Of a stretch of 42,954 nucleotides of DNA, positions 1 through 42,954 are shown piece by piece. The notes under the pieces are model-generated. The model ran no database searches and was not told the origin of the DNA. It was given only the letters and a program-made list of their open reading frames with translations. Every line of letters begins with the position of its first letter. Positions within the stretch are counted from its first letter, which is position 1. The position numbers and the translations under genes were made by a program. Origin of the DNA: Clostridiales bacterium (lineage in GTDB: Bacteria; Bacillota; Clostridia; UBA1381); the NCBI GenBank assembly GCA_029226975.1, contig JAQXZB010000079.1:1-42954 (forward strand), read 5' to 3'.

Positions 1-530
1 CTTTCGGTAAAGTCATCAAAGAGCCATTCATCAAGTATCAGCAAGTCATAACCGCTGTACTTTTTCAATATCTTCTGCTTGCCCTTCTGAATGATAGAAA
101 GCTCATCATACTCCATAAGCAAATCAGGCATACGAATATATTTTGTTTTGATTCGCTGCTTACAAGCCTCTTTCCCTATGGCACATCCGAGGTATGTTTT
201 ACCGGAACCCGTGAGACCATGTATGATAACCGATGTATGCTTGTTAATAAAGCTGCAATCTGATATTCTTAGAATATCATCTCTGGTAAAACCTCTGTCA
301 GAATAATAGATACTGTTAACATCAGCAGCTATTCTGAACCTTGACTGCTTAATCAGTCTTTTAACACGCTGGTTAAACTTCTCCTGATATACATAGTCGG
401 TGATATGTTGTATGCGTTCATCGAAGCTAAGCGCTGAATAATTGATGTCTCCGTTTTGTATATCAATAGCGGTAACAATTTCGGGAAGTCCAAGCTCAAG
501 AAGCTTTCTGCGAGTTTCATCATTCAGCAT
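1..530 (-). CDS. istB: IstB-like ATP-binding transposition helper, partial
   Basis: The first 176 residues of an IS21 helper ATPase are present; family members are about 250 aa, so the C-terminus lies beyond the left edge. A Walker A motif (GLTGSGKT, residues 105-112) and a Walker B motif (LLILDE, about 163-168) mark the AAA+ domain that assembles on target DNA and activates the IstA transposase. The start ATG (528-530) is preceded on the minus strand by a GGAGG ribosome binding site and overlaps the end of istA by 11 nt, suggesting translational coupling. No internal stop is seen in this part, in contrast to istA. Confidence 0.88.
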   Translation of the reverse strand, partial: MLNDETRRKLLELGLPEIVTAIDIQNGDINYSALSFDERIQHITDYVYQEKFNQRVKRLIKQSRFRIAADVNSIYYSDRGFTRDDILRISDCSFINKHTSVIIHGLTGSGKTYLGCAIGKEACKQRIKTKYIRMPDLLMEYDELSIIQKGKQKILKKYSGYDLLILDEWLFDDFTE

Positions 531-2073
531 CTGAACCACCTCCATAGTATTTTGCACCGCGGACATAGCCTTGTTCATCTGTCATTTTCGAAGGCATTGC
601 CACAGTCTTGTCTTGATTAGCAGATAATATGACTTTAAGATGTTTGTATCTGGGTAAGCGAATTCTGTCAAGAGCCATGCTGCAAGCTGCTTCGAGCCTT
701 TCGGGAGTGTAGCTCTTGCTCAGATTCAAAACCGATAAGCAGGAGTTGTATGCCTGTTCTTTAATTTGTACACTTCTGAATATTCTATCAATCACCTCCG
801 CCGTATACCTGCCAATGGAATCAGCCCATCTACGTATACGATTTTCATCCCACTCCGGTTTCTGAAACCGGTCTGGCATATCCTCGGGGTGTGTAGAATA
901 ACGATTGACTGCATAATCCGGAAATCGCACATGAGTTGCAATGCGTTCATGCTGATAATATATCTCTAATGTGGACTCAGTTACTTTAAGGTCAACCGTC
1001 TTGCCTACATACTGATAAGGTCAGGAATACCTGTTTTTCTTGTAGATAACATGACTGTCAAGTGTTACTTTACGCCCGTAAACCCAGTCGGCAATTTAAA
1101 AGGGGATTGCCGGGAGAGAATGAAGATATTCCTTTTCTTCATCAAAAATCAGTTTACGGCTACCCTCTCGCTTCTGAAACGGTGTATTGTTGAAGTCGTC
1201 AACAGCTTCATATACAGCTGTACGCAGCTCATTAAGTGTATGAAAAGTACAGTCACGAAGTCGAGCGATCACAGCGGTTGATATCTTGCCGACAGTACCC
1301 TCAACAGATGCCTTAGCCTTTGGAGTTCGCACAGGAGCAGGCATAATAGCAGTGACGTAATGCTGTCCGAGTGACTCATATTTCTCATTAAGTATGATGT
1401 CTCCTTCCTTAGGGTGCTTGATAACGCCGGTCTTTAGATTATCACATACAATACGATTAGTACCGCCTCCAAAGAAATCAAACATCTTAACATGACACAT
1501 TAGCCAAGTATCTTCTTTCATATCAAGGCACGGTTCAACAAAGGAATACTGGCTGTAAGGCAGTGTTGCGACAAAGAGGTATACGGGGATTATCTCACCT
1601 GTATATTTGTCCGTAAGCTGCATTGTGGAGCCGCTCCAGTCCACCTCAACAATTATCCCGGGCTTATGTATCAAATGGTTGGTAAGGCTGTTAGCATTGA
1701 TATACTTGCGGTAATCGTCACAGAATTTTGCGTAGCCAACAGGAAGCTTGCTGCTTTGAATACATTTAGAATTGTATTCGGTCCACAGTAGCTTTAGGGT
1801 AACCCCCGTGCGTGATAATTCTTTGTGAACATAAGCATAATCAGGAAGATCATAAAGAATTTCCGCAGAATATTTGTCAGGGAAGAACTTACGATAAAGC
1901 TCTGCATCGTTCATATCCTGAATATCAATGTAGGTGAGGTTTAATTCCTCTGCGCGTTTCAGCACGGCACTTACAGAGTGCTTGCCGATGTGTCTTTCGG
2001 AAGCAATGCGGTTTCTCGAAAGTCCACGGTTGTGAAGCTCAAGAATGAGCTTGATATTGATTTTGTTTGCCAT
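520..2073 (-). pseudogene. istA: IstA transposase broken by two in-frame stop codons
   Basis: Read straight through, the frame gives a 517-codon IstA of normal length. An N-terminal helix-turn-helix (about residues 11-40) is followed by a DDE integrase core with D145 (VEVDWSG), D211 (IVCDNLK) and E258 (KASVEGT). The frame is interrupted by TAA at 1096-1098 (codon 326) and TGA at 1021-1023 (codon 351). Flanking residues continue the family sequence in the same frame (IADWVYGRKV before and PYQYVGKTVDLK after the second stop), so these are point nonsense changes and not a frameshift. The catalytic core lies upstream of both stops, but the C-terminal region is lost. TAA and TGA end normal genes elsewhere in the window, so a changed genetic code is unlikely. 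Confidence 0.88.
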
Positions 2074-2081
2074 ATATATGG

Positions 2082-2131
2082 CTCCTTTCGTATATAATTA
2101 GCATAACTGCTAAATTGATTTTATACGAAAG
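2082..2131 (-). promoter_or_regulatory. Nested inverted repeat over the istA ribosome binding site
   Basis: A perfect 10-bp inverted repeat (CTTTCGTATA at 2085-2094, TATACGAAAG at 2122-2131) encloses a second perfect 6-bp repeat (TTAGCA 2098-2103, TGCTAA 2108-2113). On the minus-strand transcript this would be a long hairpin whose 3' arm includes part of the istA Shine-Dalgarno site (AAAGGAG, 2082-2088), directly before the istA start at 2073. Hairpins of this kind in other insertion sequences block translation from read-through transcripts; that role here is inferred. Confidence 0.55.
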
Positions 2132-2239
2132 CGGAGCTTTTGTAAATATCAGGCGGAGCTTTTACGGATATAGGTATTTTAAGATGCCCGGAGCTTTCTC
2201 AAATATTAGGTGGAGCTTTTTTGACTATGGGTGGAGCCA
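2131..2239. repeat. IS21 terminal repeats (five GGAGC-type copies)
   Basis: The hexamer GGAGCT, mostly followed by TTT, recurs at 2133, 2155, 2190 and 2212, with a variant GGAGCC at 2233. Spacing is 22, 35, 22 and 21 nt, close to two helical turns for most steps. Three copies are preceded by an AT-rich block resembling AAATATNAGG. Such arrays are the transposase binding sites at IS21 ends. Confidence 0.6.
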
Positions 2240-2401
2240 TGAGCGTGGAATAATCATTTTTAAAAAAATTTTAATTTTTTTTAAATTTTGGTGCTGTTTT
2301 GGTGCTGTTGGTGTGTTATAATGATAAAAACAGGATATAAATTCCATAAAAAAAGACGGGATTTTACTCCGTTTAAATAATATGACAAGGAGATGATTGT
2401 C

Positions 2402-5400
2402 TTGAAAAGAATTATCAGTGCGCTTTTGTCGGCAGTGATGCTTGCCGGGGCTGTTCCGGCAATGCCGGTCTTTGCCGAGGCGGAGCCGGTGCTTTTGCAG
2501 GCTCAAAGACCCGAGGGCGTCGAGTACGAGGAGGGACTGTCCTATGTGACTATGGGCACGCCCCAGTCCGAGGTCGATGAAAGCGGCAGGTATATCCTAA
2601 CGGTTTACCGTGACGGCGATACCTCCAAGGAAGCGTCAGTGGATTTTCGCACTGCGGATTTATCAGCACGCTACGGTGTTGATTACATCGTAGACGATGA
2701 CAATTACCAAACAGATGAAACCGAAACGGATATGACCCTCATGGAAATGTCCGCACAGGAGGAACGCTTAGAAGCGGGCAAAGAAGCCATGGAGGACATG
2801 GAGGAAACCTTCGAGGCGGCTATGGAGGGCAATGTGCAGACCTCGGAAAATGTCTTTGTGGAAGATGAAGATGCTGAGGAAGAGCTGCCCTTTACAAAGA
2901 GCTTTGATGAGCTTTTGCAGGAAAAAAGCGACGCAAGAACTTTAAAGAGCGCAAACCCGTTCTCTGAAGGGCTTGACAGAGTTGAGGAGGCAAAGGAGGA
3001 AAATAAGAGTCCCCTTGCCAAGGCGAAGGAGGAGCAGAGCGGTCTTGAAACACGTCAGACCTATGACACTCCCATGCAGCCTTTGACCTCGATGATTACC
3101 GATGGGTTGGGTATGGATTTGGGCGATATGCTTGAAACCACATCGTCAACAACCATGGTGTTCGCTCCAGGTGAGGATGAAAAGCAGATTATTATAAAAA
3201 TCCTTGAGGATGACGAGTCCGAGGGACAGGAAATAATAAGCTGTCTGCTCTCCAATCCCGGTGAGGATACCGTAATAGGCGACCCGTCAACCACAAGCGT
3301 TGTGATAAAGGATGACGAGCCGATTGTGCACTCAAAGCTTACCTTCTCAAGCGCACAGTACAATGCCGAAAACGGCAAGGCAACCATAAGCGTTTCAAGA
3401 AGCGAAGCACTCTATTCAATGGTAACCGCCAAGGTGCGCACCGTTGAAACGGGTACGGCAAAGGAGGGCATAAACTTCTCCAAGGCGGACAGCCAAATAA
3501 CATTCCGTCCTTATCAGGAGGAGGTTTCCTTTGAAATACCCGCAAGAGCTTTGGAGGATATGTCCTTTGGGCTGGAGCTTTATGATTTAAAGGGCGGCGA
3601 GGACGGAGAGCGTATGAGCGCGACCGTAAATATCAAGGCTCAAACAGCCCAACAAGACTCCACAGCTTCCCTCTTTAGCGAAGATGGTGCAAGAAAAGAC
3701 GGCGAAGTTATAAAAGCGGGCGGAAGCAGCTATTCTTTGGAATTTAACGGAGATGTGGCAAAGGTCATGGACAAAAGCAAGAACCCGGCAACGCAGGTGG
3801 GCGAGTATTATCGTCCCACAACAAGCTATGTGTCCTACGGCTATAAATGGGGCGACCTTAATATGCACAACAACGAGTACGATGCAAACGAGCAGTGCGG
3901 TCACTTGCACAGCGGAAAATGGTGGTGCAGAGATTTGGGCGGCGCATATGCAAACTTTGAATACAGACCCTCAAAGTACCAGTCGGTATATTTGGATTTT
4001 GCTACATATTCAGCAAGAGACGGCGCTCACTGCGGCTTTCAGATATGGATTGACAAGAAGATAAGAAAGGACGTCACAGCGTATAAGGATCAGGAAATAA
4101 GAGGTCCTTTGAAGATTTTAAGGAGTGATGATACCGTTCCGGGGTCAACCTACTGGCACAGTAACGATAATGTCAGAATTTACGCCAACAGAGAAAGCAA
4201 CGGACTTATCTCTCCCGAAATGAGATTCTGGGGAATACTGATGATGTTCAGGGAGTACCATGTATCCATTGAACAGCCGGATGCGCTGGAGTATAAGACA
4301 CCAAATGGCCCCATAAAGAAGGCTCCCGCAACGGTGGAGCTTGGTGCCGGTCAGGACGTAAGATACAACAATCAATCCGTGACTATGATTGAGCAGAATT
4401 TGAATTCCGATACCATAGACGGAACTTTAAAGGGCTTTAATATACAGGTGGGCTCGGGAGCAAAGTCGTTTTTCTACCCCACAAACAACCCCACGCTGAC
4501 CTTTGACGAGAAATTCATGGAGCTTTTGGACTCCCACGCGGGCAAAGCAACAACCTCTGACAGAGGCTATTATCTTAATGTATATCTAAAGCCGGTGTAT
4601 GACTACAAACCCGTAATCGTTGAGGTTTTGGAAAGCGAAAACGGAAAATTTGCGGATGAACAGCTTGCGCCGGGAATATATACCAATGTATTTCATGTGG
4701 GTGATACCATTTCATCGGCGGCAGTTGCAAGCAGCGATGAATATTACTATTCATCATTCAGATGCGAGGGCTATGTAAACCCGGGCGATACGGAAACTGC
4801 CGGAGATACCTCGGGCGATACGGACGCAGGCAAGGATGTAAGGCTTAAGTATTCAAAATACAGACTTCGTCCCAATTTTGTGAATATGCCGAACCATATA
4901 GAAATCCGTATGGATGAGGAAGCAAAGAAATACTTTGAGGTTATAAACCTTGCGCCCAAGAGCACATTGGTGGGTACTCCGATGGCGGGCAAGGACGTTT
5001 TGTATATTGACGAACCGTTAAAGGGCGAAGCTACGCATACAATGCCGGTGGCAAAGAAGGCGTATACAATACAGCTTACCGAAAAAGCGGGCTGTGACGG
5101 AAAATACCGCCCGAAAATTAAAAATACATACACAGGCGAGTATGTAAACGGCTTTGCAATGGATATTTTGGCTGAGTCAAGGTATCAGGATAATATCATA
5201 TATATAACCGCCGAAGCTTGCGACAGCTCAAAATATGTGGACGGTATGGTTATGGGTAATGTAAAATACAGCAGTGTGGCACTGCGCCAAGGCTCTGCAC
5301 CGCTTACCAATGAGCCGGCTGTGGGCGCATATGCTACGGCGGGCGCGTCACTGCACTACCTCTACAGTTCTGCACAAAAACCCGAGGACAGGGTAAAGCA

Positions 5401-8400
5401 GCTTGTGCCGAGACGCTTAAACGCTCAGGCGGACGCAAACGGTAATTTCACCATTTACGGCATAAAAGCCATACCCGGCGACAGGATTTCAGTGCGTGTA
5501 ACAAACAACGATATGGATCAGGTTGTTTACTACACCTTTGAGGAGAAAGCCGAAAAGACCGCGACATATACCGATACTCAGGCAAACGATAAGGAAAAAG
5601 CAAACGTAAGCGTTCAGGTAACAGGTCTGTTTAAGGGCAGCGATACAGTAGAAATGGTAATGCCCATACGCACACCCTACTCGCCTTATATAACAAACGT
5701 TACTTATAAATATCTTGATCCTACCCATTTGGTGGAAATGCTAAACAGCATAAAGCTCTATGACGGAGATACCATTGTTATGTCGGCGTATGTGCAAAAG
5801 AATGAAGCGGACGTAAAGAGAGTGGACTTTATCCGCTACAGCGCAAACGGGGAGAGAAAGCAGGTTTACGAGAGCGAGTATAACAAGGAAACCTATGCAT
5901 ATGAGGCAAAAATCGAATCGAATACCGTAAGGGACGGGGATATACTGTATGCACAGCTTGTATGCGGCGATACAATCGAGAAAACATATCCAATGTTAAA
6001 TACCGGCTTTAACTTCTATACACCGTCAGAGGATGTAAAGCCCAAATACATTGCGCTTACCGAAGATAATTTGGGAAATCTTCCCATGCTGGGAGATTTG
6101 GCGCCGGAGGTAGATTCGGGAAATCTAAAGTTCCAGATTAAATATGACGACCCCAAGCACCCAGAAACTTCGTCATATGCTTATACATTTATTATATCCG
6201 GCTCGGTAAAGGATATAATGGATTCCAAAGAAAAGTTTGATAAAATCAAAAACGGAGAAACAAAGCATACCGACAGTGTTGAGGATCAGCTCAAAGCCTT
6301 TGACCCGGCAACCCAGGCGTCTCAGGCGGACAGAGATGCCCTTGAGCAAAGCATTGCGGGAAAAACGGACGAGGAACGCCGACAGATTGTTAAATCGTGG
6401 ACAGAAGACCAGAAAGCCGAAAAGAGAAAAGAGCTTGAAAAACAGCAAAAGAAGGACTCAATTGCCAATATGAGCAAAATGAAATGGGATGTTAAATTCA
6501 AGGTTCTTTTGCAGTTCGAGTTTATGTACAATCAAAAGAAAAACGAGCATGAGATGATCGGCGGACAGTATGTAATAGGCGCAACGGGAAGCATAAGAAA
6601 AACCTGGTATCATATGTTCGGAGTGGTACCCGCATTTATCAATGTTTCCGGCTATGCGGGCTTCCAGGTTGACGGAATGTGGCTTTTTGACGGCGACGAC
6701 GGCACAGAAGGCGTTAAGTATACGGCAAAGGAATTTAACCAGGCAGAAAACATTTTGGCACAGCGCTTTAAGAGCAATAACCCATGGGGTCAGATATGCT
6801 TCGGCTTAAAGGTAGAGCCGGGCGTGGGCTTCTACGGTATTCTTGCCGCAAGGGGTATCGTAAAGACGGATTTTGTATTCAGACGGCTCTTTGGCTCAGC
6901 CAGTCAAATCCGTGACGGCTCGCCTACAGGAGGAATGCTTGCCAAATTGGACGGCGGCTTCGGATTAGACCTGTTCTCGATAAAATTCGAGTATCTGTTC
7001 GGCCCGATTCAGCTTGCAACGGGCTGCTATGCAGCTAAGAGCAAGGCGTCCTTAAATTCCGCCGAGGATACGCCGAGTGCAATAATCAAGCTTCAGGACA
7101 GAGGCGAGGAAACCAACAACGCATTCGGAAAAGCGTCGCTTATGTCAACGCTTAAGCCGGTGAATAAAACCAATATTATCGAGGGCGCAATGGAGTATGT
7201 AAGACCCAAGATAATCACTCTTGCAGACGGCAGACTGATGATGGTTTATTTAAGAAACAACCCCGAAAGAAATGACGCAAACGCAGCCGCATTGGTATAT
7301 CAGATAAAGAACGGCAGCACGTGGGGTGAGCCGGTATATATCAATGATGACGGGGCTTGTGACTCCTACTCGGATATTTATCGTGACGGCGAAAAGGTTT
7401 ACATTGCATGGACCTGTGCGAATATGTCCGGAAATGTAGACAATATTGAAGCGGTCAAGGAAGACTTAAAGAAAACCAATATCCGTATGCGCGTATACGA
7501 TACAAAAACCGGCACACTGAGTGATATATTTGACGTTACAAACGATCAATTCTTAAATTCGGATATAAGAATAACCAAGGAGGACGGAAATATTGCCCTT
7601 TACTATATGAAGAAGGATATTTCAGGGGCAAATACCTCAGACGATCTTTTGAGCGTTACATTAAACTACAGCACATGGGCAAAGAGAGAGTTTGATCCCG
7701 CTGCACAAAGCTTTGTAAAGCTTATTTCCGATAAGGGCGAAGAGGTTGACGAGGAGTATATTTATGTAAAGCATCCCACAATCAAAGACCCGCTTGTACT
7801 GGATTACAGTGTTGAAAGCTACACCTACAATGATGTAAAATACGGAATAGTTTCCTATTCCATAGACGGCGACGCGAACGTAGAAACCGACGGGGACAGG
7901 GAGGTTTGGCTGCAAATTACGGATATTACAAACGGCAAGGAGTATTATCCGATAAGGGTTGATTCAAACAACGGCAATATAATAAACCCCAAGCTGACAG
8001 CGGTTAAGGACGATGTACTGCTTACATGGCTGTCAAATTCATCGGTGTTCAACACAATAAGCATAAAGGACTTTTTCGAGGCACTGAGTGCTCAAACCGG
8101 AGATTTTGAAGGAAAGCCGACAGGTACAACGGCATATGAGCTGTTTAGTTCGCTTACCGAGAAAGAAGCAGCAAGTCCCGATTGGGGCAGTGTTCTTGCA
8201 GGTAGGGCAAAAGATACTCTAAGCGATGAGGATAAGCCGTACTTTGATGAGCTGTTCTCGTCAATAAGCGAGATAGAGAGCGGACAGATTTCGAGAAACC
8301 CCAAGGATTTCTCCGAAAATGATAATCAGATAAATATGTCCGATTACCAAATAGTTGTCGGTGACGATGACAATATATACCTATTCTGGACGGGTGCAAC

Positions 8401-10420
8401 GGCAGACGTGAACAACTACGGTAAAGAGCTTTACGGCACAGCCTTTTACCGAGTAAGCACCGAGTGGGACGAAGCATGGGGCGAAACTCATAAAATCCCG
8501 CCCAGCGGCTGGGGCGACCCGGTACGCCTTACCGACTACGGTCAGGTTATAGATGAAATGGCAATAACCGTTGACGGAGAGAAAAATGCGTCGATTATTG
8601 CGAATATGTTCGACCAGACCATAGACGATGAGGGCAAGGTGCAATACAGCGCCCATAACCTGACGGAGATTTACTGCATACCCTCAAACAGCTTGGAGAT
8701 TGCAGACGATGAAATAAAGCTGTCGGACGATTATCCCAAGCCGGGCGAGAGCGTTAATATAAGCATTGACGTTAAAAACAACGGTCTGCTGCCCTCAGAG
8801 GGTCAGGACGTGGCAATGAAGGTTATGCAAAAGACCGGAGATGACTATAAGGTTATTTGGGAGGACTCAAACAGCGAAAACGGAGCGGCGGATTCAATCT
8901 ATGTGGGCGATAAGTTCAATTACTCAACCACATGGACTCCCGAAAATCTTGACGGGGAAATAAAGATTGTGGCTACCGTTCATGAGCATGGCACAGGCGA
9001 GGTGCATACGGCCGAGAGAATACTTAAGAAAGAGTCAAATATCGAGATCGGCGACAGCTTTGTATGGGATAATTATGATATGTTCGACAATATCATGAAA
9101 TACACCGAAGAACAGCTCAACTCCGAGGATAATTCGGACGAAAATCTTGTATATGTCAGGGGGCTTGCAAAGCTTATCAATAAGCTTGACGGCAATTTTG
9201 ACTATGTGGTATTCCTGCCGGTTGAAAATACAGGAAACGCACCCTCCGGCACGCTTAAAGCAAGTGCGATAAATATTGATTCGGACTTTAAGGAAAGCGG
9301 TACTTTGGGCAATTCCATAGAGATGACCTTAGAGAGCGGTGAAAAGGGTGTTATTGCAATCCCGGTAAAGACCGACAAGACCTGCTTTAATGACAGCGGC
9401 ATGGTTGAGTTAAAGCTTACCCTAAACGAGGACGAAAAAGCCCTTGACAACAATGCGCTTCACCAAAGAATAATCGAAACAAAGAATGTGGGCATTGAGC
9501 TAAACGGCGGCGAAACCTCAAAGAGCATAGCATTGGGTCAAAGCTTCGAGATTAAAGCGGAGGCTTATCCCTTTGACGATGAAAAGAATATATACTATTT
9601 ATCGGATAACCCCAATGTGGCAGAGGTAAGCGAGAACGGAGTGGTTAGTGCAAAATCCGTAGGAAATGCGGTTATATGCGCAGTGGATATGAATACGCTT
9701 GCATCTCAAGACATCAATGTGTCCGTTACCCATAAGGGCGGCGGCGGTGGAGGTGCGGCAGTAAAGCCCACAGCAACCCCTGCACCCACAGCAACCCCAG
9801 CACCGGCAACTCCCACACCCACAGCGGCTTCTTCGGGACGATTTGAGGACGTTAAGGAAAGCGACTGGTTCTATGAAGCGGTTGAGCATATGGCGGATTT
9901 GGGAGTTATAAACGGAGTAAGCGACAAGGTATTCGCACCTCAAACCGATGTTACAAGAGCTATGTTTGCCACAATGCTTTGGAGATATGAGGGCGAGCCG
10001 GTTGTAAACTACGCAATGGGCTTTAAGGACATCGAAAGTGACGGATATTATGCGGAGGCGGTACGCTGGGCGGCGTCCGAGGGCATAATCACCGGCTATG
10101 ACGATGAAACCTTTGCTCCCAATGATAAGATAAAGCGCGAACAGGCGGCGGCAATGCTGTATCGGTACGCGAAAATAAGCGGCTGTGATATGAGCGCGGG
10201 CGAGAACACGAACATTCTCTCCTATGATGACGCTTTGGAAATTTCGGGGTATGCGGCACCGGCACTGCAATGGACTGTAGGCTTCGGAGTTATGAGCGGC
10301 AGAAGCGATACAACCTTAAATCCCCTTGATAATATAACAAGAGCGGAAACAGCACAGGTACTTTATAATTACAGAAACGCTTACATGAATTCAAGAAACG
10401 AACAAGAAGTAACGGAATAA
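2402..10420 (+). CDS. Giant secreted SLH-anchored surface protein (about 2,672 aa)
   Basis: I choose the TTG at 2402 as start: the AAGGAG site (2387-2392) touches the upstream ATG at 2393 but lies 9 nt before this TTG. A signal peptide ends near PVFAEA (about residue 27). Residues about 46-100 and 245-302 look like two halves of one Calx-beta fold (YGVDYI; then VFAPGEDEKQI and VVIKDDE), separated by about 145 acidic, helix-prone residues. A second Calx-beta-like domain follows (about 310-412). A charged coiled-coil-like stretch lies near 1296-1355, then beta-rich sequence with propeller-like repeats (about 1600-2080, such as LADGRLMMVYL), a CARDB-like domain (about 2096-2205), a Big2-like domain (about 2361-2442), a Gly/Thr-Pro linker and three SLH repeats (about 2480-2655) that should bind cell-wall polymer. 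The central region is unrecognised. Adhesion or substrate binding is plausible but unproven. Confidence 0.85.
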   Translation: MKRIISALLSAVMLAGAVPAMPVFAEAEPVLLQAQRPEGVEYEEGLSYVTMGTPQSEVDESGRYILTVYRDGDTSKEASVDFRTADLSARYGVDYIVDDDNYQTDETETDMTLMEMSAQEERLEAGKEAMEDMEETFEAAMEGNVQTSENVFVEDEDAEEELPFTKSFDELLQEKSDARTLKSANPFSEGLDRVEEAKEENKSPLAKAKEEQSGLETRQTYDTPMQPLTSMITDGLGMDLGDMLETTSSTTMVFAPGEDEKQIIIKILEDDESEGQEIISCLLSNPGEDTVIGDPSTTSVVIKDDEPIVHSKLTFSSAQYNAENGKATISVSRSEALYSMVTAKVRTVETGTAKEGINFSKADSQITFRPYQEEVSFEIPARALEDMSFGLELYDLKGGEDGERMSATVNIKAQTAQQDSTASLFSEDGARKDGEVIKAGGSSYSLEFNGDVAKVMDKSKNPATQVGEYYRPTTSYVSYGYKWGDLNMHNNEYDANEQCGHLHSGKWWCRDLGGAYANFEYRPSKYQSVYLDFATYSARDGAHCGFQIWIDKKIRKDVTAYKDQEIRGPLKILRSDDTVPGSTYWHSNDNVRIYANRESNGLISPEMRFWGILMMFREYHVSIEQPDALEYKTPNGPIKKAPATVELGAGQDVRYNNQSVTMIEQNLNSDTIDGTLKGFNIQVGSGAKSFFYPTNNPTLTFDEKFMELLDSHAGKATTSDRGYYLNVYLKPVYDYKPVIVEVLESENGKFADEQLAPGIYTNVFHVGDTISSAAVASSDEYYYSSFRCEGYVNPGDTETAGDTSGDTDAGKDVRLKYSKYRLRPNFVNMPNHIEIRMDEEAKKYFEVINLAPKSTLVGTPMAGKDVLYIDEPLKGEATHTMPVAKKAYTIQLTEKAGCDGKYRPKIKNTYTGEYVNGFAMDILAESRYQDNIIYITAEACDSSKYVDGMVMGNVKYSSVALRQGSAPLTNEPAVGAYATAGASLHYLYSSAQKPEDRVKQLVPRRLNAQADANGNFTIYGIKAIPGDRISVRVTNNDMDQVVYYTFEEKAEKTATYTDTQANDKEKANVSVQVTGLFKGSDTVEMVMPIRTPYSPYITNVTYKYLDPTHLVEMLNSIKLYDGDTIVMSAYVQKNEADVKRVDFIRYSANGERKQVYESEYNKETYAYEAKIESNTVRDGDILYAQLVCGDTIEKTYPMLNTGFNFYTPSEDVKPKYIALTEDNLGNLPMLGDLAPEVDSGNLKFQIKYDDPKHPETSSYAYTFIISGSVKDIMDSKEKFDKIKNGETKHTDSVEDQLKAFDPATQASQADRDALEQSIAGKTDEERRQIVKSWTEDQKAEKRKELEKQQKKDSIANMSKMKWDVKFKVLLQFEFMYNQKKNEHEMIGGQYVIGATGSIRKTWYHMFGVVPAFINVSGYAGFQVDGMWLFDGDDGTEGVKYTAKEFNQAENILAQRFKSNNPWGQICFGLKVEPGVGFYGILAARGIVKTDFVFRRLFGSASQIRDGSPTGGMLAKLDGGFGLDLFSIKFEYLFGPIQLATGCYAAKSKASLNSAEDTPSAIIKLQDRGEETNNAFGKASLMSTLKPVNKTNIIEGAMEYVRPKIITLADGRLMMVYLRNNPERNDANAAALVYQIKNGSTWGEPVYINDDGACDSYSDIYRDGEKVYIAWTCANMSGNVDNIEAVKEDLKKTNIRMRVYDTKTGTLSDIFDVTNDQFLNSDIRITKEDGNIALYYMKKDISGANTSDDLLSVTLNYSTWAKREFDPAAQSFVKLISDKGEEVDEEYIYVKHPTIKDPLVLDYSVESYTYNDVKYGIVSYSIDGDANVETDGDREVWLQITDITNGKEYYPIRVDSNNGNIINPKLTAVKDDVLLTWLSNSSVFNTISIKDFFEALSAQTGDFEGKPTGTTAYELFSSLTEKEAASPDWGSVLAGRAKDTLSDEDKPYFDELFSSISEIESGQISRNPKDFSENDNQINMSDYQIVVGDDDNIYLFWTGATADVNNYGKELYGTAFYRVSTEWDEAWGETHKIPPSGWGDPVRLTDYGQVIDEMAITVDGEKNASIIANMFDQTIDDEGKVQYSAHNLTEIYCIPSNSLEIADDEIKLSDDYPKPGESVNISIDVKNNGLLPSEGQDVAMKVMQKTGDDYKVIWEDSNSENGAADSIYVGDKFNYSTTWTPENLDGEIKIVATVHEHGTGEVHTAERILKKESNIEIGDSFVWDNYDMFDNIMKYTEEQLNSEDNSDENLVYVRGLAKLINKLDGNFDYVVFLPVENTGNAPSGTLKASAINIDSDFKESGTLGNSIEMTLESGEKGVIAIPVKTDKTCFNDSGMVELKLTLNEDEKALDNNALHQRIIETKNVGIELNGGETSKSIALGQSFEIKAEAYPFDDEKNIYYLSDNPNVAEVSENGVVSAKSVGNAVICAVDMNTLASQDINVSVTHKGGGGGGAAVKPTATPAPTATPAPATPTPTAASSGRFEDVKESDWFYEAVEHMADLGVINGVSDKVFAPQTDVTRAMFATMLWRYEGEPVVNYAMGFKDIESDGYYAEAVRWAASEGIITGYDDETFAPNDKIKREQAAAMLYRYAKISGCDMSAGENTNILSYDDALEISGYAAPALQWTVGFGVMSGRSDTTLNPLDNITRAETAQVLYNYRNAYMNSRNEQEVTE

Positions 10421-10430
10421 AGTTTAAAAT

Positions 10431-10455
10431 CCCCCGGAGCGTCAGCTCCGAGGGG
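10431..10455 (+). other. Stem-loop without T-run after the giant SLH gene
   Basis: CCCCCGGAGC pairs with GCTCCG-A-GGGG around a GTCA loop, giving a GC-rich 10-bp stem with one bulged A, 11 nt after the stop codon. No T-run follows, so it is not a standard terminator; it may protect the mRNA 3' end. Confidence 0.5.
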
Positions 10456-10514
10456 AAACTGACAAGAAATCCTACTTTGAAAAGAAAAGGTTTGGATAAA
10501 ATAACATAAATTAA

Positions 10515-10570
10515 GACTGCTGCAAATTGGAGGTTTCAACCATTTTGCAGCAGTCCTATTTTTATGGTTT
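10515..10570. terminator. Bidirectional terminator between convergent genes
   Basis: A perfect 12-bp stem (GACTGCTGCAAA at 10515-10526, TTTGCAGCAGTC at 10544-10555) with a 17-nt loop is followed by a T-rich run on the plus strand. It lies between the giant SLH gene and the convergent membrane protein gene and may serve both. Confidence 0.75.
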
Positions 10571-10578
10571 TTTGTGCG

Positions 10579-11232
10579 TCAATGACAAACTTTGCAAGCT
10601 TCTCTTCCTTCTCGTTTTGCTTCTTCTAAGCTTATCTGATATTTATTTCCCTTTAAAGTACGACAATGCTCTCTATGGTATTTAGAGCCTGTTTCGCCAA
10701 TCCAAACCATTTCTGTGTCGGCAGAATTTGATTGAGCGGCTGTTTGAGGTTGCGCGGTGGGCGCAGCCGTTGGAGCGGCAGTGGGTGCAGCCGTTGGAGC
10801 GGCGGTGGGCGCAGCCGTTGGGGCAGCGGTAGGCACAGCTGTTGGAGCAGCAGTAGGCGCGGCTGTTGGAGCAGCAGTAGGCGTAGCTGTTGGTGAAGCT
10901 GTAGGGACAGCAGTGGGTGAAGCCGTAGGAGTTGCAGTTATAATCGGAGTTGCAGTTGGCTGCAAGTTTGTTGTTTCGGCAGGAGGTAATGTCATCATAC
11001 CGATAAAAAGTAATACAATACCAACCAAAGCGACTAAAAGTTTTTTTGCTTGTTTTTGTTTTATCGCATCAATAATACCAAACACAATAAATGGCAGTGT
11101 TACGAATATTAAAAATGCAGAAATACCCGATACCAGAGAAAGCAATGCCCATAAATAGTATAAAGAGGCAATAATCATCTTCCAAACTTTTTGAGTTCTG
11201 TAACCGGGGATAAATTGTAATATTTTTTTCAT
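10579..11232 (-). CDS. Membrane protein with Ala-Ala-Pro-Thr repeat and C-terminal Cys/His motif
   Basis: 217 aa, starting at ATG 11232 behind a GAGGTG site. Residues about 17-48 and 64-82 are hydrophobic and should span the membrane. A low-complexity linker follows, made of PTATP/PTASP units and then many AAPT units. The C-terminal about 42 residues (WIGETGSKYHREHC, then SLEEAKREG and CKVC) match a small motif often found at the ends of secreted nucleases and other exported proteins, whose spaced His/Cys residues may bind metal. The linker would hold that motif away from the membrane. Function is unknown. The gene faces the giant SLH gene, which carries a similar Thr/Pro linker before its SLH repeats. 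Confidence 0.75.
   Translation of the reverse strand: MKKILQFIPGYRTQKVWKMIIASLYYLWALLSLVSGISAFLIFVTLPFIVFGIIDAIKQKQAKKLLVALVGIVLLFIGMMTLPPAETTNLQPTATPIITATPTASPTAVPTASPTATPTAAPTAAPTAAPTAVPTAAPTAAPTAAPTAAPTAAPTAAPTAQPQTAAQSNSADTEMVWIGETGSKYHREHCRTLKGNKYQISLEEAKREGREACKVCH
10754..10950 (-). repeat. 12-bp minisatellite coding for AAPT units
   Basis: Roughly sixteen head-to-tail copies of a 12-bp unit (GCNGTNGGNGCN on the plus strand) encode the Ala/Pro/Thr linker of the minus-strand gene. Copies differ mainly at third codon positions, so the protein repeat is better conserved than the DNA. Such arrays can vary in copy number by slippage. Confidence 0.85.
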
Positions 11233-11278
11233 TTAAAAGCACCTCATTTTTCTTATCATTAAAGTTATATCTCTAATA

Positions 11279-11307
11279 ATAATATACCATTTTTAAACAA
11301 AAGTCAA
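11279..11307 (-). promoter_or_regulatory. Promoter of the AAPT-repeat membrane protein gene
   Basis: On the minus strand TTGACT (11302-11307) and TATTAT (11279-11284) are separated by 17 nt, 47 nt before the start codon. Both boxes differ from the sigma-A consensus by one base. Confidence 0.6.
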
Positions 11308-11493
11308 CAAAAAAACAATTAAAATTATAAAAAATAGCAAATAGTTGTACGCCCGCCTTTAGATAAACAATATGTTTCACTATTTTTAAGGGTAAAATCC
11401 GAACTTTTTTATAACACCCTTTCGGATATAAATGTTGAAATAAGCAATAAAAAATATGTATTTTTGTTTGATTTCCTTGTAATCTTTGAGGGC

Positions 11494-11575
11494 TGAGGAC
11501 GAGCCGGTTGTGAGCTATACAATGAGCTTTAAGGACATCGAAAGTGACGAGTATTATGCGGAAGCGGTACGCCGG
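11494..11575 (+). pseudogene. SLH gene fragment, relic of the giant surface protein gene
   Basis: About 80 nt are nearly identical (by eye about 10 mismatches) to 9989-10070 in the SLH region of the giant gene, covering the coding sequence around EPVVNYAMGFKDIESDGYYAEAVR. Nothing before or after continues the SLH fold and there is no start or ribosome binding site, so it is a dead fragment. The rest of the 495-nt gap 11233-11727 is AT-rich and holds the two flanking promoters; I see no other gene. Confidence 0.7.
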
Positions 11576-11664
11576 GGAGTGCGGCAAAGTCGCACTTCTG
11601 CTTCTGTCCATGGGGAAGATTTCGGTAAAAAAGTGAACAATTTTTTAATTATCCCGTCTTATTA

Positions 11665-11693
11665 TTGACAAAGTCCGCATATGCGTTTAAAAT
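11665..11693 (+). promoter_or_regulatory. Promoter of the glucosaminidase gene
   Basis: TTGACA (11665-11670), a 17-nt spacer and TAAAAT (11688-11693) form a near-perfect sigma-A promoter 35 nt before the chosen GTG start. Its position inside the longest possible frame is one reason for choosing the downstream start. Confidence 0.75.
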
Positions 11694-11727
11694 GTATGTA
11701 TATATTCATCGGAAGGAGTGGCTTGGT

Positions 11728-13545
11728 GTGGATATACATATAAAGCGAAAACCGCATATTGTATTTAACAGGCGCGCGGCAAGAATATTAACTGCCGTTA
11801 TTGTTTTTGCGGTGCTTATGATTGTGCTTTCGGTTATATCGGTAAAAAAGACGGACACAAATTCGGAGTTTACCCCCAAAGTCACCCATGCCAAATACCC
11901 GTCATTGTTTTATCATTACACCGGCTTTGACCATTCAAACACCGAAGCGTCCATTAAGCCCGGCTGGGTCAGCGCGGAGGTCAGGTTAAAGGATGGCAAG
12001 GCCCAATTGGAGCTGCATACAATAATATACCCCATTACCCTTGAGGACAAGCGGGTTGTATACAAATCCTCCGATGAAAACATTGCCGTTATTGACGAGA
12101 ACGGAAAAATAACCGCAAAAAAGCCCGGAACGGTTACCTTTACGGCAACCCTTGCCTATAACGGCGAGAGTGCGGTATCGGAGCTTAAGGTAATACAGCC
12201 GGTAACGGGGATATTTATGCCGCAAAGTACAATTACAATAAATATGTCGGACGCAATGGGGCATATACGCCCTACGGTATATCCCGAAAACGCAAGCGAC
12301 AAGTCCCTTATCTGGGAAAGCTCAAACCCAAAGGTGGTAAGAGTTGATTTAAACGGAAACATAAGACCGGTATCTGTGGGCATGGCAGAGGTGAGCGCAA
12401 AAACCGCGGACGGCGGCTTTGTTGGCAAATGCTTTGTAAACGTAGTGAATAAAACGGTGAGCGCGCAGACGGTGGCCATTCAAAACAAAGAGGGAATACG
12501 CCTTGACGCGGGGCAGTCCATGAGCATTGTGGCAACGGTTTCGCCCTCCAACGCCAAGGACAAAACCCTGGTATGGTCAAGCAGCAACACTGCTGTGGCA
12601 ACCATTTCAAAAACAGGCAAGATAAAGGCACTCACGCCCGGAAAAACAACCATATCCGCTGCCACCTCAAACGGGAAAAAGGACTCCTTTGAGCTTGAGG
12701 TGGGCGAGGGTGACGGAACAAATATACTTGATTTATACGCAAAGCGGACTTCCAACGAAGCAATCCCTGCCGATATATTGGGCAGCACCTATGTAAAGAG
12801 CAATGTTTCCTACACCAACGGCGAGGTCAGATATGAAAGCTATGACATAACGCTGCCGGCAATGGTTAAGCTGCAAATGTCGCAAAATCCGCCGCCAAAG
12901 ATAAACGGCGGAAACAGCTATGCAAGCGAAATTGAGGTTATGCAATCACTTAACCCCGAAAACTACCACACCGGAGCATACAAGTTCCAATTCCTGGATT
13001 TGTCCCATTCAAACGGTCTTGACGCAGGAACTTTAAACGAATTTTTAAAGGACAAGGGCATACTTGCCGGCAAGGGACAGGCATTTATCGATGCGGCAAA
13101 TGCTTATAACGTAAGCGAGGTATATTTAATTGCCCACGCTTGTCTTGAAACGGGCAACGGCACATCAACGCTTTCGAGGGGAGTTTCGGTAAACGGAGTT
13201 ACGGTTTACAATATGTACGGTATCGGCGCATATGACAGCGGAGCGGTTTACTACGGCTCACAGCGCGCTTACGAGCAGGGCTGGACAACGCCGGAGGCTG
13301 CCATAAAGGGCGGTGCAAAGTGGATAAGCGACAATTACATAAACAATGCTTCATACCGTCAGAATACGCTTTACAAAATGCGCTGGAATCCGGCAAGCCC
13401 GACACAGCATCAATACGCAACGGACATTGAATGGGCAACTCAGCAGGCTGATAACATAGAAAGAATATTTGCCTCCTTCCCCAATGCGGTGCTTACCTAT
13501 GAAGTGCCGGTTTACAGCGGTCAGACTGCGGTTACAATAGAATAA
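11728..13545 (+). CDS. Membrane-anchored Ig-like/glucosaminidase (GH73-type) autolysin
   Basis: 605 aa from GTG 11728, which sits 9 nt after GGAAGGAG; an earlier TTG overlaps the promoter. One membrane segment near residues 19-38 is followed by three Big2-like Ig domains (about 75-160, 158-240, 245-328; typical lines are VWSSSNTAVATISKTGKI and VVYKSSDENIAVIDENGKI). The C-terminal region (about 450-585) resembles bacterial N-acetylglucosaminidases of the LytD/GH73 type: AHACLETGNG places the probable catalytic Glu at 474, and YNMYGIGAYD follows. It should cleave peptidoglycan glycan chains outside the membrane during wall turnover. The Ig domains probably bind or span the wall. A hairpin follows directly and overlaps the next gene's leader. 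Confidence 0.88.
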   Translation: MDIHIKRKPHIVFNRRAARILTAVIVFAVLMIVLSVISVKKTDTNSEFTPKVTHAKYPSLFYHYTGFDHSNTEASIKPGWVSAEVRLKDGKAQLELHTIIYPITLEDKRVVYKSSDENIAVIDENGKITAKKPGTVTFTATLAYNGESAVSELKVIQPVTGIFMPQSTITINMSDAMGHIRPTVYPENASDKSLIWESSNPKVVRVDLNGNIRPVSVGMAEVSAKTADGGFVGKCFVNVVNKTVSAQTVAIQNKEGIRLDAGQSMSIVATVSPSNAKDKTLVWSSSNTAVATISKTGKIKALTPGKTTISAATSNGKKDSFELEVGEGDGTNILDLYAKRTSNEAIPADILGSTYVKSNVSYTNGEVRYESYDITLPAMVKLQMSQNPPPKINGGNSYASEIEVMQSLNPENYHTGAYKFQFLDLSHSNGLDAGTLNEFLKDKGILAGKGQAFIDAANAYNVSEVYLIAHACLETGNGTSTLSRGVSVNGVTVYNMYGIGAYDSGAVYYGSQRAYEQGWTTPEAAIKGGAKWISDNYINNASYRQNTLYKMRWNPASPTQHQYATDIEWATQQADNIERIFASFPNAVLTYEVPVYSGQTAVTIE

Positions 13546-13550
13546 AAATC

Positions 13551-13585
13551 AAAATCATCCCGTATAATAACTGCGGGGTGATTTT
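13551..13585 (+). terminator. Hairpin: terminator of the autolysin gene, covering the ymxH ribosome binding site
   Basis: AAAATCATCCC (13551-13561) pairs with GGGGTGATTTT (13575-13585) around a 13-nt loop: 11 pairs, one of them G-T. A T-run ends the stem, as in an intrinsic terminator. The right arm contains GGGGTGAT, the only ribosome binding site before the ymxH start at 13587, so in a read-through transcript the site would be paired. Confidence 0.65.
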
Positions 13586-13586
13586 T

Positions 13587-13838
13587 ATGTTCAGAGCGCA
13601 TAATTTAAAAAGGAAGGAAGTAATCGATATAAACACCGCCGAAAGGCTGGGTTATGTAAGCGATGTGGAAATCGGCGAGGAGAGGGGCAGCATTGAGGCG
13701 ATAATCGTTCCCAAGCGGGGCGGGATATTTTCGTTTTTGATGGGTGCGGAGCTGGTTATTCCCTGGAGCATGGTGGAGGTGGTGGGCAAGGACGTGGTAC
13801 TGGTACGCACCCTTGCGGCTTTGGACAAAAAATGTTAA
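13587..13838 (+). CDS. ymxH: YlmC/YmxH-family PRC-barrel protein
   Basis: 83 aa from ATG 13587, using the GGTGAT part of the Shine-Dalgarno site; a GTG at 13578 lies inside that site. The single PRC-barrel-like beta domain covers most of the protein: RLGYVSDVEIGEERGSIEAIIVP followed by an SFLMGAELVIPW segment is typical of the YlmC/YmxH family. These small proteins are conserved in spore-forming Bacillota and are often listed as sporulation-related; the molecular role is not known. The gene name is by family likeness (YlmC and YmxH are close relatives). A promoter for nrdR begins just after it. Confidence 0.8.
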   Translation: MFRAHNLKRKEVIDINTAERLGYVSDVEIGEERGSIEAIIVPKRGGIFSFLMGAELVIPWSMVEVVGKDVVLVRTLAALDKKC

Positions 13839-13857
13839 AAAAAATTATGTAAACTTC

Positions 13858-13886
13858 TTGCAAAAGCAAAATAAATAGTGTATAAT
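13858..13886 (+). promoter_or_regulatory. Promoter of nrdR-PHP-mnmE
   Basis: TTGCAA (13858-13863), a 17-nt spacer and TATAAT (13881-13886) lie 32 nt before the nrdR start, with GGAGG at 13906-13910. It should drive all three following genes. Confidence 0.75.
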
Positions 13887-13918
13887 CAAAGTACAAAGGA
13901 TAAACGGAGGTATCAACA

Positions 13919-14374
13919 ATGAAATGTCCATTTTGCGGCTTTGAAGAAAGCAAGGTAATCGATTCAAGACCCACAGACGATAACAGCACCATAAGACGGC
14001 GCAGGGAATGTCTAAAATGCCGAAAGAGGTTTACAACCTATGAAAAGCTCGAATCCATTTCACTGGTGGTTATAAAAAAGGATCAGTCGCGGCAGCCCTA
14101 TGACCGAAACAAGATATTAAAGGGAATAATCACCGCCTGCGAGAAGCGTCCCATATCCCTTTTGCAGATGGAAAAGGTTGCGGACGATATTGAAAGCGAG
14201 CTGTATCAGTCGATGGAGCGTGAAATCGAAAGCACGAAAATCGGCGAGAGGGTTATGGATAAGCTGAAAAATCTCGATGAGGTTGCATATGTGCGGTTTG
14301 CCTCCGTATATAAGAGATTTGAGGATATACATACTTTTATGGAGGAATTAAAAGGTTTAATAGATGAAAAGTAA
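13919..14374 (+). CDS. nrdR: Transcriptional repressor NrdR
   Basis: 151 aa, the usual family length. The N-terminal zinc ribbon uses C3/C6 (CPFC) and C31/C34 (CLKC), followed by the family segment RRRREC and KRFTTYE; the ATP-cone domain follows (about residues 49-139; [17 protein letters not shown]). NrdR senses ATP/dATP and represses ribonucleotide reductase genes by binding paired NrdR boxes. No such gene is in the window, so its targets lie elsewhere. The stop overlaps the start of the next gene by 11 nt, indicating an operon. Confidence 0.97.
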
Positions 14375-15236
14375 GGTTAATTTATCCGATGCGGCGGATT
14401 TGCATATGCACTCCACCGCCTCGGACGGCACTCTTTCTCCCGCCGAGCTTGCCGAAGCGGTAAAGAAAGCGGGCTTGCGTGCCGCGGCGCTTACAGACCA
14501 CGACACTCTCTTTGGATTAAGAGAGTTTTCTTTTGCCTGTCAAAAGCTGGGCGTTGAGCCGATAAACGGAGTGGAGCTGAGTGTGGATTATCCGGGCGAG
14601 ATGCATATTGTGGGTTTGTTTATAGACAGCCAAAGCGAGCGTTTGGAGCAGGATATGGAGAATTTGCGCCGCGAGAGGGAAAAGCGAAACTTAAAAATGC
14701 TTGAAAAATTAAGAGAATGCGGGGCAGAGCTTGATGTTTGCGATTTGCTTTGCCAAAAGCCCGGTGCAAAGCTTGAAAACTGCGGCAGACCGCATTTTGC
14801 GCGGGCGCTTATGGCAAAGGGATATGTATGTGACATAAACGAAGCCTTTCAAAAATACCTTGCCAAAGGCGCAAAATGCTATGTAAAGCGGGCAATGCCC
14901 TCACCCGAAAGGGCGATTGAGATAATAAGAAATTCCGGGGGCATTGCGGTTTGGGCGCACCCGATTTCCGTATCGGACAAGCCCGAAGAAATTGCAAGGC
15001 TTGCCGGTGAGCTGAAGGGCTTGGGTTTGGGCGCGATGGAGTGCTGGCATTCAAAGCACAGCCCCGAATTTAAGGACGAGATGATTAAGATATGCAAAAG
15101 CGAGGGACTTTGTCCCTCCGGCGGCAGTGATTTTCACGGAGAAAACAAGCCGAACGTACCCTTGGGCATTGTATGCGGCGATATGTGTGTACCCTACAGT
15201 GTGGTTGGGGAAATGAAAAAAGTCTTGGAGGATTGA
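14364..15236 (+). CDS. PHP-domain phosphoesterase (YciV/RNase AM type)
   Basis: 290 aa, about the full length of the family. The metal-binding motifs of PHP enzymes are present in order: DLHMHS (residues 12-17), LTDHDT (about 43-48), the Glu of GVELS, an HIVG motif, WAHP (about 195) and GSDFHG near the end. Known relatives remove phosphate from 3',5'-nucleoside bisphosphates or trim RNA 5' ends, so a nucleotide- or RNA-processing hydrolase is likely; the exact substrate cannot be read from sequence. Start ATG 14364 lies inside nrdR, and only one base separates its stop from the mnmE start. Confidence 0.88.
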
Positions 15237-15237
15237 C

Positions 15238-16602
15238 ATGAGCAGAACAATAGCGGCAATTGCCACGCCCTTGGGCGCAGGCTCCATTGCGGTAATAAGA
15301 ATAAGCGGTGATGACGCGGTAAGGATTGCGGATAAGGTTTTTTCAAGGGATTTGACAAAGGTTCCCTCCCATACTGTACACTACGGCTTTGCCGTAAATG
15401 ACAGGGGCGAGAGGATTGACGAGGTGCTTGCAACGGTAATGCTTGCGCCGAGAAGCTTCAGTGCCGAGGACACCGTTGAAATAAGCACCCACGGCGGCGC
15501 AACGGCGGCAAACCGCGTTTTGGACGCGCTGATAAAGGCGGGTGCGCGCATGGCACAGCCGGGTGAATTTACAAAGCGGGCGTTCTTAAACGGACGCATT
15601 GACCTTTCCCAGGCGGAGGCAGTTATAGACATAATCAATTCAAAAAACGAGCTTGCCCAAAGAAACGCGCTTTCCCAGCTGGAGGGGTCGCTTTCAAAAA
15701 GGATACGGACTTTAAGGGACAGGCTCTTAAATACGGCGGCGCGGATGCAGGTTATTATCGATTATCCCGATGAGGATTTGGAGGATATTGACGCGCCGGA
15801 GGTGGAGGAAATTTGCCGGGAATGTGCAAAAGAAGCCCAAAAGCTGCTTGCGGGAGCGGACAGCGGCAGGATTTTAAAAAACGGTATACGCACCGCCATT
15901 GCCGGCAAGCCCAATGTGGGCAAGTCCTCGCTTCTCAATTTCCTGTCAAGGAGCGACAGGGCAATAGTTACCGACATTGCCGGAACAACGCGGGACGTGA
16001 TTGAGGAGAATATCAATTTGGACGGTATTCCTCTGGTGCTTATAGATACCGCGGGAATACGGGACACCGAGGACGCGGTGGAGAAAATAGGCGTTGAAAA
16101 ATCAAGGCAGTCCATAAGCGAAGCGGATTTGGTTATAGTAATGCTTGACGGAAGCACATGGCTTACGGACGAGGACAGAGAGGTTCTGCACGAAACGCGT
16201 GACAAGAAAAGAATTATTCTGATAAACAAGACGGATTTGGGTCAGAGCAAGTACACGACCGCGGTTAAGGCAAAGGCTAAGGACGCGGCGGTTATCGAGG
16301 TGAGTGCCCTTACCGGTGCGGGCATGGAAAAGCTGTCGGAGCGGATAAAGGAAATGTACAGTTTGGGAGCATTGCAGACGGGCCAGGGCGCGCTCATTAC
16401 GAATATGCGCCACAAAAGCGCGCTTACACAGGCTCATAAATCGCTTCTTAGCGCGGCAGATGCCTTAGCTGCGGGAATGCCTACGGATATTGCGTCAATA
16501 GATATTAACGCGGCAATCTCCGCCTTGGGGGAGATTACCGGCGAAACGGTTTCGGAGGATATAGTAAACACTATTTTTCATTCCTTCTGTGTAGGAAAAT
16601 AA
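15238..16602 (+). CDS. mnmE: tRNA uridine-5-carboxymethylaminomethyl modification GTPase MnmE
   Basis: 454 aa. The N-terminal folate-binding domain (about 1-118) opens with TIAAIATPLGAGSIAVIRISG, followed by a helical domain with an inserted G domain: GKPNVGKSS (P-loop), DIAGTTRD, DTAGI and NKTD. The C-terminus ends in FCVGK, carrying the family CxGK motif. With MnmG it modifies the wobble uridine of several tRNAs. MnmG is not next to it, and the usual yidC/jag neighbours are also missing; here it is the third gene of the nrdR group. Its last 32 nt overlap the end of the convergent gene. Confidence 0.97.
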   Translation: MSRTIAAIATPLGAGSIAVIRISGDDAVRIADKVFSRDLTKVPSHTVHYGFAVNDRGERIDEVLATVMLAPRSFSAEDTVEISTHGGATAANRVLDALIKAGARMAQPGEFTKRAFLNGRIDLSQAEAVIDIINSKNELAQRNALSQLEGSLSKRIRTLRDRLLNTAARMQVIIDYPDEDLEDIDAPEVEEICRECAKEAQKLLAGADSGRILKNGIRTAIAGKPNVGKSSLLNFLSRSDRAIVTDIAGTTRDVIEENINLDGIPLVLIDTAGIRDTEDAVEKIGVEKSRQSISEADLVIVMLDGSTWLTDEDREVLHETRDKKRIILINKTDLGQSKYTTAVKAKAKDAAVIEVSALTGAGMEKLSERIKEMYSLGALQTGQGALITNMRHKSALTQAHKSLLSAADALAAGMPTDIASIDINAAISALGEITGETVSEDIVNTIFHSFCVGK

Positions 16603-17770
16603 ATGCGGACACAGCGGCGATTATGGCAAGACCCATATAAAGAAGCGGATAGCTTACAGAATGAACATTGCTTTGGAATACGCTTTTCTCATCATATGAG
16701 GAGGCGTATTTTTTTGCTGTGTATTCATCGGGCGGGGTTTGACCCATGCCTATTTTCATTAACCGCATATGGGTGCCGTAATCCTTAACAAAGCAATAGC
16801 TGTATTCGGGCTTTATGCCTTCGCCCTCCCGGTATATGTCCTCAAAGACGCAGTAATACACGCCGTAGCCCATATTATATATTGCCGCAAAGCTTCCCAC
16901 GTCTGTGGAAAAGGGGACTTTGTATTTTTTCGTGTAATAATAGGTTTGATCACTGTAGCAAAAGCCCCGTTCGGAAAGTGCGTTTACCGGCGGTTTTTCG
17001 GGTATGATACCGAAATATTTATCGGCTATTTCGTCAATAAAGCCGGCACTTACCCGATAAATTCCGCCATAGCCGATGTCCGCGCCGAGGTTTTCGTTGG
17101 GGTCTTTATCGGTCAGAATACGGAAATTATCATGGGTGTTTAATATATCCGTAAAAAGACGGTCATAATTGCAGTCGGAAAAATCATAGCTCATAATATC
17201 GGCGCAGGCGCTTATTATATCATGTATTTTCTGCTTTTTGGCGGGGTTTAGCCTTTCTTTTATATCCGTCAGCCCATAACTTGCCAAAAGCTCCTTTTTC
17301 ATACCGTTTAAAAAAGCATTGAGCTTTTGGGGCGTGTTGGAAAAGGTGTTGATTTTGCCGTTCTTTTTTGCCGCGATGTCCTTGGTTTTAACGGATTTTT
17401 TTTGGGTGGTGAAAAAGTGATCGTCCAAAAGAATGTATGTTTTGTCCGCGATAATGCAGGCGTGTCCCGAACACTCGCCCAAAGAAACCGTAATATCTCC
17501 CGAAAAGGCAAGCTCATCGGTGAGCATAATCCCGTCTGTGCAGTCATATACCAGACAGCGCAGTCTGCCCTTGTCCGAAAGGCACACAAACAGGGACTCA
17601 CAGTTCTGGAAATTTTGGGACGAGGCATAAATAACGCCGTTTTCTCCGTCAAAAAGCCCGTATTGCATTATGCAGTCGTCAAGGGGAGCGCAAAGCTCAA
17701 AGCCCAGAGCAAAAGCGCTGGGGCAAAAAAAGAATATCAGGGCAAGCACAGAAAAAAACAGCCGCGGCAT
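16571..17770 (-). CDS. Unrecognised exported protein with C-terminal membrane anchor
   Basis: 399 aa from ATG 17770. The N-terminus is a signal peptide (RLFFSVLALIFFFCPSAFA), and residues about 374-392 (LLYMGLAIIAAVSAFIFL) form a membrane segment before a short positive tail, so the body should lie outside the cell, anchored at its C-terminus. The middle holds many Cys, Tyr and Asp residues but no motif I recognise. The ATG has a poor ribosome binding site. A perfect AGGAGGTGA (17798-17806) fits instead an in-frame ATA at 17789-17791, which would add IKRIIAK, a typical basic signal-peptide start. The gene converges on and overlaps mnmE. Confidence 0.7.
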   Translation of the reverse strand: MPRLFFSVLALIFFFCPSAFALGFELCAPLDDCIMQYGLFDGENGVIYASSQNFQNCESLFVCLSDKGRLRCLVYDCTDGIMLTDELAFSGDITVSLGECSGHACIIADKTYILLDDHFFTTQKKSVKTKDIAAKKNGKINTFSNTPQKLNAFLNGMKKELLASYGLTDIKERLNPAKKQKIHDIISACADIMSYDFSDCNYDRLFTDILNTHDNFRILTDKDPNENLGADIGYGGIYRVSAGFIDEIADKYFGIIPEKPPVNALSERGFCYSDQTYYYTKKYKVPFSTDVGSFAAIYNMGYGVYYCVFEDIYREGEGIKPEYSYCFVKDYGTHMRLMKIGMGQTPPDEYTAKKYASSYDEKSVFQSNVHSVSYPLLYMGLAIIAAVSAFIFLHRRNEK

Positions 17771-17859
17771 TTTGGCAATAATCCTTTTTATGGCGCGTCA
17801 CCTCCTACAGCTTTAGCTTGCCGAAATTTTCGGTTATTATGTGAAATCAAAGCAAAATA

Positions 17860-17888
17860 TTGACAAGACGGCGATTATAAAGTATAAT
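17860..17888 (+). promoter_or_regulatory. Promoter of hpt
   Basis: Perfect consensus TTGACA (17860-17865), 17-nt spacer, TATAAT (17883-17888). It starts 32 nt before the hpt ATG, so the 5' leader is short. A 6-bp dyad (CCGAAA-T-TTTCGG, 17821-17833) lies upstream, between hpt and the divergent gene. Confidence 0.85.
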
Positions 17889-17919
17889 ATACACATAAAA
17901 TACAATGGAGGCAAGGACT

Positions 17920-18465
17920 ATGCTTAAAGATGATATAAAAGAAATTATGATTGACGAGGAAAAAATAAAGGAGATTGTTTCGGATCTGGGCAGACGCATA
18001 AGCGAGGATTACGCCGGAAAGGAAATCCTTATGGTTGTGGTGCTTAAAGGCTCGGTCATTTTTGCGGCGGATTTGATGAGGTACATCGATGTGCCGGTAA
18101 AGCTTGACTTTTTGCAGGCGTCAAGCTACGGCTCGGGAACGAAATCCAGCGGAATTATTAACATAAAGCGGGATTTGGAAAATGATGTAATGGGCAGACA
18201 CGTTCTTATTATAGAGGATATTGTCGACAGCGGAAACACGCTTGCGGCGCTAAAGCGCATGATGAGCGAAAGACAGGCGGCAAGCGTTAAGATATGTTCC
18301 TTCCTTTCAAAGCCTTCAAGACGGGAGCAGGATATTGAAATCGAGTATATCGGCATGGATATACCCGATGAATTTGTGGTAGGCTACGGCATGGACTTTA
18401 ACGAAGCCTACAGACAGCTTCCCTATGTGGGAGTGTTAAAGCCGCAGGTGTACGCGTCGGTATAA
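17920..18465 (+). CDS. hpt: Hypoxanthine phosphoribosyltransferase
   Basis: 181 aa from ATG 17920. GGAGG at 17907-17911 decides this start; an ATG at 17905 overlaps that site. The type I phosphoribosyltransferase fold is clear: VLKGSVIFAADL near residue 50, SSYGSG, and the PRPP-binding loop VLIIEDIVDSGNTL (about 98-111), then the C-terminal IPDEFVVGYGMDFNE of hypoxanthine enzymes. It makes IMP (and probably GMP) from the free base and PRPP, for purine salvage in the cytosol. In many Bacillota it sits near tilS and ftsH; that context is absent here. It has its own consensus promoter. Confidence 0.95.
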   Translation: MLKDDIKEIMIDEEKIKEIVSDLGRRISEDYAGKEILMVVVLKGSVIFAADLMRYIDVPVKLDFLQASSYGSGTKSSGIINIKRDLENDVMGRHVLIIEDIVDSGNTLAALKRMMSERQAASVKICSFLSKPSRREQDIEIEYIGMDIPDEFVVGYGMDFNEAYRQLPYVGVLKPQVYASV

Positions 18466-18492
18466 CAGCAAAAAACGTAATACGAATGTCAC

Positions 18493-18521
18493 TTGACATA
18501 AAGAGCATTTTGTATTATAAT
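18493..18521 (+). promoter_or_regulatory. Promoter of the HD/PF06541 gene pair
   Basis: Perfect TTGACA (18493-18498), 17-nt spacer and TATAAT (18516-18521), 43 nt before the chosen ATG at 18564. It lies inside the longest open frame, which excludes the earlier start. Confidence 0.85.
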
Positions 18522-18563
18522 ATCGGTGTATTGATTAAGTGGGATGCATGGGAGAATACGGCA

Positions 18564-19019
18564 ATGAGAAAAATCCGCGGACAGCTTAGGGAAATATGTG
18601 CGGCTTCAAGGCTTAACGAAACCAAAAAGTATATTCAGCACGGCGATACCTCATGCTTCAAGCATACGGTTGCCGTTGCGGCAATGAGCTGCCGCATAGC
18701 CGACAGACTGCACATAAGCGTAAACAGAGGTGAGCTTATACGCGGTGCGCTTTTGCATGATTATTTTCTTTATGACTGGCACAAGCCCCGAAAGGGACGT
18801 TCCGTTCACGGATTTACCCACCCGGGCGCTGCCCTTAAAAATGCCGAAAGGGATTTTGAGCTGACAGACAGAGAGAGGGACATTATAAAAAAGCATATGT
18901 TCCCGCTCACACCCATTCCGCCGAAATACCGCGAGGGATTTTTGGTGTGTATTGCGGACAAATACTGCTCAGTTTTGGAAACCTTTAAAAAGCATCCCTA
19001 CAGGAGAGGGAGGTTATAG
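18564..19019 (+). CDS. HD-domain metal-dependent phosphohydrolase
   Basis: 151 aa from ATG 18564, with GGGAG at 18550-18554. The HD signature is visible as H34 (CFKHTVAVAAM) and H65-D66 (ALLHDYFLYDW), followed by HGFTHP; together these should bind a divalent metal. HD proteins hydrolyse phosphate esters of nucleotides or related molecules; the substrate is not predictable here. Its stop is one base before the next start (TAGTATG), so it is co-translated with the PF06541 membrane protein. This pairing is, from general knowledge, common in Clostridia and suggests joint action, though none is established. Confidence 0.82.
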   Translation: MRKIRGQLREICAASRLNETKKYIQHGDTSCFKHTVAVAAMSCRIADRLHISVNRGELIRGALLHDYFLYDWHKPRKGRSVHGFTHPGAALKNAERDFELTDRERDIIKKHMFPLTPIPPKYREGFLVCIADKYCSVLETFKKHPYRRGRL

Positions 19020-19020
19020 T

Positions 19021-19728
19021 ATGAACAGCATATATCATTATTTCCTGTTCTTTGTCCTTTATAGCTTTCTCGGCTGGCTTTACGAGTCCTCGTTTTACAC
19101 AATACAGCATCACCGGCTTGTCAACTCCGGCTTTTTAAAGGGTTGCATATGCCCGATTTACGGAGCGGGCGCGCTGCTGTCGCTGATGCTTTTGGGCGAG
19201 ATACAAAATACCTTTTTACTGTTTGTGACGGCAATGCTTGTATGCTGCACACTGGAATATTTTGTGTCCTGGCTTTTGGAGGAAATGTTCGGAACAAGGT
19301 GGTGGGATTACACCAACTGGCCGCTTAATATAAACGGCAGAGTGTGCATATACGGCGCACTGGCGTTCGGAGTGCTTATAGTAATGCTTATAAAGTACAT
19401 ACACCCGTTTGTTTCGGTTTTTGTTTCGAGAATGGACATGAGAACGGTACAGACCCTGTGCGCGCTGTTTTCGGTGCTTATCCTGGCGGATATGATTTAC
19501 ACCGTAAGGCACACCGAAGCGTTTTTTGCAAAGCTGTGGTTTGTAAGAGAACAGCCCAAGCTGTTTGAGGACGGAGGTCCGGGACTGTTGGGCAGGAACA
19601 AGACGATTATCGCGGATAAGATTTCTTCGATACGCTCATTCGGTCTTAACGAGATAAGCGTTTTAAGGTCAATTTCCATACAGCCTCAGGAAATAATAAG
19701 GCGCTTAAAGGATCATTTCAGAAGATAA
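19021..19728 (+). CDS. PF06541 family membrane protein (putative ABC-transporter type IV)
   Basis: 235 aa from ATG 19021 with GGGAGG just upstream; a longer frame begins inside the HD gene but has no better site. The N-terminus YHYFLFFVLYSFLGWLYES, with GFLKGCICPIYGAGA and a TRWWDYTNWPLNINGR motif, is diagnostic of the PF06541 family. About five membrane segments fill residues 5-160, and the C-terminal 75 residues are cytosolic and charged. The 'ABC transporter' family name is historical; there is no ATPase partner next to it. It is probably an integral membrane protein working with the HD enzyme. Confidence 0.85.
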   Translation: MNSIYHYFLFFVLYSFLGWLYESSFYTIQHHRLVNSGFLKGCICPIYGAGALLSLMLLGEIQNTFLLFVTAMLVCCTLEYFVSWLLEEMFGTRWWDYTNWPLNINGRVCIYGALAFGVLIVMLIKYIHPFVSVFVSRMDMRTVQTLCALFSVLILADMIYTVRHTEAFFAKLWFVREQPKLFEDGGPGLLGRNKTIIADKISSIRSFGLNEISVLRSISIQPQEIIRRLKDHFRR

Positions 19729-19730
19729 CA

Positions 19731-19776
19731 AAAAACTCTTGAAATCGGATAGTTTGCCGACTTCAAGAGTTTTTTT
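19731..19776. terminator. Bidirectional terminator, PF06541 gene / MATE gene
   Basis: A perfect 13-bp stem (AAAAACTCTTGAA at 19731-19743, its complement at 19762-19774), extended by an inner TCGG/CCGA pairing, is flanked by A- and T-runs so it can work in both directions. The MATE stop codon lies in its T-run. Confidence 0.88.
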
Positions 19777-21121
19777 ACACAAGGGATTTGCTTTTCCACT
19801 TTCCCGAATAATACCTTATAAGCGGAATAATGCTTCCGAAGCCCCAGGATATGGGTATGGCAACCCAAAGCCCGGTAATACCCATAAACCTGACGAGGGT
19901 ATATGATGCCGCAATGCGCATTGCAAGCTCGGCAATGCCGGTAAGCATTGTTATATTCACATCTCCCGCACCCTGCAAAACATTTTGATAACAGCGCATA
20001 ATACCTGCCATAAAATATGCTATCCCGATTATTTTAAGGTACTGTGCGCCGATCTCCACAGCCTCATATGCCGCGGAGGGGTCGAGAAACAGGCAGATAA
20101 GCTCTTTTCCAAATACCGAGGTAACACCTGCCATAAGTATGCAGAAGCCCAGCACCGGAATAAGCGTATGCACAAGTCCGGGACGTATTCTTTCGTAAAG
20201 CCCCGCGCCGATATTCTGCGAGCAGTATACCGACAGTGCCGAAGCGGTCGAAACCACAGCCATGAGCGCTATGGAGTCAATCTTTGTGGCGGCGGAATAA
20301 GCGGCAATGGTCATTGTACCGAAGGAATTTATAAGCCGTTGCACACTCATTATTCCCAGAGAAATCATGGTTGACTGTATGGCGGCGGGAACGCCGGTGA
20401 CAAATACAAGGCGTATCATGGCTTTATTGGGCTTAAAAGAAGCACCGTCCAGATGCAGGGCGCTTTTGTGCCTGTAAACGAAGTGCAGGCATATCGAAGC
20501 CGAAATTACCTGTGATATTACCGTAGCGGCCGCCGCACCGCCCACGCCCATGTGAAAGACCTTTATAAACAGCAAATCGCCCAAAATATTGGCAAATACG
20601 GAAATTATCAGCATTATAAGGGGTACAACGGTGTTGCCGAGACTTCTTAAAAGGGCGGAGCAGCCGTTGTAGGTAAAGCTTGCCGCCGCACCGCCGAGTA
20701 TGATTCTTGTATATAATACCGCATCGGAAAGTATGGCATCGGGAGTACCCAAAAGCCTTAGCATAATCGGCGACAAAAACATTCCGGCGGCCGTTACGAC
20801 AAATGTTACAAAGGAAACCGCGTAAATCATTGATGTCAGTGCCGAGCGCATTTTCCCGTAATTCTGCGCGCCGAAGCACTGCGAAAATATTATTGCCGCG
20901 CCGGTGGTAAGCCCTGAAGCGAGCGCAAACAGGAAATTGGTGATATTCGAGCTTACCCCGATTGCCGCAAGAGCCTGCGCTCCGACAAATTTTCCGACAA
21001 TGGCGGCATCGGCAAAGCTGTAAAAAAGCTGAAAAATATTCCCGATAAGCGTCGGTAATGCAAATGAAAGAATAAGACGTGTCGGTGAGCCGTTGGTCAT
21101 GGTTTTAACAACAGATTTCAT
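19775..21121 (-). CDS. MATE-family multidrug/cation efflux protein
   Basis: 448 aa from ATG 21121, 9 nt from GGGAGG; a TTG two codons upstream is too close to that site. Twelve hydrophobic segments are expected in two halves (first half opening PTRLILSFALPTLIGNIFQLFYSFADAAIVG, second opening near FVTGVPAAIQSTM), typical of the NorM/DinF-like MATE group. These proteins export drugs or metabolites using a sodium or proton gradient. The substrate cannot be predicted. It stands alone on its strand, with a consensus-like promoter and a dyad in its leader that may bind a repressor. Confidence 0.92.
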   Translation of the reverse strand: MKSVVKTMTNGSPTRLILSFALPTLIGNIFQLFYSFADAAIVGKFVGAQALAAIGVSSNITNFLFALASGLTTGAAIIFSQCFGAQNYGKMRSALTSMIYAVSFVTFVVTAAGMFLSPIMLRLLGTPDAILSDAVLYTRIILGGAAASFTYNGCSALLRSLGNTVVPLIMLIISVFANILGDLLFIKVFHMGVGGAAAATVISQVISASICLHFVYRHKSALHLDGASFKPNKAMIRLVFVTGVPAAIQSTMISLGIMSVQRLINSFGTMTIAAYSAATKIDSIALMAVVSTASALSVYCSQNIGAGLYERIRPGLVHTLIPVLGFCILMAGVTSVFGKELICLFLDPSAAYEAVEIGAQYLKIIGIAYFMAGIMRCYQNVLQGAGDVNITMLTGIAELAMRIAASYTLVRFMGITGLWVAIPISWGFGSIIPLIRYYSGKWKSKSLV

Positions 21122-21148
21122 ATTCAATTACCCTCCCTGACTCAAATA

Positions 21149-21167
21149 AATCGGAATTTTCCCGATT
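21149..21167 (-). promoter_or_regulatory. Operator-like dyad in the MATE leader
   Basis: AATCGG (21149-21154) and CCGATT (21162-21167) form a perfect 6-bp dyad with a 7-nt centre, between the promoter and the ribosome binding site of the MATE gene. This is where a TetR- or MarR-type repressor would act; the regulator is not known. Confidence 0.4.
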
Positions 21168-21178
21168 GAGCGTATATA

Positions 21179-21207
21179 ACTATAGCAGTCACAGGTGTGT
21201 TTGTCAA
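21179..21207 (-). promoter_or_regulatory. Promoter of the MATE gene
   Basis: On the minus strand TTGACA (21202-21207), a 17-nt spacer and TATAGT (21179-21184), about 58 nt before the start codon. Confidence 0.75.
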
Positions 21208-21247
21208 GACATAATTAAGAAAAAAATTAAAAATATATAAAATACTC

Positions 21248-21276
21248 TTGCAATTATTAAAAAAATCATATATAAT
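21248..21276 (+). promoter_or_regulatory. Promoter of the AraC-type regulator gene
   Basis: TTGCAA (21248-21253), 17-nt spacer, TATAAT (21271-21276); about 100 nt of leader precede the ATG at 21378. Confidence 0.75.
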
Positions 21277-21377
21277 ATATAAAGTATAAGGTTAAAATTT
21301 TACGTTCTGTATGCAAAGCCGCGTTGGGTTAATTGGGAGAGAAGCGGCGGCTAATGTGCATAATTAAGGAGGTAACT

Positions 21378-22604
21378 ATGTACAAGGTATCAGATACCGT
21401 ACATAGCTCGGAGTATATGCCGGAAAGCTTTGAGGCGATGGTTCTTAAGGAAACCGAACGGGTTAAGCCGATCCTTAAGGAACAATTTCTGAAGGAATAC
21501 ATATTGGGAATAGGCGATGCGGAGGAAACTCTGGAGATATATTGCCGCGCCTTCGGAATTGACAGGAAAAAGCCGGTCAGAATGATTGCCTTAAGACCGA
21601 GGGACGTTAGTTCTGACGAGAGCTTGTTCTTTATAAGGAATACGGCTCTTGAATGTTTCACAAATGAGTCGTTGTTGTTGTCTACTGTGATAGGCACCTC
21701 AGCGGTGCTTTTGACGGACATTACGGACTCGCAGGAGCTTTTTAAGACTGTAAAAAAGACAATCAATCTTATCAGACAGTGCGATGAATCAGAGGTGGCT
21801 GCCGTATACGGCAGCATGGGACCGCTTGAGGACGCGCCGCAAATGTATGAGCGTTTGAGCAATGGTCTGGCATATTTCTTTTACGGCGACAGTACCGAGA
21901 TTTTGTACGAGGGAGATTTTACACAGGAGGGTAATGCCGGGGACATAAAACCGGATTACGGAGCTATTGAAAGAACAATAAAAAGCGGAGATAAGGAAAA
22001 AACACAGGAGCTTTTAGAGGAGTTTTTCACTGCTTTAAGGACTGCCTCTCCGGTACCCGCGGTGGCAAAGACCTATTGTCTGGAGCTGTATGTATGCATG
22101 ATACGCTGCTGCAGAACAGAGATGATGGAAAAATATATGAAGGGCATTGTTACGGTACAGGAGTTGGGAAGCTTTCGTGAGATCAGACGTTTTATAAGCG
22201 AGAAGGCAAAAGAAATCGTTGCGGTAAACGAGCCTAAGGAGGTCAAAATTTACAGCTCGCTTATAAAGGAAACGGTTGATATAATCGACAAAAACCTAAG
22301 CAATGAAAACCTGTCTTTAAGATGGCTTGCGGGAACGATACTTTACACAAACGTGGATTATTTGGGCAAGCTGTTTAAAAAGGAAACCGGTCAGAATTTC
22401 TCCCATTATGTTATGGAGAAGCGTATGGAAATGGCAAAAAAGCTCATTGTCAGCGGCAGTCGCGACAGAATATACGAGGTTGCCGAGAAGGTGGGCTACG
22501 GCTCCAATTCCCAGTATTTCAGCCAGGTGTTTAAGAAATATACGGGTATATCACCGCTTGAATACAAGGAATTTGCACGTTTGTCGGGCAAAAATGCAAT
22601 ATAA
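21378..22604 (+). CDS. AraC-family transcriptional regulator without receiver domain
   Basis: 408 aa from ATG 21378, directly after AAGGAGG; an upstream frame extension has no such site. The C-terminal about 100 residues are an AraC/XylS double helix-turn-helix (LSLRWLAGTILYTNVDYLGKLFKKETG, then DRIYEVAEKVGYGSNSQYFSQVFKKYTGISPLEY). The first about 290 residues lack a receiver domain but resemble the central region of YesN-like regulators (for example VAAVYGSMGPLEDAPQMYERL), which probably senses a signal or dimerises. It is followed on the same strand, 117 nt later and with no clear terminator between, by two SLH surface protein genes, which are its most likely targets (inference). Confidence 0.88.
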   Translation: MYKVSDTVHSSEYMPESFEAMVLKETERVKPILKEQFLKEYILGIGDAEETLEIYCRAFGIDRKKPVRMIALRPRDVSSDESLFFIRNTALECFTNESLLLSTVIGTSAVLLTDITDSQELFKTVKKTINLIRQCDESEVAAVYGSMGPLEDAPQMYERLSNGLAYFFYGDSTEILYEGDFTQEGNAGDIKPDYGAIERTIKSGDKEKTQELLEEFFTALRTASPVPAVAKTYCLELYVCMIRCCRTEMMEKYMKGIVTVQELGSFREIRRFISEKAKEIVAVNEPKEVKIYSSLIKETVDIIDKNLSNENLSLRWLAGTILYTNVDYLGKLFKKETGQNFSHYVMEKRMEMAKKLIVSGSRDRIYEVAEKVGYGSNSQYFSQVFKKYTGISPLEYKEFARLSGKNAI

Positions 22605-22721
22605 ATTTTGTTAATTAAGTCAGAGGGAGCTTTGATTTTAATTATAGTCAAAGGCTGAGGTGTGTTTTGCAGCGCGCACAGCCAAACCAAGATAAAATAT
22701 ATATTTATGGAGGGATTTCAC

Positions 22722-25700
22722 ATGACAGAAAAATTCACAAAACTGCTCTGCGGCGTCCTGTCTGCGGCGATGCTGTTTGGCAGCGCGGCTTCGGTAGGCT
22801 TTGCCGATGCCGATAAAGACGAGGAAGCAGCGGCACAGGAGGAAGCTGCCGAGGTGACTGCACAGGCCACACCGCAGCCTCAGGTGTACAACTGGGAAAA
22901 TGATTCCTATTACACAAAGGCTCTGACCCTTTGCTCCTCACTGGGAATTATCGAGGGAAAGGATGACGGACAGGTTCATCCCGAAGCAGTGGTAACAAGA
23001 GCCGAAATGGCAACCATTGTTTTAAGACTGCTGGCGCAGCAGGCAACGGAAACATACGGCGGAATATTCTCCGATGTGGACGCGTCGCACTGGGCGGCAC
23101 AGACAATTCAGACCGCCTACAACAGCTCAATAATCGACGGCTTTGACGACGGAACCTTTGTTCCCGACGGAGACGTAACGGCAACGCAGGTTGCAAAAAT
23201 GCTTGTATGCGGCGCAAACTACAATGCCGCGGCAACATACAACGGAGGCTGGCCCCAGGGCTATCTCTATGTTGCGGACAATACCATGAAGCTCTTTAAC
23301 GGCTGCTCCATTGCGGATAATAACGCGGGTGCTCAAAGAGGAAATGTAATAAAAATGGCATACAATGCCCTGCTTGCACCCTATAATCAGCCTGTAAGCT
23401 CATCGGGCAGCGATATTACATATTCCGACGCCTACACATGGGCAAAGGTTAAGTTTGACGTTATCGATGCAAAGGGTATGCTTCTTGCAACCCATAACAC
23501 AACCGTAACAACCGGTCAGTCACCGGTTGAGGGCAAGGTTGTCATCGACTGCGACAACACCGCAGAAACCTATGACTGCGCCCTGGAGGATATTGACTAC
23601 CTTGTGGGAAAGAATATTATCTTCTATTATAAGGACACCTTTGCGGACGGAAAGAACGTTATTGCCATGATGGAGAACGTCTCAAAAACGGAAACCGCTG
23701 ATTTGAATATCAACGATATAAAGACGATTGAGGGCTTTGAGGAGAGTAAGGGCACCATCACCATGTCCGGTACGTCAAAGACCTATAAGTGTACCGACGC
23801 ACAGATTATATATAACGGAAAAATTCTTACCGTAAGCGATTACAACCGCTATAAGAGCTCAGATGCAAACCGCTTCGGTACGGATATAAACGATTTCCTG
23901 CTGCCGGAATGCGGAACGATTAAGCTTGTGGATAATGACCAGGATAAGAACTATGATATAGTATATGTAGACAGCTATGAAACCTTTGTTGTCAGCTCGG
24001 CAACGGCTAAAAAGGTTATAGGGACCTGCGGCTACTATGACAGCAACAAAGTAGGTCACACCTATTCGGTGACCCTTGACGTTGAGAATAACAGCGGCGA
24101 CAAGACCATAAAGGTCCTTAAAAAGGATATGGAGGTTAAGCCAAAGAATTTGAGCAAGGATGATGTTGTTTCCTTAAAGAGAAGCGTTGACGATATGGTA
24201 ATCACCATGGAGGTTTCGGGAAGCTCGCTTACGGGAACAATTCAAGCTACGGGAACAAACACGTCAACCGGCGTAATGACCGTAAGAATTGCGGGCGAGG
24301 ACTATGACGTTGCGGCGGTTGCATATGACGATTGCTCGTCCGGAATAGAGGGCACATTCTGGTTTGACAGCTTTGACAGAATAGGTCTTGTTTCATCAAG
24401 CAGTTCGGGTCTTTCCGGCTCGGAGAAGTACGGCTGGATAATGAAAGCCTATGAGGACGGTGCGGCAGACGGCGTACAGCTCCAGCTCTTTACCCAAGAC
24501 GGCACAGCAACAACCTATTCGCTTGCTTCAACGGTAAGATACTGGGCACCGGGCGAGTCAGCAGTTTCATCGCTTACAACAAACAGCGAGGTCGGCGCAG
24601 ACATAATGAAGAGAATAAATAACGGAAGCTTTGAAACCGATTCAAAGGCAAGCTTCCAGATAAGACTTGTTAAATTTAGCGCCAACTCCAAAAACGAGAT
24701 AACTCAGCTTTACTGCGCGACCGAAACAACAGATACAAACGCAATGCTTATTTCCACTACAAACTTCAGAGATACGGCAGCCTCCGGCTCGCTTTTGGGC
24801 GGCTATTATGTGGTTGACGGAGTTGTAAAGCTTGTAGTTCCCGGCATAACCGCGGCGGGCGATGCTTCGGAATTTTCCAAGGCTTCAAACTACTCGGCAT
24901 CAACCGTAACCGCTACTGATTACCTGAAAAATACAGAGGGTGTAAGCCGCGATTTCATACTGGGTCAGTTTGATAAAAACTCAAAGGCAAACGTGCTTGT
25001 TGAATTTGTAACACCGGCATCGTCGACTGCGTATATTACAGATTACGGTACGGCAAACAACAACCCCTGCTTTATAGTTGACAGAATAGGCAGAGCCATA
25101 GACGCCGACGGCGAGGACGTTTATACGGTTACAGGCTATTCGGGCGGCGCAGAGGTGACATATACCACAACCCAGAACACTCTTGTGGCAAGAGTAAACA
25201 GCGCAGGTCCCGTAAAGGATAAGAACACCTACAACACCGATTCGTCATGGGGCTGGAGTGCAATCGGAGGAGCGGTAAATGCCGCTTACGGCACAAGCTT
25301 CCAGGATTATGTAAAGAAGGGCGACATCTACGGAGTACAGACCTCCGGCGGCGGCGCAACAGTGCTTATCAAGATGGCGGACGCTAAGGAACTGTATAAG
25401 ATGTATGTTGAAGAAGATGAGGCGGCATATCAGTGGATAGGCTCGGCGGCATTCTCGGATACAAGAGATGATGTGGCAGTTCTGCCGGTAACAAACGCAG
25501 AGCTTACCGCATTGGGCGGTCTGCTTGTGGCGGCAAGCGACTCCGCTTCGAGATCGGTTTCGTTCTCATCGGACAGATACCTTGATGTTGTAGAATACAA
25601 TATCACTACGGGAGAAATAAGCTACAACGAGGATGATTACACAATTTCGGATGTAGGTATATTTAAGAGTGAAACAAAGACCGGAGATATTGCATTTATA

Positions 25701-25754
25701 AGACATTTCAAGGGCAATCTTCAGGATGTAATGCTTATCAGATTTACGGACTGA
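22722..25754 (+). CDS. S-layer protein with N-terminal SLH repeats
   Basis: 1,010 aa from ATG 22722 with GGAGGG at 22709-22714. A signal peptide (LLCGVLSAAMLFGSAASVGFADA) is followed by an acidic Ala/Glu-rich linker. SLH repeats follow at about 55-105 (LGIIEGKDDGQVHPEAVVTRAEMA) and 111-168 (FSDVDASHWAAQTIQTAY), with a divergent third at about 172-220. The remaining about 780 residues are rich in Asp, Ser, Thr and Gly, low in Cys, and predicted beta-rich, with no family I recognise. N-terminal SLH repeats plus a long unknown body are typical of S-layer or other abundant surface proteins; being the main S-layer subunit is possible, not shown. A strong hairpin separates it from the next SLH gene. 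Confidence 0.85.
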   Translation: MTEKFTKLLCGVLSAAMLFGSAASVGFADADKDEEAAAQEEAAEVTAQATPQPQVYNWENDSYYTKALTLCSSLGIIEGKDDGQVHPEAVVTRAEMATIVLRLLAQQATETYGGIFSDVDASHWAAQTIQTAYNSSIIDGFDDGTFVPDGDVTATQVAKMLVCGANYNAAATYNGGWPQGYLYVADNTMKLFNGCSIADNNAGAQRGNVIKMAYNALLAPYNQPVSSSGSDITYSDAYTWAKVKFDVIDAKGMLLATHNTTVTTGQSPVEGKVVIDCDNTAETYDCALEDIDYLVGKNIIFYYKDTFADGKNVIAMMENVSKTETADLNINDIKTIEGFEESKGTITMSGTSKTYKCTDAQIIYNGKILTVSDYNRYKSSDANRFGTDINDFLLPECGTIKLVDNDQDKNYDIVYVDSYETFVVSSATAKKVIGTCGYYDSNKVGHTYSVTLDVENNSGDKTIKVLKKDMEVKPKNLSKDDVVSLKRSVDDMVITMEVSGSSLTGTIQATGTNTSTGVMTVRIAGEDYDVAAVAYDDCSSGIEGTFWFDSFDRIGLVSSSSSGLSGSEKYGWIMKAYEDGAADGVQLQLFTQDGTATTYSLASTVRYWAPGESAVSSLTTNSEVGADIMKRINNGSFETDSKASFQIRLVKFSANSKNEITQLYCATETTDTNAMLISTTNFRDTAASGSLLGGYYVVDGVVKLVVPGITAAGDASEFSKASNYSASTVTATDYLKNTEGVSRDFILGQFDKNSKANVLVEFVTPASSTAYITDYGTANNNPCFIVDRIGRAIDADGEDVYTVTGYSGGAEVTYTTTQNTLVARVNSAGPVKDKNTYNTDSSWGWSAIGGAVNAAYGTSFQDYVKKGDIYGVQTSGGGATVLIKMADAKELYKMYVEEDEAAYQWIGSAAFSDTRDDVAVLPVTNAELTALGGLLVAASDSASRSVSFSSDRYLDVVEYNITTGEISYNEDDYTISDVGIFKSETKTGDIAFIRHFKGNLQDVMLIRFTD

Positions 25755-25773
25755 TAATTTAAGTATAGAGAAA

Positions 25774-25800
25774 CGCAAAGCCGCCTTATGCGGCTTTGCG
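25774..25800 (+). promoter_or_regulatory. Perfect hairpin between two SLH genes
   Basis: CGCAAAGCCGC (25774-25784) and GCGGCTTTGCG (25790-25800) form an 11-bp GC-rich stem with a 5-nt loop. No T-run follows on the plus strand; a purine-rich stretch leads straight into the next ribosome binding site (GGGAGGA). It may stabilise the upstream mRNA or reduce read-through. Confidence 0.6.
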
Positions 25801-25821
25801 GAAAAAAAGGGAGGAAATAAT

Positions 25822-28800
25822 ATGCCAAACAAAGGCTATAAAAAGCTGCTTGCGCTGTTGTGCGCGGCGGCAATGTCCGTTTCGATACTGCCCTGTGCGG
25901 CGTTTGCCGATACGGTTGAAATCGAAACGGCTGACGATGTGCTTTATTCCGCAACAGAGGTTATAAGCGAGGATTTTGACAGCGCGGTTGACAGTTATTG
26001 GACAACACAAAACAGCACCGGCAATCTTAGTGCCGTAGCGGTTGTGGATAATTACCTTAAAGTAACTTCGCACAATAACGGTGCAAGAAGCGGCTATATA
26101 ACCCTCGGAAGCAATACCGGTGCGGCTAAAACCGTAGAAGTTAAGTTTGACGTTAAGGCAGTTAACTGGAACAGAGCGTCAACAGATGATAATCCGCATG
26201 GAGTTGCCATAGGCGACAAGTCGGGAAAGGCTATATTTACGCTGCTGTTCCCCAATGCAAGAGATGCGGCAAGAAACGTAACCTTAAACGGTACGGCTCT
26301 TAATAATGTGGTACAGCAGTACAGAACTGACGGAGCGTGGTATACGGTTGACGCGATACTTGATTTTGAAAGTCAAAGCTTCTCATATAATATTTACGCT
26401 CAGGGCAGCGAAAGCACCGCTCTTGAAAGCGGCACCGGCACTATGCAGTCCCAGGCGACTGAGGTGGGTACCGTATGCTTCTATACAAACAGAACAAACT
26501 CTGCTGCGGACTATGTTGCCATAGATAATTTCTATATTGCGGAAATTGATATTCCGGTAATCACACCGGCAAGCGACCTTGAGCTTTTTGCCGGCGATGT
26601 AAAGCCCATTGCAACGGTAACAAATACTGATGACCTTGATATCAGCGTGGATATTGAGGGCAGTGACTTTGAGCTTTATTCGGTAGAGAACGGAGTGGTG
26701 TATGTAAAGGCTGTCCAAAACGGTACCGGCGGACAGACAACCGTTAAAATAACGGCATACGGCGATGTCAAGGTGGAAAAGGACATTGTTCTTACCTATG
26801 CAACCGATGAAACTCTTGTAGCATCGGCAAAGGCGGCTCTTGATATTGCCAAGGACAACGAAAATGTCACCGTAAACGGCGACGCTTATGATGTGGTAGG
26901 CAATTTTGAGCTTCCCGAATCGATAAATTCCGCTCAAATAACCTGGTCTGCAACGGTTGACGGAGAGGTAAACGAAAATATCATAAAGATAGACGGCAAT
27001 AAGGTTATTGTGGGAATTATAGACGGGGATCCGGAGGTTGTTTTAAAAGCCTTGATTACAAAGGGTGAGGCTTCGGATACAAGGGAATTTAAGCTTAATC
27101 TTCCCACAGTGGCTCAAAAGCTTGAAGCAATGGTAAATGCCATTGAATTATCGGGCGCGGACGTTGTTAAAAACGATGACGGCACATATAATGTTAAGGG
27201 TGAGTTTACGGTACCCGTATCAGACCCGGAGGTGCCGCAGGTAAGCTATTTGTGGTCGACAACGGACGCGGATAAGCTTTCGGTAAGCGGCGAAAAGGTA
27301 TCTCCGCTCTCCTACGGCGGTGCAAGCGTAACCTTAAAGGTAACGGGAAGCTATGAGGGGACGGAAGCGTCGGCAGAGGCTGAATTTACGCTTATTCTTG
27401 ACAGAACAACCGTATATTATGACGAGGACTTTGAGGACTGGAGCGCCGCAACCATCGTTTATAACGATCACAGCTCCGACCAGACAAAGACCATAGGTGA
27501 CTGGACCTTTGTTGCTCCTGCCCGTACAAACGGTGGTAATGATAAAATCAGCATTGCCGAAAACGCTTCATCAAAGATGCTCAATATGTCTACGGAGTTC
27601 GTGCAGATATATGCAAAGCTTGACAAGGCGCCGGAGTCGGATGCAATTAAGGAAAATATGGTTATGAAGGCACGTATGCAGTTCAGCGCAGAGGGTACAT
27701 ACCTTATCGTAAGCGACGGCACAACCTCGAGGGGCGTAAGCTATATTGAGTTCTCGGCATCGGAATTCGGACTTGAAAAAAATGTCCTATACAATGTGGA
27801 GCTTGCGCTTAACGGTTCCTCAGCTGTAATTGTTATATATGTTGACAAGGACGGCAACGGCGAGTATAACACAGGCGATACGCTTGTTTACTTCAATCCG
27901 GAGTATAAGACCGCATTAAAGACAATATCAAGAATTGAGCCGAATATTCACAGAGATAACGGCGCGGCTTCAAACACATATCTTGATAATCTGTATCTTG
28001 CGGACACAACATATACATTAAGCCCGGAGATTGCGGCTCAGGCGGCAATAAACGATATAAACATTCCGGCAAACAATAAAAACGCGGTAACAGCTTCGGA
28101 AGAAGATGATGCGTTTACGGCGTATAATAACTTTACACTGCCCACAAGCGCATACGGCATTGACATTGCCTGGACCTCGGATAACGAGCATATCGTAATA
28201 AACGGTGCCACAGCAGTGGTTAAGCCGGAAGCCGGCTACAGCGGACCGGTAACGCTTACCGCCACCGCGTCATACGGCGAGGGAAAGGCTATAAGCAAGA
28301 ATTACAAGGTAACGCTCCATGACCCCGATGAGGAGCTTAAGGCGGCAGAGGTTACAAAGCTTAATCTTTTGGATTATGCAAAGACCGGCAGTGTATCAAT
28401 AGACCTTACAGATGCCGAGACGCCCGTTATGTATGATTTGTCACTTCCCAAGGGCAGCGGCAACATAGAAATGTCATGGACGTCCTCCGATGCGAATGTA
28501 TACAGTATTTCCGCGGACGGAACGAGCGCGTCGATAATGCTTTCGGATAAGGATGCAAAGACGGTTACCCTTAAAAATACGGTGTCCTATGTAAAGGACG
28601 GTCAGGTTATTGCCTCCAAGGTATACGAGTATCCCATAACCGTTCAGTTCAATCCGGAAGCCGCCGAAGCAAAGGCAAAGGCTGCGGCTGAGGAAATGGC
28701 AAGGCTTCAGAACGAAAAGGATGAGAACAGCACCGCAACGGCTGATGATTATATAGGAGAGCTTATGAAAAATCTTCTGTATAAATATCAGGTTCGCTTC

Positions 28801-29736
28801 GATGCGGAATATGCGGGGAATTTCTCGAAAATACCTGCAACTGTTCCGACCTCGACAACATATTTTGATATAACCCAGACCGGAAACTTCGGCTCGAGTA
28901 TTGCATACAGCTCAAGCAGCACTGCGCTTAAGATTTCGGCTTCAAGCTCAAGGGTGAATGTAACTCATCCTTCAAGTACGGTAAGTGCAGCCCTGACAGC
29001 TACGATTTCGGCTGCTACCGCAGAAGCACAAACAAAGTCCTTTACCGTAAGCGTAGCAGGTACGGGCAGTACCGGCGGCAGTGTCGGAGGAGGAAACTCC
29101 GGCAGCAACAATACCACCACTGTTCCGGGAACGGCGTCAACTCCGACTCCGCCCCAAAAGCCCCAGCCCGTTGACCCCAACAACGCCTTTGACGACATAG
29201 ACGGGGTAAGAGATTGGGCAGGCGACGCTATAGCAAGGCTTTATAAGGCGGGTATCATATCCGGCAAGGCGGACAGAGTATTTGAGCCTTATGCGGCGGT
29301 TACAAGAGCCGAGTTTGTAAAGATGGTTGTGGGAACAATCGGAATTAACAGCTCAATTGTAAGCGAAAACCGCAGCTTTACGGACCTTCCGGCAAATCAC
29401 TGGGCATTTGAATATGTTCAGATTGCGGTTGCGGCAGGTATCATAAACGGCTATGATAACGATACTTTCGGCACAAACGATAATATAACAAGACAGGATA
29501 TGGCTGTAATAGTAAAGAGAGCCGCGGATTACGCGCAGATTAACCTGCCCGAAGTAAACGAACAGCTCAGCTTTACGGACAGTGCAAGCATAAGCGAATA
29601 CGCGTCAGACGCGGTATCCGCACTGCAAAGAGCGAATATCATAAACGGCGGCGACAACGGTTCCTTTGACCCGTTCGGAGCGGCAAACAGAGCTCAGGCG
29701 GCAAAGGTGCTTGCGGCGGATGTATTCTGGAACTGA
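25822..29736 (+). CDS. SLH-anchored multidomain surface protein with Ig-like domains
   Basis: 1,304 aa. After a signal peptide (LLALLCAAAMSVSILPCAAFA) a jelly-roll-like domain covers about 45-240 (EDFDSAVDSYWTTQN to YVAIDNFYIAEID), the pattern of carbohydrate-binding/LamG-like folds; a second comes at about 529-735 (YYDEDFEDWSAATIV to NTYLDNLYLADT). Between and after lie about four 'atrophied' bacterial Ig domains (about 330-428, 429-527, 736-838, 843-950), each with an ITWSA/IAWTSD-type strand. A Ser/Gly/Thr/Pro linker leads to three SLH repeats (about 1118-1304) ending in VFWN. No catalytic motif is seen. Binding of a polysaccharide at the cell surface is the likeliest job. Confidence 0.87.
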   Translation: MPNKGYKKLLALLCAAAMSVSILPCAAFADTVEIETADDVLYSATEVISEDFDSAVDSYWTTQNSTGNLSAVAVVDNYLKVTSHNNGARSGYITLGSNTGAAKTVEVKFDVKAVNWNRASTDDNPHGVAIGDKSGKAIFTLLFPNARDAARNVTLNGTALNNVVQQYRTDGAWYTVDAILDFESQSFSYNIYAQGSESTALESGTGTMQSQATEVGTVCFYTNRTNSAADYVAIDNFYIAEIDIPVITPASDLELFAGDVKPIATVTNTDDLDISVDIEGSDFELYSVENGVVYVKAVQNGTGGQTTVKITAYGDVKVEKDIVLTYATDETLVASAKAALDIAKDNENVTVNGDAYDVVGNFELPESINSAQITWSATVDGEVNENIIKIDGNKVIVGIIDGDPEVVLKALITKGEASDTREFKLNLPTVAQKLEAMVNAIELSGADVVKNDDGTYNVKGEFTVPVSDPEVPQVSYLWSTTDADKLSVSGEKVSPLSYGGASVTLKVTGSYEGTEASAEAEFTLILDRTTVYYDEDFEDWSAATIVYNDHSSDQTKTIGDWTFVAPARTNGGNDKISIAENASSKMLNMSTEFVQIYAKLDKAPESDAIKENMVMKARMQFSAEGTYLIVSDGTTSRGVSYIEFSASEFGLEKNVLYNVELALNGSSAVIVIYVDKDGNGEYNTGDTLVYFNPEYKTALKTISRIEPNIHRDNGAASNTYLDNLYLADTTYTLSPEIAAQAAINDINIPANNKNAVTASEEDDAFTAYNNFTLPTSAYGIDIAWTSDNEHIVINGATAVVKPEAGYSGPVTLTATASYGEGKAISKNYKVTLHDPDEELKAAEVTKLNLLDYAKTGSVSIDLTDAETPVMYDLSLPKGSGNIEMSWTSSDANVYSISADGTSASIMLSDKDAKTVTLKNTVSYVKDGQVIASKVYEYPITVQFNPEAAEAKAKAAAEEMARLQNEKDENSTATADDYIGELMKNLLYKYQVRFDAEYAGNFSKIPATVPTSTTYFDITQTGNFGSSIAYSSSSTALKISASSSRVNVTHPSSTVSAALTATISAATAEAQTKSFTVSVAGTGSTGGSVGGGNSGSNNTTTVPGTASTPTPPQKPQPVDPNNAFDDIDGVRDWAGDAIARLYKAGIISGKADRVFEPYAAVTRAEFVKMVVGTIGINSSIVSENRSFTDLPANHWAFEYVQIAVAAGIINGYDNDTFGTNDNITRQDMAVIVKRAADYAQINLPEVNEQLSFTDSASISEYASDAVSALQRANIINGGDNGSFDPFGAANRAQAAKVLAADVFWN

Positions 29737-29742
29737 TTTAAC

Positions 29743-29775
29743 ACAGAGCGCTTCGGCGCTCTGTTATTTTTTTTT
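29743..29775 (+). terminator. Intrinsic terminator with TTCG loop
   Basis: ACAGAGCGC (29743-29751), loop TTCG, GCGCTCTGT (29756-29764), then a long T-run: a textbook terminator for the SLH gene. Confidence 0.93.
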
Positions 29776-29794
29776 AAAATATGCACAATCTATA

Positions 29795-29823
29795 TTGACA
29801 AACATAATATATAGTGTTATAAT
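29795..29823 (+). promoter_or_regulatory. Promoter of the P1B ATPase gene
   Basis: TTGACA (29795-29800), 17-nt spacer, TATAAT (29818-29823) with a TGN extension of the -10. Transcription should begin near 29830, inside the dyad that follows. Confidence 0.85.
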
Positions 29824-29827
29824 GAAC

Positions 29828-29847
29828 ATATGAACAGATATTCATAT
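29828..29847 (+). promoter_or_regulatory. ArsR/SmtB-type metal operator
   Basis: A perfect 7-bp dyad ATATGAA-N6-TTCATAT, containing TGAACA and TATTCA, matches from memory the 12-2-12 operator form of metal-sensing SmtB/ZiaR/CadC repressors. It starts 4 nt after the -10 box and covers the likely transcription start, so a bound repressor would block transcription until metal releases it. No ArsR-family gene lies in the window. Confidence 0.7.
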
Positions 29848-29874
29848 TAAAAGAACGAAAGGATGGTTGTTTTT

Positions 29875-31761
29875 ATGTCAGAGATTTTAAAGGAAAAGGA
29901 CGGTTGCTGCTGTTGTGAACAGGAGCATGGCTGCTGTTGTGAGCATGAGGGAAATGTGAAAATAAAGCTGATAAGGCTTATTTGCGGCGGGGTTTTGTTT
30001 GCCGCCGGGCTGTTTTTGCCGGAGAAAATCTCAATATGGGTATTTTTGGCTGATTATCTGCTGGTGGGATACGATGTTTTGCTTGCATCGATTAAAAATA
30101 TCGGCAGGGGGAGAATTTTTGATGAAAATCTGCTTATGTCGGCGGCAAGCATAGGTGCGTTTTTAATAGGCGAGCATCCCGAAGCGGCGGCGGTAATGCT
30201 GTTTTATCAAGTCGGAGAAATGCTTCAGGACAGAGCGGTGGAAAAGAGCCGCGGCTCAATTGCGGAGCTTATGGATATTCGACCGGATTATGCCAATATC
30301 GATGAAAACGGGAGCATAAGGCGGGTTGCGCCGGAGGAGGTAGTACCCGGCGAGGTTATAGTTGTAAATCCGGGAGAGAGAATACCTCTTGACGGAAAGG
30401 TGATAAAGGGAGAGTCCTTTGCCGACTGCAGCGCTCTTACGGGGGAAAGCGTTCCGGTGCGCATCGGCGAGGGAAGCGAGGTTTTAAGCGGGGCGATAAA
30501 CACCGCTTCTCCGGTTTGGATAAGGGTTGGCTGCGAATATTCAAAGAGCACTGTTGCGAGAATTTTGGAGCTTACCGAAAACGCACAGGAGCGAAAGGCA
30601 AAAACTGAGCGTTTTATAACTGTTTTTGCAAAATACTACACGCCGATTGTAGTATTCGGCGCATTGCTTTTGATGCTCATACCCTCGATAATAACCGGAG
30701 AATGGAGCAAGTGGATTTACAGAGGACTGGTATTTTTGGCGGTTTCCTGTCCCTGTGCCTTGGTTATTTCCGTACCTTTGGGATTTTTTGCCGGTATAGG
30801 CGGAGCGTCAAGGCGGGGAATACTTATAAAGGGCGGCAGCTATATAGAACGGCTTGCCAATCTGGAATACATGGTATTTGACAAGACCGGAACACTTACC
30901 GAGGGCAGATTTGAGATAATCAATATTGACACCAAGCTTGACAAGGATGAGTTTTTGCGCATATGCGCCATGGGCGAGTATTATTCCTCGCACCCGATAG
31001 CCGCTTCAATAAAGGAATATTTCGGCGGCGAGCTTGACCCGTCTTGTATAAGCGGCTTTATGGAAACTGCCGGAGAGGGAGTGTGCGCGGAGGTTGACGG
31101 CAAAAAGGTGGCAATGGGCAGCAGGAGACTTGTTCCGGGTGCGCCGAAGTTAAAAAGCACAGCAACGGTTATATATGTAAGCATTGACGGAGAATACTGC
31201 GGTTATATCGAAATAGGAGACAAAATTAAAGACGATGCGAAGGAAGCCGTTTCAGCGTTGAGAAAAATGGGTATTCACACCGCTATGATTTCCGGCGACC
31301 GCAAAAGCGCGGCAGAGGAGGTCGGCAGAGAGCTGGGCATAGAAGCGGTATATTCGCAAATGCTTCCCAGGGATAAGGTTACACGAATGGAGGAAATAAT
31401 AAAAAGCCGTTCGCCGAAAAAATACGCCGCCTACAGCGGTGACGGCATAAATGACGCGCCGGTGCTTGCAATTGCGGATGTGGGAATTTCAATGGGGGCG
31501 GTAGGCTCCGACAGCGCGGTAGAAGCGTCGGACATAGTGCTGATGCATGACGAGCCGTCCGCGATTATAACTGCAATAAGGCTTGCGAAAAAGACCATGC
31601 GAATTGTAAAGGAAAACGTTGTATTTGCCTTAGGAGTAAAGGCTCTGATAATGCTTTTGAGCATATTCGGAATTGCAAACATATGGATGGCAATTTTCGG
31701 AGATGTGGGGGTTGCACTCATTGCAATAGCCAATTCCCTGCGGGCGGGAAAGATAAAGTGA
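29875..31761 (+). CDS. cadA: Heavy-metal P1B-type ATPase (Cd/Zn/Pb exporter)
   Basis: 628 aa from ATG 29875; an ATG at 29863 overlaps the GAAAGGA site. The family order is complete: actuator motif ALTGES, the metal-binding C292-P-C294 in a membrane helix (SCPCALVIS), phosphorylated D336 (DKTGTLT), the SHPIA motif and the GDGINDAP hinge. CPC with these motifs points to the Zn/Cd/Pb group. There is no ferredoxin-like CXXC metal-binding domain; residues 11-22 are instead a Cys/His/Glu-rich tail (CCCCEQEHGCCC). It should pump divalent metals out across the membrane using ATP. The upstream operator suggests metal-inducible expression. The symbol is by likeness; zntA would fit as well. Confidence 0.9.
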   Translation: MSEILKEKDGCCCCEQEHGCCCEHEGNVKIKLIRLICGGVLFAAGLFLPEKISIWVFLADYLLVGYDVLLASIKNIGRGRIFDENLLMSAASIGAFLIGEHPEAAAVMLFYQVGEMLQDRAVEKSRGSIAELMDIRPDYANIDENGSIRRVAPEEVVPGEVIVVNPGERIPLDGKVIKGESFADCSALTGESVPVRIGEGSEVLSGAINTASPVWIRVGCEYSKSTVARILELTENAQERKAKTERFITVFAKYYTPIVVFGALLLMLIPSIITGEWSKWIYRGLVFLAVSCPCALVISVPLGFFAGIGGASRRGILIKGGSYIERLANLEYMVFDKTGTLTEGRFEIINIDTKLDKDEFLRICAMGEYYSSHPIAASIKEYFGGELDPSCISGFMETAGEGVCAEVDGKKVAMGSRRLVPGAPKLKSTATVIYVSIDGEYCGYIEIGDKIKDDAKEAVSALRKMGIHTAMISGDRKSAAEEVGRELGIEAVYSQMLPRDKVTRMEEIIKSRSPKKYAAYSGDGINDAPVLAIADVGISMGAVGSDSAVEASDIVLMHDEPSAIITAIRLAKKTMRIVKENVVFALGVKALIMLLSIFGIANIWMAIFGDVGVALIAIANSLRAGKIK

Positions 31762-31776
31762 TAAAAAGGTTTTATA

Positions 31777-31806
31777 AAAACGGCACGGAAATTCTGTGCC
31801 GTTTTA
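31777..31806 (+). terminator. Intrinsic terminator of the P1B ATPase gene
   Basis: AAAACGGCACGGA (31777-31789) pairs with TCTGTGCCGTTTT (31793-31805), 13 pairs with one G-T, ending in a T-run. Confidence 0.85.
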
Positions 31807-31817
31807 AAAATGAATTA

Positions 31818-31846
31818 TTGACAAATAGGCAAAAGCATAGTATAAT
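31818..31846 (+). promoter_or_regulatory. Promoter of the higBA-type operon
   Basis: TTGACA (31818-31823), 17-nt spacer, TATAAT (31841-31846), both perfect. Confidence 0.85.
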
Positions 31847-31848
31847 AT

Positions 31849-31872
31849 AAATACAACAAAAAAGTTGTATTT
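31849..31872 (+). promoter_or_regulatory. Operator dyad of the toxin-antitoxin operon
   Basis: A perfect 9-bp dyad AAATACAAC-N6-GTTGTATTT begins 2 nt after the -10 box and spans the expected transcription start. Antitoxins of this type usually repress their own operon, so HigA dimers are the likely ligand (inference). Confidence 0.7.
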
Positions 31873-31891
31873 ACGGCAGAGGATATGAGAA

Positions 31892-32230
31892 ATGATTATA
31901 CATACATATAAATCGGGAAGCGGGCGCGATTTGATTTTAGAATATATAAACGGCCTAAGTAAAGCGGAAACAGTTGACGGATTGTCCGTTTTAAAAAGCA
32001 TGGAGGATAACAGGCTTGATGAGTTGAATTATAAACCGTGGCAGGGAAAAATATGGGAAGTGTATTTTTACAAGCATAATCGTATATTTTATGTGACGGT
32101 TGAAGGAGAGAATGTTTATTTGCTTCATGCCTGCAGAAAACAGAAGAATAAGACGGAGAAAAAGGATAAAGATATTGTTATAAAGCGGGCAAAAGAGCTT
32201 GGCGGTATTTTAAATAAAAAGCTGATATAA
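31892..32230 (+). CDS. higB: HigB/RelE-superfamily toxin (Gp49-like)
   Basis: 112 aa. The sequence HTYKSGSGRDLILEYINGLS, the KPWQGKIWEVYFYKHNRIFYVTVEGENVYLLHACRKQ core and the basic C-terminus match the phage-derived Gp49-like/HigB group of the RelE superfamily. These toxins are ribosome-dependent mRNA endonucleases; Arg, Lys and His residues of the core are the usual active-site type, though exact catalytic residues cannot be assigned here. The gene precedes its antitoxin by 12 nt, the order typical of HigBA rather than RelBE. A palindromic operator sits at the promoter. Confidence 0.85.
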   Translation: MIIHTYKSGSGRDLILEYINGLSKAETVDGLSVLKSMEDNRLDELNYKPWQGKIWEVYFYKHNRIFYVTVEGENVYLLHACRKQKNKTEKKDKDIVIKRAKELGGILNKKLI

Positions 32231-32242
32231 GGAGGGATATAT

Positions 32243-32530
32243 ATGGCATGGGAAGCAATCGGCGTTAATGAAATTATAGAAAATAAAAAAAATGAGGACA
32301 GCGAGTTTTGCCGTCTGTGGAACGAAAGCCGCGCGGAATATGAAACCATAGGTGCGATTATCAGACTGAGAAAGGAAAAGGGACTCTCTCAGGAGCAGCT
32401 TGCCCAAATGTCCGGGAATAAGCAGCAGGTAATATCGAGAATTGAAAACAAGGAGAACAGCCCGACTTTAAAAACCCTTTGCAGCATACTGGATGTACTG
32501 GGCTATAAAATAAGCTTCATACCTAAATAA
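32243..32530 (+). CDS. higA: HigA-type XRE-family antitoxin
   Basis: 95 aa from ATG 32243 after GGAGG. The C-terminal half is an XRE/Cro helix-turn-helix (IRLRKEKGLSQEQLAQMSGNKQQVISRIENKENSPTLKTL) ending LGYKISFIPK. The N-terminal about 35 residues (WEAIGVNEIIENKKNEDSEF) probably bind the toxin. It should neutralise the HigB-like toxin and repress the operon through the dyad at 31849-31872. A terminator follows. Confidence 0.85.
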   Translation: MAWEAIGVNEIIENKKNEDSEFCRLWNESRAEYETIGAIIRLRKEKGLSQEQLAQMSGNKQQVISRIENKENSPTLKTLCSILDVLGYKISFIPK

Positions 32531-32544
32531 TAAGGGATTTTAGA

Positions 32545-32577
32545 CCTCTCTCATCGGATTTGGTGAGAGAGGCTTTT
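32545..32577. terminator. Terminator between higA and the convergent comEA-like gene
   Basis: CCTCTCTCATC (32545-32555) pairs with GGTGAGAGAGG (32562-32572), followed by CTTTTT. The comEA-like stop codon lies at the right edge. Confidence 0.85.
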
Positions 32578-32946
32578 TCAATCCACACAAATATCGCTGC
32601 GGATTGCTTCAAAGGTCTTTTCGCCTATGCCGCTTACAAGCATTATGTCCTCAATCATTTTAAAGCTGCCATGCTCGGACCGATACTGTATAATCCGCTC
32701 TGCCAGCACCTCGCCGATGTTTTCAAGCTGCATAAGCTCCTCCTTATCGGCGGTGTTTATGTTTATTGCTCCGTCTTTGGAGGGCGGCGCGGTTGCCTGT
32801 GCGGTGTGCGCCGGGACGGAGGTGGGTATATGCTCTATAAAGGGCGTGTCATCGCTCTTTTCAAAAAGGTATCCGCATATACACATGGCGGTAAATGCCG
32901 CTGCCGCGGTGATTATTTTTGCGGGTTTGGTAAGATGTATTTTCAC
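32578..32946 (-). CDS. comEA: ComEA-like helix-hairpin-helix DNA-binding protein
   Basis: 122 aa from GTG 32946, behind AAGGAGA. An N-terminal membrane anchor (about 10-27) and a Pro/Thr/Ala linker lead to two helix-hairpin-helix motifs (ININTADKEELMQLENIGEVLAERIIQYR and VSGIGEKTFEAIR), the DNA-binding part of competence protein ComEA. The SLBB domain found in longer ComEA proteins is missing, so this is a short version. It could bind DNA outside the membrane for uptake, but no comEB/comEC lies next to it, and small HhH proteins of unclear role also exist. Confidence 0.82.
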   Translation of the reverse strand: MKIHLTKPAKIITAAAAFTAMCICGYLFEKSDDTPFIEHIPTSVPAHTAQATAPPSKDGAININTADKEELMQLENIGEVLAERIIQYRSEHGSFKMIEDIMLVSGIGEKTFEAIRSDICVD

Positions 32947-32979
32947 GAAAATTCTCCTTTGTTTTTTATGTATAATTAT

Positions 32980-33007
32980 ATTTTAACAATTTTGGAGAAT
33001 TTGTCAA
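32980..33007 (-). promoter_or_regulatory. Promoter of the comEA-like gene
   Basis: On the minus strand TTGACA (33002-33007), a 16-nt spacer and TAAAAT (32980-32985). It is back to back with the protease promoter, the two -35 boxes being 11 nt apart. Confidence 0.6.
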
Positions 33008-33018
33008 TATATTTTGTA

Positions 33019-33047
33019 TTGAAAAAACTATATATTTGTGGTAAAAT
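33019..33047 (+). promoter_or_regulatory. Promoter of the S8 protease gene
   Basis: TTGAAA (33019-33024), 17-nt spacer, TAAAAT (33042-33047) with a TGG extension, 33 nt before the ATG. Confidence 0.65.
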
Positions 33048-33080
33048 TCAATATATACCAAATACCGGGAGGAATGTGCA

Positions 33081-34853
33081 ATGAAAAGGCTTGTAATATC
33101 CGTTTTGACTGCGGTTTTTATGGGAAGTGCCGCATATGCCGCCGCACCGGTGAATGATGCGTATTATGACAAGCAGTGGGGCTTTTCAAATGACGGCTCT
33201 TTTAATATAGAAGATATAAGCGAGGACTTGGCGATTTACATAAATCCCTTCTCAAACCCGTCGGGCGTGACCTATTGGAAAAGCCGGCAGTCGGATACGG
33301 AGGAGGGCGGCGGGAGTGTGCATATAAGCATAAATGCCGCCGATGTAAGCGTGTCGGCTACAAGGGTTAAGCGTGGAATAGACATTAGGGCCGAGGAGGC
33401 GTGGAAGCTTCTTCACGAGGGCGAGGAAACCGTTGTGGCGGTTATTGATACGGGTATCGATTATACACATCCCGACCTTGAGCCTAATATATGGACAAAT
33501 CCGAAAGAAATCCCGTCAAACGGTATTGATGATGACGAAAACGGTTATATCGATGATATTCACGGCTGGAATTTTGTGAGCAATTCCAATAAAGTATTTG
33601 AAAGCAGCAAGGATAATCACGGTACGCACTGCGCCGGAACCATTGCGGCGGTATCCGGCAACGGACGCGGAATTGCGGGGCTTGCAGGTGACGGCAGCGT
33701 TAAGGTTATGAGCATAAAGGTGCTTAGCGAATCGGGAGATAATGTTTCGGTGGACGCAATGGTGCGGGCAATACGCTATGCCGAGGAAAACGGCGCGCGG
33801 GTGTGCAATATGAGCATGGGTACAACAGCCTACAGTACGGAGCTTTACAGGGCTGTGGAGGAAAGCGGTATGCTCTTTGTTACCTCGGCCGGAAACGGCG
33901 CAAACTGGACGGCAAACGGAATAAATATCGATGAGCGACCCGTTTATCCTGCGTGCTTTGATTGCGATAATATAATTACTGCGGCAAATCTGCATTTTGA
34001 CGGGGGACTTAATCGAACCTCAAATTACGGAGTAAAATCGGTTGATATTGCCGCTCCCGGCACTTATATTCTTTCAACCACAACCAACGGAACCTACAGC
34101 TATATGAACGGAACCTCCATGGCTGCGCCCATGGTGAGCGCGGCGGCGGCACTGCTGTTTTCGCAAAATCCCGATATGGACGCGGTGCAGGTAAAGGAAG
34201 CGATTTTAAACAGCGCGCGCACTTTACCCGCCCTTAAGGACTGTGTGGCAACGGGCGGAATGCTTGATGCGGGCGCGGCACTTAAGTATACGTCAAAAAC
34301 CCTGTCGGAGGACGGTGTCTTTTCCGATATAAAGCATAGCTGGGCGAAGGAATATATTGAAGCGGTTTATGCGGCCGGGATATTAAACGGTACCGGGGAC
34401 GGTAAATTTTCGCCCAACAAGGCAATGACCCGCGGCATGGCTGCGTCAATGCTCTACCGCATGAGGGGCGAGCCGGCGACGGAGTGGTATACGGGCTTTG
34501 AGGACGTAACAGAAAATTCATGGTATGCGGATGCGGTTTCCTGGGCGTATCGGGAGGGCATAATTTCCGGCTACGGCAACGGCAAATTCGGCGGTGAGGA
34601 CTATTTAAGGCGGGAGCAGCTGTGCCAAATGATGTATATGTATGCCCGAAAATATATGAACTTAAATCCCGTCGATTACGATATAAGCATATGGACTGAT
34701 GAGGAGCGCGTTTCACAGTGGGCGAGAGAGGCTGTGGGCTGGGCGGCGTCAAAGGGAAATCTTCATTGCACAAGCGGCAGGCTTCGCCCGGTTTCAATAG
34801 CTTCAAGAGCCGATGCGGCGGCAATGGCGGCACAGCTTTTGAGTGAGGAATAA
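33081..34853 (+). CDS. SLH-anchored subtilisin-family (S8) serine protease
   Basis: 590 aa from ATG 33081 with GGGAGG upstream. A signal peptide (LVISVLTAVFMGSAAYA) is followed by a short N-terminal region and the S8 domain (about 95-400), with the full triad: D123 (AVIDTGID), H180 (NHGTHCAGT) and S346 (NGTSMAAPM). NGIDDDENGYIDDIHGWNF is typical of the subgroup. Three SLH repeats (about 410-590; WAKEYIEAVYAAGILNG, WYADAVSWAYREGIISG and a weaker third) anchor it to the wall. It should cut proteins at the cell surface, possibly S-layer or nutrient proteins. No clear long inhibitor prodomain is seen; only about 75 residues separate the signal peptide from the catalytic domain. Confidence 0.92.
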   Translation: MKRLVISVLTAVFMGSAAYAAAPVNDAYYDKQWGFSNDGSFNIEDISEDLAIYINPFSNPSGVTYWKSRQSDTEEGGGSVHISINAADVSVSATRVKRGIDIRAEEAWKLLHEGEETVVAVIDTGIDYTHPDLEPNIWTNPKEIPSNGIDDDENGYIDDIHGWNFVSNSNKVFESSKDNHGTHCAGTIAAVSGNGRGIAGLAGDGSVKVMSIKVLSESGDNVSVDAMVRAIRYAEENGARVCNMSMGTTAYSTELYRAVEESGMLFVTSAGNGANWTANGINIDERPVYPACFDCDNIITAANLHFDGGLNRTSNYGVKSVDIAAPGTYILSTTTNGTYSYMNGTSMAAPMVSAAAALLFSQNPDMDAVQVKEAILNSARTLPALKDCVATGGMLDAGAALKYTSKTLSEDGVFSDIKHSWAKEYIEAVYAAGILNGTGDGKFSPNKAMTRGMAASMLYRMRGEPATEWYTGFEDVTENSWYADAVSWAYREGIISGYGNGKFGGEDYLRREQLCQMMYMYARKYMNLNPVDYDISIWTDEERVSQWAREAVGWAASKGNLHCTSGRLRPVSIASRADAAAMAAQLLSEE

Positions 34854-34945
34854 ATTATAAATTGTAAATGTTGACAGCTTCAAAAAACAAAAAAACTTTT
34901 ATTTTTGTAAGAATTGCCGATATTTCGAAAATAAAGGAAAAACTA

Positions 34946-34974
34946 TTGCAATAAAGCTCTTGATATGATAATAT
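34946..34974 (+). promoter_or_regulatory. Promoter of the fapR-fab operon
   Basis: TTGCAA (34946-34951), 17-nt spacer, TAATAT (34969-34974). A perfect dyad TTGATAT-GATA-ATATCAA (34960-34977) overlaps the -10 box. Confidence 0.55.
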
Positions 34975-34986
34975 CAATATGTCGGT

Positions 34987-35003
34987 TTAATACCTGATAC
35001 TAA
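34987..35003 (+). promoter_or_regulatory. FapR operator
   Basis: TTAATACCTGATACTAA differs by one base from TTAGTACCTGATACTAA, the FapR box known from Bacillus. It lies just after the expected transcription start and 40 nt before fapR, so FapR should repress its own operon until malonyl-CoA releases it. Confidence 0.85.
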
Positions 35004-35042
35004 TAATAATTCACAAAATGTCGATAAAAGGAGGCGGACGCG

Positions 35043-35573
35043 GTGAGCCGGATTTTAAAGCAGGAAAGGCATGACCTGCTTAAAAGGAAAATCAAACAAA
35101 ATCCATTTCTTAAAGATGAAGAACTGGCAAAGGCTTGCGGCGTAAGCGTGTCCACCATCAGATTCGACCGCGCGGAGCTGGGCATTGCCGAGTACCGCGA
35201 GAGAGTGAAGTCGGTGGCACAGGACAGTATTCATAACACAAGCGCGGAAATACTGGATTTAAACCCGTTTCGGGACGGGCTTTCCATTCTGGTTACGGAC
35301 GAGAGCATGACGTTTGAGGGGACGGATGTGGTAAAGAGCCAGTATATCTATTCCTTTGCGGAAAATCTTGCTCTTAATGTAATCGAAGCAAAATCCATGC
35401 TTGTAAAGGTTGCGAATGTAAAGTATATAAGCGAGGTGCACTGCGGGGACAAGCTTCTTGCAAAATCCACCGTTATGCGAAACCGCGGCGGAGAGTATAT
35501 AGTTCATGTGTTTATAAAGGTTAATATGAAAGAGGTCTTCAGGGGAAAATTCAGCCTGAGAGTCCTGAACTGA
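35043..35573 (+). CDS. fapR: Fatty acid and phospholipid biosynthesis repressor FapR
   Basis: 176 aa from GTG 35043, 8 nt after AAAGGAGG. An N-terminal DeoR-like helix-turn-helix (KDEELAKACGVSVSTIRFDRAELGI) is joined to a hotdog-fold effector domain (about 60-176), which in known FapR binds malonyl-CoA. Length and order match the family. It heads the lipid operon and faces a clear FapR box. Only 8 nt separate it from plsX. Confidence 0.95.
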   Translation: MSRILKQERHDLLKRKIKQNPFLKDEELAKACGVSVSTIRFDRAELGIAEYRERVKSVAQDSIHNTSAEILDLNPFRDGLSILVTDESMTFEGTDVVKSQYIYSFAENLALNVIEAKSMLVKVANVKYISEVHCGDKLLAKSTVMRNRGGEYIVHVFIKVNMKEVFRGKFSLRVLN

Positions 35574-35581
35574 GGTTTGCG

Positions 35582-36571
35582 ATGAAGATAATAATTGATG
35601 CAATGGGCGGCGATTATGCGCCGCAGGCGCCTGTAGAGGCAAGCGTCATTGCCGTTAAGGAGGAAGGGGTAAGCATTATCCTTGTGGGAAAGCGGCGCGA
35701 AATCGAGGAGGAGCTTGCAAAATACGATTATCCCAGAGACAGGATAGAAATTGTCAATGCCGATTATGTGATAAGCAATCACGAGGAGCCGGCAAAGGCT
35801 GTAAGACGGCGCAAGGACGCTTCGATAGTTGTGGCGGCGAATATGCTTAAAAACGGCGAGGGCGACGCGCTGCTGTCAATGGGCAGCACCGGTGCGCTGT
35901 TAGCGGCGGGACTGCTTATTGTGGGCAGAATAAAGGGCGTTTTAAGACCTGCTCTTGCAACGCTGCTTCCGTCGGCAAAGGGGCCTAAGATGCTCATAGA
36001 CGCCGGCGCCAACACTAACTGCAAGGCAGAAAATCTTGTACAGTTTGCGGTAATGGGCAGCATATACATGAGCAATGTGCTTTCCATAAAAAATCCCACC
36101 GTAGGACTTATCTCCAACGGCGAGGAAGAGGGCAAGGGCGACGAGCTTACGAGAGTTACTCATCCCAAGCTTGCCGAGGCTCCCATTAACTTTATCGGAA
36201 ATATCGAGGGACGCGATGTCATGGAGGGCAATGCGGACGTTATGACCTGCGACGGCTTTGTCGGAAACGTTGTATTAAAAACGGTTGAGGGCATGGGCGC
36301 GGTTGTGGGGCGCGAAATAAAGGATATATTCAAAAAGAATATTTTCACAAAAATCGGAGCACTGCTTACCATGAGCGGAATAAACTCCTTTAAGAAGATG
36401 ATGGATTACAGAGAATACGGCGGAGCGCCTCTTTTGGGAACGCAGATGCCGGTTATAAAGGGACACGGCTCCTCGGATACCAAGGCTGTGGTAAGCGCCA
36501 TACGCCAGGCGAGGAAGTTCGTGGATACAAAAATAATAGAAAAAATACAGGCAAATATAAGTACGGAGTAG
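35582..36571 (+). CDS. plsX: Phosphate acyltransferase PlsX
   Basis: 329 aa, usual length. MKIIIDAMGGDYAPQAPVEA, GSTGALLAAG, DAGAN and CDGFVGNVVLKT are hallmark segments of PlsX. The enzyme turns acyl-ACP and phosphate into acyl-phosphate, the donor used by PlsY to start phospholipid synthesis; it is a peripheral membrane protein. Placement directly after fapR is the standard Bacillota arrangement. Confidence 0.97.
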   Translation: MKIIIDAMGGDYAPQAPVEASVIAVKEEGVSIILVGKRREIEEELAKYDYPRDRIEIVNADYVISNHEEPAKAVRRRKDASIVVAANMLKNGEGDALLSMGSTGALLAAGLLIVGRIKGVLRPALATLLPSAKGPKMLIDAGANTNCKAENLVQFAVMGSIYMSNVLSIKNPTVGLISNGEEEGKGDELTRVTHPKLAEAPINFIGNIEGRDVMEGNADVMTCDGFVGNVVLKTVEGMGAVVGREIKDIFKKNIFTKIGALLTMSGINSFKKMMDYREYGGAPLLGTQMPVIKGHGSSDTKAVVSAIRQARKFVDTKIIEKIQANISTE

Positions 36572-36586
36572 AAAGGATTATAAAAA

Positions 36587-37564
36587 ATGGCTAACGCAAG
36601 GATAAGCGGACTGGGCGCGTACGTTCCCGAAAAGGTGTATGACAACGCATACATGGAAAGTATTGTTGATACAAGTGACGAGTGGATAATCCGCCGCACA
36701 GGTATCGAGAAAAGACATATAAGCGCCGATGATGAGTATACCACTGATATGGGTACAAAGGCTGCCGAGGCGGCATTAAAGGACGCGGGCATAAGCGCGG
36801 AGGAAATAGACATGATAATCTTTGCAACGGTTACGCCCGATTATTTTACTCCCTCCTGCGCCTGCGTGGTACAGGGCAGAATAGGCGCGAAAAACGCCAT
36901 GGCGATTGATTATAACGCTGCCTGCTCAAGCTTTGTTGTGGGACTTATAATGGCACAGCAGTTCATTTCATCGGGAGCGTATAAAAATGTGCTTGTCATA
37001 AGCGCGGACGCGCTTTCAAAGGCTACGGACTACAAAGACCGCGCTACCTGCGTGCTTTTCGGCGACGCGGCGGGTGCGGCGGTTGTTACGGCAACGGACG
37101 AGCCGGGAATAATAAGCTTCGACATGGGCGCGGACGGTACGGGCGCAGGCTCCATAACCAGTCTTGCGTTCAGAAACGATACAGAAGAGCTTGAAAAGCG
37201 CATAGGCGGCAAAAAGGAAACTATTTGGATGGCAGGTCAGGCGGTAATGAAATTTGCCGTAAAAGCAATGGCGGATTCATCACAGCGGGCTTTGGACAAG
37301 GCGGGGCTTACCTATGACGATATTGCGCTTGTGGTACCCCACCAGGCAAATTACAGAATTGTGGACAGCGCGATAAAGCGCATGGGCATAAGCGAGGATA
37401 AGGTTATTTTAACCATTCAAAAATACGGAAACACCTCGGCTTCATGTATTCCCGTTGCACTTTGCGAGGCTGTTGAAACGGGAAAGGTTAAAAAAGGCGA
37501 TAAGATAGTTCTCGTCGGCTTCGGCGGCGGACTGACATATGCGGCATGTGTGCTTCAGATGTAA
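36587..37564 (+). CDS. fabH: 3-oxoacyl-ACP synthase III FabH
   Basis: 325 aa. The Cys-His-Asn active site is present: C113 (NAACSSF), H252 (VPHQAN) and N282 (GNTSASCIP). FabH condenses a short acyl-CoA with malonyl-ACP to start fatty acid chains; whether it prefers acetyl- or branched-chain primers cannot be told from these motifs. It sits 15 nt after plsX. Confidence 0.97.
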   Translation: MANARISGLGAYVPEKVYDNAYMESIVDTSDEWIIRRTGIEKRHISADDEYTTDMGTKAAEAALKDAGISAEEIDMIIFATVTPDYFTPSCACVVQGRIGAKNAMAIDYNAACSSFVVGLIMAQQFISSGAYKNVLVISADALSKATDYKDRATCVLFGDAAGAAVVTATDEPGIISFDMGADGTGAGSITSLAFRNDTEELEKRIGGKKETIWMAGQAVMKFAVKAMADSSQRALDKAGLTYDDIALVVPHQANYRIVDSAIKRMGISEDKVILTIQKYGNTSASCIPVALCEAVETGKVKKGDKIVLVGFGGGLTYAACVLQM

Positions 37565-37579
37565 AGGAGAGAGAGGAAA

Positions 37580-38524
37580 ATGAATACAAGATTATGTGAG
37601 CTTTTGGGAATTGAATACCCGGTTATCCAGGGCGGAATGGCATGGGTGGCAACGGCAGAGCTTGCCGCCGCGGTATCAAACGGCGGCGGTTTGGGACTTA
37701 TTGCGGCGGGCGGTGCGCCGGCAGACGCGGTAAGAGAGCAGATCAGAAAATGCCGCACGCTTACCGACAAGCCCTTCGGCGTAAACGTTATGCTTATGTC
37801 GCCCTTTGCCGAGGAGGTTATGCAGGTAATTATCGAGGAAAAGCCGGCGGTTGTCGCAACGGGTGCGGGCAATCCCGGAAAATACATTCCGGCTCTTAAG
37901 GAAGCGGGAATAAAGATACTTCCCGTTATCGCAAGCGTTGCAATGGCAAAGAAAATGGAAAAGGACGGTGCGGACGCAATTATAGCCGAGGGAACCGAGG
38001 CGGGCGGACACATAGGCGAGCTTACCACAATGGTGCTTGTTCCCCAGGTGGCGGACGCGGTTTCTGTGCCGGTTGTGGCAGCGGGCGGCATTGCTGACAA
38101 GAGAGGTGCGGCAGCGGCGTTTGCCTTGGGCGCGGACGGAATACAGGTCGGAACGAGATTTATCTGCTCCGAGGAATGTATTGCTCATGAAAATTACAAA
38201 AACGCGGTTTTAAAGGCGAAAGACAGGGACGCGGTTGTGACCGGACGTTCGACCGGTGCGCCGGTGAGAGCCCTTAAAAATAAGCTTACAAGGGAGTATG
38301 ACAGGTTAGAAAAGGAAGGCGCGTCAAAGGAAGAGATTGAACAGTTAGGCGTTGGCGGCTTAAGAAGAGCCTTTTTAGATGGCGATGTTCAGACCGGCTC
38401 CTTAATGGCGGGTCAGTCGGCGGCTATGGTGAATAAAATCGAGCCTTGTGCGGATATTATAAGAAGCTATTTCGAGGGCATGGATGAGCTGCTTAAAACG
38501 GTAGCGGAAAAGACGGAGGTGTAA
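37580..38524 (+). CDS. fabK: FMN-dependent enoyl-ACP reductase FabK
   Basis: 314 aa, a 2-nitropropane-dioxygenase-like TIM barrel: IEYPVIQGGMAWVATAELAAAVSNGGGLG at the start, then GTEAGGHIGE with the family His, and VAAGGIADKRGAAAAFALGADGIQVGTRF for flavin phosphate binding. FabK reduces enoyl-ACP with NAD(P)H and FMN as the last step of chain extension and replaces FabI, which is not seen in the window. It lies one base before fabD. Confidence 0.95.
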   Translation: MNTRLCELLGIEYPVIQGGMAWVATAELAAAVSNGGGLGLIAAGGAPADAVREQIRKCRTLTDKPFGVNVMLMSPFAEEVMQVIIEEKPAVVATGAGNPGKYIPALKEAGIKILPVIASVAMAKKMEKDGADAIIAEGTEAGGHIGELTTMVLVPQVADAVSVPVVAAGGIADKRGAAAAFALGADGIQVGTRFICSEECIAHENYKNAVLKAKDRDAVVTGRSTGAPVRALKNKLTREYDRLEKEGASKEEIEQLGVGGLRRAFLDGDVQTGSLMAGQSAAMVNKIEPCADIIRSYFEGMDELLKTVAEKTEV

Positions 38525-38525
38525 A

Positions 38526-39467
38526 ATGGGTAAATTAGCATTTATTTTTGCAGGTCAGGGCGCACAGAAGCCCGGCATGGGCAAGGAGCTTTATGACAGC
38601 TTCGACTGTGCAAAGAAGGTATTTGACGAGGCAAACGAAGCTTTGGGCTTTGACGTTACCGACATGATATTTAACGGCGACCAGGACACCCTGATGATAA
38701 CCGAAAACACACAGCCCACAATCGTTACCATGAGTACGGCGGCTTTGAGAGTTCTTGAAGAAAAGGGAATACGTCCGGATATGGTTGCGGGACTGAGTCT
38801 CGGCGAGTACACAGCGCATGTTGCATCGGGCTCCATGAGCTTTGCCGATGCGGTAAGACTTGTTAAAAAGAGAGGAAAGTATATGCAGGAGGAGGTTCCC
38901 GTAGGCAAGGGAGCCATGGCTGCAATAATCGCTCTTGACGCGGATACGGTAAGAGAATGCTGCCGCGAAGCTTCAGAGCTTGGCGTATGCACCGGCGCGA
39001 ACTTCAACTGCCCCGGACAGATAGTTGTTTCGGGGGATGTCGCGGCGGTTGACAGATGCTGCGAGATAGCAAAGGAGAAGGGCGCAAAGCGCGCTATGCG
39101 CTTAGCTGTTTCGGCACCTTTCCACTGCGCGCTTTTGGAGGGCGCGGGAGAGAAGCTTGCCCGTGAGCTGGAAAACGTTGAGGTAAGGGATATGCAAATC
39201 CCGGTAATAACAAACGTTACCGCGGATTATGTACCCTCAAAGGAGGATATAAAGCCCACGCTTATAAAGCAGGTTTCAAACTCCGTACTCTGGGAGGATT
39301 CAATAAGAAAAATGATAAGCGACGGCGCGGACACTTTTGTGGAAATAGGTCCCGGAAAAGCGCTGTGCGGCTTCTTAAAGAAGATAGACAAAAATGTAAG
39401 AGCCTTTAATGTGGAGGATCTTGCATCATTGGAAAAAACGCTTGAGGGCTTAAAGGAGGAAATGTAA
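38526..39467 (+). CDS. fabD: Malonyl-CoA:ACP transacylase FabD
   Basis: 313 aa. FIFAGQGAQKPGMGKEL opens the acyltransferase fold; the nucleophile S91 is in GLSLGEY and the catalytic H200 in SAPFHC. It moves malonyl from CoA to ACP. Its TAA overlaps the fabG ATG by one base, so the two are translationally coupled. Confidence 0.97.
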   Translation: MGKLAFIFAGQGAQKPGMGKELYDSFDCAKKVFDEANEALGFDVTDMIFNGDQDTLMITENTQPTIVTMSTAALRVLEEKGIRPDMVAGLSLGEYTAHVASGSMSFADAVRLVKKRGKYMQEEVPVGKGAMAAIIALDADTVRECCREASELGVCTGANFNCPGQIVVSGDVAAVDRCCEIAKEKGAKRAMRLAVSAPFHCALLEGAGEKLARELENVEVRDMQIPVITNVTADYVPSKEDIKPTLIKQVSNSVLWEDSIRKMISDGADTFVEIGPGKALCGFLKKIDKNVRAFNVEDLASLEKTLEGLKEEM

Positions 39468-40207
39468 TGCTAAAGGGAAAAACGGCCGTTATAACCGGCT
39501 CCGGCAGGGGCATAGGCAAGGCGATTGCCCTAAAAATGGCGTCACTGGGCGCAAATATTGTAATAAACGACATTCCCGCCTCGGATTACGCGGACGAGTG
39601 CGCCGAGGAGGTTAAGGCTTTAGGCGTTGACGCAATTGTCGTAAGGGGCGATGTAAGGAAGAAGGAGGACGTTGACCTTCTTGTAAAGACTGCGGCGGAG
39701 AAATTCGGCAGTATAGATATATTTGTAAACAACGCGGGCGTAACCCGCGACGGGCTTATGCTTCGTATGTCCGAGGAGGACTGGGACTTGGTTATGGATA
39801 TAAACCTTAAAGGTGCCTTTAACTGCATAAAGGCTGTGGCAAGAACCATGATGAAGCAAAGAAGCGGCTCGATTATAAATATCGCGTCGGTTGTCGGCGA
39901 AATGGGAAATGTGGGTCAGGCGAATTACAGCGCTTCAAAGGGCGGACTTATAGCTCTTACAAAGACCACCGCAAAGGAATTTGCGTCAAGAGGAATACGC
40001 TGTAACGCGGTTGCGCCGGGCTTTATCGCTTCGGCAATGACCGACAAGCTGTCCGATGAGGTAAAGCAGCAGTATTTTAAGGCGATACCTCTTGCAAAAT
40101 TCGGAGAAACGAGCGACGTTGCGGACGTTGCCGCATTCTTAGCCTCCGATATGTCCAAGTACGTTACCGGTCAGGTCATCAATGTTGACGGCGGACTGTT
40201 AATGTGA
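39467..40207 (+). CDS. fabG: 3-oxoacyl-ACP reductase FabG
   Basis: 246 aa short-chain dehydrogenase. The NADPH-binding [10 protein letters not shown] lies at the N-terminus, NNAG in the middle, and the catalytic S141, Y154 and K158 (NYSASKGG) follow with standard spacing; the end [14 protein letters not shown] is characteristic. It reduces 3-oxoacyl-ACP to the 3-hydroxy form. The 73-nt gap to acpP holds a small CCGC-TTCG-GCGG hairpin (40242-40253). Confidence 0.96.
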
Positions 40208-40280
40208 TATATTTTTGAAAACAAAAATTATACGGCAATATCCGCTTCGGCGGCGCCAAAGCGAAAGGGGGTGCAGCAGA

Positions 40281-40511
40281 ATGGACGAGTTTGAGAAGGT
40301 AAGGGCTGTAATAGTTGACCAGCTTGGTGTGGATGAGGATTCCGTTACAATGGAAGCTTCGTTCGTTGACGATTTGGGCGCTGATTCGCTTGATATCGTG
40401 GAGCTTATTATGGGTCTTGAAACTGAGTTTGATATTGAAATCCCGGATGAGCAGGCGGAAAAGATCAGCACAGTTGGTGACGCGGTTAACTATATTAAGG
40501 AAAACGCATAA
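40281..40511 (+). CDS. acpP: Acyl carrier protein
   Basis: 76 aa from ATG 40281, after AAAGGGGGTG; an upstream frame extension runs through an intergenic hairpin and is rejected. The acidic four-helix protein carries S36 in [10 protein letters not shown], where phosphopantetheine is attached. It is the carrier for all intermediates of the pathway encoded around it. Confidence 0.97.
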
Positions 40512-40525
40512 GCTGATTTTAAGAA

Positions 40526-40554
40526 GAAGCCGCTGCTCTTTGCGCGGCGGCTTC
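40526..40554 (+). other. Stem-loop after acpP
   Basis: GAAGCCGC (40526-40533) pairs with GCGGCTTC (40547-40554), with a 13-nt loop and no T-run after it. It may protect or process the abundant acpP message, leaving fabF partly on the next promoter. Confidence 0.5.
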
Positions 40555-40567
40555 GGACAGCTTAGTA

Positions 40568-40597
40568 TTGACAGGAAATAATTATAATTTATATATA
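40568..40597 (+). promoter_or_regulatory. Possible internal promoter before fabF
   Basis: TTGACA (40568-40573), 18-nt spacer, TATATA (40592-40597), 51 nt before the fabF start. The -35 is perfect; the -10 is weaker. Confidence 0.5.
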
Positions 40598-40647
40598 CAA
40601 AGCCGATGTAATCGGCGCAAGGATTTATTTGAAAGGAGCTTTTAAGC

Positions 40648-41886
40648 ATGAAACGAGTTGTGGTAACCGGAGTAGGAGCAATAACTCCCGTCGGAAATAA
40701 CGCTGCCGACTTCTGGCAGGCAATACAGGACGGCGTATGCGGAATAACAAAGGTAACACGCTTTGATACGTCGGATTTAAAGACGCAGATTGCGGGCGAG
40801 GTAAAGGATTTTGATCCAACAAAATTCATTGATAAGAAGGAAGCGCGCAAGATGGACAGATTTACTCAGTATGCGGTTGTTGCAGCAGACGAGGCAATCA
40901 AATCAAGCGGACTGGATATGGAAAAGGAGGATCCGTGGAGAGTCGGAGTTATAACCGGCTCGGGAATAGGCGGTATCACTACGTTGGAGGAGCAGCATTC
41001 AACACTTCTTGAAAGAGGTCCGGGCAGAATAAGCCCGTTCTTCATTCCGATGATGATAGGCAATATTGCTCCGGCACAGATTGCGATAAAGCATAACCTA
41101 AGAGGTATAAACGAAAACGTTGTAACCGCGTGTGCTTCCGGCACAAACGCCATAGGCGACGCCTTCAGACATATTCAGTACGGCTCAAACGATGTTGTAA
41201 TTGCGGGCGGCTGCGAGGCTGCACTGTCAAAGCTGGCATTTGCGGGATTTTGCAACATGAAGGCAATGTCCACCAGAAACGACGATCCCCAAACCGCGTC
41301 AAGACCCTTTGACGCCGAAAGAGACGGATTTGTGCTTTCAGAGGGCGCGGGCTTTGTCGTACTGGAGGAGCTTGAACACGCAAAGGCAAGAGGCGCAAAC
41401 ATAATATGCGAAATGGTAGGCTACGGCGCAACCGATGACGCATACCATATCACAAGCCCCATTCCCGGCGGCGAGGGCGGCGCAAAGGCAATGGAGCTGG
41501 CAATAAAGGACGCCGGAGTTGAGCCTTCGCAGATAACTTACATTAACGCCCACGGCACCTCAACAAAGTACAACGACCAGTTTGAAACGGAAGCAATAAA
41601 AAAAGTGTTTGGAGAAAGCGCAAAGGATGTTATGGTTTCTTCGACAAAGTCAATGACCGGACATCTTCTGGGTGCGGCAGGCGGCGTTGAAGCGATTATA
41701 TGTGCGCTTGCCATACGCGACGGCTTTGTTCCCGCCACCATAAACTATAAAAATCCCGATCCCGACTGCGATTTGGATATAGTTCCCAACGAGGGCAGAA
41801 AAACCGAGGTTAAGTATGCTATGTCAAATTCGCTGGGCTTCGGCGGTCACAACGCAACTATTGTGTTTAAAAAATATGAGGATTAA
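40648..41886 (+). CDS. fabF: 3-oxoacyl-ACP synthase II FabF
   Basis: 412 aa, typical length, with AAAGGAG before the ATG. The Cys-His-His active site is complete: C162 ([12 protein letters not shown]), H302 (NAHGTST) and H339 ([10 protein letters not shown]), plus K334 (STKSMTG). It extends acyl chains with malonyl-ACP and helps adjust chain composition to temperature in other bacteria. It ends the fab series; accB, fabZ and other acc genes do not follow. Confidence 0.97.
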
Positions 41887-41899
41887 CGGCTGAATTTTT

Positions 41900-41995
41900 G
41901 GGGGTGTTTGTAAACACCCCTGAAAATGTTTATATCGGCACAGCGAAATTCACAGAAAAATCGTTAATCCCAAAATAAATAAAATGTATTTTGGG
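41900..41995 (+). promoter_or_regulatory. Two stem-loops in the fabF-rnc leader
   Basis: GGGGTGTTT-GT-AAACACCCC (41901-41920) is a near-perfect palindrome 14 nt after the fabF stop, without a T-run. CCCAAAATA (41969-41977) pairs perfectly with TATTTTGGG (41987-41995) around a 9-nt loop. Both lie in the transcribed leader of rnc if fabF reads through. Confidence 0.6.
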
Positions 41996-42062
41996 GGATG
42001 TCGCATTGAGATTTATTATGTTAATGCAGCAGCCCCAAGCATATATGCAAGGAGTAAGGAAA

Positions 42063-42746
42063 ATGACAGAAATTGAAAACAATATCGGCTATAAGTTTAA
42101 GAATGTACAGTATTTAGAAAACGCGCTGACCCACAGCTCGTATGCAAATGAAAACAGAAGAAGCAGCAACGAGCGTCTGGAATTTTTAGGCGACGCGGTT
42201 TTGAGCATTATAATAAGCGATTATATTTTTAACCGCATGAGCAACACAAACGAGGGGGATTTGAGCAAGCTTCGGGCAAGCCTTGTATGCGAGCAGTCCC
42301 TCTATAAGGTTGCAAAGCGGGTTTCTTTGGAGAAGTTCATACTTCTCGGTAAGGGCGAGGAGCAGACCGGCGGCAGAGAGCGTCCCTCCATTGTTTCGGA
42401 TGCCTTTGAAGCGGTGCTGGCCGCAATATACCTTGACGGCGGCATTGAAAAGGCAAGAGCATGGGTTTTAAAGCTTATGAAGGGCGATGTTGAGGACGCA
42501 ATAAAGGGCAAGTGTATTCATGACTACAAGACCGCACTGCAGGAGAAAGTTCAGCGCAAGAAGGGCGCAAAGGTTGAATATGAGCTTGTCAAGGAGGTCG
42601 GCGAGGACCATAACAAGACCTTCACCATTCAGGTTAAGGTAAAGGGCAAGGCTGTAGGCACCGGCGAGGGCAGAAACAAAAAGGAGGCGGCTCAGAACGC
42701 GGCAAAGGCTGCGCTTAAAAAAAGCGGCTGGTATGAAAAATTATAA
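42063..42746 (+). CDS. rnc: Ribonuclease III
   Basis: 227 aa from ATG 42063, 8 nt after AAGGAG; a longer frame starts in the hairpin region and is less likely. The signature NERLEFLGDAVLS carries the metal-binding acidic residues, with SDAFEAVLAAIYLDGG as the second acidic site; the double-stranded-RNA-binding domain fills the last about 70 residues (DYKTALQEKVQRK to KEAAQNAAKAAL). It cuts double-stranded RNA, maturing rRNA and some mRNAs. It overlaps the next gene by 14 nt. Confidence 0.97.
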   Translation: MTEIENNIGYKFKNVQYLENALTHSSYANENRRSSNERLEFLGDAVLSIIISDYIFNRMSNTNEGDLSKLRASLVCEQSLYKVAKRVSLEKFILLGKGEEQTGGRERPSIVSDAFEAVLAAIYLDGGIEKARAWVLKLMKGDVEDAIKGKCIHDYKTALQEKVQRKKGAKVEYELVKEVGEDHNKTFTIQVKVKGKAVGTGEGRNKKEAAQNAAKAALKKSGWYEKL

Positions 42747-42954
42747 TAGACCCATATTCGTTCCTCACCGCGGCTGTCCCTATGACTGCGTTTTCTGCAA
42801 TCAGCGGCGCATTACGGGAAGCACCACAGAGGTTAGCGCCGAGGACGTGCGAAGCATTATCGAGGATCATTTAAGGACCCTGCCAAAAAACGGAGCAAGG
42901 ATAGAGGTAGCATTTTTCGGCGGCTCATTTACCGGGATACCCATTGAGGAGCAG
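42733..42954 (+). CDS. Elp3-like radical SAM protein, partial
   Basis: The first 74 codons are present; the gene runs off the right edge. CPYDCVFC (CxxxCxxC) is the [4Fe-4S]/S-adenosylmethionine-binding cluster and EVAFFGGSFTGI is the following conserved strand, both typical of Elp3/MiaB-type radical SAM enzymes. It starts inside rnc, so the two are co-translated; this rnc-radical SAM order is common in Clostridia, usually leading to smc and ftsY. The reaction cannot be fixed from this fragment. Confidence 0.85.
   Translation, partial: MKNYNRPIFVPHRGCPYDCVFCNQRRITGSTTEVSAEDVRSIIEDHLRTLPKNGARIEVAFFGGSFTGIPIEEQ

Follow-up and report, generated by a model that had tools for sequence, protein, structure and literature searches.

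We lean slightly towards the view that, in the bacterial family of this Clostridiales genome, an SmtB/CzrA-type sensor that is no longer encoded beside its exporter represses both metal efflux and nifSU. The inverted repeat in front of the P1B ATPase of the window (the whole 42,954-nt stretch of DNA analysed, which is also one complete contig, C79) very probably serves as the operator for an ArsR repressor of the SmtB/CzrA type whose gene is unlinked, on contig C36. That nifSU is a second recurrent target of this regulator in the family is a prediction we favour by a modest degree, and the two parts taken jointly are held with similar, moderate confidence, all on comparisons of sequences.

The ATPase gene (29863-31761, plus strand; ATG at 29875 the likelier start by eye) encodes a protein of the Cd/Zn family with a Cys-rich N-terminus. 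It scores 501 bits against TIGR01512 (cut-off 313.5) and its translation contains the CPC motif within SCPCALV, which together mark a P1B Zn/Cd/Pb ATPase of the ZntA/CadA type. A terminator-like hairpin with a T run (29743-29772, plus strand; stem 29743-29764) ends the upstream SLH-protein gene (25822-29736), and the ATPase therefore probably has its own promoter. A promoter scan found such a promoter on the plus strand, with a -35 box TTGACA at 29795-29800 and a -10 box TATAAT at 29818-29823, preceded by TG; the two boxes match the consensus at 12/12 bases and are separated by a 17-nt spacer. The dyad ATATGAA-N6-TTCATAT is present as an exact match at 29828-29847 (ATATGAACAGATATTCATAT, assigned to neither strand; PWM score 29.7). 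The original prediction placed it across the start of a perfect promoter. The perfect promoter and the exact dyad both hold, but the overlap does not, as the dyad begins 4 nt 3′ of the -10 box and leaves both boxes untouched. Consequently, the dyad would cover the expected transcription start. Its arms comprise 7 perfect bases; positions 8/13 are unpaired, positions 9/12 are paired and the next two outer bases are unpaired, compared with a full 12-2-12 repeat. A TGAA..TTCA inverted repeat near the start of a metal-efflux or arsR gene is the mark of an SmtB/CzrA-type operator, and as such the dyad is a supported prediction; we take its likeness to be to SmtB/CzrA rather than CadC operators. An Rfam search of 29700-29900 returned no RNA-element match.

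The regulator appears to be encoded elsewhere. No ArsR gene was found on the window's contig, searched to the contig ends, in agreement with the earlier claim that no arsR/smtB gene lies nearby. Within the whole genome (2.80 Mb, 123 contigs, 97.9% complete) there are three HTH_5 matches, one of which is a true ArsR/SmtB gene (frame G000:C36:133334-133687). Two weak matches were rejected as ArsR genes, as by eye they resemble a biotin ligase of the BirA type and a regulator of the DeoR type. The frame on C36 spans 118 aa, with a likely start at 133343 and thus probably a 115-aa protein, and scores 57.3 bits against PF01022 and 96.9 bits against NF033788 (cut-off 55). Its closest solved structures are CzrA, CadC and SmtB. 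As C36 and C79 are separate, unjoined contigs, the regulator is not found beside its putative target, and the proposal that it must act from elsewhere is supported by this single true ArsR gene. The gene preceding arsR encodes a membrane protein whose glycosyltransferase matches are all sub-threshold. As to autoregulation in the window's genome, no position within 400 nt 5′ of arsR exceeds a PWM score of -9.4; elsewhere in 18 kb of C36 there is one weak match, scoring 7.5. In genus g14, the arsR loci L047, L048, L049, L053 and L054 carry partly symmetric site-like sequences (e.g. ATATGAATATATGAACATAT) 33-47 nt 5′ of arsR, with PWM scores of 17-19, and autoregulation is possible in that genus.

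Across the window's bacterial family, sampled as 70 genomes with 56 scored ATPases, operator and regulator go together. The PWM was trained on 32 ATPase sites, from the family and from other families, and orthologs of the regulator were called by hand at an identity of at least 61%. A site scoring at least 15 precedes 43/43 ATPases that have no adjacent ArsR and whose genomes encode the ortholog, 0/9 in genomes lacking the ortholog, and 0/7 where another ArsR adjoins the ATPase (G021, G027 and G081 being counted in both of the latter groups). Two of these seven still score 14 (G007 and G021). At a cut-off of 8 or 12 the counts are 44/47 with the ortholog and 1/9 without. Given the 32 training sites, most of the 43 ATPases do not test the matrix independently; 10 of them were obtained after it was built, and all ten score at least 18.8. 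For G041 and G046, 104 and 574 nt of upstream sequence were available, respectively. In the family, ortholog and ATPase lie on separate contigs, except in G011, where ~42 kb separates them. In other families a homologous ArsR is found within 1000 nt upstream of the ATPase at 14/16 loci, and a dyad with at most 2 mismatches precedes the ATPase at 7/16. In several relatives (L026-L043 region, e.g. L029) a small HMA-like gene that ends ...CKKVESDCEIYI stands ahead of the ATPase, and there the operator lies ~300 nt upstream of the ATPase.

The same site recurs in front of a second gene. At 1 mismatch or fewer, ATATGAAYANNTRTTCATAT occurs at 45 places in 61 family genomes, against 5 for the backwards control. 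Of these places, 25 lie before the ATPase (two of them sharing one promoter) and 10 before a cysteine desulfurase; a copper-ATPase-like gene accounts for 1, a further 6 fall within reading frames, and the 3 others are by eye before argD-like, NAD-kinase-like and methyltransferase-like genes. The copper-ATPase-like gene belongs to one relative, where the operator (G017:C55:1744-1763, L278) lies 30 nt before it. The dyads at G029:C213:831 and G091:C137:2171, before the NAD-kinase-like and argD-like genes, resemble the ARG box and are lookalikes that need excluding in a pattern search. By its TIGR03402 match, over cut-off, the desulfurase is NifS; the gene that follows it on the same strand, read in two genomes, encodes the scaffold NifU (TIGR03419, over cut-off).

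A nifS site scoring at least 10 is present in 37/40 genomes with the regulator ortholog and 1/8 without it (Fisher 1.2e-5), counted over 48 of the 70 genomes. Left out were genomes in which no match reached E 1e-150, along with G047, G092 and G097, where the start is missing; G043 was added from a fragment. G008, with a 51%-identical ArsR, was scored as lacking the ortholog, and scoring it as present gives 37/41. Other cut-offs were examined post hoc: 8 gives the same counts as 10, whilst 12 and 15 give 36/40 and 34/40 with the ortholog, both with 1/8 without. Scores of at least 10 occur in 0.8% of shuffled upstreams and in 0/14 nifS upstreams from other families; indeed, none of these 14 reaches 8. 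Almost all of the sites (36/38) lie 35-78 nt upstream of the gene start, following a -10-like sequence where this was read; the outliers are G003 at -96 and G013 at -332. In genus g15 the site is present in 5/6 genomes with the regulator and 0/4 without. Among the 15 nifS upstreams first seen after the PWM was built, it occurs in 12/13 with the regulator and 0/2 without; 8 of these 12 come from one genus, and G089 is the genome lacking it. Exceptions are G006 and G089, which encode the regulator but lack a nifS site, and G037 (58% complete), which has the site and in which the regulator was not found. In G011, G016, G017, G024 and G036 the only NifS is 51-55% identical and has no site before it; these five genomes, four of which have the regulator, were excluded from the 48. 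On a tree of 47 NifS proteins, presence of the regulator differs within 4-5 independent pairs, and the site is concordant in ~3.5 of them and never opposed (sign test, p 0.125); with so few pairs, significance is out of reach. A link between the regulator and nifS is probable for the family.

The ARG box of the arginine repressor resembles this operator, and the site might serve the ATPase only, the nifS sites belonging to ArgR or another regulator. ArgR was found in 61/70 family genomes, 6/38 nifS sites match the ARG-box core with at most 1 mismatch, and one of the 1-mismatch pattern matches precedes an argD-like gene. However, the nifS sites do not follow ArgR (35/44 with it, 3/4 without, p 1.0) and track arsR instead. 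Moreover, 20/38 are within 1 mismatch of TGAACANNTGTTCA, which has fewer fixed bases than the ARG-box core, and the PWM that scored them was trained on ATPase sites alone. On this test ArgR control of nifS is disfavoured, as site presence does not follow ArgR presence, and we regard this reading as a whole as unlikely.

For the window's own genome, a link between the ArsR regulator and nifS is uncertain. At -34 from nifS (C15:68951-70129, minus strand) stands GCATGAGCGTTCACTCATAT, with a PWM score of 5.7, where 95% of shuffled upstreams score below 4.0 and 99% below 8.4; the copy in the congener G001 is stronger (12.5). The copy at -34 is a weak, symmetric variant in which TGAG replaces TGAA in both arms, and TGAG arms are also seen at ATPase sites of the relatives G005, G020, G036 and G038. 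This weak copy may be functional. The relaxed symmetric pattern ATGARYRNNYRYTCAT occurs at 3 places in the genome (control, 1), namely at the ATPase, at nifS and, on C15, at an unrelated frame's stop codon. This pattern was composed after the nifS copy was known, and its match there is therefore not independent evidence. The expectation that further targets could be found through the site is supported across the family, in nifSU, but the strict search of the window's own genome yields the ATPase only: the exact dyad has its sole copy there and the next best place has 1 mismatch. With the fuller consensus ATATGAACANNTRTTCATAT there is no second place in the genome at 2 mismatches or fewer, and places at 3 mismatches are at the control level.

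A further question is what the regulator senses. In ArsR proteins with an alpha-5 metal site the ligands follow the pattern D-x-H ... H-x2-H/E. When aligned with CzrA, the corresponding residues of the C36 protein (D99, H101, H112 and E115) are invariant among 12 aligned members. We infer binding, metal and direction of response as follows. Unless metal is in excess, a repressor dimer on the dyad would cover the transcription start and block RNA polymerase at the ATPase promoter. Once Zn(II), Cd(II) or Pb(II) occupied its alpha-5 site, the repressor would come off and the exporter would be made. In the family, the same regulator would act at the promoter of nifSU, encoding the cysteine desulfurase and the iron-sulfur scaffold, such that metal excess would raise efflux and iron-sulfur assembly together. 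A signal other than Zn, Cd or Pb, such as Ni or sulfur species, could be sensed instead, as NifS makes persulfide and 10/12 of the aligned ArsR members carry an N-terminal Cys pair (CxxC). Against this, the alpha-5 ligand residues are invariant and the ATPase is of the Cd/Zn family, and we consider such a signal improbable.

Copies of the operator in public genomes bear on whether the dyad is an operator at all. A search for exact copies of ATATGAACANNTATTCATAT in a public set with a single genome for each species gave at least 120 stretches, in which we sought frames using profiles built from the family ArsR and ATPase proteins; a frame was called near if it begins between 120 nt before and 1200 nt after the site. 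Among the matches listed, an ArsR and/or P1B-ATPase frame adjoins the string in 101/120 stretches (ArsR in 74/120, ATPase in 81/120), compared with an expected chance rate at a random genome place of ~0.4% (by arithmetic, 8 matches in the 2.8 Mb of the window's genome). The other 19 of the 120 listed include, by eye, 2 before His-rich cation-efflux genes and 1 before an HMA-type peptide. Among the 81 listed stretches with an ATPase, 15 have no ArsR in the available flanks, which are wide on both sides in just 2 of the 15. Four listed copies (L126, L172, L202 and L220) precede similar ABC-transporter ATPase genes rather than ArsR or P1B-ATPase genes. A nifS frame was sought at E 1e-20 in the 120 listed stretches and none was found.

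The dyad could be a chance palindrome beside an unregulated promoter, given that copies with 3 mismatches are common in this DNA: the window holds 8 at 3 mismatches or fewer (shuffles mean 3.0, with 8 reached in 3/100) and the genome 416 (288 in the backwards control), both near background. However, the site is conserved before the ATPases of relatives and is associated with ArsR and ATPase frames among the listed public copies, and a chance origin is very improbable. This association, together with the co-occurrence of site and ortholog in the family, agrees with the original assignment of the dyad as an SmtB/CadC-type operator. MerR-type activators (ZntR/CadR-like) control zinc ATPases in other bacteria from a dyad within a 19-20 nt promoter spacer, but with a 17-nt spacer and the dyad 3′ of the -10 box such control is scarcely credible here and was rejected.

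The predicted control by an unlinked ArsR repressor has known counterparts. The czrA gene of Bacillus subtilis is reportedly unlinked to cadA and czcD. B. subtilis CzrA is an ArsR-family sensor of zinc excess that represses cadA and czcD (PMC5189952), and the predicted system resembles it in pairing an ArsR-family repressor with two targets, one of them a P-type zinc/cadmium exporter; there the second target is the czcD exporter, whereas in the window's family it would be nifSU. Anabaena AzuR is likewise an SmtB-type alpha-5 repressor encoded far away from its target, nmtA, which is preceded by a 12-2-12 repeat (PMC8790569). In that system a metallothionein is controlled and azuR is part of the znuABC operon, whereas here the putative targets are the ATPase and, in the family, nifSU, and the regulator gene follows a membrane-protein gene. 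Another close precedent is Synechocystis ZiaR/ziaA (PMC8790569), although ziaR adjoins ziaA and is divergently transcribed, whilst the regulator here is on another contig.

As trans-acting ArsR repressors are already known, the operator alone is ordinary; what is new here is the predicted nifSU iron-sulfur operon as a recurrent second target. Among the matches listed from the open-access literature, judged from titles and the beginnings of abstracts, no ArsR/SmtB regulator of nifS, nifU or iscS was found. If true, cells exposed to zinc or cadmium would make fresh desulfurase and scaffold while exporting the metal, and heavy-metal sensing would have a direct regulatory link to iron-sulfur assembly. 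Zinc overload is reported to inhibit cluster assembly in Escherichia coli, the targets that take up zinc being IscU, IscA and ferredoxin (PMC6495748), and induction of nifSU would thus make sense.

Lastly, the ATPase gene is followed by a hairpin with a short T run (31780-31805, plus strand), seen by eye and absent from the scan list. Beyond it lies a second perfect promoter, TTGACA-17-TATAAT, at 31818-31846, ahead of a Gp49-family gene (31892-32230). The latter, together with an HTH_3 gene (32243-32530), resembles a HigBA-type toxin-antitoxin pair, the whole spanning 31818-32530 of the window.
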